DNA of 64,000 nucleotides, taken from assembly GCF_004120195.1 (NCBI RefSeq), contig NZ_SCHN01000014.1:124001-188000 (forward strand). The letters run 5' to 3'. Under the pieces are notes generated by a model, which was given only the letters and a program-made list of their open reading frames with translations, was not told the origin of the DNA and ran no database searches. How positions within the stretch are numbered: the first letter of the stretch is position 1; every line of letters starts with the position of its first letter. Source of the stretch: Enterovibrio baiacu. Lineage in GTDB: Bacteria; Pseudomonadota; Gammaproteobacteria; Enterobacterales; Vibrionaceae. Position numbers and translations under genes: made by a program. Below, piece by piece: positions 1-64,000 of this stretch.

Positions 1-28
1 CTGGCGCGGCAGGATGTGGTGTCGCCAT
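1..28 (-). CDS. 5' end of an unidentified gene downstream of pqqE (partial)
   Basis: An ATG (complement of 26-28) sits about seven bases behind a GAGGAGAGG ribosome-binding site, 21 bases after the pqqE stop, and opens a frame of nine codons (MATPHPAAP) that runs off the window edge. The spacing suggests it is the last or next gene of the pqq operon. A PqqF-like peptidase or another PQQ-associated protein would fit the position, but nine residues are too few to identify it. Confidence 0.4.
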
Positions 29-49
29 AGCCTCTCCTCATGAAATACA

Positions 50-1180
50 TCATGGTTTTACGGACAAGATCAGGTGGCTATTTTTCACGTTCCTTGCCAA
101 TGCTTCGCTATGACAGCCTTGATTGGCCTTCGCCACCGCATCCTCGATCACCGTGTGATGCGGGGATTTACTGCAAACAGGATCGGCATTGGCAGCATCA
201 CCTGTCAGCAACAATGCCTGACACCGACAACCGCCAAAATCCGTTTCCTTCTCATTACAGCTTCGGCAAGGTTCGGGCATCCAGTCAAATCCGCGAAAGC
301 GATTAAAGCTGTCAGAGTGATACCAAATGTCTGAAAGTGCCTGCTCTTTCACGTTTGGGTGAGGCAAATCCAACAGCGCCGCGCTGTGACAAGGCAGTGC
401 TTTTCCATCCGGTGCGATGTTGAGGAAAATGTTTCCCCAGCCACTCATACAGGGCTTCGGGCGCTGCTCATGGTAATCCGGCGTGACGAATAAAAACTTA
501 GGCCCTTGGCCTTGCTGGCGGTCTCGCAGCGCATTCACACGCGCTTCCGCACGCGCAATTTGCTCATGGGACGGCAACAATGCATCGCGGTTATGCAGCG
601 CCCATCCGTAGTATTGGGAGGTGGCCAGTTCGACGTAATCCGCATCAAGCTCAATCGCTAGCGCCATGATGGCGTCAATGGATTCAATATTTTGCCGAGT
701 GATCACCACGTTCATCACCATGGGAAACCCATTCGCTTTAACGGCATTGAACATGGCCTTTTTGTGCGCGAACGCGTTACGTTTTCCCGCGATCGCGTCG
801 TTAAGATCCGGATCGGCAGATTGAAAACTGATCTGAATATGATCCAAGCCTGCCGCTTTCAGTTTGATGATCCGCTTTTCAGTCAACCCGACCGCAGAGG
901 TGATCAAATTGGTGTAATACCCCAGTTGATGAGCATGGGCCACAATCTCTTCGAGATCTTGGCGAAGCAGCGGCTCGCCACCTGAAAAACCTAGCTGCAC
1001 CGCACCCAGTTCACGCCCTTGTGCCAACACGCGACACCATTCTTCTGTCGTCAGTTCATCAGAAGGATCACCCAGATTGATCGGGTTCGAGCAATACGCA
1101 CAATGCAGCGGACAGCGGTATGTCAGTTCAGCCAGCAACCACAGCGGCGGACTAACAGCTTTCGAGCCATTTTTTATCAC
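50..1180 (-). CDS. pqqE: PqqE, radical SAM enzyme of PQQ synthesis
   Basis: PqqE makes the carbon-carbon bond between Glu and Tyr of the PqqA peptide, the first chemical step of PQQ assembly, with PqqD as peptide chaperone. The radical-SAM cluster motif CPLHCAYC lies at about residues 23-30 (CxxxCxxC), followed by the [13 protein letters not shown]-binding stretch. The C-terminal SPASM cysteines include [16 protein letters not shown] and [10 protein letters not shown] for auxiliary clusters. I chose the GTG at 1180 (376 aa): it follows a GGAGGTGG Shine-Dalgarno, and homologues begin close to the [13 protein letters not shown] segment. An in-frame ATG at 1225 would give 391 aa with an N-terminus unlike the family. 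The start overlaps pqqD by 29 bases, suggesting translational coupling. The intact SPASM region suggests a working enzyme. Confidence 0.96.
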
Positions 1181-1418
1181 ACGCCACCTCCACAAACTCC
1201 GCGACATCTTGCGCGAGCGCCACACCCGGAAATTTGGCTTCCAAGCGAGAAATTACCGCTGACACAGGGCTAGGATGTTCAAACTGCAGCAAGATTTCAG
1301 CCGCGCTTTCGCTGAGCTTCACCATGCCTTCTGGGAACAGCAGCACGTAGCTCTCTTGCGCCTTTTCGAACTGCATTCGAAACATTGCATTGCGTTGGTA
1401 AACCACTTCATCACTCAT
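1152..1418 (-). CDS. pqqD: PqqD, PqqA-peptide chaperone
   Basis: An 88-residue protein of the PqqD family, a small winged-helix-like RiPP recognition element that binds PqqA and presents it to PqqE. The family pattern is visible in [20 protein letters not shown] and the acidic C-terminal half. The ATG at 1418 is preceded by GGGAG at a normal distance; the GTG six bases upstream is less likely. It lies between pqqC (78 bases upstream) and pqqE (overlapping), in the usual B-C-D-E order. It is separate from PqqC, not fused to it as in some methylotrophs. Confidence 0.93.
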
Positions 1419-1496
1419 GCCCACTCCCTACCGTTTGCCTTGCTCTTTCGTTCTGGTTGTTATCTAGAATCTCGCTACTCGTCTCTATCATCTCTG

Positions 1497-2255
1497 TTAA
1501 CGATCAATCGCATGGTGCCAAACGGGCTCATCCGCTACCCCAACAAACGGCGGCCGATCGAACTCATACGCCATGCTCAGCGAATCCAGCAGCGACCACA
1601 AAATATCGAGTTTAAATTGCAAAATATTGAGTGCCCTTTCCTGTTGTTCTGACGTTTGAAAATGATCGAGTGTGATCGCCATACCTTGCTCAACATCACG
1701 ACGAGCTTGGCTCAAGCGCTGACGAAAATAGGTTAAGCCGCTTTGGTCGATCCACGGGTAATGGGTCGGCCAACTATCGAGGCGAGATTGGTGAATCTCA
1801 GGGGCAAAGAGTTCGGTTAACGATGAACATGCCGCCTCTTGCCATGTCGCTCTGCGCGCAAAATTCACATACGCATCCACCGCGAACCGCACGCCCGGCA
1901 GCACCCACTTTTCATCAAGCACTTCTTGGCGCTCTAACCCCACGGATTCCGCCAAACGAAGCCACGCCTCAATACCGCCCCATTCACAGTCCAAGCTTTC
2001 ATGCCCGTCATGGTCAAGAATGCGTTGTACCCATTGCTGACGGACCTTTTGGTCGCGGCAATTGGCCATGATGGCCGCATCTTTGATAGGAATAGCGGTT
2101 TGATAATAGAAACGGTTAGCAACCCAACCACGAATTTGCGCCTTGGTGCATTTGCCGCTGTACATCGCTTTATGGAAAGGATGATGAATATGGTAATACT
2201 GCCCTTTAGCAAGTAAGGCGGCTTGAAACGCCTCTCGGCTCATCGCGTCTTTCAT
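1497..2255 (-). CDS. pqqC: PqqC, pyrroloquinoline-quinone synthase
   Basis: PqqC is a cofactorless oxidase that performs the final ring closure and eight-electron oxidation to PQQ in the cytoplasm. The roughly 252-residue protein shows the all-helical TenA/PqqC-type features: [15 protein letters not shown] near the N-terminus with clustered histidines, [19 protein letters not shown] in the active-site helix, and ILDHDGHE. Length matches the family (about 250 aa). The start is ambiguous among the complement of 2258, 2255 and 2243. A strong AGGAGGG lies just upstream of the double ATG, and the second ATG gives the better spacing. It begins 8 bases after the pqqB stop, so B and C are one transcript. 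Confidence 0.95.
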
Positions 2256-2263
2256 CATCCCTC

Positions 2264-3181
2264 CTAGATCTGAATGTGCATGCCATCAAAGGCAATCTCG
2301 ACACCCGCATCCAGCACGGCCTTGTGCTCAGACGCATAGGGATCGAGGATCGGGTTGGTGTTGTTAATGTGGATCAGCACTTTTCTCGGCTTGTCGAACT
2401 GATCCAGCAAAGCCAACATGCCGTCGTCTCCCGACACAGAAAGGTGTCCCATCTCGCTACCCAAGCGCGTACCCAGTCCTTCGCGGATCATTTCATCATC
2501 CGTCCATAAGGTGCCATCCATCATCACGCAATCCGCACTTGCCATGGCAGACAACACGGCATCATCGGGCGCACCTAAACCTGGCGCGTAGAACAAGGTC
2601 GCGCCGGAGCGTGTATCCACAATACGCAGGCCGATGTTATCGCCGGGGCGAGGTTTATTGCGGTACGGGGAAAACGGCGGCGCATTCGATGCCAAGACGA
2701 TGGGGTGAAAACGTAACGCGGGCACTGCGGGAATTTGCCATCCCTCGTCAGCTGTTGGATCGACGGTATGGGTGCGGTATCCACCTTCCCAATGCTTCAT
2801 CATGGAAAGAATGGGATAGCTGGTGGAAAGCTCTTGCGCGACTTCTGCGGTGCAATATAAATCGAGCGGCAGGCCTTCGCGGAGGATCAACAACCCTGTG
2901 GTGTGATCGATTTGCGCATCCGTGACAATCACAGATCGAATGCCCGACCCACGGGCGCCATTGGCACGCGCAAGCTGAGGAGAGGCATTGATTTGCTGGC
3001 GAATGTCTGGCGAAGCATTAATCACCACCCAATTGTCGCCGTCGTCACTGACAGCAATCGACGATTGGGTTCTTGATTCAGCACGGCTGGTGCCGTTTCT
3101 CACCGACGAACACATACGACAATGGCAGTTCCATTGCGGAAACCCGCCACCTGCCGCAGAGCCTAACACCACAATCTGCAT
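2264..3181 (-). CDS. pqqB: PqqB, metallo-beta-lactamase-fold PQQ synthesis protein
   Basis: A 305-residue PqqB with the typical start [19 protein letters not shown] and the cysteine pair NCHCRMC near residue 20. PqqB is a metallo-beta-lactamase-fold iron hydroxylase thought to act on the cross-linked Glu-Tyr intermediate; the [12 protein letters not shown] segment is the altered metal-binding loop. I chose the ATG at 3181 because AAGGAGAGCGCGA precedes it; an upstream in-frame start at 3226 would add 15 unconserved residues. A transcription terminator-like hairpin lies between pqqA and this gene, so it is probably expressed at a lower level than pqqA. Confidence 0.96.
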
Positions 3182-3266
3182 TCGCGCTCTCCTTGGCCAT
3201 TCTTTTCGCCGTCGCTGAAGATCCAACGAGCCATTTCAAACCATCCAGACATCGTGGAAAAAGAAT

Positions 3267-3300
3267 AAAAAAAAGGGATGCATCCCGAAGGCGGCATCCC
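3267..3300 (-). terminator. Attenuator-like hairpin between pqqA and pqqB
   Basis: On the minus strand GGGATGC pairs with GCATCCC and is followed by a run of eight T (3274 down to 3267), a typical intrinsic terminator. It lies 13 bases after the pqqA stop and about 85 bases before pqqB. Partial read-through would give many pqqA transcripts for each transcript of the enzymes, as reported for pqqA in other bacteria. Confidence 0.7.
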
Positions 3301-3312
3301 ATTACGACTCTC

Positions 3313-3384
3313 TCAACGATTGCTGATGTAAAGGGTAACTTCAAATCCGAGTCGCAGTTCCGTAAAGCTAGGTTTTTTCCACAT
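3313..3384 (-). CDS. pqqA: PqqA, 23-residue PQQ precursor peptide
   Basis: A 23-codon gene whose product is MWKKPSFTELRLGFEVTLYI followed by SNR. The Glu15-x-x-x-Tyr19 pair in GFEVTLY supplies all carbon and nitrogen of PQQ. It has a clear AAGGAG ribosome-binding site 9 bases before the ATG. It is short and easily missed by automatic calling, but the match to known PqqA peptides (MWxKPxFxExRxGFEVTxY) is unmistakable. It starts the pqq operon, 154 bases after the end of the NosR-like gene. Confidence 0.97.
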   Translation of the reverse strand: MWKKPSFTELRLGFEVTLYISNR

Positions 3385-3538
3385 AGTGATTGCTCCTTGT
3401 GCCTGATACGAATGTGACAAAATTATCGCCACCGTTATTAGCCTAAATACAAGGCGAGAAACTACCAATCCTACTTTGTGATGATTTCTCTCGTCCGAGA
3501 CGCAAATCAGTTTTGCCAAAACGGACATAACCCGACAC

Positions 3539-5701
3539 CTAGGGTTGAGTTTTCGAAAAATCATGAGGAGAAACAGTGACTACCACGCCTTCATCGAGCG
3601 TATTTGTTGCGCGTCTCAATTTTCTTTTCTTGCCGTATTTGTTCGCTACGCAGCGGTGTTCATCGCTCACAATGGCCAAACAGGCCAAGCACTGCACACA
3701 CTCGTTGTAATCAATCTGCCCTGTTTTTTGAATCGCATTAATGCCGCAATGCTTTTCACACAGCCGACAGGGTTGACCACACTCCTTACGCCGCGTGAGC
3801 CAACTGAAACGCCGCAAACGCCCTAACACGGCCAAGCCCGCTCCCAGTGGGCACATGTAGCGGCAATACGCTTTATGAACCCGTGCACTCAGCGCCAGCA
3901 GCAACACGGCGTACAACACGAAAGGCCATGCCCTGTCGAACATGAGCGTGACCGCCGTTTTGAATGGTTCGATTTCTGCGAGGGTTTCTGCGAGAGAAAG
4001 TTGGTAGAACGCCATGCTCACCAACACCACCAGCACACCGTATTTCACAGTGATGAGCGTTTGATGCAGACCGTCGCCGATCTTCCATTGTCGTAAGCGG
4101 TACTTTTCCGCCACGGCAGCCACCAATTCCTGCATAGCGCCAAACGGACACAACCACCCGCAATACAGGCCTCTTCCCCACAAAAATAGGCTGATAAACA
4201 CATAGCTCCACAGCACAAACAAAATGGGGTCGAGCAAAAAGACTGTGATATCAAAGCCCTTCCAAAGGGACAAAAACAGGGTGTAAATGTTGACGACAGA
4301 AAGCTGCCCTTGGGCATAAAAACCGATAAACCCGATCACAAATACCAAGGCAGTGAGTCGCACTGGCGTTAAATAGCGGCCAAATCCAGCCAAGCGATGC
4401 TGAAACACAAACATGCCGGTCAGTAGGGCGAGATACACTGAAAGGATAACAACCTCGACAAGCCGATCCTGCCAGATCCGCTGCCACAAAGGGATAGGCG
4501 GCTTAGGGGGTTCAACAGGGATCAACACGCTGTCTGGCAACCGGTATTCGGTGTCGATCAGCACATGCTCTGATTCAAGAAAGTTTTTCTTCAATTGGAT
4601 CGTCATACCGAATGACAAAGGCAACGACGGATCGAACCCGCTTTGATCCGAGAAGGTGAGAATTTTTATGTCATCGAATGCTGGCATCAAGGCGGCGATT
4701 TGTTCTGCAAACACAGGTGATTGGGCGTGATACAAATCGGCATCACGAAGCGCCAGCGGGCTACCTTGCTGGCGAAGTGAAAACCGCGCAGGCGTTGTAC
4801 CCGCCACAAAGTCGTCCGCCACAAACGAATAGCCACCTCGAGAGCCGACAAGGAGCGCGATTTCCCCAGCCGAAAGAGATTCCATGATGCGTTGATACTC
4901 CGCATCACCCAACAGATTTTGCCCCACGCTTGGCGGGTTAATAAGCGCGATCGACAAGTCGATAAAAGGCGCGTTTTCATCATTGGCCTCACGCGCGGAC
5001 CGCAACCGATCCGCGTCCACAACCAATTGCGCAGCCGCCGCTTCATCGCTAAGTTGCCACCGGAAAAGTGCCTGCTCTTGGCGTAACGCGTCAAAGGATC
5101 GCGGAGAGAACGCCTTCATGTTCAGCTTGGCTTTGGCGGAAGAACCAAAGCCACTGAGCTTTGCCTGCGCCACTTTTCGCGCTGCGGCCAAAATGGTGTC
5201 ATGGACGACCATCACGGAGACTGTCGCTTTGGTGACACCGTCAAAATAGGCTAAATCATCACTGGCAATCCGCGCTTGGTCACTGCCCACCAACACTTGC
5301 TGTTTCAACGACAACCCTTGGTATTGGGCAATGAATTCATACAAAGGCGCTTCACCCAGCCCATGCAAGAAGATCGGCTCGTGATGACGCACCAACACCA
5401 AACCAACAATGCGCCCCTGCACATCAAGACCCACGCGCAAATTAATGCTGTCGCCTGAGAAGCCCGGAAAGTCCGTTAAGTCATCGGTTTCAAACAGATA
5501 GCCGATGACATTGTCGAGTTGATAGATATCGGTAATGGGCATGGCATCTTGCGATGCTTTCATGCGGGTGGCGCTCGGAAAGAGGGCTTGCGCTTCATCG
5601 CTCACTTCAAGCCAATCTTGGGCCCAAAGCGACGGTGTAAAGAGAATCAAAAAGAAGCTGAGGCAAAGCCAACGACGCCAATACATACACTGCTCTGGCA
5701 T
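3539..5701 (-). CDS. NosR/NirI-like membrane FMN and 4Fe-4S protein
   Basis: A roughly 720-residue membrane protein. After a signal sequence (WLCLSFFLILFTPSLWA) comes a periplasmic FMN-binding domain with a covalent-flavin-type motif (GVTKATVS). Several membrane helices follow, with two cytoplasmic CxxxCP motifs (YCGWLCPFG, YCRYMCPLG). A polyferredoxin tail (CRLCEKHC, CVQCLACL) has cysteine sets for two 4Fe-4S clusters. This is the architecture of NosR, which passes electrons across the membrane to nitrous oxide reductase, but no nos gene is present here. Its position between the aldehyde dehydrogenase and pqqA suggests an electron-transfer or regulatory role in quinoprotein alcohol oxidation; that is inference. 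The start is the ATG at 5701 or 5686; longer starts would run into the terminator at 5715-5738. Confidence 0.85.
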   Translation of the reverse strand: MPEQCMYWRRWLCLSFFLILFTPSLWAQDWLEVSDEAQALFPSATRMKASQDAMPITDIYQLDNVIGYLFETDDLTDFPGFSGDSINLRVGLDVQGRIVGLVLVRHHEPIFLHGLGEAPLYEFIAQYQGLSLKQQVLVGSDQARIASDDLAYFDGVTKATVSVMVVHDTILAAARKVAQAKLSGFGSSAKAKLNMKAFSPRSFDALRQEQALFRWQLSDEAAAAQLVVDADRLRSAREANDENAPFIDLSIALINPPSVGQNLLGDAEYQRIMESLSAGEIALLVGSRGGYSFVADDFVAGTTPARFSLRQQGSPLALRDADLYHAQSPVFAEQIAALMPAFDDIKILTFSDQSGFDPSLPLSFGMTIQLKKNFLESEHVLIDTEYRLPDSVLIPVEPPKPPIPLWQRIWQDRLVEVVILSVYLALLTGMFVFQHRLAGFGRYLTPVRLTALVFVIGFIGFYAQGQLSVVNIYTLFLSLWKGFDITVFLLDPILFVLWSYVFISLFLWGRGLYCGWLCPFGAMQELVAAVAEKYRLRQWKIGDGLHQTLITVKYGVLVVLVSMAFYQLSLAETLAEIEPFKTAVTLMFDRAWPFVLYAVLLLALSARVHKAYCRYMCPLGAGLAVLGRLRRFSWLTRRKECGQPCRLCEKHCGINAIQKTGQIDYNECVQCLACLAIVSDEHRCVANKYGKKRKLRRATNTLDEGVVVTVSPHDFSKTQP

Positions 5702-5714
5702 GGAAATACCCGTT

Positions 5715-5738
5715 AAAAAAGCGGAGTACGAACTCCGC
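5715..5738 (-). terminator. Terminator after the aldehyde dehydrogenase gene
   Basis: GCGGAGT-TCGT-ACTCCGC followed by six T on the minus strand forms a compact intrinsic terminator about 55 bases after the aldehyde dehydrogenase stop. It also limits how far upstream the NosR-like gene can start. Confidence 0.8.
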
Positions 5739-5793
5739 ATCGCATATCCGTCAGGCAGCACTGGGAACGCTGCCGTCAGGTTGCAGAAAGGAT

Positions 5794-7302
5794 TTAGAAG
5801 AAACCGAGCGGGTTGATGTCGTAACTCACCAGCAGGTTTTTGGTTTGTTGGTAATGATCCAGCATCATCTTGTGGGTTTCACGGCCAATACCGGATTTTT
5901 TGTAACCGCCAAACGCCGCATGTGCAGGGTAAAGGTGGTAACAGTTCGTCCAAACACGGCCAGCTTGAATGGCTCGTCCCATGCGGTATGCGCGGTTTAC
6001 GTCACGCGTCCAAAGCCCTGCGCCTAGGCCATATTCGGTGTCATTGGCAATCGCTAACGCTTCAGCCTCATCTTTGAAGGTGGTGACAGCAATAACAGGG
6101 CCGAAGATCTCTTCTTGGAATACACGCATGGTGTTGTCGCCTTTGAAGATGGTCGGTTTCACGTAGTAACCGCCGCCGAAGTCTGCCGACTCGCCGCCCA
6201 TCAGTAGCTCCGCGCCCTCTTCACGACCGATATCCATGTAGCTCAAAATCTTCTCGTATTGCTCGTTAGACGCTTGTGCGCCCACTTGTGTTTCTGTGTC
6301 GAGCGGGTTGCCATGTTTGATTGCTTTGGTGCGTTCAACCACTTTCGCCATGAACGCGTCAAAGATGCTTTCTTGCACCAATACACGCGATGGGCACGTG
6401 CACACTTCGCCTTGGTTGAAGAATGCCAATACACAGCCTTCAACGGCTTTGCTGATGAACTCGTCTTCTTGTTGCATCACATCTTCAAAGTAGATATTGG
6501 GGGATTTACCGCCCAACTCCACTGTTGATGGGATCAAATTATCTGCCGCACAGCGAAGCACATGGTTACCAATCGCAGTCGAGCCTGTGAAAGCAATCTT
6601 TGCGATACGGTTGGATGTTGCAAGCGCTTGGCCAGCCTCGGGCCCCATGCCATTAACCACGTTCAATACGCCTGGTGGCAACAAGTCACCCACCAACTCC
6701 ATCAACAATAAAATGGTCGTCGGTGTTTGCTCGGCAGGTTTTAAAACAATGCAGTTACCTGCAGCAAGCGCTGGCGCAATTTTCCATGCCGCCATCAACA
6801 GTGGAAAGTTCCAAGGGATGATCTGCCCGACGACCCCTAGAGGTTCGTGAATATGGTAGGCCACGGTATTGGCATCGATCTCAGCCGCAGACCCCTCTTG
6901 GGACCTAATCGCCCCGGCGAAGTAGCGGAAGTGATCGACACAAAGCGGCAGGTCAGCGGCGAGGGTTTCGCGCACGGCTTTGCCGTTTTCCCATGTTTCT
7001 GCAACGGCCAAATATTCGATGTTGGCTTCGATGCGGTCAGCGATCTTGAGGAGGATATTAGAACGCTCGGTGGCGGATGTTGCTCCCCACGCAGCTTTCG
7101 CTTGATGCGCGGCGTCGAGCGCCAATTCAATGTCTTCTGCGCTGGAGCGAGGAATTTCTGCGATCGATTCGCCCGAACAAGGCGATGTATCAGTGAAGTA
7201 TTGTCCTTTAACTGGCTCAACCCAGTTACCGCCAATGTAGTTGCCATAACGCGCCTTGAAATTAACGACGGCTCCGTCGGTATTTGGTTTTGCGTAAATC
7301 AT
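5794..7302 (-). CDS. exaC: NAD-dependent aldehyde dehydrogenase (ExaC/AcoD type)
   Basis: A 502-residue aldehyde dehydrogenase. Catalytic features are all present: PWNFP (oxyanion Asn about 165), the general base in VELGGKSPN (Glu about 263), and the nucleophile in FNQGEVC (Cys about 301). The sequence resembles the bacterial acetaldehyde dehydrogenases ExaC/AcoD, which convert acetaldehyde from alcohol oxidation to acetate. The ATG at 7302 has GAGGTGG just before it; upstream in-frame ATGs at 7317 and 7314 are less likely. It lies downstream of the quinoprotein dehydrogenase gene but is separated by almost 600 bases and a terminator, so it probably has its own promoter. It ends at a strong terminator. 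Confidence 0.93.
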
Positions 7303-7742
7303 TGTCCACCTCATCATAATTCGTTGGCGATATCGCCTTCGTCTTCCCTGACGCTCCCTTTGGAGGTCATGTCAGGCGTTGTACTTAGAGTATGGAAAGG
7401 AGGTGGGATCTCACCATCACCCCTTGGTTGGCAAAATCTCATACTTTCGACGGGTAAACGAAAAGAAGGAGGACAACACATTTGCGTGTACCGCTGTTTT
7501 CTTTTGGTTTTTCGCGCTATTCCACGTCAAAAAATACATCATGACCCACCATGATTTACCTGTGTTTTTCATCGTATTCGAACACTTTTCGCGCTCTCAG
7601 GATGATTGACGTTCCAGCGACTTTTTTACGGCCACGGCGCACTGCGGAATCGTCATTAAAGAGTATTTACCCTGTGCCATAAGGTGCATGTCCCGATTTC
7701 AATAATGGGGGAAGCGAGGGGGCGAGAGGAGAGAGGAGAGAG
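7303..7742. other. Non-coding gap upstream of the aldehyde dehydrogenase
   Basis: About 440 bases with no convincing gene. A plus-strand open frame of 76 codons (7379-7609) has no family resemblance, and its codon content looks random. The stretch should hold the promoter of the minus-strand aldehyde dehydrogenase. The last part is purine-rich and grades into the heptamer repeat that starts at 7743. Confidence 0.5.
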
Positions 7743-7826
<84 letters not shown>

Positions 7827-7852
7827 AGCCAGAACAAGAGAGAAGAGAGAAG

Positions 7853-7877
7853 AATGCCGAGCATAAGGCTCGGCATT
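7853..7877 (-). terminator. Terminator of the quinoprotein alcohol dehydrogenase gene
   Basis: A 10-base perfect stem (AATGCCGAGC / GCTCGGCATT) with a 5-base loop, followed on the minus strand by a pyrimidine-rich TTCTTCTCTC tract. It lies 22 bases past the stop codon. Confidence 0.75.
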
Positions 7878-7898
7878 GAGGTGCAGATATTAAAACCG

Positions 7899-9665
7899 TT
7901 AGCTTTTCGGCAGCTTAAAGGTCCATACCGTGCCACCTTGGTTGAAGTTCTTCACGCGCTTGGCAACGTCGCCGCCCCACAGTGGCACAGCGCCGCCCCA
8001 GCCGGATAAGACAGAGACATATTGCTCGCCGTCCATTTTCCATGTCACAGGGCTACCCACGATGCCTGAGCCGGTGTTGAACTTGTAAAGCAGCTCACCC
8101 GTTTTGTCGTCGAAGGCCATCAAGTAACCTTCAGGGTTACCGGTGAACACCAAACCGCCTGCCGTGGTGAGTACACCGCCCCACAGTGGCGCGTAGTTTT
8201 TGAACTCCCACACTCTCTCACCGGTTTTCGGGTCATAGGCACGGAGCACGCCGATATAATCATCGTGGTTTGAACGAATGGTGAACCCCGCCCCTAAGTA
8301 GGCTGCGCCACGTTTGTAGGACACTGGCTCATTCCAAATGTCCATGTGCCACTCATTCGCAGGCACATAGAACAAGCCTGAATTTTGGCTGTAGGCCATC
8401 GGCATCCAGTTTTTACCACCAAGGAAAGAAGGCGCTGCAATCACGGTTTTACCCTGCTTGCCGTCTTTCACTTCACTCGGATCACCCGGGCGGTTTTCAT
8501 CAACATACAAAGGACGCCCTTTGTCATCGAGGCCTTTCGCCCAGCTGATTCTATCGACAAACGGGAAGCCGCGAATGAAATCACCATTGGTGCGATTTAG
8601 CACGTAAAAGAAACCATTTCTGTCTGCTGTCGCAGCCGCTTTCACGGTTTTACCGTCTTCTTGGTAATCAAATGAAATCAGCTCATTTACACCATCAAAA
8701 TCCCAGCCATCGTGCGGCGTGGTTTGGAAGTGCCACACAATTTTTCCGTCATCAGGGTCGATCGCAAGGCGTGATGAAGAAAAGAGGTTATCGCCCGGAC
8801 GCATGTGTGAGTTCCATGGCGCAGGGTTACCCGTACCAAAAAAGAGCAAATCCGTGTCAGGGTCATACGTACCGCCTAACCACGGCGCGGCACCGCCACT
8901 TTTCCAGAGGTCGGCTGGCCATGTTTTTCCTGGCGCGCCACCTGAGATGCCGTTTTCGATTTTCTTTCCGTCTTTGTAGACGTAGCCCATGTGGCCTTCA
9001 ACGGTCGGGCGCTCCCACACCAACTTACCTGTCTTCGCATCATACGCGCGCACTCTCCCTACTATCCCAAATTCACCACCCGATACACCCGTGATGACAT
9101 TGCCTTTCACAATGATCGGCGCAGCAGTAATGGAGTAACCGTCTTGGTAGTTATCCACGGTCTTTTTCCAGCGCACCTTGCCCGTTTTCGCATCCAGTGC
9201 GACGAGTTTGGCGTCCAAGGTGCCGAAAATCACCAAGTCGTCATACATGGCGACACCACGGTTGATCACGTCACAACACGGCATGATGCCATCAGGCAAA
9301 CGCGCGTCGTATTGCCATAGCTCATCACCGGTTCTGGCATCAATGGCGTACACCCGCGAGTAAGATCCGGTCACGTACATCACACCGTCTTTGATCATGG
9401 GTTGGCTTTCTTGACCACGCTGTTTCTCTCCGCCCAGTGAGAACGCCCACACGGGACGGATTTCTTCCACTGTCTCTCGGTTTATCGCGTCCAGCGGACT
9501 AAAACGCTGTCCTCGAAGGCCAAGACCATAGCTCACCACATCGTCCGTGGTGGCCTGATCGGCGAGGATATCTTCGTCCGTGACGCCCGCATAAAGTGGC
9601 GATGATGCCAGCGCGAGCGAGAGTGCGGCAAATAGCGCGCCGCGTTTAAATGACGTTACTGTCAT
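7899..9665 (-). CDS. exaA: Periplasmic PQQ-dependent alcohol dehydrogenase (ExaA/PedH family)
   Basis: A 588-residue quinoprotein with an N-terminal signal peptide (cleavage near LYAG) and an eight-bladed propeller. It oxidises primary alcohols such as ethanol to aldehydes in the periplasm using PQQ and a metal. Visible features: vicinal disulfide PCCD (Cys130-Cys131), metal ligands Glu198 (GGEFG) and Asn280 (GTGNPAPWN), catalytic Asp322 in [11 protein letters not shown], and the repeated W/GGA docking motifs (PLWGG). Residue 324, two after the catalytic Asp, is also Asp. In calcium enzymes of this family that place is Ala, Ser or Thr; Asp there marks the lanthanide-dependent XoxF and PedH types. 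The cytochrome c and binding-protein genes lie upstream in the same orientation. Start is the ATG at 9665 behind AGAGGT. Confidence 0.95.
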
Positions 9666-9930
9666 GGGAATACCTCTTCGTTAGCTAACTGCTTTTCAGC
9701 AACTAGGTGTCCATTGAGAATCAATAAATCCTGTGGGTAGCAAAACCGTTCCTTCCTTATCGCTGAATGCAGGCCGAGCGAAGCCCTGCCTCTCTTTCTA
9801 TGGCTGTCAAAAAGCGCACCCACAAAAAATCAGGCGATAGAGGAAACAAACTGCGTTGTTTTGCAAAAGACGACCGACTAGTCGATCGCTTGCTGAGACG
9901 TTTTGGTTAGGGCCAACTGTGACGATGTGT

Positions 9931-10980
9931 TCAAGGGGATTGCGCGAGCGTGGCAACAGGCTCGACATTCATCCCCTTTTCATTGTTATTCCGCGCAGAA
10001 TCGTTGCTCGGCGCGATATCTGAAAACCGTGTCGGCACGTTAAAATCCACGCCATAACGTGCCGCCCAGCGGGAGAAATCGCCAGAGCGAATGTGCGCAA
10101 GCACGATGTCTTCTAAGGCATACGCCAACTGGCGGTAATTATTGTGTACCGCCATGCCCAACTCCCAGTCCGCACGCCCCAATAAAGGGAACGCCAATTC
10201 CGTTAGCGCAGGCTCGGTGTGCTGACTGTCTTGTGATAAATCCCGACGCGATTGGGAATTCAGCCATTCCAACTGCGAACTCATTCCCATTACCATGGCA
10301 ATCTCGCCATGGTTTAAGGCATCAAATGCATCATTAATGGAGGCATAAGTGCGGGCGTTTTGGCGAAAACGCCCGCCATAAGCCGTGGTCAAAAAGAACT
10401 GCGGTACGGTGTCGACTTCCACGCCAACTGGGTGATACATAAATCGCGCTGCGGTCTGAGGACGCTCAAGTGTTGCCGTGTCATATGCCAGTAGCCAGCG
10501 TTCTCTTTGGTAGGGCGCGAACATGTGTACAAGCTCATGTGCCGGCAGGCCTAAATCGTCGCGCTGCAAAGCAAACTCCCGGTCGTAAGGCACACGCAAC
10601 ATGACATCGGCTTTCACCCGTCGCCCGTCCTCACTGGTTAAATTCATGCCTTTCCACAGGTAATTTCGCATGTCATCTTCGACGGTTTCATCTGGCGTCA
10701 TCCACCGTAAATCCAGTGACACACCTAGACCGTCAGCGAGCGCCTGCGCCAGTGCCACGTCGATGCCAGCCGCGTCGCCCTGCGCATTGATGAATGAATA
10801 GGGAGGAAAATCTTTGTACACCGCAATGCTGATGCTACCACTGGCTTGAATGTCATCATAAGAGCGCGCATTCACAGGTGAGCTCCACACTATCCACCCC
10901 ATCAGGATCAACAGCCAAGTCACGTTAATCATCAACCAAAGCCTGGCAAACGCGGTGAATGTTCGAGTAAACAAAGCCAT
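9931..10980 (-). CDS. Quinoprotein-associated periplasmic binding protein (MxaJ/XoxJ-like)
   Basis: A 349-residue extracellular solute-binding protein (SBP family 3 fold: ISIAVYKDFPPYSFINAQG, AAGIDVALAQALADGLGV) with an N-terminal hydrophobic export segment ending near SSPVNA. Proteins of this type are encoded beside PQQ alcohol dehydrogenases (MxaJ, XoxJ) and probably help maturation or activation of the enzyme rather than import a nutrient. I chose the ATG at 10980 because GGGAGGA lies just before it; the GTG at 11001 would include that site. It lies eight bases after the cytochrome gene and 265 bases before the dehydrogenase gene. Confidence 0.85.
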   Translation of the reverse strand: MALFTRTFTAFARLWLMINVTWLLILMGWIVWSSPVNARSYDDIQASGSISIAVYKDFPPYSFINAQGDAAGIDVALAQALADGLGVSLDLRWMTPDETVEDDMRNYLWKGMNLTSEDGRRVKADVMLRVPYDREFALQRDDLGLPAHELVHMFAPYQRERWLLAYDTATLERPQTAARFMYHPVGVEVDTVPQFFLTTAYGGRFRQNARTYASINDAFDALNHGEIAMVMGMSSQLEWLNSQSRRDLSQDSQHTEPALTELAFPLLGRADWELGMAVHNNYRQLAYALEDIVLAHIRSGDFSRWAARYGVDFNVPTRFSDIAPSNDSARNNNEKGMNVEPVATLAQSP

Positions 10981-11009
10981 ACTCTTTCCTCCCTTCTTCA
11001 CTGCGCTGA

Positions 11010-11462
11010 CTAGCCGTTTTCAGGCGCGACAGACTCAAGCCAGGTTCGGATCGCCCACAGCGCTTCTTGGTTGAGATGTTCAGTCATCTTGGGCATGTAA
11101 ACCGCACCGTTTCGGACAGCGCCGTTTTGTACACGGTAGATGTACCATTCATCGCCGTCGTAATCAGGAGAAAGAATGCGAAGATCGGGCGCGATGCCGC
11201 CAGAGATACCTTCAAGACCATGGCATCGCGCGCAGTTTTGGTTGTAAGCCGACGCGCCGATGCGTTCAATTTCGACTTTTACATCGCCATCAACATCGCG
11301 GTACGGGTTAGTGTCAACCCACTCAGGCCCCAAGGTCGGGATGCTTGATGTGTCGATAGATTGCGGGGTGACATCTCCATGTGCGAACACAGTTTGAGAT
11401 GACAAGACGGCGACCAGCGCGAGGGCGGTAATAATACAAATATTGCGTTCAACGTTTTCCAT
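11010..11462 (-). CDS. pedF: Cytochrome c550-type electron acceptor of the alcohol dehydrogenase (PedF-like)
   Basis: A 150-residue exported protein with a signal peptide (ALALVAVLSSQTVFA) and a single haem site CARCH (Cys77, Cys80, His81); the likely axial Met is in VYMPKM. It matches the small cytochromes encoded with quinoprotein ethanol dehydrogenases, which take electrons from PQQ and pass them to the terminal oxidase. It is the first gene of the minus-strand group and faces the divergent plus-strand ABC-transporter group across about 190 bases, so a shared control region is likely. Confidence 0.88.
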   Translation of the reverse strand: MENVERNICIITALALVAVLSSQTVFAHGDVTPQSIDTSSIPTLGPEWVDTNPYRDVDGDVKVEIERIGASAYNQNCARCHGLEGISGGIAPDLRILSPDYDGDEWYIYRVQNGAVRNGAVYMPKMTEHLNQEALWAIRTWLESVAPENG

Positions 11463-11651
11463 GTCATTCAGGCTCCTTCATTTTTCGATGCTTGGAAAAG
11501 TGTAGGGGCGAGGCGAATTTCACGACATGCTACAAAGGCGGGGAAATCCCTCATTCTTTAGGAGGATTTTTGGCAATTCGACGGCTTGTCGTTGGAAAAA
11601 GAAAGGGCCACTGCATACAGTGAAGGCGTTGATAACGTCGGAGTGTGTCGC

Positions 11652-12860
11652 ATGGCAGAAGACAAAAAATGCAGCAATACATTGATTATCAAAGCCCTCT
11701 TTTCCTTTCTCAGCTTGTTTATCGCGCTGGGAGGATCATCGTCCGTGAAAGCCAACGTAGAGATGAACATTGGCTTACTTCGTCAACCTTCTACGGTGAC
11801 GACCGCCGTTCCTGACTACCTGCGCGCCGCCGACAATGACGGCGAAGCCGGTGCACTGCGCGCCATTGGCGACGCAAACGGAACAGGCAAATTCCTCGGC
11901 CAAAAATACACCCTCACCCGCCAAACCAGTGATGACATAAATACGCTAATTACCACCGCGACATCGTGGTACAAAAGCGGCACGCGCTTTTTTCTCGCAG
12001 ACCTCAGTACCGCAGAATTAACGGCTCTTCGCAACGCATTGCCTCAGAATGCGATAGTGCTCAATTACGGCAACGCGGACGATGCCTTGCGCACGTCTCT
12101 TTGCTTACCGAACACACTGCACACGGGTGTCAGCTATGCCATGCGCGCCGATGCCATTGGGCAATGGCTCCGATTACGCCGACTCAATACCGTCTTTTTA
12201 GTCGCGGGGCCGAACCCAGCTGACCAAGCGTCTCTTGCCGCGGTTAAAGCCTCGCTCAAGAAATTCAATCATCGCGTTGTCGATGAAAAGGTCTGGGATT
12301 TTGACACCGATCTTCGACGCTCCGCCTCTCAGGAACTGCCGCTTTTTACACAAGCCCAAAATTACGACGTGGTGTGGGCCGTCGATGAAAGCAATCTGTT
12401 TGGCCAGCACCTGCCTTTTAATACCTGGTTACCCCGCCCTGTTATCGGCTCTCACGGAATGCGAAGCGACGGCTGGCACTACGCGATCGAGCAATGGGGT
12501 GCCATTCAGCTGCAAAACCGCTTCAAAAAAGATTTCGAGCGCCCAATGACCGCCAAAGACTTTGCTGCTTGGGTGGCGGTACGCACCCTCAATGAAGCCG
12601 TCACTGCGCTCAACACCGCCGAGGTGAAAGAGGTTCAACGCTTCATCCTCGGCGATCGTTTCCAATTAGCTGCTTACAAGGGGCGTAAGCTCACTTACCG
12701 CGCGTGGAACGGGCAACTTCGCCAGCCTGTTCCCTTGTTCTATTCGCAGGCACTCGTCGCGACTGCTCCCTTTGAGGGCTTTCTTCATCCGCGTAACGAG
12801 CTCGATACGCTCGGCGTCGACCAAGCCCAAAGTCAGTGCCGCCTTTACCCCACTTTATAA
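11652..12860 (+). CDS. PQQ-alcohol-system ABC transporter substrate-binding protein
   Basis: A roughly 402-residue exported protein resembling branched-chain amino-acid type binding proteins (VNIGLLRQPS-like first strand, then a two-lobe fold). It belongs to the family always found next to PQQ alcohol dehydrogenase genes in proteobacteria. The signal peptide (LIIKALFSFLSLFIALGG) ends near SSVKA. I chose the ATG at 11652, preceded by GGAG; an upstream TTG at 11586 would add 22 residues with no export signal. The gene opens a plus-strand group with the beta-propeller, ATPase and permease genes. Its ligand is unknown. Confidence 0.82.
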   Translation: MAEDKKCSNTLIIKALFSFLSLFIALGGSSSVKANVEMNIGLLRQPSTVTTAVPDYLRAADNDGEAGALRAIGDANGTGKFLGQKYTLTRQTSDDINTLITTATSWYKSGTRFFLADLSTAELTALRNALPQNAIVLNYGNADDALRTSLCLPNTLHTGVSYAMRADAIGQWLRLRRLNTVFLVAGPNPADQASLAAVKASLKKFNHRVVDEKVWDFDTDLRRSASQELPLFTQAQNYDVVWAVDESNLFGQHLPFNTWLPRPVIGSHGMRSDGWHYAIEQWGAIQLQNRFKKDFERPMTAKDFAAWVAVRTLNEAVTALNTAEVKEVQRFILGDRFQLAAYKGRKLTYRAWNGQLRQPVPLFYSQALVATAPFEGFLHPRNELDTLGVDQAQSQCRLYPTL

Positions 12861-12872
12861 GGACATAGGATC

Positions 12873-13880
12873 ATGAATCGTTTCTCCCATTTCATCGCCC
12901 TTACCGTGAGCACGTTGTTCGGTGCTTCACTGCTTACCACGGCACTGTTCAGTACTGGCGCATCCGCCAAAGAGCTGGCTTACGTCGCCAATGAGAAAGA
13001 TGACACCATCAGTGTGATTGATATGGACACGCTGACCGTGATTAACACCTTTGAGGTTGGTGATCGCCCGCGCGGCATAGAGATCAGCAAGGATCAAACC
13101 CAGCTTTATATCTGTGCGAGTGAATCAGACACGGTGCAGGTTTTCGATCTCGATTCTGGCCAGATAGTCGGTGAGTTGCCGTCAGGGGAAGATCCTGAGT
13201 TGTTCGCCCTTCACCCCGATGGCAAACGCCTGTACATCGCCAATGAAGACGACGCACTCATGACGGTGGTCAACATTCCTGATGCCAGTGTTATCACGCA
13301 AGTGGAGGTTGGGGTTGAACCAGAAGGCGTAGCGGTTAGCCCTGATGGGAAACTGGCTATCATTACTTCTGAAACGTCAAACATGGCGCATTGGATCGAC
13401 ACAGAAACCAATACCATGGTGCATAACACCTTGGTCGATGCCCGCCCGCGCTACGCGGAGTTCAGCCCGGATGGTAAACAGCTATGGGTAAGCGCAGAAA
13501 TTGGCGGCACCGTGTCTGTGATTGATACCGACAGCAAAGCCATCATCAAAAAAATCAACTTTGCCCCCAAAGGCGTACACAAAGACAAAGTGCAACCTGT
13601 CGGCGTGAAACTGAGCCAAGATGGCAGCACCGCGTTTGTCGCACTAGGCCCTGCGAACCATGTCGCCGTCGTGAATACAAAAACACTGGAGGTGGAAGAT
13701 TACCTGCTTGTGGGGCGTCGCGTATGGCAAATGGCATTTAACGCGGAACAAGACAGATTGCTCGCCACCAATGGCGTGAGCGGCGATGTTTCGGTGATCG
13801 ACGTGCCAAACCGCAAAGTGATCAAAACCATTAAAGTGGGGCGCTATCCTTGGGGTGTCGCAGTGCGAGAGGTCAACTGA
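12873..13880 (+). CDS. Periplasmic YVTN-type beta-propeller protein of the PQQ alcohol system
   Basis: A 335-residue exported beta-propeller. After the signal peptide (ending TGASA) come seven YVTN-like repeats: AYVANEKDDTISVIDMDT, LYICASESDTVQVFDLDS, LYIANEDDALMTVVNI and later units. Family members are encoded with PQQ-dependent alcohol catabolism genes; the role is unproven, perhaps as a partner or scaffold of the dehydrogenase or transporter. It follows the binding-protein gene by 12 bases and precedes the ATPase by 5, so it belongs to one transcript. Confidence 0.88.
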   Translation: MNRFSHFIALTVSTLFGASLLTTALFSTGASAKELAYVANEKDDTISVIDMDTLTVINTFEVGDRPRGIEISKDQTQLYICASESDTVQVFDLDSGQIVGELPSGEDPELFALHPDGKRLYIANEDDALMTVVNIPDASVITQVEVGVEPEGVAVSPDGKLAIITSETSNMAHWIDTETNTMVHNTLVDARPRYAEFSPDGKQLWVSAEIGGTVSVIDTDSKAIIKKINFAPKGVHKDKVQPVGVKLSQDGSTAFVALGPANHVAVVNTKTLEVEDYLLVGRRVWQMAFNAEQDRLLATNGVSGDVSVIDVPNRKVIKTIKVGRYPWGVAVREVN

Positions 13881-13885
13881 ATTTC

Positions 13886-14626
13886 ATGCTCGACATTCAT
13901 GCCCTCAGCCATACTTATGGTCAAACAAGCGCCGCAAAACCTCGCGGTGGGCGACAAGCGCTGAACAACATCAACCTGTCGCTAGGCGATGGGTTACACA
14001 TGTTGCTCGGCCCTAACGGAGCAGGGAAAAGCACCTTGTTTGCCCTGCTCACACGCTTGTTGCCTGTTCAGTCGGGCTATGTGCATTTACTCGGCGAACC
14101 ACCCAATCGCCAAACCATGGCGAAACTGGGCGTAGTGTTTCAGCAAAGCACACTCGACCTCGATTTAACCGTCGCGCAAAACCTCAACTACTACGGCGCG
14201 TTACATGGTTTTAGCGCGACACAAACACAGCAGCATGCCGCCCCTTTACTCGCCCATTTTTCACTGAGTGATCGGCTCAAAGACAAAGTGCGCACCTTGA
14301 ACGGTGGCCATCGCCGCCGCACAGAATTGGTTCGCGCCCTGATGCACTCGCCCTCCATCCTACTGCTGGATGAACCCACCAGCGGCCTTGATCCGAAAGC
14401 ACGCGCCTCCTTATCTGATGCCGTGCGAGCCTTATGCGAACAAAAGCCATTATGCGTACTGTGGGCGACACACCTTATCGAAGAAGTGGCGCCAACCGAT
14501 GATGTATTGGTGTTGAATAAAGGCCAGCTAAAAGCCCATGACTCCGCGAGAAATCTCGTCGCTTTTTATCAGGCAAAATCCTTGTCTGACGTTTTTTCAC
14601 AACTCACTGACGAGGGTGTGCAATGA
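13886..14626 (+). CDS. ABC transporter ATP-binding protein, PQQ alcohol system
   Basis: A 246-residue ATPase subunit. Walker A is GPNGAGKST, the signature is LNGGHRRR (the usual LSGG serine replaced by Asn, as in some exporter ATPases), Walker B is ILLLDEPTSGLD, and the switch His is in ATHLIEEV. The sequence and gene pairing (ATPase plus one ABC-2-type permease) indicate an exporter, related to PedA-type proteins in Pseudomonas alcohol clusters. The start at 13886 gives MLDIHALSHTYG; a longer start at 13850 overlaps the upstream gene. Stop and next start overlap (ATGA). Confidence 0.9.
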   Translation: MLDIHALSHTYGQTSAAKPRGGRQALNNINLSLGDGLHMLLGPNGAGKSTLFALLTRLLPVQSGYVHLLGEPPNRQTMAKLGVVFQQSTLDLDLTVAQNLNYYGALHGFSATQTQQHAAPLLAHFSLSDRLKDKVRTLNGGHRRRTELVRALMHSPSILLLDEPTSGLDPKARASLSDAVRALCEQKPLCVLWATHLIEEVAPTDDVLVLNKGQLKAHDSARNLVAFYQAKSLSDVFSQLTDEGVQ

Positions 14627-15414
14627 GGTATTGGTATGCCTTTGTGGGGATTTGTTACCGAGAATGGCTGCGCTTTTTCTCACAACGCGCACGCTTTGCA
14701 GCCAGCCTCGTGAGGCCATTGCTTTGGCTGGTGGTCTTTGCCGCCGGCTTTCGCGCCGCCCTCGGCATTGCGATCATGGAGCCTTACGCCACCTACATCA
14801 ATTATGAGGAATATATCCTGCCCGGCCTTTGCGCCATGATCTTGCTGTTCAACGGCATGCAAAGCTCATTATCCATTGTCTATGACCGAGAAATGGGCAG
14901 CATTAAAGTGCTGCTCACCAGCCCGCTTCCTCGCCCATTTCTTTTACTTTCTAAACAGATTGCCAGCGCCATTGTGAGCGTCTTGCAAGTGGGGGCATTT
15001 TTGGTGATTGCAGCGCTGTATGACAGACCGCTCGAGCCAATGGGCTATGTGATGGTCATCCCCGCGCTGTTTTTAACCGCGTTGATGTTAAGCGCGCTCG
15101 GCATTGTTATCGCATCGCGCATTCGCCAATTAGAAAACTTCGCAGGCGTGATGAATTTTGTCATCTTCCCCATGTTCTTTCTTTCGTCCGCACTCTACCC
15201 GCTGTGGAAAATGCAGGAAGCCAGTATTTGGTTATACGAGATATGCCGTTATAACCCATTCACCTTTGGCGTGGAGCTGATTCGTTTCGCCCTCTACCAG
15301 CAGCTTAATGTCACGGCGTTTTTCGTGGTCAGCGGCTGTACTCTGGTTTTCGTGATACTCGCAGTAGCAGGCTTTCAACCGACACGAGAACAAAGCAAAG
15401 GTGGGCCGCCTTAG
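14623..15414 (+). CDS. ABC-2-type transporter permease, PQQ alcohol system
   Basis: A 263-residue membrane protein with about six hydrophobic segments (for example LLWLVVFAAGFRAAL, ILPGLCAMILLFNGM, AFFVVSGCTLVFVILAVAG) and the ABC-2 conserved REMGSIKVLLTSPLPR cytoplasmic loop. It starts inside the ATPase stop codon, so the two are translationally coupled. The substrate is unknown; alcohol, aldehyde or a toxic by-product efflux has been proposed for relatives. The group ends at a bidirectional terminator 30 bases on. Confidence 0.9.
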   Translation: MRYWYAFVGICYREWLRFFSQRARFAASLVRPLLWLVVFAAGFRAALGIAIMEPYATYINYEEYILPGLCAMILLFNGMQSSLSIVYDREMGSIKVLLTSPLPRPFLLLSKQIASAIVSVLQVGAFLVIAALYDRPLEPMGYVMVIPALFLTALMLSALGIVIASRIRQLENFAGVMNFVIFPMFFLSSALYPLWKMQEASIWLYEICRYNPFTFGVELIRFALYQQLNVTAFFVVSGCTLVFVILAVAGFQPTREQSKGGPP

Positions 15415-15442
15415 TTCTTTTTTCTTACCACCAGAAACAAAA

Positions 15443-15464
15443 AAACCGCGCCAATGCGCGGTTT
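15443..15464. terminator. Bidirectional terminator
   Basis: AACCGCG-CCAAT-CGCGGTT hairpin (with one extra G) flanked by A and T runs. It lies between the convergent permease gene (plus) and the outer-membrane barrel gene (minus), so it can serve both. Confidence 0.8.
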
Positions 15465-15484
15465 TCACTATCCAGAACGGGCGA

Positions 15485-16135
15485 TTAGAAATTGAATTCA
15501 ACGCCGCCAAAGAAGCCATCGTTCATGAATTTACCTTGGTTAGCGCCAAAGTAGTTGAAGTCGTAATCTTGAACACGGTAACCCGCTTTGAAGTTCAAGT
15601 CAGCTGCAACCAAGCCCAGGGTGAACAGAATACCCGCTTCACCATCAACGGTGCTGGTTTCATCGTAGCTACCAAAGCTGAAGCTACCGAACAGAGACAC
15701 AGGCGTTGCTGGAATGCCCAGGCGAACGTCACTGTATACGTTTGGCTGCCACTCATCGAAGTTTTGAGAACCCCAATTACCTTCGAACTTTTGTAGGTTA
15801 AGACCGATGTCGAAAGAGATCAGGTCGTTGTCCAAAATTTCGTAATACGCGATGAAGTCGTACTGAGTGAAATCGACGTTTGGCGTATTCGCACCAGAAG
15901 AAGACACATCGGTGTAGCGAATTTTTGCGTTAGGCACCAGAGGAATGAAATGCTCAAACGCCGCGTAGTAAGAGCCTTGAACATTCGTGTCATCTGCACG
16001 TTTATCGTCGATTTTCGCATCCGCATACCACGCGTCTGCACCCACTTTGGCCCCAAGAAGTACCGCAGCTTGCGCAGGCATTGCAAATGCACCAGCCACT
16101 GCTAACGCAGCAAGAGAAAGGTTCAGTTTTTTCAT
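15485..16135 (-). CDS. TIGR04219-family outer-membrane beta-barrel protein
   Basis: A 216-residue protein with a clear signal peptide (LSLAALAVAGAFAMPAQA) followed by alternating hydrophobic/polar strands and a C-terminal aromatic residue (GGVEFNF), the mark of a BAM-inserted outer-membrane barrel. It resembles the small barrel family annotated TIGR04219 in Vibrionaceae and Shewanella. Function is unknown. It is a single gene with its own promoter region (16136-16275). Confidence 0.8.
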   Translation of the reverse strand: MKKLNLSLAALAVAGAFAMPAQAAVLLGAKVGADAWYADAKIDDKRADDTNVQGSYYAAFEHFIPLVPNAKIRYTDVSSSGANTPNVDFTQYDFIAYYEILDNDLISFDIGLNLQKFEGNWGSQNFDEWQPNVYSDVRLGIPATPVSLFGSFSFGSYDETSTVDGEAGILFTLGLVAADLNFKAGYRVQDYDFNYFGANQGKFMNDGFFGGVEFNF

Positions 16136-16275
16136 TGAAAGGGCTCCGCCTAACTTTCTATTGGATTATGTTTGCGAGCACTATAGCAAAAACGAGGCAA
16201 ACATTCCGCACAAAACTGCCCAGTTTTTATGCGGAATGATTCATGTTTATCGCCTAATTATCAGTAGATAATAGA

Positions 16276-16542
16276 CTAGTATCGGCGGGCACGCTGGTAG
16301 CGACGTGTACGTTTCGAACAGTACTCACGGTACTGGGTTGCATGCTTATCTCGACCTTTCAGTAGCCATACAACAACCGCAATCAAGATAATCCAAGGCA
16401 GCATTTTGAACATGAGCCCAATCATGCCTGCCAGCGCCATCACGATGAATCCAACGGCCACCGCAGCAATGATGCCAATAAAGCTCAACCCTGTCGCTAA
16501 CAAGGCAACCGCAAAACCAACCAAGAATAGAAACTCAATCAT
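16276..16542 (-). CDS. pspG: PspG, phage-shock membrane protein
   Basis: An 88-residue inner-membrane protein with two or three hydrophobic helices and a basic tyrosine/arginine-rich tail (RRYQRARRY), matching E. coli PspG (MLELLFVIGFF...). PspG is an effector of the phage-shock response to inner-membrane damage. As in E. coli it lies beside dusA. A sigma-54 promoter upstream (16588-16605) supports control by PspF. AGGAGG precedes the ATG. Confidence 0.9.
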   Translation of the reverse strand: MIEFLFLVGFAVALLATGLSFIGIIAAVAVGFIVMALAGMIGLMFKMLPWIILIAVVVWLLKGRDKHATQYREYCSKRTRRYQRARRY

Positions 16543-16587
16543 CAGACCCTCCTAAGGTACTCAGTGACTTTTCCTTTGATGGATAGA

Positions 16588-16605
16588 TTGCACGAACCTT
16601 GCCAA
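16588..16605 (-). promoter_or_regulatory. Sigma-54 promoter of pspG
   Basis: The minus-strand sequence TGGCAAGGTTCGTGCA matches the -24/-12 consensus TGGCACG-N4-TTGCA, with the GG and GC pairs exactly 12 bases apart. It lies about 46 bases before the pspG start. PspF enhancer sites would be further upstream, near or beyond the dusA terminator. Confidence 0.8.
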
Positions 16606-16640
16606 CTTTTTTATTTGTTTATTATCAACCACATAAACAA

Positions 16641-16671
16641 AAAGGCGTTACCCGAAGCGGATAACGCCTTT
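16641..16671. terminator. Terminator downstream of dusA
   Basis: A 10-base perfect stem AAAGGCGTTA / TAACGCCTTT, with a T-rich stretch on the minus strand. It separates dusA from the pspG promoter. Confidence 0.8.
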
Positions 16672-16742
16672 CAAAATCTGGTAAATCACACCAACTAACG
16701 CGGTATTTTTAACCACATCGAGTTAAGTGAATGTTGATGCGT

Positions 16743-17783
16743 TTATACATCCAATTCCGCAGGAATTTTCGCGAGTGCAGCTTCCAGCACTTCGATACCT
16801 GAACCTGGCTTGTGCGCGTTCTCACTGATGTAACGACGCCATTGGCGCGCACCCGGCATGTTCTGGAACATGCCCAACATGTGGCGGCTGATGTGGTTAA
16901 GGTAAGAACCCTTGCTCAACTGCGCTTCGATATACGGGAACATCGCTTTCACCGCGTCGCTGCGTTTGATGATCGGCGCATTGCCACCGAACAAACGGTT
17001 GTCGACTTCAGCCAGCATATATGGGCTTTGGTATGCTTCACGGCCAATCATCACGCCGTCCATGAATTTCAGGTGTTCTTCCGCTTCTTCAAGGGATTTG
17101 ATACCACCGTTAATCGCCATGGTCAGGTGTGGGAAATCTTTCTTCAATTGATAAACGCGTGGGTAATCCAACGGTGGAATCTCACGGTTCTCTTTCGGGC
17201 TCAACCCTGACAGCCATGCTTTACGCGCATGAATGGTGAAGTTATCACAACCTGATTTCTCGCTCACAGTGCGCACGAAATCCACCAAGAACTCGTAGCT
17301 GTCTTGGTCATCGATACCAATACGGGTTTTCACCGTCACAGGAATATCAACCACTTCTTTCATCGCTGACACACATTGCGCCACCAACTCGGCTTCACCC
17401 ATTAGGCACGCACCAAAACGGCCATTCTGAACGCGATCTGACGGGCAACCTACGTTCAGGTTAATTTCGTCATAACCGCGCTCAACCGCCAACTTGGCAC
17501 ACGTTGCCAAATCAACAGGGTTTGAACCGCCCAACTGCAGCGCTACAGGGTGCTCCTCTTCATTGAATTGAAGAAAATCGCCTTTGCCATGAATGATCGC
17601 ACCTGTTGTCACCATCTCGGTATAAAGCAACGCATTCTTCGACAAAATACGGTGGAAGTAGCGGCAATGACGGTCGGTCCAATCCAGCATCGGCGCAATG
17701 GAGAAACGGGCTGACGGGTAAGACAAACCCTCAGACGCGCTGCCTGATAGTGGGTTTTGGATGTCAGTGGTTTCATTAAACAT
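16743..17783 (-). CDS. dusA: DusA, tRNA-dihydrouridine(20/20a) synthase
   Basis: A 346-residue FMN enzyme that reduces U20/U20a in the tRNA D-loop. It shows the Dus family core: [16 protein letters not shown] (FMN site), [19 protein letters not shown] with the catalytic Cys in the NxGCP motif, [10 protein letters not shown], and [11 protein letters not shown]. Length and the DusA-specific [17 protein letters not shown]-terminal element fit the DusA branch. The dusA-pspG arrangement is as in enterobacteria. Confidence 0.95.
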
Positions 17784-17925
17784 GGATCGACCTCATAGCA
17801 CTCTGTAACGCCAAAGTGCTGCGAAAAGCAGCACCTGATAAAAAGTGTGCGGATTCTACCTCAAGTCATGCCAATGCCCAAGTCACGAACACATTAACCC
17901 TAAGGAAACTCATCATCTACTAACG

Positions 17926-17960
17926 TACAAAAAGCACTGAAGAATGCAGTGCTTTTTGTA
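17926..17960 (-). terminator. Terminator of the DUF2024 operon
   Basis: A 14-base perfect inverted repeat (TACAAAAAGCACTG / CAGTGCTTTTTGTA) with a short loop and T run on both strands. It lies just after the DUF2024 gene and, in the other direction, upstream of dusA. Confidence 0.85.
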
Positions 17961-17980
17961 TCAATGGGTTTGCATTCAAC

Positions 17981-18241
17981 TTACTCAGGGCACCCTTCCA
18001 ATTTATAGATGGCATAGCCGTTCTGATTAAGCTCTTGATCATACTGTGGGAGATCTGCAGTGGTGTGGCAAAACGCGCAGTTACCCGATTTAACCGTGGC
18101 GTCTGCCTCGCCAATCTCTGCCAACCACGCTTTCGCATATTTCACGGCCAGATCATCATCTTTAACGCGCATCAACACATCGAAATGCAGGATCTTGCCA
18201 GAAGATGCCGTCGCGTAGGTGTCGTAAACATGTATCGCCAT
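17981..18241 (-). CDS. DUF2024 family protein
   Basis: An 86-residue protein matching the DUF2024 family (IHVYDTYATASSGKILHFDVLM near the start). It has no signal peptide. A CAFCH motif lies near residue 55 and another Cys is near the C-terminus; without export the motif is unlikely to carry haem, and metal or redox function is possible. It is the second gene of a two-gene minus-strand unit, 12 bases after the secreted-protein gene. Function is unknown. Confidence 0.75.
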   Translation of the reverse strand: MAIHVYDTYATASSGKILHFDVLMRVKDDDLAVKYAKAWLAEIGEADATVKSGNCAFCHTTADLPQYDQELNQNGYAIYKLEGCPE

Positions 18242-18253
18242 ATTCTCTTCTCC

Positions 18254-18991
18254 TTACCCTTTCACAATGCCGGGCAGTGACAAATCCCCAGAGGCGATAT
18301 CATCCACACCGATGACACAAAGCAGTGGGTTATGCACGCTGTCATTGACCTTGAGTACGGCGGTAACGGCATCAAAATTAAAGTTGTCGTTGAAGTGAAT
18401 GTCTTTGGTGGGCACGTCAACGGTTAACTCTGTTTTCGCGAAGTGCGGTTCATAGCCAGGGCTGTCGATATAGATCGGAAGCTCAGGCCAAGAAATAGGC
18501 ACGGTTGGCGATGAACCTGGTGGAATGTCTCGCACTTTCAAACCGCCGGGACAAGCCTTGTCTTCTGTGAGCACGACCCAGTGTGAATGCCATACGTTGC
18601 CGTCATTGGCGTTATCGCCATCGCGGTTTTCATCGTAACGCGGCGTGTCATCAAAATCAGGGTGAGCAGTCACCGCTAGCGCGACGATGCCTTTGTCTTT
18701 ATCAAACCCGATGTCCGCGGAGTTAAGCGCTGTTGGCCAGACATAGCTATACACGGCTGATCCTGCTAATTGCCCTACAGAGGCGGGTTTTTCTTTTCCA
18801 GCCTCGCCAACAACCTCGGTTTGAAACGTCAATGACGTACCGTTTTTGACCACTTTGGCGTGAACAATATCGAACGTTGGGCTAATGCCCTCTTTTTTGC
18901 CGCTCACAATATGGCCTTCATGGGCATTTTGATGCGCGGCGACTGACGCACTCAACGAAAGTGCGAGCAAAGTGAGTGTGGTGTTTTTCAT
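18254..18991 (-). CDS. Exported protein of unknown function
   Basis: A 245-residue protein with a signal peptide (LTLLALSLSASVAAHQ) directly followed by a His-rich start (HQNAHEGH). The body has acidic patches (DENRDGDNANDGN) and two or more Cys. I do not recognise a family. I chose the ATG at 18991 because AAAGGAG precedes it; an upstream start at 19123 would cross the regulator's promoter. It is co-transcribed with the DUF2024 gene and divergent from the MarR-type regulator, which probably controls it. The His/Asp-rich features could bind metal; that is inference. Confidence 0.7.
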   Translation of the reverse strand: MKNTTLTLLALSLSASVAAHQNAHEGHIVSGKKEGISPTFDIVHAKVVKNGTSLTFQTEVVGEAGKEKPASVGQLAGSAVYSYVWPTALNSADIGFDKDKGIVALAVTAHPDFDDTPRYDENRDGDNANDGNVWHSHWVVLTEDKACPGGLKVRDIPPGSSPTVPISWPELPIYIDSPGYEPHFAKTELTVDVPTKDIHFNDNFNFDAVTAVLKVNDSVHNPLLCVIGVDDIASGDLSLPGIVKG

Positions 18992-19052
18992 TGTGAGCTC
19001 CTTTCTTACATTTGGTTTCGCGTCGATACTTTTAATTAATATCGGAACCCTG

Positions 19053-19079
19053 CTATGCTTGTCAACATAGTTTCGACAA
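19053..19079. promoter_or_regulatory. Candidate operator in the divergent MarR promoter region
   Basis: Two overlapping inverted repeats, CTATG-N8-CATAG (19053-19070) and TTGTC-N11-GACAA (19059-19079), lie in the 113-base gap between the divergent exported-protein gene and the MarR gene. The position is right for a MarR dimer site; arms are short, so this is tentative. Confidence 0.4.
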
Positions 19080-19104
19080 AAAACCATTTTCAGTAGAAGT
19101 GAGC

Positions 19105-19668
19105 ATGAACGATATCGAGCCAATTTGTGACATCCTTGAACGCATCACGACCTTGTATCGCAATGAAGTGCGACTCGTGGGCGTTGAGCATGGCTTACAC
19201 CCTGTGCACCTTGAGGTGATCTACTATCTTTCTCGTTGCAACAAATACAGCGATACCCCCGCAGCCGTCACCGAGTTTCTGGGGATAACCAAAGGCACAA
19301 CGTCGCAATCTATTTCTCTCTTAGAAACAAAGGGCTATCTCACTAAGGAAAAAGATCCTGTCGATCGCCGTGTGTCGCATTTGGTGCTCACACCTCACGG
19401 TGAAGCCATGGCTAAAAAGGCCATTCCTCCTGCGTCTTTTAAACAGGGATTGGAGAGGTTGGGTGGCGGGAATGCGCAATTGAAAACGCAGTTGGAAACA
19501 TTGTTGAGAGACATACAACGCAGCACGCAATCGGCAAGTTTTGGCTTGTGCAAAACATGCAAATTTCACACACCAGTGTCTGATGCGCATTTTTATTGCG
19601 CATTGACGAAAGAGACATTAGTGACGGATTTCGGCACGTTAATTTGCCGCGAGCATAGCGAAGTGTAA
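19105..19668 (+). CDS. MarR-type regulator with a C-terminal cysteine cluster
   Basis: A roughly 187-residue protein with a MarR winged-helix domain: LHPVHLEVIYYLSR, AVTEFLGITKGTTSQSIS (recognition helix), LETKGYLTKEKDPVDRRVS (wing). An extra C-terminal tail of about 50 residues carries four Cys (CKTCKFH, FYCALT, LICREH), arranged like a zinc ribbon or redox sensor; most MarR proteins lack this. GTG at 19099 and ATG at 19105 are both possible starts. It is divergent from the exported-protein/DUF2024 pair and probably represses it. Confidence 0.8.
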   Translation: MNDIEPICDILERITTLYRNEVRLVGVEHGLHPVHLEVIYYLSRCNKYSDTPAAVTEFLGITKGTTSQSISLLETKGYLTKEKDPVDRRVSHLVLTPHGEAMAKKAIPPASFKQGLERLGGGNAQLKTQLETLLRDIQRSTQSASFGLCKTCKFHTPVSDAHFYCALTKETLVTDFGTLICREHSEV

Positions 19669-19890
19669 TAAACGCTTTATAAACATAAGATTATGTGTGA
19701 AGAGCGTCGGTATCTCACCTTACGTGAGTTTCTACAAACCGGAAAAACCACTAACTTCACGTGCTAGAACGCATTTTCACCGATTTCTATCATCTACAAT
19801 GATGAAATATAAACCCTCATCACGGCCTTGCGGGTGCGCGTTTTGTTTGCTGTGATAGAATGAAGCCTTCAGCCTGATTCTTGAGGTCTT

Positions 19891-20340
19891 ATGACCAATC
19901 TTTCACAGCTAATTACCCGCGCTCAGGCTTTATGCGAAGAGCGAGGCGTGCGCCTGACTAGTCAGCGTGAACGGGTATATGAAATTATCGTTCAGAGTAA
20001 ACGAGCCATTAGTGCTTACGATTTGCTGGACGTATTACGAGAAACTGAGCCCCAAGCGAAGCCTCCGACGGTTTACAGGGCGCTCGATTTTTTGCTTTCT
20101 CAGGGGTTTGTGCACAAAGTAGAGTCTACGAATAGCTTTATCGCTTGCTGCTTACCCGGCCATGCGCAACACTGTTCACAATTACTGATTTGCGATTCGT
20201 GTGGTGCAGTGGAAGAGTGTCATGCTGATTCTTTGTCCACAGCGCTTCAAGAGAAAGCAAGTAAGGCTGGTTTTGCCGTGAGTCATCACGTTGTAGAAAC
20301 ACATGGAACCTGTGGATCTTGTCAGGTAGCGAAACATTAG
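19891..20340 (+). CDS. zur: Zur, zinc uptake regulator (Fur family)
   Basis: A 149-residue Fur-family repressor of zinc-uptake genes. Winged-helix portion: GVRLTSQRERVYEIIV and KPPTVYRALDFLLSQGFVHKVE. Structural zinc cysteines are in CDSCGAVEEC (two CxxC-type pairs with GTCGSC at the C-terminus), and the CCLPGHAQHCSQLLIC segment fits Zur better than Fur. It starts 222 bases after the MarR gene. Confidence 0.88.
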   Translation: MTNLSQLITRAQALCEERGVRLTSQRERVYEIIVQSKRAISAYDLLDVLRETEPQAKPPTVYRALDFLLSQGFVHKVESTNSFIACCLPGHAQHCSQLLICDSCGAVEECHADSLSTALQEKASKAGFAVSHHVVETHGTCGSCQVAKH

Positions 20341-20366
20341 TTGCATTAGGACGGTAAACGAACATT

Positions 20367-20831
20367 ATGCGCGCGGAATTTGTAAACCCATTTTTGTCTT
20401 CTTTGGTCAATGTATTGACGACCATGGCACAGCTTGAGATTACGCCAAAGAAACCGCAGTTGAAGACATCGGAAGTTGCCAAAGGCGACGTGTCAGGTTT
20501 GATTGGCATGGTTGGCCCTAAAACAAAAGGCTCTCTTTCTGTCACGTTTGAGGAAGAGCTGGCGCTAGAAATAATGAACCGTATGTTGGGCGAGAAACCA
20601 ACGTCAATCGATGCAGATGTGACGGACATGGTAGGTGAGATCACCAATATGGTGACAGGCGGTGCGAAGCGTCTTCTTGCGGAGAAAGGCTTCGATTTTG
20701 ATATGGCAACGCCGATCGTAGTGTCTGGCCGTGACCATACCATTACGCATAAAAGCGAAGGCCAAATCATCATCATGCCGTTTGATTCGGATTTCGGGCG
20801 AGCTTATATCGAAATCTGTTTTGACGATTAA
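20367..20831 (+). CDS. cheX: CheX-type chemotaxis phosphatase
   Basis: A 154-residue protein of the CheX/CheC/FliY phosphatase fold. CheX removes phosphate from CheY. The motif EITNMVTGGAKRLLAEKG contains the conserved Glu and Asn of the active helix (D-MVGEITNMV). It is an orphan, 26 bases after zur, with no other chemotaxis gene in the window; a motile Vibrionaceae would have CheY elsewhere. A strong bidirectional terminator follows. Confidence 0.85.
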   Translation: MRAEFVNPFLSSLVNVLTTMAQLEITPKKPQLKTSEVAKGDVSGLIGMVGPKTKGSLSVTFEEELALEIMNRMLGEKPTSIDADVTDMVGEITNMVTGGAKRLLAEKGFDFDMATPIVVSGRDHTITHKSEGQIIIMPFDSDFGRAYIEICFDD

Positions 20832-20850
20832 CGTCATTCTTGCTCATAAA

Positions 20851-20874
20851 AAAACGCCGCTAATGCGGCGTTTT
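20851..20874. terminator. Bidirectional terminator between cheX and pgi
   Basis: A perfect AAAACGCCGC-TAAT-GCGGCGTTTT hairpin with A and T runs on both sides, between convergent genes. Confidence 0.92.
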
Positions 20875-20898
20875 TTGTTTCTTACTGAACCTGAGCGA

Positions 20899-22858
<1,960 letters not shown>

Positions 22859-23278
22859 ATGTGGATTCAAAGAACAATTCATTTAACCGCCAAGCGCCGC
22901 GGATTTCATTTGATCACTGATGAAATTGAACAACACATTCCGGAGTTACGCGGCGTACACATCGGTCTAATTCACCTGTTTATTCAACACACTTCCGCCA
23001 GTTTGACGCTGAATGAGAATGCCGACCCAACGGTACGCAGCGACATGGAGGCGCATTTCAACCACTTCGTGCCAGAGCGCGCGTCCTATTACCAACATAC
23101 CTATGAAGGGGATGACGACATGCCTGCGCACATTAAAAGCTCCTTGCTGGGCTCAAGCGTGTCAGTGCCGATATCAAATGGACGAATGGCATTAGGGACG
23201 TGGCAAGGTATTTATCTCGGCGAGCATAGAGACCACGCAGGCTCTCGACGTGTCATCGTTACGATTCAGGGGGAATAG
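22859..23278 (+). CDS. yjbQ: YjbQ / UPF0047 family protein
   Basis: A 139-residue protein of the YjbQ family: [41 protein letters not shown], and [19 protein letters not shown] with conserved His residues. Family members have a trimeric metal-binding fold and show weak thiamine-phosphate synthase activity; the true role is unclear. I chose the ATG at 22859 (AGGTG upstream); a GTG at 22850 is in frame. Confidence 0.9.
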
Positions 23279-23725
23279 AAATAAGACGAAAGGACGACAC
23301 CAAAGCAAACTCGACTGACACATGAAAAACATATAACGAACATATGTATCAATTTAATGACAGGGGGGGGGTAACTTCAACACACCTAAAAATACCCCAT
23401 CTCATTGAAAAATAAAGATACTCAAGTTTAATCTTGGAAATTGGTAGAACATACTTTTCTCACCCTCCCCTTTAGTCAATGAGCAAAACCAAATACCAAC
23501 AAATAATACTTTCATCATTAAAACCCCCGAGCACTTCTATGGTTTATTACTGATAAATCATCAAAGAAATTACCCGTATCACTTATAAGACAAACCAAAG
23601 TCGCGTATTTGCATACCCTCTCATCATCGTAAATTTGTCGCGATCACCGCGGCATTGCTCAGTCCTACATATTTCATGGAACACGGAAGATGGGACGACC
23701 AATTTTAACGGACTCTAGGTTTCCA
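23279..23725. other. A+T-rich gap with a G9 homopolymer
   Basis: About 450 bases with no credible gene and a visibly higher A+T content than neighbours. It contains a run of nine G at 23363-23371, a slippage-prone tract. It lies upstream of the surface-protein gene and probably carries its promoter. The composition hints at acquired DNA. Confidence 0.5.
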
Positions 23726-25468
23726 ATGATGATGAAGAAAACCCTGCTTTCAACCGCAATTCTCGCTGGCGCGCTTACCTCTATGCAGGCAGTCGCAAAC
23801 TGTGCTGGTAACGTTTATTCGATGAACGCTGGACGTGGGCACGTCGGCTTATTGCTCGACGTACAAGAATCGAAGCAGATGTCGACGCAATACTTTTCAG
23901 ATGCGGGCGAACGCGTGGAATACCATTCTCGTGCGCTTTTCAGCGCATCAAGCATGGCGTATGACCGCATTACAGATCTCCTTTATTACACAAATTCACC
24001 GCAGCCGACGTCTTACCATGTTCAAGTACCTGAAACCGATGTCACGGCTGAGGAACTGAAAAACTTAGATCTTCACGCCAAAACCACCGAGTCTTATCAG
24101 CTTGCTTACATGGATCCAGCTACCGGCGAGCATGTTGCTGGCCCTACCGTAAACAAGCAAATCCTGCGAATGGCATTTGATCCGGATAGCGGTGAGTTGT
24201 TTGCGTCAGATTCACAAACCATTTTTAAGGTTAATCCAACCACCGGCGAGACCACGCATATTGGCGACTTCGAGAATGGTTTGAAGTTTGGTGGTTTTAC
24301 TAACTGGGGCGATTTTGTTTTTCAAGGTGGTGAACTACTGTTTGTCACAAACAACCGCACGCTTTCCATCAATACCAGCACTGGCGCACAAACCCTTAAA
24401 GCCTTTCACTTTATTGATTTCGTGGCAGCAGCCTCCCTGGATCAAAATGGCCAAGTGCTTGTTGCAGCCAAGAACCAGAACGTATCGGGTAACGTAAACA
24501 GTAATCACTTGTACCGCTTAAAGCCTTCTACGGGCGAGAAAAAAGTGGTCGGCTTATTCCCAAGCCGCATCAGCGCCATGGCAACGGTGACATCAGAAGA
24601 TCATACCTGCTATGAGAAAACGGAATTCAATAGTGATGTAACGCCAGAGGTGACTGGCATTACACTGGCATCTGACTCTGTAACGGAAGGTTCTACCGCG
24701 TATTTCACCGTTGATTTCGACAAGGCCACGAGCGATGCAAACACCGCACTGCGCGTTGCATTGAAAGATGGCACGGCGACCTTGAATAGCGATTACGAAA
24801 ATACCGTCGCGTTGCTGTTCTCTGATAACTCCACGGGATCTGCCACGCTCTCATCAACATTGACCGAAATCAGCTTGCCACAAGGCGTCACCTCGGTACG
24901 AATTGGCGTGCCGACCGTTAACGATTCCACGCATGAGAGCAATGAGAACTTCTCTTTGGATGCTTGGGTGTCCACCGACAAGAGCGACCTGAGCTCAGCC
25001 CGTGTCACCGTTGTTGATAATGACCCTGCTGAAGTCGGTATTAAGTTGTGCTCAAACGGCAGTTGGACAGCACGACCAGCAACACTCGCCAACTGTCATG
25101 AATTTGACGACTATACAATGATCTACGACTACCACAATTCCACACATACCTCTCGCTATGAAGGCACAGTGGAAGGCTTGTCTGTAGGGTCGGCAAGTAC
25201 GCTGAATTATAAGATTCTATCCACGCAAGACATCGGTGGACTGTCACGATTGACGGTAGAAATGGACTACGGTAACGGCTGGGTTGTGGTGGGTAACTAC
25301 CGCTCGCGTGTTTACTCAAGACCAACGACTGTACCTTACACCTATGACTTTACCCCTGCATCCACTCAGGCCAAGTTTAGGCTGACTTGGAACATCACCT
25401 CTGATCGCGCTGATGGCGGTGATGACGTGAATATCCAACTTCAAAATATCACCGTATTAGATCGATAA
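23726..25468 (+). CDS. Exported surface protein with propeller-like and Calx-beta domains
   Basis: A 580-residue protein. A signal peptide (LLSTAILAGALTSMQAVA) precedes a ~300-residue beta-rich part with propeller-like repeats (ILRMAFDPDSGELFASDS, HLYRLKPSTGEKKVVG), then a Calx-beta domain (GITLASDSVTEGSTAYFTV ... ENFSLDAWVSTDKSDLS ... VVDNDPAEVG), which usually binds calcium. A ~150-residue C-terminal beta domain with paired Cys follows. Likely secreted or cell-surface, perhaps in adhesion; no sorting motif is visible. I start at the triple ATG (23726) because the signal peptide follows; an upstream ATG at 23690 adds 12 residues. Its A+T-rich promoter region suggests transfer. Confidence 0.75.
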   Translation: MMMKKTLLSTAILAGALTSMQAVANCAGNVYSMNAGRGHVGLLLDVQESKQMSTQYFSDAGERVEYHSRALFSASSMAYDRITDLLYYTNSPQPTSYHVQVPETDVTAEELKNLDLHAKTTESYQLAYMDPATGEHVAGPTVNKQILRMAFDPDSGELFASDSQTIFKVNPTTGETTHIGDFENGLKFGGFTNWGDFVFQGGELLFVTNNRTLSINTSTGAQTLKAFHFIDFVAAASLDQNGQVLVAAKNQNVSGNVNSNHLYRLKPSTGEKKVVGLFPSRISAMATVTSEDHTCYEKTEFNSDVTPEVTGITLASDSVTEGSTAYFTVDFDKATSDANTALRVALKDGTATLNSDYENTVALLFSDNSTGSATLSSTLTEISLPQGVTSVRIGVPTVNDSTHESNENFSLDAWVSTDKSDLSSARVTVVDNDPAEVGIKLCSNGSWTARPATLANCHEFDDYTMIYDYHNSTHTSRYEGTVEGLSVGSASTLNYKILSTQDIGGLSRLTVEMDYGNGWVVVGNYRSRVYSRPTTVPYTYDFTPASTQAKFRLTWNITSDRADGGDDVNIQLQNITVLDR

Positions 25469-25485
25469 TAGAAACACAGAACACA

Positions 25486-25518
25486 AATAGCCAAAGCGCT
25501 GCTTTGGCTATTTTTTTT
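25486..25518. terminator. Bidirectional terminator
   Basis: A long perfect stem AAATAGCCAAAGC / GCTTTGGCTATTT followed by a T run, between the convergent surface-protein and BamA-like genes. Confidence 0.92.
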
Positions 25519-25522
25519 GCCT

Positions 25523-26806
25523 TTAGAACGGTTGGTTAATCATTACTCTAAATAACCCTTCTTCATTGCCCCATGCCATTTCAGATCGCAGAACAACACC
25601 TTCCACTTGGAAGCGAATCGCACCACCTGCACTCCATTTCATGTCACGATGAAGCTCTGCCAAATCATAGGTGTCTGCCACGCGCCCCGCATCAACAAAG
25701 GCGACCCATTGCCACCAAGGCACATCGTACCAATTGAACACAGGAAGGCTCCCTAGCGGCTGCCATTCAGGGATAACACGGTATTCCAAGCTGTAACTCA
25801 ATGCAGAACGGCCAACGAAGCGCCCGGTTTGGAAGCTGCGCAAACGATAGAGCCCTCCAAGGCGAGCGCCAGCGAACTCAGGTGGGCGTTCATAAACACG
25901 TTCACCATTCACGATCGTGGTGTTATTCCAACTCGGGGTATCCGCGGTATAAACGTTTAGCGCCACCACCTGTTGCTTGGCTAGTTCGTCCCAATCGCCA
26001 AGAGCATGGAACCAACTTTGGCTTGCTTCCCACTTCCACCAACCTGCGCGATCATTTGAACCCAGATCCGCCGTCACGATGAATTCGCTAAGACTGCCAG
26101 CTGTCGGGTTATTCGCGCTATCACGGTTATCCCAACGAAGTCGGGTTTCTAGCCCCCAAACTTCATCAGTATCTGAAAAATCACTCGGTACGTTGGCCGC
26201 ATCGCCCACTAACTCGCGAGATTCATAGAAAGGGCGAAAATCGATGGAAGACACGCCGCTATCCCAAGGCGTATGGCCGGTCACTTCGCGGTAAGGAGAA
26301 AGTGCTGCTCGAATGGGCTGAGAGGTTGCAGCACCGATCGGCAAGATGTAACGCATAGAAAGATGATGACGCGTGTCTCGGCTGTCTGCTTTTATGCTGT
26401 CAGACTTGATGGAATCATTGTTCGCCGCATCACCAAGAAAATAATCAAATTGCGTATAGTCGGCCTCATAGAATTGCCCACTGAACAACCAGCGGCTGTC
26501 TGATGACAACACGTAGTTATTGGCAGCGATAAAACTCATCCACGTATTTTTCGTCGTGCCGAGCCCTGCGGCAAACATTGAGGCTTGTGGCTGGCCAGCC
26601 CCTTTCCAGAGCCCCGCCATGCCAGCAGAGAATCCCATGGCTTCGGTCGAAAATACAAATGGGACGATTTCTATATCAAGCGAGTTAGTGTCTGTGGAAA
26701 TCACATCATTGGATGACGAAACCGCGTCTTCTGCGCTCGCACTAACAGGCAAGCATAAGAAAGCCGCAATCAAAGATGCGGCTAGTAGACATTGATGATT
26801 GTTCAA
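25523..26806 (-). CDS. BamA/TamA-type outer-membrane barrel without POTRA domains
   Basis: A 427-residue exported protein (signal peptide LIAAFLCLPVSASAE) whose length is almost entirely a 16-strand Omp85-type barrel; WGLETRLRWDNRDSANNPTAG is the typical Omp85 loop, and the C-terminus ends in Phe (INQPF). Periplasmic POTRA domains are absent. Related short barrels are annotated as BamA/TamA-family or surface-antigen proteins; their cargo is unknown. It starts 18 bases after alr and probably shares its transcript. Confidence 0.8.
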   Translation of the reverse strand: MNNHQCLLAASLIAAFLCLPVSASAEDAVSSSNDVISTDTNSLDIEIVPFVFSTEAMGFSAGMAGLWKGAGQPQASMFAAGLGTTKNTWMSFIAANNYVLSSDSRWLFSGQFYEADYTQFDYFLGDAANNDSIKSDSIKADSRDTRHHLSMRYILPIGAATSQPIRAALSPYREVTGHTPWDSGVSSIDFRPFYESRELVGDAANVPSDFSDTDEVWGLETRLRWDNRDSANNPTAGSLSEFIVTADLGSNDRAGWWKWEASQSWFHALGDWDELAKQQVVALNVYTADTPSWNNTTIVNGERVYERPPEFAGARLGGLYRLRSFQTGRFVGRSALSYSLEYRVIPEWQPLGSLPVFNWYDVPWWQWVAFVDAGRVADTYDLAELHRDMKWSAGGAIRFQVEGVVLRSEMAWGNEEGLFRVMINQPF

Positions 26807-26824
26807 AATGACCCACGAAAAGGA

Positions 26825-27901
26825 TTAGGTATAAACGAGATCAACTCTCGACGTAATGTTAGTGACAAGCTCATAGCCAATCGTCCCAACATGGTTCGCG
26901 ATCTCTTCAACGGGGAGACTCTCGCCCCACAAGATCACTTCATCGCCTACGCAATCCTTCGCGTCTGGGCCTAAATCAATGGTCAACATGTCCATTGAAA
27001 CACGTCCCACCAAGGGAACTTTGCGTCCGTTCACCATCACGGGTGTGCCATCTGGAGCAACGCGTGGATAGCCATCACCGTAACCTATCGCCACCACACC
27101 AATTTTGGTGTCGCGATCGGTTACCCAACGCGCGCCGTAGCCCACGGGTTCGCCTTTTTTCGCGGTTCTTACTGCAATAAGGCTCGATGTCATCGTCATC
27201 ACGGGCTTCAAACCCAGCGCGTTACCGGTAAGGGATGAAACGGAAGACACGCCATAAAGGCTAATGCCCGGTCTCACCCAATCGAGATGGCTGTCAGGCC
27301 AAAAGAAACAACCTGATGATGCGGCAAGAGAACGGTCGCCATCTTGCCCTTTGGTCACGGCAGAAAACAGGGCGATCTGCGCGTTCGTGACGGGATTTTC
27401 AAGCTCATCGGCACAGCCAAAGTGGCTCATGAAATGCAAAGGCTTCGCCACATTCGGACACGCATTCAATCGTTCAATGAATTGGCTAACGTCTTCCTCA
27501 CGCACGCCAAGACGGTGCATACCAGAATCCACTTTCAGCCACACGGTAAGGGGCGTCGCGAGTGTGGCGCTCTCAAGTGCTTCAACTTGCTCAATGCAAT
27601 GCACGGCGGTGTGTAGTTGATGTTCAACCAACAAAGGCAGATCGTCAGCCGAATAAAAACCTTCGAGGAGCAAAATGGGCGTGTCGATGCCGTCAGCGCG
27701 AAGTGCGAGTGCTTCTTCAAGTCGTGCAACACCAAACCCATCCGCATGGGAAGCAAGCGTATTCGCAACAGGCAACAAACCATGACCATAACCATTGGCT
27801 TTGATCGCCGCCCATGCGCGGCTGTTCGGTGCTTTGGTACGCACAACGTTAAGGTTGTGAACCAAGTTTTCCAGTTGAATATAGGCAGTTGCTGCTTTCA
27901 T
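26825..27901 (-). CDS. alr: Alanine racemase
   Basis: A 358-residue PLP enzyme that makes D-alanine for peptidoglycan. The PLP lysine is in AWAAIKANGYGHG near residue 34; the second catalytic base Tyr lies in GISLYGVS; the C-terminal domain has GRVSMDMLTIDLG. Length matches Alr. It is 12 bases after dnaB, as in other Vibrionaceae. Confidence 0.97.
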   Translation of the reverse strand: MKAATAYIQLENLVHNLNVVRTKAPNSRAWAAIKANGYGHGLLPVANTLASHADGFGVARLEEALALRADGIDTPILLLEGFYSADDLPLLVEHQLHTAVHCIEQVEALESATLATPLTVWLKVDSGMHRLGVREEDVSQFIERLNACPNVAKPLHFMSHFGCADELENPVTNAQIALFSAVTKGQDGDRSLAASSGCFFWPDSHLDWVRPGISLYGVSSVSSLTGNALGLKPVMTMTSSLIAVRTAKKGEPVGYGARWVTDRDTKIGVVAIGYGDGYPRVAPDGTPVMVNGRKVPLVGRVSMDMLTIDLGPDAKDCVGDEVILWGESLPVEEIANHVGTIGYELVTNITSRVDLVYT

Positions 27902-27913
27902 GAAACCTCGCGG

Positions 27914-29323
27914 TTACTCTTCGTCGAACGCAGGGCCTGCGTAATTATCAAAGCGTGAGAATTGACCTTGGAAGGTCAGACGTACCGAACCGATAGGACC
28001 GTTACGCTGCTTACCGATAATGATTTCAGCAATGCCTTTGAGTGGACTTTCAGGGTTATAAACCTCATCACGGTAGATGAACATGATAAGGTCGGCATCC
28101 TGCTCGATTGCCCCAGATTCACGCAAGTCGGAGTTAATAGGACGCTTGTCAGCACGCTGCTCCAACGAGCGGTTAAGCTGCGACAGGGCGACAACGGGCA
28201 CATTCAATTCTTTCGCCAGCGCCTTTAAAGAGCGGCTGATTTCAGAGATTTCCAAGGTACGGTTATCTTGCAGACCCGGTACACGCATCAACTGAAGGTA
28301 ATCGACCATGATCATGGAAAGCCCGCCATGGTCACGCGCAATACGACGCGCACGCGAGCGAACGTCCGTCGGTGTCAGGCCAGAGCTGTCATCGATGTAC
28401 ATGTTCTTCTTCTGGGTCAATAAACCCATGGTAGAAGAGATACGTGCCCAGTCTTCATCATCCAACTGGCCGGTACGAATTTTGGTTTGATCAACGCGAG
28501 AAAATGACGCCAACATACGCATCATCAGCTGTTCCGCGGGCATCTCTAGGGAGAAGATAAGCACCGGTTTTTCCTGATCCATCGCAGCGTTTTCACACAG
28601 GTTCATCGCAAAGGTGGTTTTACCCATGGATGGACGTGCCGCGACGATGATCAAGTCAGAGCCTTGTAGGCCCGCGGTTTTCTTGTTGAGGTCCGTGAAA
28701 CCAGTCGACACCCCTGTGACACCATCTTGCGGTGTTTTCAGCAGGATCTCGATACGTTCTAAGGTTTTCTCCAAAACATTTTCAACGTTCTGAGGGCCTT
28801 CACTTTCGCTCGTACGCGCTTCGGCAATGGCAAACACTTTGCTTTCTGCCATGTCCAAAAGATCTTCAGACGTACGCCCTTCAGGCTCATAGCCAGCATC
28901 GGCAATTTCATTCGCCACGCTGATCAGATTACGAACGACTGCACGTTCACGCACAATGTCAGCATAGGCGGTAATGTTCGCCGCACTTGGGGTGTTTTTT
29001 GCAAGCTCAGCCAGATACGCGAAGCCACCTACTTCGTCGAGATGACTGTTCTTTTCAAGGTGCTGCGACAGAGTAATAAGGTCAAGCGGGTTCCCGCTAT
29101 CAAGCAATTGCTTGGTGCTTTCAAAAATCATGCGGTGCGGTCGGCTATAAAAATCCGATGCCACCACTCTTTCTGCCACGCTGTCCCAGCGCTCGTTATC
29201 CAGCATTAAGCCGCCCAATACCGACTGCTCCGCTTCCAAGGAATGCGGTGGCACTTTCAGTGCGTCAACCTGACGGTCTTTGGGTTTGTTGGAGTTAAAT
29301 TGCTTGCTGCGTTGCTCTGCCAT
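27914..29323 (-). CDS. dnaB: Replicative DNA helicase DnaB
   Basis: A 469-residue hexameric helicase of the replication fork. N-terminal primase-interaction domain begins PHSLEAEQSVLGGLM; the RecA-like domain has Walker A ARPSMGKTTFAMN, Walker B (MIMVDYLQLM) and the DRRPINSDLRESGAIEQDAD loop. I chose the ATG at 29323 (MAEQRSKQ), which gives the E. coli-like length; an open frame continues 156 bases upstream without family similarity. No intein is present. Operon with alr. Confidence 0.97.
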   Translation of the reverse strand: MAEQRSKQFNSNKPKDRQVDALKVPPHSLEAEQSVLGGLMLDNERWDSVAERVVASDFYSRPHRMIFESTKQLLDSGNPLDLITLSQHLEKNSHLDEVGGFAYLAELAKNTPSAANITAYADIVRERAVVRNLISVANEIADAGYEPEGRTSEDLLDMAESKVFAIAEARTSESEGPQNVENVLEKTLERIEILLKTPQDGVTGVSTGFTDLNKKTAGLQGSDLIIVAARPSMGKTTFAMNLCENAAMDQEKPVLIFSLEMPAEQLMMRMLASFSRVDQTKIRTGQLDDEDWARISSTMGLLTQKKNMYIDDSSGLTPTDVRSRARRIARDHGGLSMIMVDYLQLMRVPGLQDNRTLEISEISRSLKALAKELNVPVVALSQLNRSLEQRADKRPINSDLRESGAIEQDADLIMFIYRDEVYNPESPLKGIAEIIIGKQRNGPIGSVRLTFQGQFSRFDNYAGPAFDEE

Positions 29324-29519
29324 ATCACTCGTTACCTTATCATTGCGCCCGACATTATATACCCAAACAACGCGAAGATGCTTGGGTATCACCCCAATCA
29401 GAAAAGGAATCCCTTGCTGAACGCAGGCTGACGCAATGATGAAATAAATTCCTGCCAATTTAACATCTTGCTGACGCATATTTGGCAGATTCCGTTAAAA
29501 TGTTTTTCCGATCTTAGTA

Positions 29520-30278
29520 ATGGTAAACCATATGGCCTCGGCGCTGTTGAAACCGTCTTTTTTTTGTCTGGTTGCACTCCCCTTTTGTGCATGGGCCGAT
29601 GACGTGCCCCCGCCTTGGCAATCTGAAGTCGAACTCGGTTTACAAACCCTCTCAGGCAACTCTGACTCTATCACGCTGAACACCCGTTTAGGGATGAACT
29701 ACACCAGTGGCCCATACCGCCACACCTCAGAAGTTAAGTTCCTGTTGGTCGAAAAAGACGGCGAGGAAGACAAGCGCAAAGGGGAAATGGAAAGTCAGGC
29801 CAACTATAAATTCGACCCCACACGCTATGTCCTCGCCAACATCACCTACACCAATGACAAGTATGGCCCTTACTTCGACGACTTTACCTTCGCGACAGGT
29901 TTAGGTTACCAAGCGATTTGGCGTGAAGACATGACCTTATTGCTAGAAATCGGCCCAGGTTATCGTTACCAAAAACCCAACCTTGATGAGATTGATGATG
30001 ACGATCTGATCCTGCCGCACAACGTGCAAGAGTTCATCGTCAGAGGACAAGCAGAGTTAATGTGGCAAATGACCAAAACCGCTGAACTCCAAGGTCGCTT
30101 AACCACCATCAGTGGACCAAGTAACACCAGTTTCGAAGCGCGCCTTTCGGTGCAAACCAGTTTGATTGATGACTTGGCGATCAAAATCTCCACCACGCAA
30201 AAGTACATCAACGACGTCCCACCAGGGCTCAGTAATCTGGATTCGATTTTTACCGTGAATATGGTTTATAAGTTTTAG
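29520..30278 (+). CDS. DUF481 outer-membrane protein
   Basis: A 252-residue exported barrel (signal peptide FFCLVALPFCAWA) of the DUF481/YdiY type: WQSEVELGLQTLSGNSDSI, TYTNDKYGPYFDDFTFATGLGY, and a C-terminal VYKF. Function is unknown. ATG at 29520 or 29532 could be the start. It lies on the plus strand between the otherwise colinear rplI and dnaB, and is followed by a heptamer repeat array. Confidence 0.85.
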   Translation: MVNHMASALLKPSFFCLVALPFCAWADDVPPPWQSEVELGLQTLSGNSDSITLNTRLGMNYTSGPYRHTSEVKFLLVEKDGEEDKRKGEMESQANYKFDPTRYVLANITYTNDKYGPYFDDFTFATGLGYQAIWREDMTLLLEIGPGYRYQKPNLDEIDDDDLILPHNVQEFIVRGQAELMWQMTKTAELQGRLTTISGPSNTSFEARLSVQTSLIDDLAIKISTTQKYINDVPPGLSNLDSIFTVNMVYKF

Positions 30279-30280
30279 GC

Positions 30281-30329
30281 AAGATTTGAGATTTGAGATT
30301 TGAGATTTGAGATTTGAGATTTGAGATTT
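30281..30329. repeat. Tandem heptamer repeat, unit GAGATTT
   Basis: Six perfect GAGATTT units (30288-30329) preceded by one imperfect unit, starting three bases after the DUF481 stop codon. It shares the GAGAT core with the array at 7743-7826. Confidence 0.95.
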
Positions 30330-30432
30330 GGCAGAGTAAAAATCAATACGTAGCAACATCAAGTCATCGGTTTTCGCTTTTGCACTTTCTCGCCACTCGA
30401 AACTGCTCTTATCTCGTTTCTTAGGTACAAAA

Positions 30433-30456
30433 AAACCGGCCCTGAGGCCGGTTTTT
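30433..30456. terminator. Terminator of the rpsF-rplI operon
   Basis: AAACCGGCC-CTGA-GGCCGGTTT hairpin with A and T runs, just after the rplI stop on the minus strand and usable from the DUF481 side. Confidence 0.88.
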
Positions 30457-30478
30457 TCAAAGCTTACGTGTGTCTGAA

Positions 30479-30928
30479 TTACTCAGCAACAACGTTAACT
30501 TTAACAGTAGCAAATACTTCAGAGTGCAGTTGCAGACTGATTTCGTATTCGCCAGTGTTACGTAGTGCACCTTCTGGCAGGCGAACTTCGCTCTTCGCTA
30601 CTTTAACACCAGCTGCAGAAACTGCATCTGCGATGTCACGAGTACCGATAGAACCGAATAGTTTACCTTCGTCACCAGCTTTAGACGCGATAACAACCGC
30701 TTCTAGAGCTTCAACTTGCTCAGCGCGAGCACCAGCAGCAGCTAGAGTCTCAGCAACTTTTGCTTCAAGCTCAGCACGACGAGCTTCGAAGTGCTCAACG
30801 TTTGCTTTAGTTGCCATAACAGCCTTACCTTGTGGGATAAGGAAGTTACGAGCGTAGCCAGACTTAACTGCTACTTGATCACCTAGTGAACCCAGGTTAC
30901 CGATTTTATCAAGCAGAATAACTTGCAT
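30479..30928 (-). CDS. rplI: 50S ribosomal protein L9
   Basis: A 149-residue L9 with the family start [19 protein letters not shown] and the [15 protein letters not shown] signature, linker helix, and C-terminal rRNA-binding domain. It ends the rpsF operon. Confidence 0.98.
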
Positions 30929-30959
30929 TATCTAATCCTCTTAAAATTGGCAGTGCCGA

Positions 30960-31202
<243 letters not shown>

Positions 31203-31508
31203 CTAAATATCTATAATTTCATCGGCATGTAACACTAATTTACCTTGGCCGTTACGGCTGGTTTGGTAAGCGAGAAACCCGCCGACCTTAATGTGACTGC
31301 CTAAAGCTAAATGCTGAGTTTGGTTTTGCGACCCCTGCCCGCTGATGACGACCGGTAACCGGCAATACACCTGCCTTTGCAGTGCAGCTTCCTGTTGTTC
31401 CGAACGGTGCTCTATCACAAAGTGACAATGCGGTATGCCGGCAGGGCTCTGCTTTCGAATCGGGCCTTGAGCGATAACGCCTGCAAGCTCAATCCGATTG
31501 GTCTTCAA
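31203..31508 (-). CDS. priB: Primosomal replication protein N, PriB
   Basis: A 101-residue OB-fold single-strand DNA-binding protein used in PriA-dependent replication restart. NRIELAGVIAQGP and CHFVIEHRSEQQEAALQRQ fit PriB. It lies in the standard rpsF-priB-rpsR order. Confidence 0.95.
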   Translation of the reverse strand: MKTNRIELAGVIAQGPIRKQSPAGIPHCHFVIEHRSEQQEAALQRQVYCRLPVVISGQGSQNQTQHLALGSHIKVGGFLAYQTSRNGQGKLVLHADEIIDI

Positions 31509-31514
31509 ATCAAA

Positions 31515-31901
31515 TTACTCTGCTGCTGCTTCGTCTTCAGATTGTGCTTCTGCACGTTCTTCACGACGAGGTGCGCGCTCTTCTTTAGCCTTCATCATTA
31601 CAGATGGCTCAGTGATAGCGCCTTTGGTACGCATGACCATGTTACGGATCACAGCGTCGTTGAAGCGGAAAGCGGTTTCCAGCTCATCAACTACTGCTTG
31701 GTCAGCTTCAACGTTCATAAGAACGTAGTGTGCTTTGTGCAGTTTGTTGATTGGGTAAGCCAGTTGACGACGACCCCAGTCTTCTAGACGGTGGATCTGA
31801 CCACCTGACTCTTTGATAGAACCAGTGTAACGCTCGATCATGCCAGCAACTTGCTCGCTTTGATCAGGGTGCACCATGAATACGATTTCGTAATGACGCA
31901 T
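31515..31901 (-). CDS. rpsF: 30S ribosomal protein S6
   Basis: A 128-residue S6 ([18 protein letters not shown] ... [24 protein letters not shown]) with an acidic C-terminal tail rich in Glu (EDEAAAE), the region RimK can extend with glutamates in E. coli. First gene of the rpsF-priB-rpsR-rplI operon. Confidence 0.98.
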
Positions 31902-32330
31902 AGGTTGCTCCTTACGGATTATTCAGCTTCCAGTGTTGGCCCAGTCGTCCAAAGGAAGCAAGGAACGAAAGTAAAAGACTGGGAATTTGGAGGCAGGATA
32001 GTACAGAATTGCATCGTTAATAGCAATCACTATTCGCATACCAAACTGAATTGGCAAAAGGCATTGCTTAACTGCGTGTATTTTCCCGTTCAAATCACTT
32101 TTGTGATGGCACGCAGATTCCGCATCAGAAGATATAACCAGACATGGAGTTACCCCCATCACGCTTTTCTGGTTAGCACGCGCTAATTTATAAGCTCACG
32201 ATCACATAAAGCTGTCCAATCTGTCGTCATTTCCGCTTGTTTCCACTTCAAAACGGAAAAAGTGCCTCTCCTCCCTCTGTGCCTTACCACTTATCTTTCA
32301 CTCAACGCAACAACGTCTGGAGAGACACTC
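31902..32330. other. Divergent control region between rpsF and the DUF4310-4312 operon
   Basis: About 430 bases without a gene. It contains the rpsF leader on the minus strand, where many gammaproteobacteria carry an S6:S18-binding RNA structure, though I could not assign one here. It must also hold the plus-strand promoter of the sugar-acid operon. A TGGCACGCAGATTCC stretch near 32109 resembles a sigma-54 -24 box but lacks the -12 GC pair. Confidence 0.45.
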
Positions 32331-32681
32331 TTGCAAACCTCTACACCGTTACACCCGGATGATGCGCTCATTGTAGAAGAAGGCACATCCATTACTGAAC
32401 GCGCGATCGCACTGCTAGGCGAACACAACATCTACCCAGATTCGCTGCAACAGAAAATGCTCGCTACGCACATTAAAGCCATGGTCTGGCGCTCTCACAG
32501 CGGTGAAGCACTGCCTGAGCTAGAGCTGGAAATGTTTGAGGAAATTTCAGCGCTGTCGCTGACGCTAGCAGAGCAAACCTGCAGCTGGCTAAACAACCTC
32601 GCATATGAAGAAGCACACCTTTTATCAGTCCACTTCGAAGTGGCGAAAGAAAACGAATTAAGCACCGCTAAAGGAGAATAA
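32331..32681 (+). CDS. Small PRD-like protein of the DUF4310-4312 operon
   Basis: A roughly 116-residue all-helical protein resembling the stand-alone PRD domain family (EF_0829/AHA_3910 type) that opens this operon in Enterococcus and Aeromonas. PRD domains are normally phosphorylated by PTS proteins; His residues are in THIKAMVWRSHSG. It has no DNA-binding domain. I chose the TTG at 32331 because GGAGAG lies seven bases before it; a GTG at 32262 lacks such a site and would add 23 unrelated residues. The gene ends two bases before the SFCGS gene. Confidence 0.65.
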   Translation: MQTSTPLHPDDALIVEEGTSITERAIALLGEHNIYPDSLQQKMLATHIKAMVWRSHSGEALPELELEMFEEISALSLTLAEQTCSWLNNLAYEEAHLLSVHFEVAKENELSTAKGE

Positions 32682-32683
32682 AC

Positions 32684-33052
32684 ATGTCAGTACTAAAACT
32701 TGTAATCGGCGATCGCATGGGTAAAGGCCAGAAAGTTGGCGCAGGCGCAGAAGCTGCAGGTGCACAAGTCACCGTGATCCCTGGTATGGCTGCGGACATG
32801 AAGCTGGGCGACATCATGAACCAGCAAGAAGCACAAATGGGTATTTCATTTTGTGGTAGCGGCGGTGCAGGTGCCATCACAGCGCAAACCAAATATGGCT
32901 ACAAATGTCGTTACGGCATGCGCTCAGTCGAAGAAGGCATTACGGCAATCAATGATGGTTGTGTGGTTCTAGGCTTTGGCTTCAATGACAAAGAAGAACT
33001 CGGCGAGAAACTCGTTAAAGCATTCATGGCGAAACACGGTATCAGTGCATGA
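32684..33052 (+). CDS. SFCGS-family glycine-rich protein
   Basis: A 122-residue cytosolic protein named for its SFCG(S/T) motif, here GISFCGSGGAGAITAQT near residues 50-65, with N-terminal LVIGDRMGKGQKVGAGAEAAG. The Gly-rich loop and single conserved Cys recall PTS EIIB-type proteins and the unrelated YhfU/DUF2620 family, but the role is undescribed. Its stop overlaps the next start by four bases, so SFCGS and DUF4312 proteins are probably made in equal amounts and may form a complex. Confidence 0.85.
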   Translation: MSVLKLVIGDRMGKGQKVGAGAEAAGAQVTVIPGMAADMKLGDIMNQQEAQMGISFCGSGGAGAITAQTKYGYKCRYGMRSVEEGITAINDGCVVLGFGFNDKEELGEKLVKAFMAKHGISA

Positions 33053-33342
33053 AAGAACAGCTGACCACTGACGTCATTGTTAGTGGGAAAGGCGAAACAA
33101 AGCAGCAGGCTTTTGCTGCTGCTTTGAGCCAGATCCAACCCACGTTGCTAAAGAACAACCAAAACGTTCTCCTCAGGATTGAACCTTTAGACGTCAAAGT
33201 GCTGGAAGCAGAAGAAAATGCAAGAACAGAGAAATTCCTTTTCTTCTTCTTACCCAGAGAGCGACGTCAATACCGCGTCAAGCTAGAGGTTACTGTCAGC
33301 CTAACCCACATTGATGTGGAGCAGGTCGACTTCAAACGCTAA
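33049..33342 (+). CDS. DUF4312 family protein
   Basis: A 97-residue soluble alpha/beta protein (VIVSGKGETKQQAFAAALSQI, FLFFFLPRERRQYRVKLEVTV). The family is known only from this gene neighbourhood. The start overlaps the SFCGS stop (ATGA). A basic FLPRERRQ segment might contact the membrane partner or a phosphorylated ligand; that is a guess. Confidence 0.83.
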   Translation: MKEQLTTDVIVSGKGETKQQAFAAALSQIQPTLLKNNQNVLLRIEPLDVKVLEAEENARTEKFLFFFLPRERRQYRVKLEVTVSLTHIDVEQVDFKR

Positions 33343-33366
33343 CAAGCCACTCAAAGGATCACTGAC

Positions 33367-34143
33367 ATGTTCTCTGTCATTTTATTTAAGTCGCTCATTA
33401 TTGGTGGCTTAGTTGGTATCGGCGTCGGCGTCGGTGCTGCGAGGATGTTCCACGCCCCCACCGTTCAGGGTATGGGTGCGTTCCGTACGCTCGGCGAATT
33501 GAACTCTTGTGAAGGCGACCCTGCTTCTCACTTTTCTTTTGGCCTTGGCTTCTTCTTCAACGCGTGGGCATCCACGGTTGCTGCAGGTGCATTCACACAA
33601 GATGTTGACCACCGCATTCTGCCTAACTGGGGCGCCGCGGCACTCATGGTCAAAAATCGCGATCTGGCGACCACACTGCATGACCCGAAACGTATGGGCA
33701 TTGCCTGTGCCATCATCGGTGCCATTGTCGTTGCCTTCCTTAACTCCACTGCCGCCGCCGTTCCAGCTGCGCTTCAGGTGACTGCTGTCAAAGTACTGGT
33801 GCCTGCCGCAAACCTGCTGGTAAACACCGTCATGCCGGTGATCTTCTGGCTGGCCGCCATTGAAGCGGGTAAGAAATCAGGCTTCTGGGCAACCATCTTT
33901 GGTGGTCTTGCGCAGATGATCATGGGTAACGCAGTACCAGGTCTGGTTTTGGGTATTTTGATCGGTAAAGGCGTCGAAGAAAGCGGCTGGAACAAAGTTA
34001 CCAAGATCATGATGAGTGCCATCATTGCGCTGTTCGCTCTGAGTGCTTTCTTCCGCGGTTTTGACATGCAACTAATCGAGTCTTTCCACATGCAAGTACC
34101 GATGTGGCTTGAAAACATCCATCTCATGATGAGCGGTAAATAA
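33367..34143 (+). CDS. DUF4311 membrane protein
   Basis: A 258-residue polytopic membrane protein with about seven hydrophobic segments (LFKSLIIGGLVGIGVGVGAA, GIACAIIGAIVVAFLNSTAA, LLVNTVMPVIFWLAAIEAG, AVPGLVLGILIGKG, IMMSAIIALFALSAFF). Conserved polar motifs in a membrane setting (SHFSFGLGFFFNAWASTVAAG, LNSTAAAVPAALQ) suggest a substrate pathway. It precedes DUF4310 by 11 bases. The pair is a plausible two-subunit transporter; no experiment is known to me. Confidence 0.83.
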   Translation: MFSVILFKSLIIGGLVGIGVGVGAARMFHAPTVQGMGAFRTLGELNSCEGDPASHFSFGLGFFFNAWASTVAAGAFTQDVDHRILPNWGAAALMVKNRDLATTLHDPKRMGIACAIIGAIVVAFLNSTAAAVPAALQVTAVKVLVPAANLLVNTVMPVIFWLAAIEAGKKSGFWATIFGGLAQMIMGNAVPGLVLGILIGKGVEESGWNKVTKIMMSAIIALFALSAFFRGFDMQLIESFHMQVPMWLENIHLMMSGK

Positions 34144-34154
34144 GGGGTCTTACC

Positions 34155-34802
34155 ATGGATGAAAAAATGAGAAACAATTTCTGGTACGCAGACTGGTCTT
34201 TCCCAATCTTTGTTGGTCTGCTGTCCTCGGGTGTCTTCGCGGGTACCCACATGTACTACCTTCACGGCGTCGGCGCATTTAACGAAGTCGCATTCGTTTC
34301 TATGTTCCGCGCAGGCATGGACACTGGCGCATATGGCGCGGTGGCAGCCTTCGGAGCAAGCTTCTTGTTTGCACGCATTATTGAAGGCTCGCTGGTCGGT
34401 ATCTTGGATATCGGTGGCGCCATCCAAACGGGCGTAGGCCTAGGTATTCCTGCTCTGCTACTTGGTGCTGGCATTGTTTACCCAGTGGAAAACTTCACCG
34501 CATCATTGATCACCGGCATGGTGGCAGGTTTAGCCATCGGCGGTCTCATTATTCTGGCGCGTAAATTCACCATCAACCAAAGCGATTCCACCTACGGCGC
34601 TGACGTCATGATGGGGGCAGGTAACAATTCAGGTCGCTTCCTAGGCCCTCTGATTATTCTGTCTGCCATGGGTGCATCGATTCCAATCGGTATCGGCGCT
34701 TTGATTGGCTCACTGATTTTCTATGTGTGGGGCAAACCCATCACAGGTGGCGCAATCCTTGGCGCAATGGCACTCGGCACTATGTTCCCAATCGCACTGT
34801 AA
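34155..34802 (+). CDS. DUF4310 membrane protein
   Basis: A 215-residue polytopic membrane protein with about six hydrophobic segments (FPIFVGLLSSGVFAGTHMYY, LVGILDIGGAIQTGVGLGIP, LITGMVAGLAIGGLIIL, GPLIILSAMGASIPIGIGAL, GGAILGAMALGTMFPIAL). Glycine-rich helices and the conserved FRAGMDTGAYGAVAAFGAS segment resemble membrane transporters or energy-coupling subunits. Always encoded with DUF4311. A short GC-rich hairpin follows. Confidence 0.83.
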   Translation: MDEKMRNNFWYADWSFPIFVGLLSSGVFAGTHMYYLHGVGAFNEVAFVSMFRAGMDTGAYGAVAAFGASFLFARIIEGSLVGILDIGGAIQTGVGLGIPALLLGAGIVYPVENFTASLITGMVAGLAIGGLIILARKFTINQSDSTYGADVMMGAGNNSGRFLGPLIILSAMGASIPIGIGALIGSLIFYVWGKPITGGAILGAMALGTMFPIAL

Positions 34803-34810
34803 TCTTTCTA

Positions 34811-34828
34811 CCCCGCTTTCGGGCGGGG
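34811..34828 (+). other. Intercistronic hairpin between transport and catabolic genes
   Basis: CCCCGC-TTTCGG-GCGGGG forms a tight stem-loop eight bases after the DUF4310 stop. There is no T run, so it is more likely an mRNA-stability or processing element than a terminator. Confidence 0.5.
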
Positions 34829-34845
34829 CTATCGAGACACCCGCT

Positions 34846-35982
34846 ATGTACGACGTCCTAATAAAAAACGCAAAATTGGTTTCCGGTGAGATAACCGACA
34901 TTGCCATCAAAGACGGCAAAATTGCTGCACTAGGCACCCTTACCGACGCCAACGCCACCCGCACAATCACGCTTGATAACCCTATCTTCGTCAGCGCAGG
35001 TTGGATTGATGGCCATACCCATTGCTACCCAAACTCGCCGATTTACAACGACGCACCTGATGCCATTGGCGTCACGGGCGGTGTGACCACGGTGATTGAT
35101 GCCGGCAGCACGGGCGCTGATGATGTTGATGACTTCGCTGAATTAGCCAAAGCCTGTCAAACCGAAGTGCGTGCATTACTGAACATATCTCGCATTGGGT
35201 TGCTTCGCCAAAATGAACTCGCTGACAAGAATGACATCGATCTTCCCCTTGCTAAACAAGCCGTGGAACGCCACCCAGACTTCGTCGTGGGCCTAAAAGT
35301 TCGCATGAGCGGCAGCGTGATCGGCGAGAACGGTTTAGCCCCCTTGAAGTCAGCCAAACAGCTTCAACATGATTGCGGCTGCTTGCCTCTGATGGTGCAT
35401 GTGGGTAACGCGCCCCCAACACTTGAAGACATTGCCGTTTTGTTGGGCGAAGGCGATATCTTGACGCATTGCTTTAATGGCAAACCAAACCGCATTTTGA
35501 CCCCAGAAGGAAAGCTTCGCGGTGCAGTGAAAGATGCGATGGAGCGCGGGATGTTGCTCGACATCGGCCACGGCAGTGCGAGTTTCAGCTTCGATGTCGC
35601 AGAGCAATCAATCCAGCAAGGCATTTTGCCTGACACCATCAGTTCAGACATTTACTGCAAGAACCGCATCAACGGTCCGGTGTATGGGCTAGCGCATTTG
35701 ATGTCGATGTTCTTCACCCTTGGTCTAAGCCACGAACAAATCATCGAACGCGTCACGGTGAACATCGCAAAAGCCCTTCGCTTAGAAACCAAAGGCCAGA
35801 TTGCCATCGGTTGCGATGCAGATTTGACGTTATACGAAATCGAACAAACGCCTGTCACTTTCACTGATACCGAAGGCGACACACGAACTGGCGAACAACG
35901 TTTCGCACCGCTAGCGGCGATCGTTGGCGGCAACCTTATATTGACTGACAGAGGACACACACACCATGTCTTCCATTCTTGA
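34846..35982 (+). CDS. Amidohydrolase/deacetylase family metallohydrolase
   Basis: A 378-residue TIM-barrel amidohydrolase of the EF_0837/AHA_3915 type. Metal ligands are readable: HTH (His57, His59), carbamylated Lys candidate Lys151 (GLKVRMSG), His185 (MVHVGN), His208 (LTHCFNG), Asp268 (SSDIYC). This fits a binuclear deacetylase or cyclic-amide hydrolase. In this operon a likely job is removing an N-acyl group from an amino-sugar acid before the ammonia-lyase step. I chose the ATG at 34846; a longer frame from 34723 would run through the DUF4310 gene. The end overlaps the next gene by 17 bases. Confidence 0.87.
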   Translation: MYDVLIKNAKLVSGEITDIAIKDGKIAALGTLTDANATRTITLDNPIFVSAGWIDGHTHCYPNSPIYNDAPDAIGVTGGVTTVIDAGSTGADDVDDFAELAKACQTEVRALLNISRIGLLRQNELADKNDIDLPLAKQAVERHPDFVVGLKVRMSGSVIGENGLAPLKSAKQLQHDCGCLPLMVHVGNAPPTLEDIAVLLGEGDILTHCFNGKPNRILTPEGKLRGAVKDAMERGMLLDIGHGSASFSFDVAEQSIQQGILPDTISSDIYCKNRINGPVYGLAHLMSMFFTLGLSHEQIIERVTVNIAKALRLETKGQIAIGCDADLTLYEIEQTPVTFTDTEGDTRTGEQRFAPLAAIVGGNLILTDRGHTHHVFHS

Positions 35983-37075
35983 AAAATACAATCTTAAGCA
36001 TGTCATCAACGCTTCTGGTCGCATGACCGCGTTGGGCGTATCCACGCCGCAGCCCGACGTTGAAGAAACCGTCTGCTTTGGCATGAACAATTACTTCGAA
36101 ATGAAAGATCTGGTAAATAAAAGCGGCGAATACATAGCGCGCTTGCTGGATGTAGAAAACGCCGTTGTCGTCTCTTGTGCATCGGCAGGTATCGCGCAAA
36201 GCGTCGCGGCAATGATTGTGCGTGGTGATACCTACCGTCTCGAGCAGCTGCACGCCCATTCACATGATGTACCGAATGAAATCGTTATTCCGAAAGGCCA
36301 CAACGTCAATTTCGGCGCACCGGTTGGCACCATGATCAACCTAGGTGGTGGTCAAATCGTTGAAGCGGGCTGGTCAAATGAGTGCAGTGCCGCGCAACTG
36401 GGTGCCGCCATCAACGCAAACACCGCCGCCATTCTTTACATCAAATCTCACCACTGCGTGCAAAAGAGCATGTTGTCCGTGGAAGATGCAGCAGCCGTTG
36501 CCAAAGCCCATAACGTGCCTTTGATTGTGGATGCCGCCGCCGAAGAAGACCTGCGGCTTTACTACCAACAAGGTGCTGACTTGGTCATTTACAGTGGCGC
36601 AAAAGCCATTGAAGGCCCAACCAGCGGATTGGTGTTGGGCAAGCATGAATATGTGGAGTGGGTGAAGCAACAATCATCGGGCATCGGTCGAGCAATGAAG
36701 GTGGGTAAAGAAGGCATTCTTGGCCTTACCCATGCAATTGAAATCTACCTTGAGCGCCAACAAGAAACCGGCTCAGAGATGATCAGCAAAATGACCCCAT
36801 TTATTGAAGGCCTAAACGCATTACCTGGCATTCAGTCTCGCGTGGTTTGGGACAGTGCAGGGCGCGATATCGCCCGTGCAGAAGTGAGTTTTGATGCCGA
36901 CGTATTTGGCCTTTCAGCAAACGATGCTGTCGCCAAACTACAAAGCGGCAACCCTGCGGTGTACTGCCGTGCATACAAAGCCAATGAAGGCTCTATCGAA
37001 TTTGACGTGCGCAGCGTCTCTCAAGAACAACTACAACAAGTTCTCGCTGCCATGACCGAACTAAATCAGGAGTAA
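35966..37075 (+). CDS. DgaE-family PLP-dependent ammonia-lyase
   Basis: A 369-residue fold-type I PLP enzyme close to SelA and DgaE. The PLP lysine is Lys213 in YSGAKAIEGPTSG; Asp189 (LIVDAAAEED) should bind the pyridine nitrogen; substrate-side residues include INASGRMTALGVSTP. DgaE in Salmonella converts D-glucosaminate-6-phosphate to 2-keto-3-deoxygluconate-6-phosphate plus ammonia. The same chemistry on a related 2-amino sugar acid phosphate is expected here, followed by the aldolase encoded next (4-base gap). Confidence 0.87.
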   Translation: MSSILEKYNLKHVINASGRMTALGVSTPQPDVEETVCFGMNNYFEMKDLVNKSGEYIARLLDVENAVVVSCASAGIAQSVAAMIVRGDTYRLEQLHAHSHDVPNEIVIPKGHNVNFGAPVGTMINLGGGQIVEAGWSNECSAAQLGAAINANTAAILYIKSHHCVQKSMLSVEDAAAVAKAHNVPLIVDAAAEEDLRLYYQQGADLVIYSGAKAIEGPTSGLVLGKHEYVEWVKQQSSGIGRAMKVGKEGILGLTHAIEIYLERQQETGSEMISKMTPFIEGLNALPGIQSRVVWDSAGRDIARAEVSFDADVFGLSANDAVAKLQSGNPAVYCRAYKANEGSIEFDVRSVSQEQLQQVLAAMTELNQE

Positions 37076-37079
37076 CACC

Positions 37080-37823
37080 ATGTCTCTTAGCCCTAAATAT
37101 TATGCTGACCGTGTTTGTTTGAACGTATTGGCCGGCTCACACCAAAACGCGGTTGAAGTGTTTGACGCATCAGAAGGCCACGTGCTCGTGGGTATGCTTT
37201 CAAAGAACTACCCTGATGTACCAAGTGCAGTGGAAGACATGAAAGCGTGCGCTGAAAAAATCGGCAACGCGCTGTCTATCGGCCTTGGTGCGGGCGATCC
37301 GAATCAGTCTGACATGGTCACTGAACTAGCGGGTATCCTTCAACCTCAGCACGTGAACCAAGTATTCACTGGCGTGGGCAAAAGCCGTAACGCGCTAGGC
37401 CAAAACGACACCGTCGTGAATGGCTTGATTTCACCAACGGGCACCGTGGGCATGGTAAAAATTTCTACCGGCCCTAAATCATCCGGCATGGCTGACGCCA
37501 TCGTTCCTGTGGATACCGCTATTGCCATGTTACAAGACATGGGTTGCAGCTCTGTTAAATACTTCCCGATGGGCGGCTTAGCATCTCGTGATGAATATGA
37601 AGAAGTTGCCAAGGCATGTGCGCGCAACAATTTCTGGTTAGAACCAACAGGTGGGATTGACCTTGCAAACTTTGAGGAAATTTTGCGAATTGCTTTGGAT
37701 GCAGGTGTCGAGAAGGTTATACCTCACATCTATAGCTCAATCATCGATTCTTCCACCGGTGAAACCCGTCCAGAAGATGTAAAAACACTGTTAGAAATCA
37801 CTAAACGTCTGCTTTCTCGCTGA
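37080..37823 (+). CDS. KDGP aldolase (DgaF family)
   Basis: A 247-residue aldolase of the 2-dehydro-3-deoxy-phosphogluconate type that yields pyruvate and glyceraldehyde-3-phosphate. The likely Schiff-base Lys160 lies in CSSVKYFPMGG and the phosphate loop in EPTGGIDL. It completes a deacetylase, ammonia-lyase, aldolase route into central metabolism. It is the last structural gene; a long hairpin follows before the regulator. Confidence 0.87.
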   Translation: MSLSPKYYADRVCLNVLAGSHQNAVEVFDASEGHVLVGMLSKNYPDVPSAVEDMKACAEKIGNALSIGLGAGDPNQSDMVTELAGILQPQHVNQVFTGVGKSRNALGQNDTVVNGLISPTGTVGMVKISTGPKSSGMADAIVPVDTAIAMLQDMGCSSVKYFPMGGLASRDEYEEVAKACARNNFWLEPTGGIDLANFEEILRIALDAGVEKVIPHIYSSIIDSSTGETRPEDVKTLLEITKRLLSR

Positions 37824-37872
37824 TTCAAACGGCAGCGCACTTCATGTGTGCAATGGCATGTCGACGTCGTGT

Positions 37873-37917
37873 TGCCGAGTACGTTTGCTCACCTTCCTGT
37901 GACAAACGTACTCGGCA
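37873..37917. repeat. Long perfect inverted repeat between the aldolase and regulator genes
   Basis: A 15-base perfect stem TGCCGAGTACGTTTG / CAAACGTACTCGGCA, extended after one unpaired C by TCAC/GTGA around a CTTCCT loop. No T run follows, so it is not a standard terminator. It lies 50 bases after the aldolase stop and 33 before the regulator start. It may act in mRNA processing, as a protein-binding RNA, or as a regulator binding site. Confidence 0.85.
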
Positions 37918-37950
37918 CCTAACCAGTGAAGCAATAGGAAACGCCCAAAC

Positions 37951-39855
37951 ATGTCCAAGCTCCCTCACCCTCGTCTGATTCGCTTACTCGATGCCGTCAC
38001 AAACACCCCGTTAACTCAAGAAGAGATAGCCCAAAAACTCGCCGTTTCAACGCGCACTGTCAGGACGGATGTCGCGACACTCAACAATGTGATGGTCAAT
38101 CACGGCGCCCACATGATCCACCAGCGTGGCGCTGGCTATCAACTCAAGATTTATAACCAAGAGGCGTTCAGTGCGTTTCAACAAGCCGTTCGAGATGCAG
38201 ATCCAGCTCCGCGCACAAGTAAAGAACGCATCGTTCAAATTCAAGTACTGCTACTGACTTCTGATGATTGGGTCAAACTCGATGACCTAGCAGACACGTG
38301 GAACCTTAGCCGAACAGCGGTACAAGGTGATATGGCAGATGTGCGAGGTCAGCTTTCACCGTTTGACTTACACATTGAAAGTAAGCCGCGTTTGGGGATG
38401 CGCATCGTGGGAAGCGAAACGGCGATTCGAGCGCGTTTGGCACAAATAATCTATGCAGAGCAAAAAGAATCACAACGCACACGCGGATTGATTGGCACAC
38501 TGTTTCCGACCAAGTCGCAGCAGGTTTTTGCATCGCGTTTTCGTGAAGTATTATCCACGATAAACCTGTATATCAATGATGACGGTCTGCAGTGGCTCGC
38601 CATTTATGCCGCCGTTACCTTACAGCGCTTAGCCGCCGGCCAAGCGTTAAGTGATTTTCCAAAAGAAGATGTGATTGACGATATTCTGCCTATCGCTTCT
38701 ACCATGTTTGATGTTTTACCGATGCTGCTGCCCGCGAATGAGGATGAGATTGCGGCACTTGCCGTGCATGTCCAGGCGCGTATTACGGCTAATCAGTTTC
38801 ATTTAAATAGTCGCGTGGTCAGTGAAGCAGAAGAGTTGGTCAACCACATACTAAACTATGTACATCAACACTATCCCTACGATATCCGAGATGATGAACA
38901 GCTAAAAAAAGATTTAAAAACGCACATCAGCAATATGATCATTCGCGTGAAGCACCACGTTGCGACGGTAAACCCCCTTGCTGAACATATTAAGCAGCAC
39001 TACCCGCTCGCCTACGATATTACACTCGCCGCAATTGCCGATTGGATACGAACAACAGGCTACTGCATGACACAACATGAAATTGGATATCTGGTTATTC
39101 ACGTTGGAGTCGGCTTAGAACGCAACCACTGCTTGTATCAACGTGCACCGAAAGCACTTTTGTTCTGCGATGCAGGAAATGCAGCCTCCCGTGGATTAGA
39201 AGCCATCATTCGTCGTCATTACCCTTTATTACAGTTGCAGACTATTCACTCTGAAAAGGCACTTGAGAATCTTCAACCTTCAAACGTAGATATGCTGATA
39301 TCGACATCAGCCAACGTGTCTTCCGGCGTGCCTTTATTTGTTCTCGACCCGTTCCCCACGCAGCACCAGCTCGAAGAACTCGGTAAGCTGGTTCTGGTCG
39401 ACCGTACTGGCCCATACATGTTGGAGAAATACTTTTCCGACGAGCAATTCTTGTATATCGACGAGACAATCGACCAGGCCACTTTATTTGACAAAGTCTG
39501 CGGCCAACTAGAGTCTCAAGGCTTAGTGGAAAAAGGCTACGGTGCGTCGTTAAAAGAACGAGAGGTGATCGTCTCTACCATGATGGGCGAACACATTGCC
39601 CTTCCTCACTCCATCGAACTGTTTGCAAAGCGCTCCTTGGTCTACACCGTCGCGGCACCACGTGGTATCGATTGGGGTAACGGCGAAAAAGCCTATCTGG
39701 TGTTTTTCATGGCGCTCAGTAAACACGACTATGAAGACGCCATGGGCCTGTATGATTTGTTCCTCACGCTAGTGAATAACAAGGCCGGAAAAGGGTTATC
39801 GCAATGCGAAACATTCCCTGATTTCAAACTGCTCGCCCATCAAGAATTGGCATAA
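37951..39855 (+). CDS. PRD-containing transcriptional regulator with EIIB and EIIA domains
   Basis: A 634-residue regulator of the MtlR/LicR class. Order: two HTH segments (LTQEEIAQKLAVSTRTVRTDV near the start; LADTWNLSRTAVQGDMADV near residue 120), two PRD domains (phospho-His candidates in AVHVQARITANQFH and VIHVGVGLERNH), an EIIB-like domain with Cys in LFCDAGNAASRG, and an EIIA domain with its His in IALPHSIEL. Phosphorylation by HPr and an EII partner would tune activity. No complete PTS permease is encoded here, so the sensor input may come from another PTS or from the small PRD protein. It probably activates the upstream operon. Confidence 0.9.
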   Translation: MSKLPHPRLIRLLDAVTNTPLTQEEIAQKLAVSTRTVRTDVATLNNVMVNHGAHMIHQRGAGYQLKIYNQEAFSAFQQAVRDADPAPRTSKERIVQIQVLLLTSDDWVKLDDLADTWNLSRTAVQGDMADVRGQLSPFDLHIESKPRLGMRIVGSETAIRARLAQIIYAEQKESQRTRGLIGTLFPTKSQQVFASRFREVLSTINLYINDDGLQWLAIYAAVTLQRLAAGQALSDFPKEDVIDDILPIASTMFDVLPMLLPANEDEIAALAVHVQARITANQFHLNSRVVSEAEELVNHILNYVHQHYPYDIRDDEQLKKDLKTHISNMIIRVKHHVATVNPLAEHIKQHYPLAYDITLAAIADWIRTTGYCMTQHEIGYLVIHVGVGLERNHCLYQRAPKALLFCDAGNAASRGLEAIIRRHYPLLQLQTIHSEKALENLQPSNVDMLISTSANVSSGVPLFVLDPFPTQHQLEELGKLVLVDRTGPYMLEKYFSDEQFLYIDETIDQATLFDKVCGQLESQGLVEKGYGASLKEREVIVSTMMGEHIALPHSIELFAKRSLVYTVAAPRGIDWGNGEKAYLVFFMALSKHDYEDAMGLYDLFLTLVNNKAGKGLSQCETFPDFKLLAHQELA

Positions 39856-39857
39856 AA

Positions 39858-39884
39858 AAAGGAGCCCTTGAGGCTCCTTTTTAT
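39858..39884. terminator. Bidirectional terminator after the PRD regulator
   Basis: AAAGGAGCC-CTTGA-GGCTCCTTT hairpin with A and T runs, between the convergent regulator and rlmB genes. Confidence 0.88.
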
Positions 39885-39904
39885 ATATCACAGGTGGTAG
39901 ACGT

Positions 39905-40642
39905 TTAGCTGCGGCGCTGACGCACTGCTTCAAACAGGCAGATACCGCTTGCGACAGACACGTTCAAACTCGACACACTGCCAGCCATTGGAATGCTGAT
40001 CAGCTCATCACAGGTTTCACGCGTTAGGCGGCGCATACCGTCGCCTTCTGCCCCCATGACGATCGCCAGTGGACCTGTCATTTTGCTTTGGTAGATGTCA
40101 TGCGTGGCTTCGCCCGCAGTACCTACAAACCACACGCCTTTTTCTTGCAGTGCTCGCATGGTGCGCGCAAGGTTGGTTACACGAACCAACGGCACAATTT
40201 CTGCCGCGCCAACAGCAACTTTACGCACGGTTGCACTCAATGGAGCAGAGCGGTCTTTCGGAACGATAATCGCACACGCACCTGCCGCATCGGCGTTACG
40301 CAGACATGCACCTAAGTTATGCGGATCTGTGACGCCATCAAGAACCAGCAACAGTGGGTTATCTTTGCCTTCTAGAATCGCATCAAGGTCATTTTCGTTG
40401 TACTGACGACCTTGCTTAACACGTGCAATCAAGCCCTGATGCGACGCACCATCAGCTTTATCATCCAACGCCTTGCGTCCCATTTCCTGAGTGGTGATGC
40501 CAAGCTCAGCCAATTCCTTCAGCACGGGCAGTAAACGATCGTCTTCACGACCTTTTAAAACATAAACTTCGATAAAGCGTGCAGGATCAGATGCCAACAC
40601 GGCTTTGACGGCATGAATGCCATAAATCATTTCATTGCTCAT
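39905..40642 (-). CDS. rlmB: RlmB, 23S rRNA Gm2251 methyltransferase
   Basis: A 245-residue SPOUT (TrmH-like) enzyme that 2'-O-methylates G2251 of 23S rRNA. N-terminal L30e-like RNA-binding part; C-terminal knot motifs [33 protein letters not shown] and [18 protein letters not shown]. It starts 12 bases after rnr and shares its transcript, as usual. Confidence 0.97.
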
Positions 40643-40654
40643 GAGTTACTTCTT

Positions 40655-43198
40655 TTAATTGCCGGCTTTCGCGGGTTTGCCTCGTTGCGCTTTTTTCTTA
40701 CGCACCTTCTGAGCCTTGCTCTTTTTCTTCGCTGGAGTTCCATCCGTCGCTTTGTTTGCGGATTGGCCTTTGTTCGCCGATGGACCTTTGCGATGGCCTT
40801 TACCTTTGCCCTTCCCTTTACCTTCAGGGGCTTTATCGTCCCCACCAGCTTTTGGAATAGCGCCACGTTTTAGTTGCTGACGAACAGACCCGCGCTCTTT
40901 GCTGAATTCAGGGTTCTTGCCCGATTCAGCTCGGCCTTTCTTGGCATGTTTGCGCGCTGTTTTACCTGCACCGCGCGGTTTACGCGTTGTGCCTTCCAGT
41001 TCGAAATCGATCATCCTTTCATCAAGGTTGACGGATAATACTTTGACCGTGACCTGATCGCCAAGTTGGAAAACGCGACCAGAGCTCTCACCCACGAGCT
41101 TTTGACCCACCATGTCGTAGTTATAGTAGTCATTGTCTAGGTTCGAGATATGGACAAGACCATCAATGTGAAGCTCATTCAGGCGCACAAAGAAACCGAA
41201 TCCTGTCACGTTTGCAATCGTCCCCGCAAGGGTATCGCCAACGTGGTCTTGCATGTACTCACACTTTAGCCAATCCGACACGTCACGTGTTGCATCATCT
41301 GCACGACGTTCTGTCATCGAACATTGCTCACCCATCACATCCATGTCATCGAATGAATAATGGAAGCCGCCGGTTGGTGTCCAGCGATCAGTGTTGCGGC
41401 CTTCTTGCTTGGCAATAAGGTACTTAATCGCGCGGTGCAGCAACAAGTCTGGGTAACGACGAATTGGCGAGGTGAAGTGTGCATACTGCTTCAACGCCAA
41501 ACCAAAGTGACCTTGGTTGTCTGCTTGATATACCGCCTGCTTCATTGAGCGAAGCAGCATAGTTTGGATCAATTCGCGATCTGGGCGGCTTTGAATCAAG
41601 TGCGCCAGTTGTGCGTAATCTGTTGGTGATGGCGATAAACCACCATTGAGTGACAGACCCATTTCACCCAAGAAATCTTTAAAGCCAGTAAGACGCTCTT
41701 CACCCGGCGCTTCGTGCACACGGTAGAGCGCGGCTTCTTTGTGTTTTTCGACGAAACGTGCAGAGGCAACGTTGGCCAAAATCATACATTCTTCGATGAT
41801 CTTGTGCGCATCGTTACGCTCCACAGGCACGATACGTTCAATCTTGCGCATCGCATTGAAAATGAACTTGGTTTCGACGGTTTCAAATTCAATGGCACCA
41901 CGTTGCTCACGCGCACCTTTTAGCACTTTGAACATCTTATTCAGTTCTTCAAGGTGCGGCACCAACGGTGCGTAGCGATCGCGAAGCTCTTCGTCGCCAT
42001 CCAACATCTGCGCCACTTTGGTGTACGTCAGGCGTGCATGCGAATTCATTACAGCTTCGTAGTGCTTGTAGCCTGAAAGGTTGCCTGACTCGGAGATGGT
42101 CATTTCACAAACCATACACAGACGATCGACCTGCGGGTTCAAAGAACACAAACCGTTAGACAGCACTTCAGGCAGCATTGGAATAACTTGCGACGGGAAG
42201 TACACCGAGTTACCACGGTTGATGGCTTCTTTGTCTAGCGCTGAATCAGGACGCACATAGTAGCTCACATCCGCGATGGCAACCCATAGACGCCAACCAC
42301 CTGATTTTTTCTTCTCACAATAGACGGCATCATCAAAGTCACGCGCGTCTTCACCATCGATGGTCACCAATGGCAATTCACGTAAATCTACGCGACCGAC
42401 TTTCGCCTCTTCAGGCACCTCTTCTGTCAGGCCTTTGATCTGCTTTTCAACGTCTTTTGGCCACACATTGGGAATGTCATGGCTACGCAGCGCAATTTCA
42501 ATTTCCATACCCGGTGCCATGTTCTCACCCAGTACTTCGACGATACGGCCCATCGCACCTTGTTGGCGTGTTGCGCGTTGGAAAACTTCCACCACCACCA
42601 CATTGCCCATGCGAGCGCCTTTACGATCATCTTTAGGAATAATGATGTCTTGGCTTAAACGCGAGTCATCAGGCACCACGTAGGCGTTACCATCTTCCAA
42701 GAAGAAACGACCAACGATTTGGCCTTTGCGTTCTTCAAGCACGCGCACAACGCGTGCTTCTTTGCGGCCTCGCTTATCAGTGCCTGCAGGTTGCGCGAGA
42801 ATGAAATCGCCATGCATGACGCTTTTCATTTGATGATGCGGCAAGAGCCAGTCTTCTCGATTGCCTTTGCCTTCTGGGCGTAAGAAGCCGAAACCATCGC
42901 GGTGGCCAATCACGGTGCCTTTCACCAAGTCCAGGCGTTCTGGCAAGGCGTAGCATTGGCGACGAGTAAAGATAAGCTGTCCATCACGCTCCATGGCGCG
43001 AAGGCGGCGACGAAGACCTTCATACTCTTCGTCTGATTTTAAGCCCAGCACGTCAAAAAGCTGGTCACGGTTAACCGGCGTGCTGAAACCTTTAATGACT
43101 TCTAGTAGGTGCTCGCGGCTTGGTACCGGATTGTCATATTTTTCTGCTTCACGAACCAAATGCGGATCGTTGCTATGTAGGTGTTTGTCCTGAGACAT
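40655..43198 (-). CDS. rnr: RNase R, 3'-5' exoribonuclease
   Basis: An 847-residue RNase R. Order: N-terminal helix-turn-helix (~30-80), two cold-shock domains, the RNB catalytic domain beginning [18 protein letters not shown] with the four Asp, an S1 domain ([25 protein letters not shown]), and a ~110-residue Lys/Arg/Gly-rich tail. RNase R degrades structured RNA. The basic tail is longer than in E. coli and highly repetitive (KGKGKGKG), typical of marine relatives. Confidence 0.97.
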
Positions 43199-43310
43199 AT
43201 AGGATTCCCGTTAGCGACACTTGATTTCAAGTATATCGCTTTAAATAAAAGAAAATGGGTGCCCAGCAGAATTGCCACGAAAAAATGACGACAAGTTATC
43301 AATACGCTTG

Positions 43311-43745
43311 TTAAGCCGGGCGAACAGGGATAAGAAGGCGGTGTAGGTTGTTATTTCCTGCCACCAAATCGTGAAGTGTGTGGTTGTCCATCTCTGTAAG
43401 AAATGCCTGCATCGCTTTCGCGAGTGCATCTTTTAGACGACAAGCGGGGGTGATATGACAGTTGTCTTCACCACAATTGACAAGATGCAGAGGTTCAAGC
43501 GCTCTGATCACTTCGCCAATGACAATTGATGCTGCTGGTTTGCCTAATCGTATCCCGCCATTCTTTCCACGGACGGCTTCTACGTAGCCTGCCTGACTCA
43601 TACGGTGGATGATTTTCACCATATGATTTCGAGACACCCCATACTTTTCTGTGACCACGCTAATGCTGGTCAACTCTCCGGGCGGCAGCATAGCCAGATA
43701 CATGAGAGCCCTTAGGCCAAAGTCTGTAAAACTGGTTAATTGCAC
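43311..43745 (-). CDS. nsrR: NsrR, nitric-oxide-sensing repressor
   Basis: A 144-residue Rrf2-type repressor with the winged helix [30 protein letters not shown] and three Fe-S cysteines in [14 protein letters not shown] damages its Fe-S cluster and frees target promoters such as hmp. I chose the GTG at 43745, preceded by AGAGGAGA, which gives the E. coli NsrR start [10 protein letters not shown]. It heads the nsrR-rnr-rlmB order and is divergent from hmp. Confidence 0.95.
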
Positions 43746-43886
43746 GTTTTCAAATCTCCTCTGGCGCATTGTACCCTGAACTGATGTAAAAGGCGCGCTT
43801 CGTCACTGTTTCTTTTTTCTCCAACTTTATCAGCATTGATCATCTTTGCCTTTCTTCAAAATAAAAGATCATTTTTAGTTGATCTA

Positions 43887-43909
43887 AACATACATTTCAG
43901 ATACAACTT
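43887..43909. promoter_or_regulatory. NsrR operator 1 in the nsrR-hmp gap
   Basis: AACATACATTT-C-AGATACAACTT resembles the 11-1-11 NsrR dyad (AANATGCATTT-N-AAATGCATNTT). It lies two bases upstream of a second, better copy. Confidence 0.65.
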
Positions 43910-43911
43910 AA

Positions 43912-43934
43912 AACATGCATTTTAGATGTAACTT
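43912..43934. promoter_or_regulatory. NsrR operator 2 in the hmp promoter
   Basis: AACATGCATTT-T-AGATGTAACTT is a good match to the NsrR consensus dyad. It ends 16 bases before the hmp ATG, where binding would block hmp expression. Its centre is 25 bases from that of operator 1. Confidence 0.8.
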
Positions 43935-43950
43935 TAAAGAAGAGACGAAT

Positions 43951-45141
43951 ATGTTAAGTCCAAAAACGATTGAGATTGTAAAGTCGACCGCACCATTGCT
44001 TGCTGAAACGGGTCCAGCACTCACTGCCCACTTCTACGAGCGTATGTTCAAACACAACCCTGAACTGAAAAACATCTTCAACATGAGCAACCAATTTACG
44101 GGTGCGCAACGCGAAGCCTTGTTCAATGCCGTTCATGGTTATGCAGCAAATATCGATAACATCGAAGTGCTGCTTCCTGTGGTGGAGAAAATTGCTCAGA
44201 AGCATGTCAGCTTTAACATCACACCAGAAATGTACGCCATTGTCGGTGAAAACCTGCTTGCCACCATTGATGAGATGTTCAACCCGGGGAAAGAAGTGAT
44301 TGATGCATGGGCGGAAGCCTATGGCCTTTTGGCGAATGTGTTTATCACCCGAGAAGAAGAGATTTATCAGGGCAAAGAAAGTACGCAAGGTGGATGGCGT
44401 GGCACGCGAGAATTTACAGTGCTGACAAAAACCAAAGAGAGCGATGTGATCACCAGCTTTGTTTTTGCGCCCGTTGATGGTGAGCCTGTTACAGGCTACA
44501 AGCCGGGGCAGTACATTGGTATCTACCTTAATCCTGAGCAATTTGAGCATCAGGAGATCCGTCAATACAGCCTGTCTAGCGCACCTAAAACCAATACTTA
44601 CCGTATTTCAGTAAAACGTGACCCTCAAGGTCTTGTGTCGAACTACTTGCACGATCACTTGAACGTGGGTGATACAGTGAAGCTAGCCCCGCCAAGCGGA
44701 GACTTTTTCCTCGAAGCCAGCAAAGATACCCCTGTTGCGCTGATTTCTGGCGGCGTTGGATTAACGCCAATGCTCTCTATGCTTGAAACACTGACTGGCG
44801 AACATGACGCAGATATTCACTGGATCCATGCGACCGAAAACGGCCAGCACCATGCATTTGGTGAGCACATCGATAACCTTATCAAGCAAAACTCACGCGC
44901 AACACGCAACGTCTGGTATCGCGATCCGTTAGCGAGTGACAAAGTGGCAGAAGATTATGACCACGCGGGCATGATCGATCTGAGTGTCATTGATGGATTA
45001 ACCGACGATGCTCAACGCCATTTCTATCTATGTGGACCTGTTGGCTTCATGCAAGCTGTCGCCAAGCAATTAGTGAGCTCAGGCGTCAGCAAAGGTAGCA
45101 TTCACTATGAGTGCTTCGGCCCACATAAAGTGATTGATTGA
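43951..45141 (+). CDS. hmp: Flavohaemoglobin Hmp, nitric oxide dioxygenase
   Basis: A 396-residue Hmp that oxidises NO to nitrate using O2 and NADH. N-terminal globin ([22 protein letters not shown], haem His in KIAQKHVSF), FAD domain with RQYSLSSAP, and NAD domain with [14 protein letters not shown]. The start at 43951 gives the same length as E. coli Hmp. Tandem NsrR sites and divergent nsrR explain its control. Confidence 0.97.
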
Positions 45142-45182
45142 TTACTTTGCAGGTGATCACTGCCTTTCATCTGTAAGTAAAC

Positions 45183-45209
45183 GAAAGCCCCGCAATATGC
45201 GGGGCTTTC
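45183..45209. terminator. Bidirectional terminator between hmp and motX
   Basis: GAAAGCCCCGC-AATAT-GCGGGGCTTTC, an 11-base perfect stem, between the convergent hmp and motX genes. Confidence 0.88.
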
Positions 45210-45242
45210 ACTATTCTTGAGTGCAACGCAGTCAACGTAAAC

Positions 45243-45863
45243 TCACCAATAGGTATCTCGACGCTTGGCGCGTGCAATAACGTTTCTCGGCATTTTGTCT
45301 TCAAGTGCACGACGGAGCATGGCGACTTTTTGGTGTGTTGAGCGATCCGCTGTGATGGTGTGATAAAGCCAACGATACGCATCCTCATAGTCGAGTGGAC
45401 TGCCATAATCGTTCACAAGAAGCTCTGCCAGTTGCAACCTCGCACGTGTATTGCCAAGTGACGCGGCTTCACGTAAGTAGGGAATTGCACGTTCTTTATC
45501 TTGCTGAACCAAGGTGCCACGCGTGTAATAACGCCCAAGCTGTTCGAGTGCAGCCGGTAAGCCTTGCTGCGCAGCAAGCTGCATGTAATAAACACCTTGC
45601 TCGACATCACGGTCAACACACACGCCCCACGCCAACATGTCGCCATAGAGAAATTGATACGATGGCGATTCAACGCGAATAGCACGCGCTTCGATATCTT
45701 GCAGAAGCTGACATTCATCTGCTTTCACTTTCTGCAGGTGGCTGTTGGTTTCAAACAGACGGAGTAATTGCGAATCTTCATATACAGGCAATGCAGGCCC
45801 TATCTCTGCTTTGGCGGCAGAGCTGGCAAACATGAGTGATATAAATAAGGTTCGCAGTTTCAT
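45243..45863 (-). CDS. motX: MotX, sodium-driven polar flagellar motor protein
   Basis: A 206-residue exported protein (signal TLFISLMFASSAAKA) with Sel1-like repeats (YQFLYGDMLAWGVCVDRDVEQG, ALEQLGRYYTRGTLVQQDKERAI, RLQLAELLVNDYGSPLDYEDAYRWLY). This matches Vibrio MotX, which with MotY forms the T ring that holds PomAB stators. It supports a motile organism with a sodium-driven polar flagellum and fits with the cheX gene. Confidence 0.92.
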   Translation of the reverse strand: MKLRTLFISLMFASSAAKAEIGPALPVYEDSQLLRLFETNSHLQKVKADECQLLQDIEARAIRVESPSYQFLYGDMLAWGVCVDRDVEQGVYYMQLAAQQGLPAALEQLGRYYTRGTLVQQDKERAIPYLREAASLGNTRARLQLAELLVNDYGSPLDYEDAYRWLYHTITADRSTHQKVAMLRRALEDKMPRNVIARAKRRDTYW

Positions 45864-46003
45864 GCATTCCCACTTTGTGAAAGTCAGTAAGTTCGATATG
45901 AGTCGTCTTGCCTAATTTGTATCGGCACCCCAAGGATGAACTTTACCTTTTTTCTGGTGAATATTTCCCAAGAGGATCTTCACTGAGTATAGAGGGCTTT
46001 GGA

Positions 46004-46034
46004 TAAAAAAAAACCAGCCACTTGGGCTGGTTTT
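46004..46034. terminator. Terminator after purA
   Basis: AAACCAGCC-ACTTG-GGCTGGTTT stem flanked by A8 and T7 runs, 20 bases past the purA stop on the minus strand. Confidence 0.9.
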
Positions 46035-46051
46035 TTTCAAATTCGAACCGA

Positions 46052-47377
<1,326 letters not shown>

Positions 47378-47490
47378 TCAGTTGCTGATTAAAACGGGAT
47401 TCTAGCACCTTCATTTAAACGTTGCAGTCATTTTTTAACCGTCGTCGCGATGCTGAATACCAAGCCGTCACAAACTTTTTCTCTTTTCAT

Positions 47491-47685
47491 TTACTTAGAC
47501 GGCCACATCATATATGCGATAACCGCGCCAGCGACGACTAAACACCCACCAATGCGTCGTAACGTAGCATCAGGTAACTGACTCATCTCACTCACCATAT
47601 TGCGCCATTTGTTCGGAATGAGCATAGGACCCAAGCCTTCGACCACCAGCACCAAACCCAGCGCCAGTATGATTTCCTTTCCCAT
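47491..47685 (-). CDS. yjeT: YjeT/DUF2065 small inner-membrane protein
   Basis: A 64-residue protein with two hydrophobic helices (IILALGLVLVVEGLGPML, IGGCLVVAGAVIAYMMW) and the DUF2065 signature PNKWR. Function is unknown. It lies between hflC and purA as in E. coli. ATG at 47685 has GAGGTG upstream. Confidence 0.9.
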   Translation of the reverse strand: MGKEIILALGLVLVVEGLGPMLIPNKWRNMVSEMSQLPDATLRRIGGCLVVAGAVIAYMMWPSK

Positions 47686-47705
47686 TTCACACCTCAATAA
47701 ACGGA

Positions 47706-47739
47706 TAAAAAAAAGACAAGGCGCGAAGGCCTTGTCTTT
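47706..47739 (-). terminator. Terminator of the hfq-hflKC operon
   Basis: AAAGACAAGGC-GCGAAG-GCCTTGTCTTT followed by a T run on the minus strand, 21 bases past the hflC stop and before yjeT. Confidence 0.88.
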
Positions 47740-47759
47740 CTATAACGCGACTAAGAATC

Positions 47760-48647
47760 TTAGTTAACGTTAAGGTTTGGTTCTTTCATGTAGCGGAAGA
47801 AATCACTGTTTGGATCCACAACCATGATGTCGCCTTTGTTGTTAAAGCTCTTCTCATACGCTTGTAGTGAACGTAGGAAGTTATAGAACTCAGGCTCTTG
47901 GTTGAACGAATCTGCGTAGATCCTCGCAACTTCTGCATCAGCTTCACCGCGCGTTACACGTGCAGTTTTTTCTGATTCAGCCAGCACTGTTGCCACTTCA
48001 AGTTCCGCTTGAGCACGAATAACTTCGGCTTTCTCGCGACCTTGAGAGCGGTGACGACGTGCAACAGTTTCACGCTCTGCACGCATACGTGCGTAGATAG
48101 AACCACTGATTTCGTCAGGCAGGTTGATCTTCTTAATACGAAGGTCAATCACTTCAATACCGATATCAGCCGCACTTTCTTGCGCTTCTGCGAGTACGTC
48201 AGCCATGACTTGCTCACGCTTCTCAGACACAATCTCTTTGATCGTTTTCGAACCGATTTCAGCACGAAGACCATCGGCTACTTTACGTTGCAATAACGCT
48301 TCAGCAGTCAGTCGGTTACCACCGCCAGTTGACAGGTAGTACTGACCAAAATCTTTAATACGCCATTTAACGTAAGAATCGATGATCACGTCTTTTTTCT
48401 CAGACGTTACGAAACGATCTGATTGGTCATCCATGGTTTGGATACGTGCATCAAGTAGTTGCACGCGGTCAAACAACGGCACTTTGAATTGCAGACCAGG
48501 ATTGTAAATACGTGCCAAGTCATCGTCCGTTTTCAGTACTCGACCAAAACGGATCACAATGCCTTTCTCGCCTTCATCGACGACAAACACAGACATCAAA
48601 CCAACCACGATCGAAACGATGATGAGAGGGATTAATAGTTTACGCAT
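47760..48647 (-). CDS. hflC: HflC, FtsH protease modulator
   Basis: A 295-residue SPFH/prohibitin-fold membrane protein (one N-terminal helix LLIPLIIVSIVVGLMSVFVV, then the SPFH domain, e.g. GIVIRFGRVLKTDD and EVIDLRIKKINLPDE). It forms with HflK a large cage around FtsH. It starts two bases after hflK. Confidence 0.97.
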   Translation of the reverse strand: MRKLLIPLIIVSIVVGLMSVFVVDEGEKGIVIRFGRVLKTDDDLARIYNPGLQFKVPLFDRVQLLDARIQTMDDQSDRFVTSEKKDVIIDSYVKWRIKDFGQYYLSTGGGNRLTAEALLQRKVADGLRAEIGSKTIKEIVSEKREQVMADVLAEAQESAADIGIEVIDLRIKKINLPDEISGSIYARMRAERETVARRHRSQGREKAEVIRAQAELEVATVLAESEKTARVTRGEADAEVARIYADSFNQEPEFYNFLRSLQAYEKSFNNKGDIMVVDPNSDFFRYMKEPNLNVN

Positions 48648-48649
48648 AA

Positions 48650-49798
48650 TTAATATCTCCCCTGACGATTCGTTTGGCGAGGTGAAGACGTACCAGGTGC
48701 AACGGTGGTGTTTTCAAGTTCAATGCCGTAATCAGACGCATTGTTATCAACATTTGTGCGTTGCTGTTGTGATTGATTCATGAGTTTATCTAAAGGCAAG
48801 TAAAGCAAGTTGCTGCTGCCTTCTTTAGAATCGATCAACACTTTACTGGTGTTGCCAAACACATTCTCCATCGTTTCTAGGTAGAGACGGTTTCGGGTAA
48901 CTTCTGGAGCCGCTTGATACTCAGGCAGGAGTTTGTTGAACTGAGCAACGTCACCTTCTGCTTCGTTAACAATCTTCTCTTTGTAACCCAATGCTTCTTT
49001 CTTCAGACGCTCAGCACGACCTTTTGCTTTTGGCAAAATGTCATTGCGGTACGCTTCTGCTTCACGTGTGAAACGCTCTTCATCTTCTCGTGCTGCGATA
49101 GCATCATCAAATGCGTCTTTCACTTGCTCAGGAGGACGCGCAGTGTCGAAGTTGACGTCAACAACCAAAAGGCCCATGTCGTAACGATCGATAATACGGT
49201 TGATTTCAACCTGAGTGCGTTCACGGATTTGTTGACGACCCGTGGTCAGGATTTCATCCATCACGGCATCACCAATCACCGCACGCAAAGCAGAATCAGT
49301 AGCTTGACGCAAACTGTCATCTGCGTTGGTGACTGAATACAAATACTTCTGCGGATCAGCGACACGGTATTGCACGTCCATTTCAACGCGAACAACGTTT
49401 TCATCTTTGGTTAGCATGTCACCTGAACCACGTAGAGAGCGAATCGCTTCAACGTTGACAGTGGTGACTTCATCAATGAAGTTTGGTTTCCAGTTAAGAC
49501 CGGGTTGTACGACACGGTCGTACTCACCAAAACGCAGCACGACACCACGCTCTGCTTCACCGATGGTGTAAAAACCTGATACACCCCAAATGATCACACC
49601 CACAACGGCAATTGCGCCCAAACCAGCAGCACTGCCGCCACCAAAAGACGGCCCTTTGCCGCCAAACAGGCCACTTAGCTTACGACTAAGCTTGCCAAAC
49701 ACCTCGTCGAGGTCCGGCGGTCCTTGGTCACGACCTCCGCGATTACCCCACGGATCTTTGTCCTGACCGCCATTGTTTCCTGGCTCATTCCACGCCAT
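48650..49798 (-). CDS. hflK: HflK, FtsH protease modulator
   Basis: A 382-residue partner of HflC. A Gly/Asn/Asp-rich N-terminus (MAWNEPGNNGGQDKDPWG) precedes one transmembrane helix (AIAVVGVIIWGVSGFYTI) and an SPFH domain (ERGVVLRFGEYDRVVQPGLNW). Operon order hflX-hflK-hflC is standard. Confidence 0.97.
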   Translation of the reverse strand: MAWNEPGNNGGQDKDPWGNRGGRDQGPPDLDEVFGKLSRKLSGLFGGKGPSFGGGSAAGLGAIAVVGVIIWGVSGFYTIGEAERGVVLRFGEYDRVVQPGLNWKPNFIDEVTTVNVEAIRSLRGSGDMLTKDENVVRVEMDVQYRVADPQKYLYSVTNADDSLRQATDSALRAVIGDAVMDEILTTGRQQIRERTQVEINRIIDRYDMGLLVVDVNFDTARPPEQVKDAFDDAIAAREDEERFTREAEAYRNDILPKAKGRAERLKKEALGYKEKIVNEAEGDVAQFNKLLPEYQAAPEVTRNRLYLETMENVFGNTSKVLIDSKEGSSNLLYLPLDKLMNQSQQQRTNVDNNASDYGIELENTTVAPGTSSPRQTNRQGRY

Positions 49799-49833
49799 TA
49801 GAGCACTCCATCAGTATGATATGACGATAGTTT

Positions 49834-51141
49834 TTATACTGTAACAGTCTGTTCAGTAACGATAAAGTTACCGAGATCACTGTCTTCCCGTTTTTTTAGC
49901 CTCATCCAATCAGTCTGAGGTAACCGCACATCGACTAGCAAACTTCCGTCCGGCTCGTATTCTTCGTGCAAAATGCATCGCAACTGACAGAATTTACTGT
50001 GCATTCTGCCAATGGCTGCGGGTGGAATACGTAAGCGATAGCTTACCATAGTCCCCGCGAGCCTCTCGGTCAGTGCCTCAAAAAGAAGATCTATACCCCG
50101 ATCTGCAAGTGCCGACACCCAAACAATACGGGGAACACCTTCTTCATCACGCTCAATGCGCGGTGAAGTATCTTCCATATTGTCGATCTTGTTCATCACG
50201 AGCAAGGTTGGGACGTCACCCGCATCGATCTCTTCCAAAACAACGTTGACGGCGTCAATGTTTTCTCTGAAACGATCATCGCTGGCATCGATCACATGCA
50301 ACAACAGTGTTGCTTCTTGTGTCTCTTTTAGCGTTGCTTTAAAGGCTGCAACCAAGTCGTGAGGCAAATGACGAATGAATCCCACCGTGTCAGCAAGAAT
50401 CGTGTCACCAACATCTTCCACCTCAATTTTACGAAGCGTCGGGTCAAGTGTCGCAAACAATTGGTCTGCAGCATAAACGCCAGCTTCAGTAATACGGTTA
50501 AAGAGGGTTGATTTGCCAGCATTGGTGTAGCCCACCAATGACACGGTCGGAATTTCTGCACGGTTACGTGCTCGACGCCCCTGCTCGCGCTGTTTGGCTA
50601 CCTTATCAAGTCTACGCAATATCGCTTTAACGCGATCACGTAATAGGCGTCTATCGGTTTCGAGCTGGCTTTCACCAGGACCACGTAAACCAATTCCCCC
50701 TTTTTGACGTTCAAGGTGCGTCCAGCCACGAATGAGTCGCGTGGAAAGATGTCGAAGCTGAGCAAGCTCAACTTGTAACTTACCTTCGTGCGTTCGCGCT
50801 CGTTGAGCAAAGATATCGAGGATCAAACCCGTTCGATCAAGCACTCGGCACTGAACCAAACGTTCTAAGTTACGTTCCTGTGCAGGTGTTAACGAATGAT
50901 TAAATATGACGATTTCAGCCCCGAGCATTCGGACTGCGTCTGCGATTTCGAGGGCTTTACCTTCACCAACAAAGTACTTGGAATGCGGGGTCTGACGGCT
51001 GCCTGTTACAGTTTGCAGCTTGGTCACCCCCGCAGACGATACCAGCATTTCAAATTCGCTGAGATCTTCCCATTCACCTTCTTGAGTGAAGTTGATATGA
51101 ACTAAAACAGCCTGTTCACCGGCTTCGTAACGGTCAAACAA
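49834..51141 (-). CDS. hflX: HflX, ribosome-splitting GTPase
   Basis: A 435-residue GTPase that rescues stalled 70S ribosomes under stress. N-terminal ribosome-binding domain (HLERQKGGIGLRGPGESQ), then G1 GYTNAGKSTLFNR, G3 DTVGFIRHLPHDLV, G4 NKID. The start overlaps no gene; hfq lies 26 bases upstream. Confidence 0.97.
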   Translation of the reverse strand: MFDRYEAGEQAVLVHINFTQEGEWEDLSEFEMLVSSAGVTKLQTVTGSRQTPHSKYFVGEGKALEIADAVRMLGAEIVIFNHSLTPAQERNLERLVQCRVLDRTGLILDIFAQRARTHEGKLQVELAQLRHLSTRLIRGWTHLERQKGGIGLRGPGESQLETDRRLLRDRVKAILRRLDKVAKQREQGRRARNRAEIPTVSLVGYTNAGKSTLFNRITEAGVYAADQLFATLDPTLRKIEVEDVGDTILADTVGFIRHLPHDLVAAFKATLKETQEATLLLHVIDASDDRFRENIDAVNVVLEEIDAGDVPTLLVMNKIDNMEDTSPRIERDEEGVPRIVWVSALADRGIDLLFEALTERLAGTMVSYRLRIPPAAIGRMHSKFCQLRCILHEEYEPDGSLLVDVRLPQTDWMRLKKREDSDLGNFIVTEQTVTV

Positions 51142-51167
51142 GCGATCAACTCCTTACCAAAGGATTG

Positions 51168-51452
<285 letters not shown>

Positions 51453-51537
51453 TTATTGGTTTGTAGTTGTATTTCGCAACAAAAAAGATCAACAACGTCG
51501 CTTACAACAATCAAAGTATACCCTGCTCAAACTGCGA

Positions 51538-52464
51538 TCAGGTCAAACACTTTGTGACTGTTTGTAACGATAGCGTAGCGTTGTCGCTATCAAGCCACGT
51601 CAAATCATCCCAGCTTCTCAGCCAAGTAATCTGACGTTTGGCTAACTGACGGGTGGCACACACTCCACGATAAACAGCATCATCTAACGAGCCGCTACCC
51701 GACAAATAATCCCACATCTGACGGTAACCTACGCAGCGAATCGACGGCATGTCTGCATGCAGATCGCCGCGTTCAAATAGCGCACGCACCTCCTTCTCAA
51801 ACCCTGCTTCCATCATTTTCTGGAAACGAAGCTCGATCCGGCGATGTAGTTCTCCCCTTTCCTTGGGGGCTATAGCAAATTGGTGAACCTCGTATGGCAA
51901 CGGGTCACCTTTGGTTTGGGTTAACTCAGTCAGAGTTTTACCCGAAATACGAAAAACTTCCAGCGCTCTCGACAATCGCTGCGGATCATTAGGATGAATC
52001 CTCGCACCTGATACAGGATCGATACGACAGAGTTCATCATGCAGCGCTTGCCATCCGTGAGCTTGGGCTTCCTGCTCAATAGTAGCTCGGATCACCGGAT
52101 CCGCGGCTGGCAAAGGTGATAAGCCTTCCAATAATGCTTTGAAGTAAAGCATCGTACCACCAACCAAAACCGGAATTCTCCCTTTTGCGACAATCTCTTG
52201 CATTTCTCGCAGGGCGTCTTCACGAAAATCAGCCGCCGAGTAAGCTTCTGATGGGTCGCGAATATCAATAAGGCGGTGCGGCGCAAGTGCCAATTCTTCC
52301 GCCGTTGGTTTCGCGGTACCGATGTTCATGTCTCGATAGATCAGCGCGCTGTCGACACTGATGATCTCTACCGGGAACTGCTGTCTCAGTGCGATCGCCA
52401 AATCCGTTTTACCGGATGCCGTTGGCCCCATTAAAAAAACCGCTTTAGGCAGCGTATTACTCAT
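51538..52464 (-). CDS. miaA: MiaA, tRNA dimethylallyltransferase
   Basis: A 308-residue enzyme adding dimethylallyl to A37 of tRNAs reading U-starting codons. Walker-like loop [33 protein letters not shown], and [15 protein letters not shown]. It overlaps mutL by eight bases. Confidence 0.97.
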
Positions 52465-54484
52465 GTTCGAATGCTTCTATTGCGGTTGCCACGTCGACCG
52501 GACGCAACAACGTTGAATAATGCTCTGCCAGTTCTCCCTGCCAGCAATGTTCTAGTTCAGTGATTAAGGTCACTGCTTGTGATAAGCCATAGGCATCACT
52601 TTTCTGCGTCGCTTTTCTTGCAAGCCAATTAGCCAGACTATCTGGGGATAGCGAGGTTTGACTGTCTGTTTGCTGCGACAAAAAGCCGAATAGTTCAGGG
52701 ATCAGTGATTGCAGGTTGTGCTTACGCAATGGTTGGCACACCGCCATCACCATCATCTGGCTGGCTGATTTTTGACGGAGTACAATACCAAATCGTTGTA
52801 ATAATTGATCATATTCCGACATGACCGCCATCTCTTCAGGCGATGCAGGGATAGCTTGTGGGATCAACAAAGGCTGTGCTTTCAGGCCCGGTGCGCTCAT
52901 GCCCACACGCATTTGTCCCAATGCATGCAAATGGCTTGCGACGTCCAAATCTAATAACGCGATTCCCTCTGCGCGCTGCAATAGCAGATAACGGGAAGCG
53001 ACAATCGTGAGTGCTTTACCAAGGCCACCATCGGTATGACCCACAGAGACAGCGTTCAATGACATGGCAGCAGGCGCTTCTGCAACCTTATTTTGAACGG
53101 GCATGTCAGGGGTTTGCATCAACGCCTCGTAAGCACGTTGTGTCGCTTTCGAAGGCGCTGATGGTTTCTCAGGCATGGAAGCACGTCCACTGCCTTGGGA
53201 AGAAAATGCACTCGACTGGCGGCCACCGTTAGACTCAGAGGATGGACGCCACGCAGCGCGTTCACCCTGGCCACCTGTTGCGCCAGCGTACGACCCCGAA
53301 GAAGAACGCGCACTGGGTGCGGACGATACGGTTTTTGGCGCGGATGCCATCGACTCAGCAAACACATCTTCAGCCACAACCCCTTCGCTCTCTTCCTCTT
53401 GTGCCTCTCCACCCGCATAGGCGGTTTGCACTGGCTCGATGACGTTGTCGTTTTCCTCAAAATCCAGCGAAGGGGCGTGCTCTGCCATCACTTGTTGCAA
53501 CGCATCAGACACGGCTTGGTATATGAAGTCATGCACCAAACGGGCTTGATGGAAACGCACTTCGTGCTTCGCAGGATGCACATTCACATCCACTTGATGC
53601 GGATCGATGTCGATATACAGCACGTAGGCCGCAAACTGATCAGGCTTGAGCGTGGCTTCATAACCTTGTCGAATCGCATGGTTAATCAGCCTGTCTTTCA
53701 TCATGCGTTGGTTAACAAAGCAATGCTGAATGTCATTTTGAGCGCGTGCACCTTCTGGCGTACAAATCCAACCGTGCAGCGATAACCCTTGGTGCTCCAA
53801 GCTCACCTGCGCGGCGGTTCTTACAAATTGTGGCCCACACACAGCTGCTAATCGACGCTCACGTTGGGCATCGTTTTCCGCGATGCGGTATTGGCGCACA
53901 ATGGTGCCATTGTGACGGAGCGTAATGGCGACATCGAATCGGCTTAGCGCAATGCGCTTAAGTAATTCATCAATGTGACCAAATTCTGTTTTGTCAGTAC
54001 GAAGGAATTTTCGGCGAGCGGGCGTATTAAAAAACAAATCCACCACTTCTACCGTGGTGCCGACAGGGTGTGCCGCAGGCTTGATTTGCACCGACATGTC
54101 ACGGCCTTCGGCGTGTGCTGACCATGCCTCGGTTTGCGCTTCCGTGCGAGAAGTCAGTGTAAGTCGGGAAACCGAACTAATACTGGCGAGCGCTTCGCCA
54201 CGAAAACCAAGGCTAACAATGGCTTCAAGATCGTCAAGGCAGGCAATTTTCGAGGTGGCATGACGGCTCAAGGCGAGTTCTAACTCGCCCTTGTCGATGC
54301 CGCATCCATTGTCACGGATGCGAATCAATTTGCTGCCGCCTTTTTCAATATCGACGTCAATACGCGTGGCACCCGCATCGATACTGTTTTCCACCAGCTC
54401 TTTCACCACAGACGCCGGTCTTTCAACCACCTCGCCCGCGGCAATTTGGTTCGCTAACCTTGCCGGTAATATCTGAATTGCCAT
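52457..54484 (-). CDS. mutL: MutL, DNA mismatch repair protein
   Basis: A 675-residue MutL. GHKL ATPase motifs: [34 protein letters not shown]. After a Ser/Gly/Ala-rich linker (about residues 330-450) comes the dimerisation domain. No endonuclease metal motif (DQHAxxE) is visible, as expected for a methyl-directed gammaproteobacterium. Three bases after amiB. Confidence 0.97.
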
Positions 54485-54487
54485 TGG

Positions 54488-56218
54488 TTAGCTCCCGGGG
54501 ATAATCAACGTCTGACCGATCGCCAATTCGTCTGAACGCAGCTTGTTGGCTCTTCGGATACTTTCTACCGAGATACCGTAATTGCTGGCAATCTTACCCA
54601 GATACTCGCCACGTTTCACTTTGTGCTTCGTATCTTTGGGCTTTATACCCACAATCTTTAGCTTTTGACCCACAGCCAATTCATCTTTACGCAATTTGTT
54701 CGCTTTGCGGATGCTCGACACAGTCACGCCATAGTTCGCCGCAATCTTCCCAAGGTATTCTCCTCGGGCAACAGTATGCGTTCGTGTCACCGTGGATGAA
54801 GGACGGCTGTTCGAGGCGCTACTCGATGACGAACTGGCACTGGAAGACTGACTTCCCGACGACGCATTCGAGGCAAGGGATTTCACGTTCACGTCGGGCA
54901 CAGTTAACACCTGACCTACACGTAACCCGCTCGATTTTAAACCATTCGCCGCTTTAATCGCGGAGACTGAACTGCCGTATTTTTTCGCAATCACAGACAA
55001 AGATTGCCCCGATGTGACCTTATGTTTGATGCCGTTTTTGCGCGCGGCCATCAAGGTGCCATCCGGCGGGAAATCTTCGAAATACGCCAACACGCCTTTA
55101 AACACAGCATTGGCAATTTTTTGCTGATGGTTAGAACTCAGCAGCAGAGTTTCTTCTTGTGGGTTAGTGATAAAGCCCGCTTCCACCAGCAATGAAGGAA
55201 TGTCAGGCGATTTCAATACAGCAAGGCTTGCATGCTCAGGGCTTGATTTGTGCAGCTTCGTCACGCGTCCCATTTCTTTCAGGACACGCACCGCCACGTC
55301 ATAGCCTTCTTTTTGCGAATTACTGAACTGCAAATCCAGCACGGCGCGGCTGAGATATTCATCTTCGTTATCATCGAGAAGTGCACCACCGCCGAGAAGG
55401 TTCGACTGTTCTTCATGCTTCTCAATCCATCGACCGATTTCACTGTTCGCACGACGACGGGATAATACCCACACCGATGCGCCGCGTGGCTGCGGTTTGT
55501 GGAAACCATCCGCGTGAACAGACACCAACAAATGCGCGCCATGTTTACGCGCAATTTCAGAGCGTTTGTTAAGGTCGAGGAAGTAGTCACCGTTTCGCGT
55601 CATAACCGCTTTCATGCCAGGCACGGCATTAATTTTTGCGGCCAGGCGACGAGAAATAGACAAGGTGACGTGTTTTTCGTATTTACGACGAGGGCCTATT
55701 GCGCCAGGGTCATTGCCACCGTGACCGGGGTCGATGGCGATAATGATGTCATCCGTACCAAAGGGCAGCGCCGCTTGAGCTTCTGTTGGCTCAGACTTCT
55801 TTGGCTTTGCAACCTTCTTTGGCATTTTGTGCGGCAAATCGATCACAAGACGGTGACCGTATTCGCCACCAGGCTTCAGGGCAAAGATGCGCGGCGTGCT
55901 TTGGTCTTTAAGTTCAAAGACCAGACGGTAGGTGCCTTTACTTGGCGGGTTACTTTTTCGAACACGGCTCAAAATCTTGCTGTTTTGAACACCCATCGGC
56001 AAGTTTGCAGTGACAGATGTCCCATTCAGATCGATGACAAGACGATTCGGTTTGGTCAACGTAAAATAAGAAAACTCTGGCGTTTCCGCCATGTCCATAA
56101 CAACGCGTGTTTCCTCAGGTGCAGGCCAAACACGCACGTTTTCTAGCGTATTTGCCCATGCCGTGGCCATCATTCCTAGCCAACACAGTAGACCTACCAG
56201 CATTCCCCGCCAATGCAT
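54488..56218 (-). CDS. amiB: AmiB-type N-acetylmuramoyl-L-alanine amidase with three LysM repeats
   Basis: A roughly 576-residue periplasmic amidase that splits septal peptidoglycan at division. Order: signal peptide (MLVGLLCWLGMMATAWA), AMIN domain (~25-120), Amidase_3 (AIDPGHGGNDPGAIG, VSVHADGF, LVEAGFITN with zinc ligands and Glu), a Ser-rich linker, then three LysM repeats (KVTSGQSLSVIAKKYG, TVARGEYLGKIAANYG, KVKRGEYLGKIASNYG). E. coli AmiB has no LysM; the multi-LysM form is typical of Vibrionaceae. I chose the ATG at 56218; a TTG at 56245 is in frame upstream. Confidence 0.94.
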   Translation of the reverse strand: MHWRGMLVGLLCWLGMMATAWANTLENVRVWPAPEETRVVMDMAETPEFSYFTLTKPNRLVIDLNGTSVTANLPMGVQNSKILSRVRKSNPPSKGTYRLVFELKDQSTPRIFALKPGGEYGHRLVIDLPHKMPKKVAKPKKSEPTEAQAALPFGTDDIIIAIDPGHGGNDPGAIGPRRKYEKHVTLSISRRLAAKINAVPGMKAVMTRNGDYFLDLNKRSEIARKHGAHLLVSVHADGFHKPQPRGASVWVLSRRRANSEIGRWIEKHEEQSNLLGGGALLDDNEDEYLSRAVLDLQFSNSQKEGYDVAVRVLKEMGRVTKLHKSSPEHASLAVLKSPDIPSLLVEAGFITNPQEETLLLSSNHQQKIANAVFKGVLAYFEDFPPDGTLMAARKNGIKHKVTSGQSLSVIAKKYGSSVSAIKAANGLKSSGLRVGQVLTVPDVNVKSLASNASSGSQSSSASSSSSSASNSRPSSTVTRTHTVARGEYLGKIAANYGVTVSSIRKANKLRKDELAVGQKLKIVGIKPKDTKHKVKRGEYLGKIASNYGISVESIRRANKLRSDELAIGQTLIIPGS

Positions 56219-56222
56219 ACCG

Positions 56223-56690
56223 TTAATTCCACTCCATTTTTTCAATCAAGGCATTGCCCGCCACGGTATTGGCTTTCACCTGTACCGTTCGCTGCTCACC
56301 GTCATATTTTAATGTGATATCAAGATCTGGCTCAGGCAACAGGCCTACACCTTTCTCCGGCCATTCCACCAAACAGAGTGCATCCGGCGTGAAATAGTCA
56401 CGGATCCCCATGAATTCCAGCTCTTCAGGATCGGCAAGGCGATATAAATCAAAATGATAAACCTGCCACGTCGCTAACTGATAAGGCTCTACCAAAGTAT
56501 ACGTCGGACTCTTTACTTTGCCCGAATGACCTAAGGATTGAATGAAGCCACGAGAAAACGTGGTTTTCCCGGCACCAAGATCGCCGTGCAGGTAAATGGT
56601 GGTTTGCGCAGAACACGCCGCTGCAATTGCGGCACCAAACGCCACCGTCGCTTGCTCATCGGCAAGCTCAGTGTTGAAAATCTCTGTCAT
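56223..56690 (-). CDS. tsaE: TsaE, tRNA t6A37 synthesis ATPase
   Basis: A roughly 155-residue P-loop ATPase needed for t6A37 modification with TsaB, TsaC and TsaD. Walker A is [26 protein letters not shown] and [15 protein letters not shown] are TsaE signatures. ATG at 56690 or an upstream GTG at 56699 may start it. Between nnr and amiB as usual. Confidence 0.95.
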
Positions 56691-56740
56691 GTTTCTCACT
56701 GCTTTGTTGTCTGGGAGTCATTTCGCTCACAGATCGACAT

Positions 56741-58225
56741 TTATGCCAACTTCTTTCCCAGCAAAGGAAGCAGGTCACTGGCAACCAGGCCTCGCTCTCC
56801 AAACTGTTTCACGGCAATGTCCGCCGCATGACTGTGCAGGAAAGTTCCGAAAATTGCTGCACGATCAATGTGTTTTGTTTGAGAAATGAAGGCCGCAATA
56901 GTACCCGCCAAGACATCTCCCATCCCTCCGGACGCCATTCCGGAGTTACCCGCATCTATTACGGTGAAAACGCTGCCATCATAAACGATTGTGCCCGCAC
57001 CTTTAAGCACGACGACACCGCCATATCGGCTCTGTAACTCTTTGACGGCAGAAAATCGATCCCGTTCAATCGAACTGATGCTGATCCCCAATAATTTTGC
57101 CGCTTCTCCAGGATGCGGCGTCAGTACCCAATTGGCATAGCGTCGAGGATACTGACGCAGGAAGTGCAGTGCATCGGCATCAAGTACCATGGGTAAATGC
57201 GTGGCGAGTGCGCCGTCGAACAACTGCCGCGCCCATGACGAGTGTCCAAGACCTGGTCCAATCGCAATGACATCAGCCCACGTCAGTATGTTGTCGAGAA
57301 CATCCGCTCCGTCACTGCGCTTCCACTGTCGAGTCATCAGTTCAGGTTGACGCGCAAGTATCGCAGGCATATTGGCTTCTGCGGTTAATAGCGATACCAC
57401 CCCCGCACCAGAGCGTAACGCAGATTGGCCGCAGAGTAATATGGCTCCGCCCATGCCCTGTTGACCCCCAATGCACATGACGCGCCCCAAACTGCCTTTG
57501 TGCGATGTTCTCTTGCGTTGAGGTTCAATGGCGTTTGCACGATGTTTACCGAGTCGCGTCACCGCTGAAGGGAAGGCCGCTTCAAATGCCGAATCAATGC
57601 CTAAGCCGTCAAACACCGCATCGCCAACATGATCTCGCGCTTTTCCCGTGAACATGCCCTGTTTCAACGCCACAAAGCTGATGGTCACATCGGCTTCAAT
57701 GGCACAACCGAACACACACCCTGTGTTTGCACACAGGCCCGACGGAATATCGACCGCCAAGCACGGCGCATCTGTCGCGTTCATCGCTTGGATCACGCAG
57801 GCATAATCACCTCGGATGCGGCGGTTCAATCCCGTCCCGAATAAAGCATCCACCATCAAATCAGGGGGATCACGAAGATCAAGCGACATGGAAATAGCGC
57901 CCCCCGCTTTCTCAAAGGCATCTCTTGCGGTAGCGGCATCTCCCATCAAAGAGCGAGGCTCAACCAAAGAATGAAGTTGCACAAGCAAACCGTCTTCCAA
58001 CGCAAGGCGACCAATCACATACCCGTCGCCCGCGTTATTGCCGCTGCCACAGCAAATAAGCACCGTTTTTGCCGTCGGCCAATATTGACGTAAGCATTGA
58101 TACGCAGCCGCACCCGCTCGCTCCATCAAGGTGTACATATCAACGCCAAGATCCTCAGCGATCTTTCGTTCTCCGTCTCTTACTTGATCCGATCGGTAAA
58201 GCGAGTGTGGTAAACTGGCAACCAT
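56741..58225 (-). CDS. nnr: Bifunctional NAD(P)H-hydrate epimerase/dehydratase
   Basis: A 494-residue two-domain enzyme that repairs hydrated NAD(P)H. The N-terminal epimerase (about 1-215) has [19 protein letters not shown]; the C-terminal ADP-dependent dehydratase has [13 protein letters not shown] and [17 protein letters not shown]. Divergent from queG with almost no gap. Confidence 0.95.
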
Positions 58226-58258
58226 CTGATGTCATCCATGTTTTGTTGTTCTGATCTT

Positions 58259-59413
58259 ATGTCTAATTCTCGATCTTCATCGTCGATCAATCTTAACCAA
58301 CTCGCTGAAAATATCAGGCTATGGGGCCGTGAACTAGGTTTTCAGCATATTGGTATTGCTGATATTGATCTTCGTCAGCATGAAGCGCAGCTACAGCGCT
58401 GGCTAGATGCTGGCTATCATGGCGACATGGATTGGATGGCACGTCATGGCATGATGCGCGCACGCCCTCAAGAGCTCGTTGAAGGAACGATCCGTGTGAT
58501 CAGCGCCAGAATGGACTACCTCCCACCCGATGCAGGTTTCGCAAAGACGCTGGATGACCCAACCCTCGCCTACATTAGCCGATACGCACTTGGCCGTGAT
58601 TACCATAAATTGATCCGTAACCGGCTTAAAAAGTTGGGAGAGCGCATCGAGCAGGAAGTCGGCCAGTTTGGCTATCGCCCTTTTGTTGATTCCGCACCGG
58701 TTCTTGAGCGCCCATTGGCAGAGAAAGCCGGTTTGGGCTGGACGGGTAAACATTCGCTTTTGCTGAATGAAGGCACAGGCTCCTGGTTTTTCTTAGGCGA
58801 GCTACTGATAGATTTGCCGTTACCTGTCGATGAAGCCAAAGAAAATCAATGCGGTAAGTGTGTTGCCTGCATGACATCTTGCCCCACCAACGCCATTGTC
58901 GCAGAAGGTGTGGTCGATGCCAGGCGCTGTATTTCTTACCTCACCATAGAGCTCGATGGCGCAATTCCTGTGGCGTTTCGTCAAGCCATCGGCAATCGTA
59001 TCTATGGGTGTGATGATTGCCAACTTGTTTGCCCCTATAACCGAGAAGCTGAACTCACGCTGGAGCCAGATTTCCACGGTAGGGCATCTCTGGTTCAACA
59101 ACCTTTGACGACGCTTTTTACTTGGGATGAAAAGACATTTTTAAAAGAAACGGAAGGCTCGGCTATTCGCCGTATAGGGCACGAAAAATGGCGCAGGAAC
59201 CTCTCTGTTGCAATGGGCAATGCGCCTTATAACGAAGAGATCATAGATCTTTTACAAGCAGCAAAAGGATTCTCTGCTATGCTTGATGAGCATCTTGACT
59301 GGGCGATAGAACAGCAGCTTTCTCGTCGACAGGATGCATCAATTGATGTGCTTCCAGCTTCCACAAAGCGGTTAGTACGAATTGTTCAAAAAGGCTTACC
59401 GAGGGATGCATGA
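58259..59413 (+). CDS. queG: QueG, epoxyqueuosine reductase
   Basis: A 384-residue cobalamin and 4Fe-4S enzyme that performs the last step of queuosine synthesis in tRNA. Two ferredoxin motifs are clear: CGKCVACMTSCPTNAI and CDDCQLVCPYNREAE. The catalytic region includes YISRYALGRDYHKLIRNRL. I chose the ATG at 58259; an ATG at 58229 leaves only three bases before divergent nnr. Confidence 0.95.
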   Translation: MSNSRSSSSINLNQLAENIRLWGRELGFQHIGIADIDLRQHEAQLQRWLDAGYHGDMDWMARHGMMRARPQELVEGTIRVISARMDYLPPDAGFAKTLDDPTLAYISRYALGRDYHKLIRNRLKKLGERIEQEVGQFGYRPFVDSAPVLERPLAEKAGLGWTGKHSLLLNEGTGSWFFLGELLIDLPLPVDEAKENQCGKCVACMTSCPTNAIVAEGVVDARRCISYLTIELDGAIPVAFRQAIGNRIYGCDDCQLVCPYNREAELTLEPDFHGRASLVQQPLTTLFTWDEKTFLKETEGSAIRRIGHEKWRRNLSVAMGNAPYNEEIIDLLQAAKGFSAMLDEHLDWAIEQQLSRRQDASIDVLPASTKRLVRIVQKGLPRDA

Positions 59414-59495
59414 ATAATGCAAATATTGACGGAATTAGCATTTTTCGGCCAAGCATCAATCAAAAATAAGACACAGATTCACTTCTGCTGCGCAA

Positions 59496-59783
59496 TGTGG
59501 AAAACATTTTCAGTACGGCATCATTCGATGCACATCAATAAAGTTAAACACATACTGTGAATAAACTCAGTCGACATTCATAAATAGTGAATAAGCTGGG
59601 GATAATAAAGCAAGATTTTTAACTAACACCCCTTCAAACCCAGGTATCACAAGGGTTTAAAAGAAAAACTTATCCAACGCTTCATTTTTCAGCTGATCAG
59701 CACCTAATCACAATCACCCTGTAAATTAGGCCTTTAAATAGTTTAATCAACGACGTTACCCACAAGGATAGCGATGTGGATAA
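59496..59783. other. DnaA-box cluster, candidate datA-like locus
   Basis: The gap between queG and the tRNA-Gly genes (59414-59986) has no gene but several DnaA boxes: perfect TGTGGATAA at 59775-59783; relaxed-consensus TGTGGAAAA at 59496-59504 and TGTGAATAA at 59556-59564; one-mismatch copies at 59586-59594, 59597-59605 and 59756-59764; and a weak one at 59670-59678. As I recall, E. coli datA, which sequesters DnaA and promotes hydrolysis of DnaA-ATP with IHF, lies beside the glyVXY genes in the same queG-tRNA-orn neighbourhood. I infer the same function here. Confidence 0.6.
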
Positions 59784-59986
59784 CTCTGTTGAGAAACACG
59801 ATAAAATGGTGCTCAAGCGCTAGATAACTAACGAAAGTCAGTGGATAGTTCAGATTTTTATAGGCTAGATCCAGCCTGAGGTTCATGCTTCACAGCATTA
59901 TTGACAACGACTCGCTGTACCCTGCGTTCAACTGGTACATGATCTGCGTAGTGTTGGTGCTTACAGAAGATAGTCTGTAAGAAATT

Positions 59987-60062
59987 TGGAGCGACACACG
60001 AGGTTCGAACTCGTGACCTCAACCTTGGCAAGGTTGCGCTCTACCAGCTGAGCTAGTGTCGC
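59987..60062 (-). tRNA. tRNA-Gly(GCC), copy 6 of 6
   Basis: 76 bases including encoded CCA. Acceptor GCGACAC / GTGTCGC, anticodon GCC in the CTTGCCAAG loop, T-arm GAGTTCGAACCTC, discriminator T. Last copy in the direction of transcription. Confidence 0.97.
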
Positions 60063-60139
60063 ATTGAGCATCCGATGACATCGGACATTTTTCTATGCCT
60101 CATGAAGAAGAGACACTGTTTCTCTCGAGGAGAAGAATT

Positions 60140-60215
60140 TGGAGCGACACACGAGGTTCGAACTCGTGACCTCAACCTTGGCAAGGTTGCGCTCTACCAG
60201 CTGAGCTAGTGTCGC
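60140..60215 (-). tRNA. tRNA-Gly(GCC), copy 5 of 6
   Basis: Identical in sequence to the neighbouring copies: 76 bases with CCA, anticodon GCC. A 77-base spacer separates it from the last copy. Confidence 0.97.
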
Positions 60216-60314
60216 AGAGCATTCGATAAATCGAATCTTTTTACATTGAGTAGCAAGGTTACTTGCGTCTCGACTTCCGACGAATCGAAAGGTGTTTCTC
60301 CGAAGAGAAAAATT

Positions 60315-60390
60315 TGGAGCGACACACGAGGTTCGAACTCGTGACCTCAACCTTGGCAAGGTTGCGCTCTACCAGCTGAGCTAGTGTCGC
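60315..60390 (-). tRNA. tRNA-Gly(GCC), copy 4 of 6
   Basis: 76 bases with encoded CCA and anticodon GCC, same as its neighbours. Flanked by near-identical 98-99 base spacers. Confidence 0.97.
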
Positions 60391-60488
60391 AGAGCATTCG
60401 ATAAATCGAACGTTTTACATTGAGCAGCAAGGTTACTTGCGTCTCGACTTCCGACGAATCGAAAGGTGTTTCTCCGAAGAGAAGAATT

Positions 60489-60564
60489 TGGAGCGACACA
60501 CGAGGTTCGAACTCGTGACCTCAACCTTGGCAAGGTTGCGCTCTACCAGCTGAGCTAGTGTCGC
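60489..60564 (-). tRNA. tRNA-Gly(GCC), copy 3 of 6
   Basis: 76 bases with encoded CCA and anticodon GCC. Gene plus spacer repeats at about 174 bases on both sides. Confidence 0.97.
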
Positions 60565-60662
60565 AGAGCATTCGATAAATCGAGCTTTTTACATTGAGAT
60601 GCAAGGTTACTTGCGCCTCGACTTCCGACGAATCGAAAGGTGTTTCTCCGAAGAGAAGAATT

Positions 60663-60738
60663 TGGAGCGACACACGAGGTTCGAACTCGTGACCTCAACC
60701 TTGGCAAGGTTGCGCTCTACCAGCTGAGCTAGTGTCGC
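60663..60738 (-). tRNA. tRNA-Gly(GCC), copy 2 of 6
   Basis: 76 bases with encoded CCA and anticodon GCC; spacer to the first copy (60739-60843) differs from the repeated ones. Confidence 0.97.
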
Positions 60739-60843
60739 ATGGATCAATGACGATCGTCACATGATCATATTTATATCGCGATTTACAGGCCTTCTGCAAC
60801 CGCGCTTCGACGAATCGAAATTTGCTTTCTCTCAAAGAGAAAT

Positions 60844-60919
60844 TGGAGCGACACACGAGGTTCGAACTCGTGACCTCAACCTTGGCAAGGTTGCGCTCTA
60901 CCAGCTGAGCTAGTGTCGC
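60844..60919 (-). tRNA. tRNA-Gly(GCC), copy 1 of 6
   Basis: First transcribed copy, 76 bases with encoded CCA and anticodon GCC, about 36 bases downstream of a strong promoter. Confidence 0.97.
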
Positions 60920-60955
60920 TTTGACGTGAGACGTTTGTCTCTGTCAGGGCTGCGA

Positions 60956-60983
60956 ATTATACGAAGAAAAATCGGCGATGCAA
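60956..60983 (-). promoter_or_regulatory. Sigma-70 promoter of the tRNA-Gly operon
   Basis: On the minus strand TTGCAT, a 16-base spacer, and a perfect TATAAT, followed by a G+C-rich GCAGCCC discriminator, the usual mark of stringently controlled stable-RNA promoters. Confidence 0.82.
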
Positions 60984-61033
60984 GCCTCTAAACTTAAAAA
61001 ATTAGATTTTTCTTCGTATCGTTTATTTTCGCA

Positions 61034-61579
61034 TCAGATCGTGAAGATCGTTGAACGGTAGAATTTCAATTCTTCGATCGATTCACGGATATCATCCAGT
61101 GCAAGGTGAGTACCTTGTTTGTGGAATCCATTGAGGAGGTCTGGTTGCCAGCGACGCACCAATTCTTTGATTGTGCTGACATCAACCGTTCTGTAGTGGA
61201 AGAAACGTTCCAAATCAGACATGTGCTGATACAAGAAACGACGGTCTTGGCCGACGCTGTTACCGCAAATTGGGGAAACACCCGCAGGCACCCACTGCTG
61301 CAAAAACGCGATGGTTTCTTTGATCGCTTGATCTTCCGTCACCGTGCTAGCTTTCACACGGTCCACCAGCCCACTACCAGTGTGCGTATTGGTACACCAA
61401 TCGTCCATTTTCGCTAATTCATCGTCTGATTGATGAATTGCAAGAACTGGCCCTTCAGCTAACACATTAAGTTCAGCATCTGTCACGATGGTCGCAATCT
61501 CAATGATTTTATGAACTTGAGGGTCAAGTCCGGTCATTTCGAGATCAATCCAGATTAAATTCTTATCGCTGAAAGACAT
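61034..61579 (-). CDS. orn: Oligoribonuclease
   Basis: A 181-residue DEDD-family 3'-5' exonuclease that degrades dinucleotides, including pGpG from cyclic-di-GMP turnover. Motifs: [36 protein letters not shown]. Divergent from rsgA. Confidence 0.97.
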
Positions 61580-61657
61580 CCAATTTGCCTATTTTACAAG
61601 TAAACCATGTATCATACTTAGCCTGACATGAAAGCCAACTAAACTAGCGACATTCTC

Positions 61658-62710
61658 GTGGCAAAAAAGAAAAAGCTCACAAAAGGCCAAATTCGCCGAG
61701 TACGGACAAACCAAAAGAAACGTGTTGATCAACAGCAAGAGGGCGTCCAATGGGATGAATCTCTGCTCGAGTCCGCCCGTGAAGGGGTCGTTATTACCCG
61801 TTTTGGACAACATGCCGACATTGAAGATCTTCAAACGAATGTGATTCACCGTTGTAATCTTCGCCGTTCAATTGAAAGCTTGGTGACTGGTGATACCGTT
61901 GTCTGGCGTCCTGGTGTAGAAACACTGCAAGGCATTGCTGGCGTTGTGGAAGGTGTCCACGAACGTCGTTCAGTGCTGACGCGCCCTGATTACTATGACG
62001 GTGTAAAACCAGTCGCGGCTAACATTGATCAAGTCGTGATCGTTTCCGCGATATTACCCGAATTATCTACCAACATTATAGACCGTTACCTGATCGCGAC
62101 AGAACAGGTCGATTTCAAGCCACTTATCGTCATTAATAAGATAGACCTCCTTGACGCGAATGGCCTTGAAACTGTCAAAAATACCCTCGCCATTTACACG
62201 CAGATTGGCTACGACGTCATGATGGTCAGCCAAAAGACAGGCGAAGGTATGGTTGAATTGAAACAGCGTCTTTCAGAAGGCACCAGCATTTTCGTTGGCC
62301 AATCTGGCGTCGGAAAATCGAGCCTAGTCAATGCCCTACTGCCTGACGTTAACGCTGAAACGTGTGAAGTTTCTGAAAACTCAGGGCTTGGCCAACACAC
62401 CACGACCACGGCAAGACTCTATCACTTCCCCGATGGTGGTGATTTGATTGATAGCCCTGGGGTGCGTGAATTTGGTTTATGGCACCTTGAGCTAGACCAT
62501 GTCACCTATGGCTTCAAAGAGTTCCGCGATTACCTTGGCGGCTGTAAGTTCCGCGATTGCAAACATGGGGATGATCCCGGCTGTATGCTTCGCGAAGCCG
62601 TTAGTGAAGGGAAGATCAGTCAAACACGCTTTGATAGCTACCACAAAATCATCGAAAGCATGTCTGAGATGAAGGCAAACCGTCAGTTCTCACGCGACAA
62701 AGAGAACTGA
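61658..62710 (+). CDS. rsgA: RsgA, ribosome small-subunit GTPase
   Basis: A 350-residue circularly permuted GTPase that checks late 30S assembly. OB-fold first, then G4 (NKIDLLD) before G1 ([15 protein letters not shown]) and G3 (DSPGVREFG), with a C-terminal zinc set [14 protein letters not shown]. The start is GTG at 61658; basic [12 protein letters not shown]-terminus is typical. Confidence 0.96.
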
Positions 62711-62825
62711 TAGACACCTTTTCGCACACCTCTGGTTAGCGGCCTGTTAATTTTGTAAACTGTGCCGCTAATTGAATTCTGGCCTTTGAAATTTCGAGGG
62801 CAATCTACGAGTTAGGAAAATCACC

Positions 62826-63737
62826 GTGTCTAACGATTTAAAGATTGGCCTGCAGTACTGCATGCCGAAACATCTCCTCACCCGCCTAATGGGTAAATTG
62901 GCAGCCGCAAAAGCGGGCTTTCTGACAACCACAGTTATCAAATGGTTTGTTCGCCAATACAAGGTCGAGATGAGCGAAGCGAAGAATCCAGATCCGGCGA
63001 GCTACCCGACGTTTAATGACTTTTTCGTTCGTGAGTTAAAAGAAGGCGCACGCCCACTTAACGACGATGCGAATGTGATCAGCCACCCTGCTGACGCATG
63101 TGTAAGCCAAGCCGGTCCTATTGAGCATGGTCGTTTGATCCAAGCAAAAGGTCACACCTATGATGCGTGTGAACTACTTGGCGGTGACGCACAGCTAGCG
63201 GAAGAATTTGCTGATGGTGACTTTGCAACCCTGTACCTATCACCACGCGACTATCACCGTGTTCACATGCCGTGTGACGGCACACTGCGTCAAATGATCT
63301 ACGTGCCGGGCGATCTGTTCTCTGTAAACCCATTGACCGCTGAAAACGTGCCAAACCTGTTTGCACGTAATGAGCGCGTTGTGTGTATTTTTGATACGGC
63401 GTTTGGTCCACTGGCACAAGTGCTGGTTGGCGCAACCATCGTAGGCAGCATCGAAACCACGTGGGCAGGCACCATCACGCCACCAACAGGTCAAAGCATC
63501 CGTCGTTGGGATTACCCTGCAGAAGGCGATCAAGCGGTCACCATCAACAAAGGTGAAGAAATGGGTCGCTTCAAGTTGGGCTCGACCGTGATTAACCTGT
63601 TCCCGAAAGGCGCAATTCAGTTCGATGACAGCATCACGCCAGGCGCAGTGACTCGTATGGGTGAAGCGTATGCTCACCAAGCTGCCGCCACCAAGCCGAC
63701 CCAAGACGAAGATCAAAGCGAAACGCAAACCGCGTAA
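62826..63737 (+). CDS. psd: Phosphatidylserine decarboxylase proenzyme
   Basis: A 303-residue membrane-associated enzyme making phosphatidylethanolamine. Self-cleavage at the Gly-Ser of [11 protein letters not shown] yields the pyruvoyl group. HxH-type active residues lie in [13 protein letters not shown]. Start GTG at 62826. A Gln/Thr/Asp-rich C-terminal extension ([12 protein letters not shown]) goes beyond the usual end. Confidence 0.97.
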
Positions 63738-63760
63738 AGCAAATTCTGAATCTGCGACGA

Positions 63761-63784
63761 AAAGGGCATTATTGCCCTTTTTTT
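63761..63784 (+). terminator. Terminator after psd
   Basis: AAAGGGCA-TTAT-TGCCCTTT followed by further T, 24 bases past the psd stop. Confidence 0.88.
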
Positions 63785-63928
63785 GTACGTAAACCTTATC
63801 CAAGAACAGAGAAATCCTGTCGACGCACCGTAAGCTATAAACCGTACATTTGCCTTCCAACACAATGAATTTCAGCTCGAATTCGTTGGATGATACGCAG
63901 TTTATTCTTAACGGACGGTGACAAATCT

Positions 63929-64000
63929 ATGCCAAGACTTTCTCGTGCCGATGGCATTAAGTTTCTACTCGCATTTGGTATTCCCCTCGGCGTGTTGATG
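63929..64000 (+). CDS. 5' end of a membrane protein downstream of psd (partial)
   Basis: An ATG at 63929, behind GGACGGTG, opens a frame that stays open to the window edge (24 codons). Residues from about 10 on are hydrophobic (KFLLAFGIPLGVLM), suggesting a membrane protein. A sodium-coupled anion transporter follows psd in some Vibrionaceae, but this fragment is too short to identify. Confidence 0.55.
   Translation, partial: MPRLSRADGIKFLLAFGIPLGVLM

Follow-up and report, generated by a model that had tools for sequence, protein, structure and literature searches.

Predicted RpiB fold of SFCGS in a conserved gene cluster proposed to take up and degrade an N-acylated amino sugar acid

Structure prediction points to a ribose-5-phosphate isomerase B (RpiB/LacAB) fold for SFCGS, a small protein encoded in a conserved bacterial gene cluster, and this prediction is the main new result of our analysis. 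The cluster was analysed in a window of 64,000 nucleotides from Enterovibrio baiacu (contig NZ_SCHN01000014.1), to which all coordinates refer. We give a probability of about 0.5 to the reading that it combines a phosphotransferase system (PTS)-dependent uptake module, made of a PRD protein, SFCGS, DUF4312, DUF4311 and DUF4310, with enzymes for catabolism of an N-acylated 2-amino-2-deoxy sugar acid; our best guess at the substrate is N-acetyl-D-glucosaminate (GlcNAc1A). From the data below we infer that the module transports and that it phosphorylates, as well as the identity of its substrate and the path of the phosphate.

A conserved nine-gene cluster

Nine plus-strand genes occupy positions 32331–39855. 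As an earlier note made from the sequence alone had described, eight are tightly packed, from the PRD gene to the aldolase, and are followed by a regulator as the ninth; the SFCGS and DUF4312 reading frames share 4 bases and the amidohydrolase and DgaE genes overlap by 17 bases. The features, in order, are:

32102..32117, plus strand: weak CRP-like site, mismatched at 2 of 10 specified positions, the best one within 350 bases ahead of the PRD gene
32331..32681, plus strand: stand-alone PRD protein (EF_0829/AHA_3910 family; TTG start; TIGR03582)
32684..33052, plus strand: SFCGS protein (PF14272, TIGR03577), predicted RpiB/LacAB fold, invariant Cys57
33049..33342, plus strand: DUF4312, small soluble protein (PF14189/TIGR03578)
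33367..34143, plus strand: DUF4311, polytopic membrane protein, candidate permease half (PF14188/TIGR03580)
34155..34802, plus strand: DUF4310, polytopic membrane protein, candidate permease half (PF14187/TIGR03579)
34846..35982, plus strand: amidohydrolase (EF_0837 family, TIGR03583), predicted deacylase; start set from alignment with relatives
35966..37075, plus strand: DgaE-family PLP ammonia-lyase (TIGR01437)
37080..37823, plus strand: KDGP aldolase, DgaF type (NF047796, TIGR03581, PF07071)
37951..39855, plus strand: transcription regulator with HTH, PRD domains, EIIB-like stretch and EIIA (PF08279, PF00874, PF00359)

Eight of the nine proteins pass curated NCBIfam cut-offs (TIGR03577 to TIGR03583, TIGR01437 and NF047796); the regulator has no model in the EF_0829–EF_0839 set. 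The cluster is an already recorded conserved cluster, that of the NCBIfam EF_0829–EF_0839 models, which carry no function. Searches of open-access full text with the DUF names and the E. faecalis and Aeromonas locus tags found no paper on it, the E. faecalis tags returning a single PTS gene tag only, and a scan of viral contigs found nothing. Among the open reading frames between 27000 and 45000, read by eye, none looked like an ABC or TRAP transporter or a classical PTS permease.

In a set limited to the best 80 of 322 relatives, the genes that were detected kept one order in 80 of 80 loci, which argues for a cluster beyond chance; genes were missing solely in three loci (L011, L059 and L072) that end at contig ends. 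DUF4310 and the KDGP aldolase, each scored above cut-off, mark the same 21 of 197 genomes of the order, and SFCGS exceeds its cut-off in 19 of these, the exceptions being an assembly that is 75% complete (G420) and one with a decaying cluster (G431), which is lost as a unit there. The presence of DUF4311 and DUF4312 was judged inside fetched loci only. This order and co-occurrence support the proposal in the earlier note that the four orphan families and the catabolic genes form one module; the coincidence of DUF4310 with the aldolase also runs counter to the families often occurring without the catabolic genes, a pattern that would have spoken against it.

Where all nine genes are present (81 loci), gaps of more than 300 bases mostly hold a lactonase (31 loci in all). 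The others hold an opposite-strand ORF (L035) or no sizeable ORF (L020, L063), reflect a problem with the start or frame of DUF4311 (L058), or stem from insertions in E. faecalis. In the latter, the one record representing Bacillota, the regulator gene comes first and the cluster adds a classical EIIC of the lactose/cellobiose type, a PfkB sugar kinase, a MupG protein and a membrane protein of 99 residues; with these additions, phosphorylation there may have another source. At E 1e-4 none of the other 109 loci matched this kinase, and we noticed no kinase within the clusters of Gammaproteobacteria. The families occur in Vibrio, Aeromonas, Yersinia, Serratia, Klebsiella, a Bartonella plasmid and Enterococcus.

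The CRP-like site in the window is weak, as 14% of shuffled sequences hold one as good. Among 86 related upstream regions, 43% contain a site with at most one mismatch compared to 0.8% of shuffles, and this enrichment counts in favour of our reading.

Catabolic enzymes

The catabolic functions assigned in the earlier note to the amidohydrolase, the DgaE-family protein and the KDGP aldolase are supported by Pfam and NCBIfam models and by conserved residues. The amidohydrolase scores 530.4 bits with TIGR03583 (cut-off 432.15), and its HxH motif, Lys152, His186, His209 and Asp269, which we take to be metal ligands, are kept in 108 of 108 aligned sequences. The lyase belongs to the TIGR01437 subfamily (581.1 bits). 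Its PLP Lys213, His163 and three phosphate-cluster arginines, R304, R335 and R349, occur in every one of the 86 sequences compared (that from the window and 85 of 109 others, those under 350 residues, mostly cut at locus ends, having been dropped). It falls below the D-glucosaminate-6-phosphate lyase equivalog NF047797 (387.8 versus 600 bits), so its exact substrate may be a different one, which counts against our reading. The aldolase is of the DgaF type (NF047796, 377.4 versus 300 bits).

In the available part of PMC9529869, the phosphate was docked near arginines equivalent to those of the DgaE phosphate cluster; this docking was manual, which we count against our reading. Chitin LPMO genes are found in 8 of 21 cluster-bearing genomes versus 41 of 176 others (Fisher p 0.18), and this lack of significant enrichment speaks against tying the cluster strictly to chitin-derived GlcNAc1A.

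The PTS link and the membrane pair

The stand-alone PRD protein scores 126.3 bits with TIGR03582 (cut-off 69.35; scored on the longer ORF from 32262) and lies below the Pfam PRD cut-off (18.4 versus 23 bits). Its gene is upstream of SFCGS in all 81 loci with enough upstream sequence, and two histidines are fully conserved in those 81; it is the sole small module protein in which invariant histidines were noticed. The earlier note, which placed the four orphan families in the module, omitted this protein; we count it in and regard it as a candidate HPr-phosphorylated carrier or switch. Pfam assigns the regulator an HTH domain, two PRD stretches and an EIIA domain, in agreement with the PTS phospho-acceptor domains previously noticed, and a CDAG motif, read by eye from the translation, stands where an EIIB-like Cys is expected.

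The suggested PTS link gains further support from the plasmids of Bartonella sp. HY761 and HY406, where an HPr-EI fusion whose GLHARPA and GGATSH motifs are intact comes directly after the cluster. Together, this fusion, the retained DgaE arginines and the absence of a kinase from the gammaproteobacterial clusters support PTS dependence. In the best reading, uptake of the N-acyl hexosaminate is PTS-dependent and delivers it phosphorylated. Phosphate might be relayed by PRD and SFCGS; PTS phosphorylation could also serve only the regulator.

DUF4311 and DUF4310, which would form the permease, each have 5 hydropathy segments at the threshold applied. The DUF4310 model is all-helical and of low confidence (pLDDT 49.6), too poor for a fold search. 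The pair had no PDB sequence relative of note in profile searches and no Pfam match to PTS EIIC/EIID families, and hhalign comparisons of shallow profiles with single sequences (SrlA, SrlE, ManY, partial ManZ, AgaC, AgaD and the E. faecalis EIIC) gave no signal. That these comparisons detected no relatives, and that the membrane model is poor, counts against our reading. We did not accept DUF4311 and DUF4310 as duplicates of each other (hhalign E 0.047, probability 1.1). DUF4312 has no hydropathy segment above threshold and no invariant His or Cys (alignment A2, omitting one short sequence, L067); its PDB matches were dismissed as repeat artefacts, e.g. RecA fusions.

It is somewhat unlikely, in our judgement, that DUF4311 and DUF4310 make up a non-phosphorylating channel or secondary transporter, with HPr-phosphate on the PRD protein and the regulator acting only as a switch, SFCGS as a binding or gating subunit, and the 6-phosphate supplied by an unlinked kinase or ready-made. 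PRD domains whose role is known are regulatory, and the E. faecalis cluster has its PfkB kinase and EIIC, both of which favour this alternative. It also has a precedent in the ong cluster of Pseudoalteromonas, where, according to the accessible sections of PMC9537276, GlcNAc1A is imported by a sodium symporter and the kinase acts last. However, the kinase-free gammaproteobacterial clusters, the conserved DgaE phosphate-cluster arginines and the complete HPr-EI that travels with the cluster in Bartonella all argue against it.

The predicted fold of SFCGS

The SFCGS structure model (pLDDT 83.9) adopts the RpiB/LacAB fold. The 35 top Foldseek matches all belong to this family (best E 1.2e-4; TM-scores by query length of 0.59–0.71), as do the 23 top VIA-align entries (Z 12.0–8.2, the next entry scoring 7.9), led by 6fxl_C (Z 12.0, rmsd 2.6, 115 aligned residues). 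Profile support alone makes a modest case for SFCGS as an RpiB relative. The protein lies below the cut-offs of Pfam PF02502 (14.8 versus 24.7 bits) and NCBIfam RpiB (16.1 versus 168.2); hhalign with RpiB gave E 0.00042 and probability 34, or E 0.0007 and probability 6.4 with a deeper alignment, and a PDB profile search placed RpiB at ranks 1 and 2 (E 0.27 and 0.85). Reversed alignments, used as controls, scored 10.0–16.3 versus 22.4–27.3 for the SFCGS, YhfU and RpiB pairs. For the RpiB set, 14 of 30 loci were left out, 13 were retained by a motif rule and three were added. SFCGS also gives a match below its cut-off in the Lactococcus lactis control genome.

The single conserved Cys reported for SFCGS is C57, which all 25 aligned sequences retain, and it pairs in the sequence alignment with C66 of the RpiB 2vvr. 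SFCGS and RpiB/LacAB (PF02502) have in common the predicted fold and a Cys in the CG[ST]G loop. They differ in that SFCGS has an invariant Asn (N90, by ungapped alignment) at the position of the catalytic His99 of E. coli RpiB, is ~30 residues shorter and ends before the C-terminal phosphate-binding Arg/His of RpiB; the roles of these residues and of the catalytic Cys are described in the portion of PMC4783025 that was consulted.

SFCGS had been proposed to act like an EIIB, and as a statement of relatedness this is not supported. In PTS EIIB proteins the phosphorylatable Cys sits in the loop directly behind β-strand 1. By contrast, in the modelled SFCGS Cys57 lies behind strand 3 (residues 52–56), strand 1 spanning residues 5–10. 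On the predicted RpiB/LacAB fold and this placement, we rejected EIIB homology. Comparison with E. coli EII proteins (SrlE, ManX and AgaV) gave no profile signal, and the lactose EIIB 3nbm appears among unrelated folds in VIA-align (Z 7.1) and at rank 46 in Foldseek.

The fold, the retained catalytic Cys and an Asp, and the presence among the fold matches of 4u8f, a uronate isomerase among RpiB relatives, would also suit a role of SFCGS (with DUF4312) as an RpiB/LacAB-type enzyme, an aldose-ketose isomerase or an epimerase, that acts on a pathway intermediate, uptake falling to DUF4311/DUF4310 only. We hold this to be quite improbable, as the Asn substitution and the loss of the C-terminal residues oppose it, an isomerase step is superfluous in the deduced pathway, and the gene abuts DUF4312 and precedes the membrane genes, as yhfU precedes yhfT in E. 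coli. A non-transporting role for the four families, such as a membrane sensor complex feeding the regulator, with uptake by an unlinked permease, would fit the signal-type character of the regulator and PRD protein and is very improbable given that two polytopic proteins are strictly linked to three enzymes, that the Gammaproteobacteria and Bartonella clusters contain no other permease and that in G431 the cluster is lost as a unit.

A proposed uptake and catabolic route

In the PTS-dependent reading, DUF4311 and DUF4310 would form the membrane part of the module, SFCGS an RpiB-fold soluble subunit that has lost the isomerase residues and kept the Cys and glycine loop, and DUF4312 a second soluble subunit, with the PRD protein as the entry point of HPr-phosphate. 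The substrate would arrive in the cytoplasm as a 6-phosphate, the amidohydrolase would strip its acyl group, the DgaE-type lyase would convert the hexosaminate 6-phosphate to KDG-6-phosphate, and the aldolase would cleave this to pyruvate and glyceraldehyde 3-phosphate. This reading is favoured by the gene order (80 of 80 loci, best 80 of 322), the PRD gene (81 of 81) and the co-occurrence in 21 genomes; by the regulator domains, the DgaE arginines and the Bartonella HPr-EI; and by the recurrence of PRD, RpiB-like and membrane proteins in yhf loci. A bolder version, which we think unlikely, makes the module a new phosphotransferase permease class: phosphate would pass from HPr to the PRD protein as EIIA, on to Cys57 of an RpiB-fold EIIB-by-convergence and to the sugar acid in DUF4311/DUF4310, with yhfY/yhfU/yhfT as a second lineage.

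The proposed route would give five orphan protein families a role that can be tested. Should substrate phosphorylation by the module prove true, the PTS would have a permease assembled from components so far not known in it. The predicted fold also connects SFCGS with YhfU, and this link offers a handle on the uncharacterised E. coli yhf operon. The whole cluster lies on a GTDB Aeromonas rivuli contig (L018) and is a candidate for the GlcNAc1A route in this species, which the part of PMC11653859 available to us leaves unconfirmed.

Comparison with known systems

The EF_0829–EF_0839/AHA_3910–AHA_3917 cluster (TIGR03577–TIGR03583, TIGR01437) has the same genes, regulator aside, above cut-offs, and they are present in its E. 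faecalis record.

The E. coli yhfZYXWVUTS operon likewise encodes a stand-alone PRD protein, YhfY, with conserved Q/H/R positions, a small Cys-loop protein with a weak RpiB signal, YhfU, an adjoining membrane protein, YhfT, and an enzyme of amidohydrolase-superfamily type; YhfY lacks the second His and the remaining enzymes differ. PRD, RpiB-like and membrane proteins are paired in E. coli and in six of six further loci. The sequence case that YhfU is related to RpiB is less strong than that for SFCGS: hhalign with RpiB gave E 0.00062 and Pfam E 0.065, comparison with SFCGS gave E 0.0085 and 0.0037, and in a PDB profile search with YhfU, EvgS came first and the best RpiB-type match fifth (E 0.56). 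A near-duplicate YhfT/YhfU pair (L137) was left out of one of the profile comparisons. YhfT has no similarity to DUF4311/DUF4310 detectable by hhalign, and YhfT as a fusion of the two, an idea suggested by eye, was rejected (E 0.34, 0.14 and 0.25; reversed decoys scored higher). The ORFs behind a weak YhfT match in one genome (G308) were read as an unrelated membrane protein. A search of open-access full text for yhf function found no relevant paper.

The Salmonella dga operon uses a mannose-family PTS permease and is not known to encode a deacylase. As far as the consulted part of PMC9529869 describes dgaABCDEF, it shares with the window a DgaE-family lyase, a DgaF-type aldolase and conserved active-site residues; the window cluster adds the amidohydrolase and has PRD, SFCGS, DUF4312, DUF4311 and DUF4310 in the place of the permease. 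The ong cluster, as presented in the accessible portions of PMC9537276 and PMC12017989, follows the same logic of deacetylation, deamination and KDG-6-phosphate formation for an N-acetylated hexosaminate. It differs in its unphosphorylated intermediates, sodium symporter, D-aminoacylase-like deacetylase and final kinase; relative to ong as described there, the order of phosphorylation in the window cluster is predicted to be reversed.

Gene content and conservation of the cluster

The gene content that the earlier note had read from the sequence was found at its coordinates in the window, whereby nine genes lie on the plus strand. Eight of these are tightly packed, and the regulator follows the KDGP aldolase after a spacing of 127 bases.

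31899-31982, minus strand: RpsF leader RNA, directly upstream of the cluster and before a divergent ribosomal protein operon
32331-39855, plus strand: PRD, SFCGS, DUF4312, DUF4311, DUF4310, amidohydrolase, DgaE, KDGP aldolase, then the regulator

A DUF4310 scan gave 322 relatives, and among the best 80 of these, which were retained, the order of the detected genes was identical in 80/80 loci; genes were absent only from L011, L059 and L072, all three of which stop at contig ends. The PRD gene was present in 81/81 SFCGS loci with sufficient upstream sequence, a count that leaves out 7 of 88 loci with too little of it. In a later set all nine genes were found in 81 of 110 loci, with median gaps in these 81 of 20 bases for PRD-SFCGS, 2 for SFCGS-DUF4312, then 33, 14 and 63 in gene order, -14 (an overlap) for amidohydrolase-DgaE and -1 for the next pair. 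In 31 loci (e.g., L084:12786-13940) the aldolase and the regulator are separated by a 6-phosphogluconolactonase-like gene of the 7-bladed type. The other gaps of more than 300 bases occur in L020 and L063, without a sizeable ORF, in L058, where the DUF4311 start is in a different frame, and in L035 (Yersinia aldovae), which has one opposite-strand ORF of 440 residues between aldolase and regulator. The cluster is a single conserved unit.

DUF4310 was present in 21/197 genomes drawn from the window's order, and the same 21 carried a KDGP aldolase above the cut-off, with two further aldolase matches below it. SFCGS scored above its cut-off in 19 of the 21; the exceptions were G420, an assembly 75% complete, and G431, where only 10 bases separate the SFCGS start from the DUF4310 end, two stops interrupt the aldolase and the DgaE frame is still open. 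This G431 locus (L162, G431:C3:30000-42000) is a decaying copy with SFCGS and DUF4310 fragments, a broken aldolase and a short regulator. In the phylum-wide sample of 398 genomes, DUF4310 occurred in 12, each belonging to the window's order and one of them the window's genome. Thus, the cluster is rare and is transferred or lost as a unit. Beyond the order, two Bartonella plasmids and one E. faecalis record were found to carry it.

SFCGS has the predicted fold of RpiB

The earliest hints came from SFCGS scores below threshold, with E 0.028 for LacAB_rpiB and E 0.0075 for an RpiB model. In a PDB profile search with SFCGS over 177,635 sequences, the top two ranks went to RpiB chains, at weak E values of 0.27 and 0.85, and Cys57, the invariant SFCGS cysteine, aligned with Cys66 of E. 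coli RpiB. Comparison by hhalign gave E 0.00042, or 0.0007 with a deeper alignment, for which the score was 27.0 versus 14.8 for a reversed decoy. The SFCGS model, built from 21 sequences (mean pLDDT 83.9), has five beta-alpha units; its 35 best Foldseek rows were all RpiB/LacAB proteins, which also filled the top 23 VIA-align entries, with Z from 12.0 down to 8.2 and 7.9 for the entry after them. SFCGS is, as modeled, an RpiB-fold protein. EIIB proteins have their Cys after strand 1, and that of the SFCGS model comes after strand 3. In the profile search alignment N90, invariant in 25/25 sequences, occupies the RpiB His99 position, and SFCGS stops short of the C-terminal Arg/His residues that an excerpt of PMC4783025 gives as RpiB substrate contacts. 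SFCGS would thus appear to be a relative of RpiB with the Cys and glycine loop retained and the isomerase machinery lost.

A candidate PTS-dependent uptake module

The cluster's regulator has the PRD/EIIB/EIIA make-up familiar from PTS operons. On both Bartonella plasmids an HPr-EI fusion lies 64 bases behind it; all four Pfam domains are present in the fusion, and its phosphorylation motifs are intact. A full-length HPr-EI match was found in no other of 110 loci. In 30/110 loci, from Aeromonas, Serratia, Hafnia and Chimaeribacter (e.g., L018:15771-15992, L023:17100-17345), the regulator is followed on the opposite strand by an HPr-like gene, presumably NPr (ptsO), a closeness that may be only positional. 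Upstream CRP-like sites carrying no more than one mismatch occurred in 43% of 86 loci versus 0.8% of shuffles, the loci not being independent because they are related.

The likeliest reading is a five-protein, PTS-dependent uptake module, to which we give a probability of about 0.5. Any phosphate relay through it would have the PRD histidines and SFCGS Cys57 as its visible acceptors, since alignment revealed no invariant His or Cys in DUF4312; that phosphate does flow this way seems unlikely. At L082:12782-15514 the E. faecalis cluster contains an EIIC of the lactose/cellobiose family, a membrane protein of 99 residues and a MupG-family protein, which suggest that a second phosphorylated sugar enters the same enzymes there. 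With the PfkB kinase that this cluster also gains, the EIIC and MupG show that other phosphate routes exist, at least in E. faecalis.

Proposed catabolic route

The amidohydrolase HxH, Lys, two His and Asp are kept in 108/108 sequences. In an excerpt of PMC9529869, Arg-301, 332 and 346 of a DgaE-type enzyme lie near a manually docked phosphate; they align with R304, R335 and R349 of the window's DgaE, positions that are Arg in 86/86 DgaE sequences of at least 350 residues. These conserved arginines predict a phosphorylated DgaE substrate, from a manual docking and from conservation within the DgaE sequences themselves. Given such a substrate and an aldolase scoring above the DgaF equivalog cut-off, the route would run from acyl-hexosaminate 6-phosphate through hexosaminate 6-phosphate and KDG-6-phosphate to pyruvate and glyceraldehyde 3-phosphate. 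The lactonase of the 31 loci would fit a sugar lactone precursor upstream of the acid. Chitin LPMO genes were present in 8/21 cluster genomes versus 41/176 others (p 0.18), so a strict chitin link is without support; the window's own genome has two.

Comparison with known systems

The families and their clustering are already recorded as hypothetical equivalogs, without function, and the open-access literature searched yielded no paper treating these families, nor an assigned function for the E. coli yhf operon. The latter encodes YhfY, which is a stand-alone PRD protein, along with YhfU, a small protein with a CNTGAG loop, and the membrane protein YhfT; in 6/6 further loci YhfU adjoins YhfT and YhfY is present. 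YhfU shows a weak RpiB-type signal: LacAB_rpiB is its only other Pfam match (E 0.065), hhalign gave E 0.00062 against RpiB and 0.0085 or 0.0037 against SFCGS, and RpiB was not top-ranked in its PDB profile search. When 10 stand-alone PRD proteins were aligned together, only Q41, H48 and R55 proved invariant, YhfY lacking the second His of the SFCGS-linked proteins. As YhfT matched neither DUF4311 nor DUF4310 by hhalign, the likeness is restricted to the soluble parts.

The proposed route resembles the GlcNAc1A route of the Pseudoalteromonas ong cluster, as excerpted from PMC9537276, with phosphorylation shifted to the front. The catabolic operon itself is of a known kind, and its uptake module may be categorically new.
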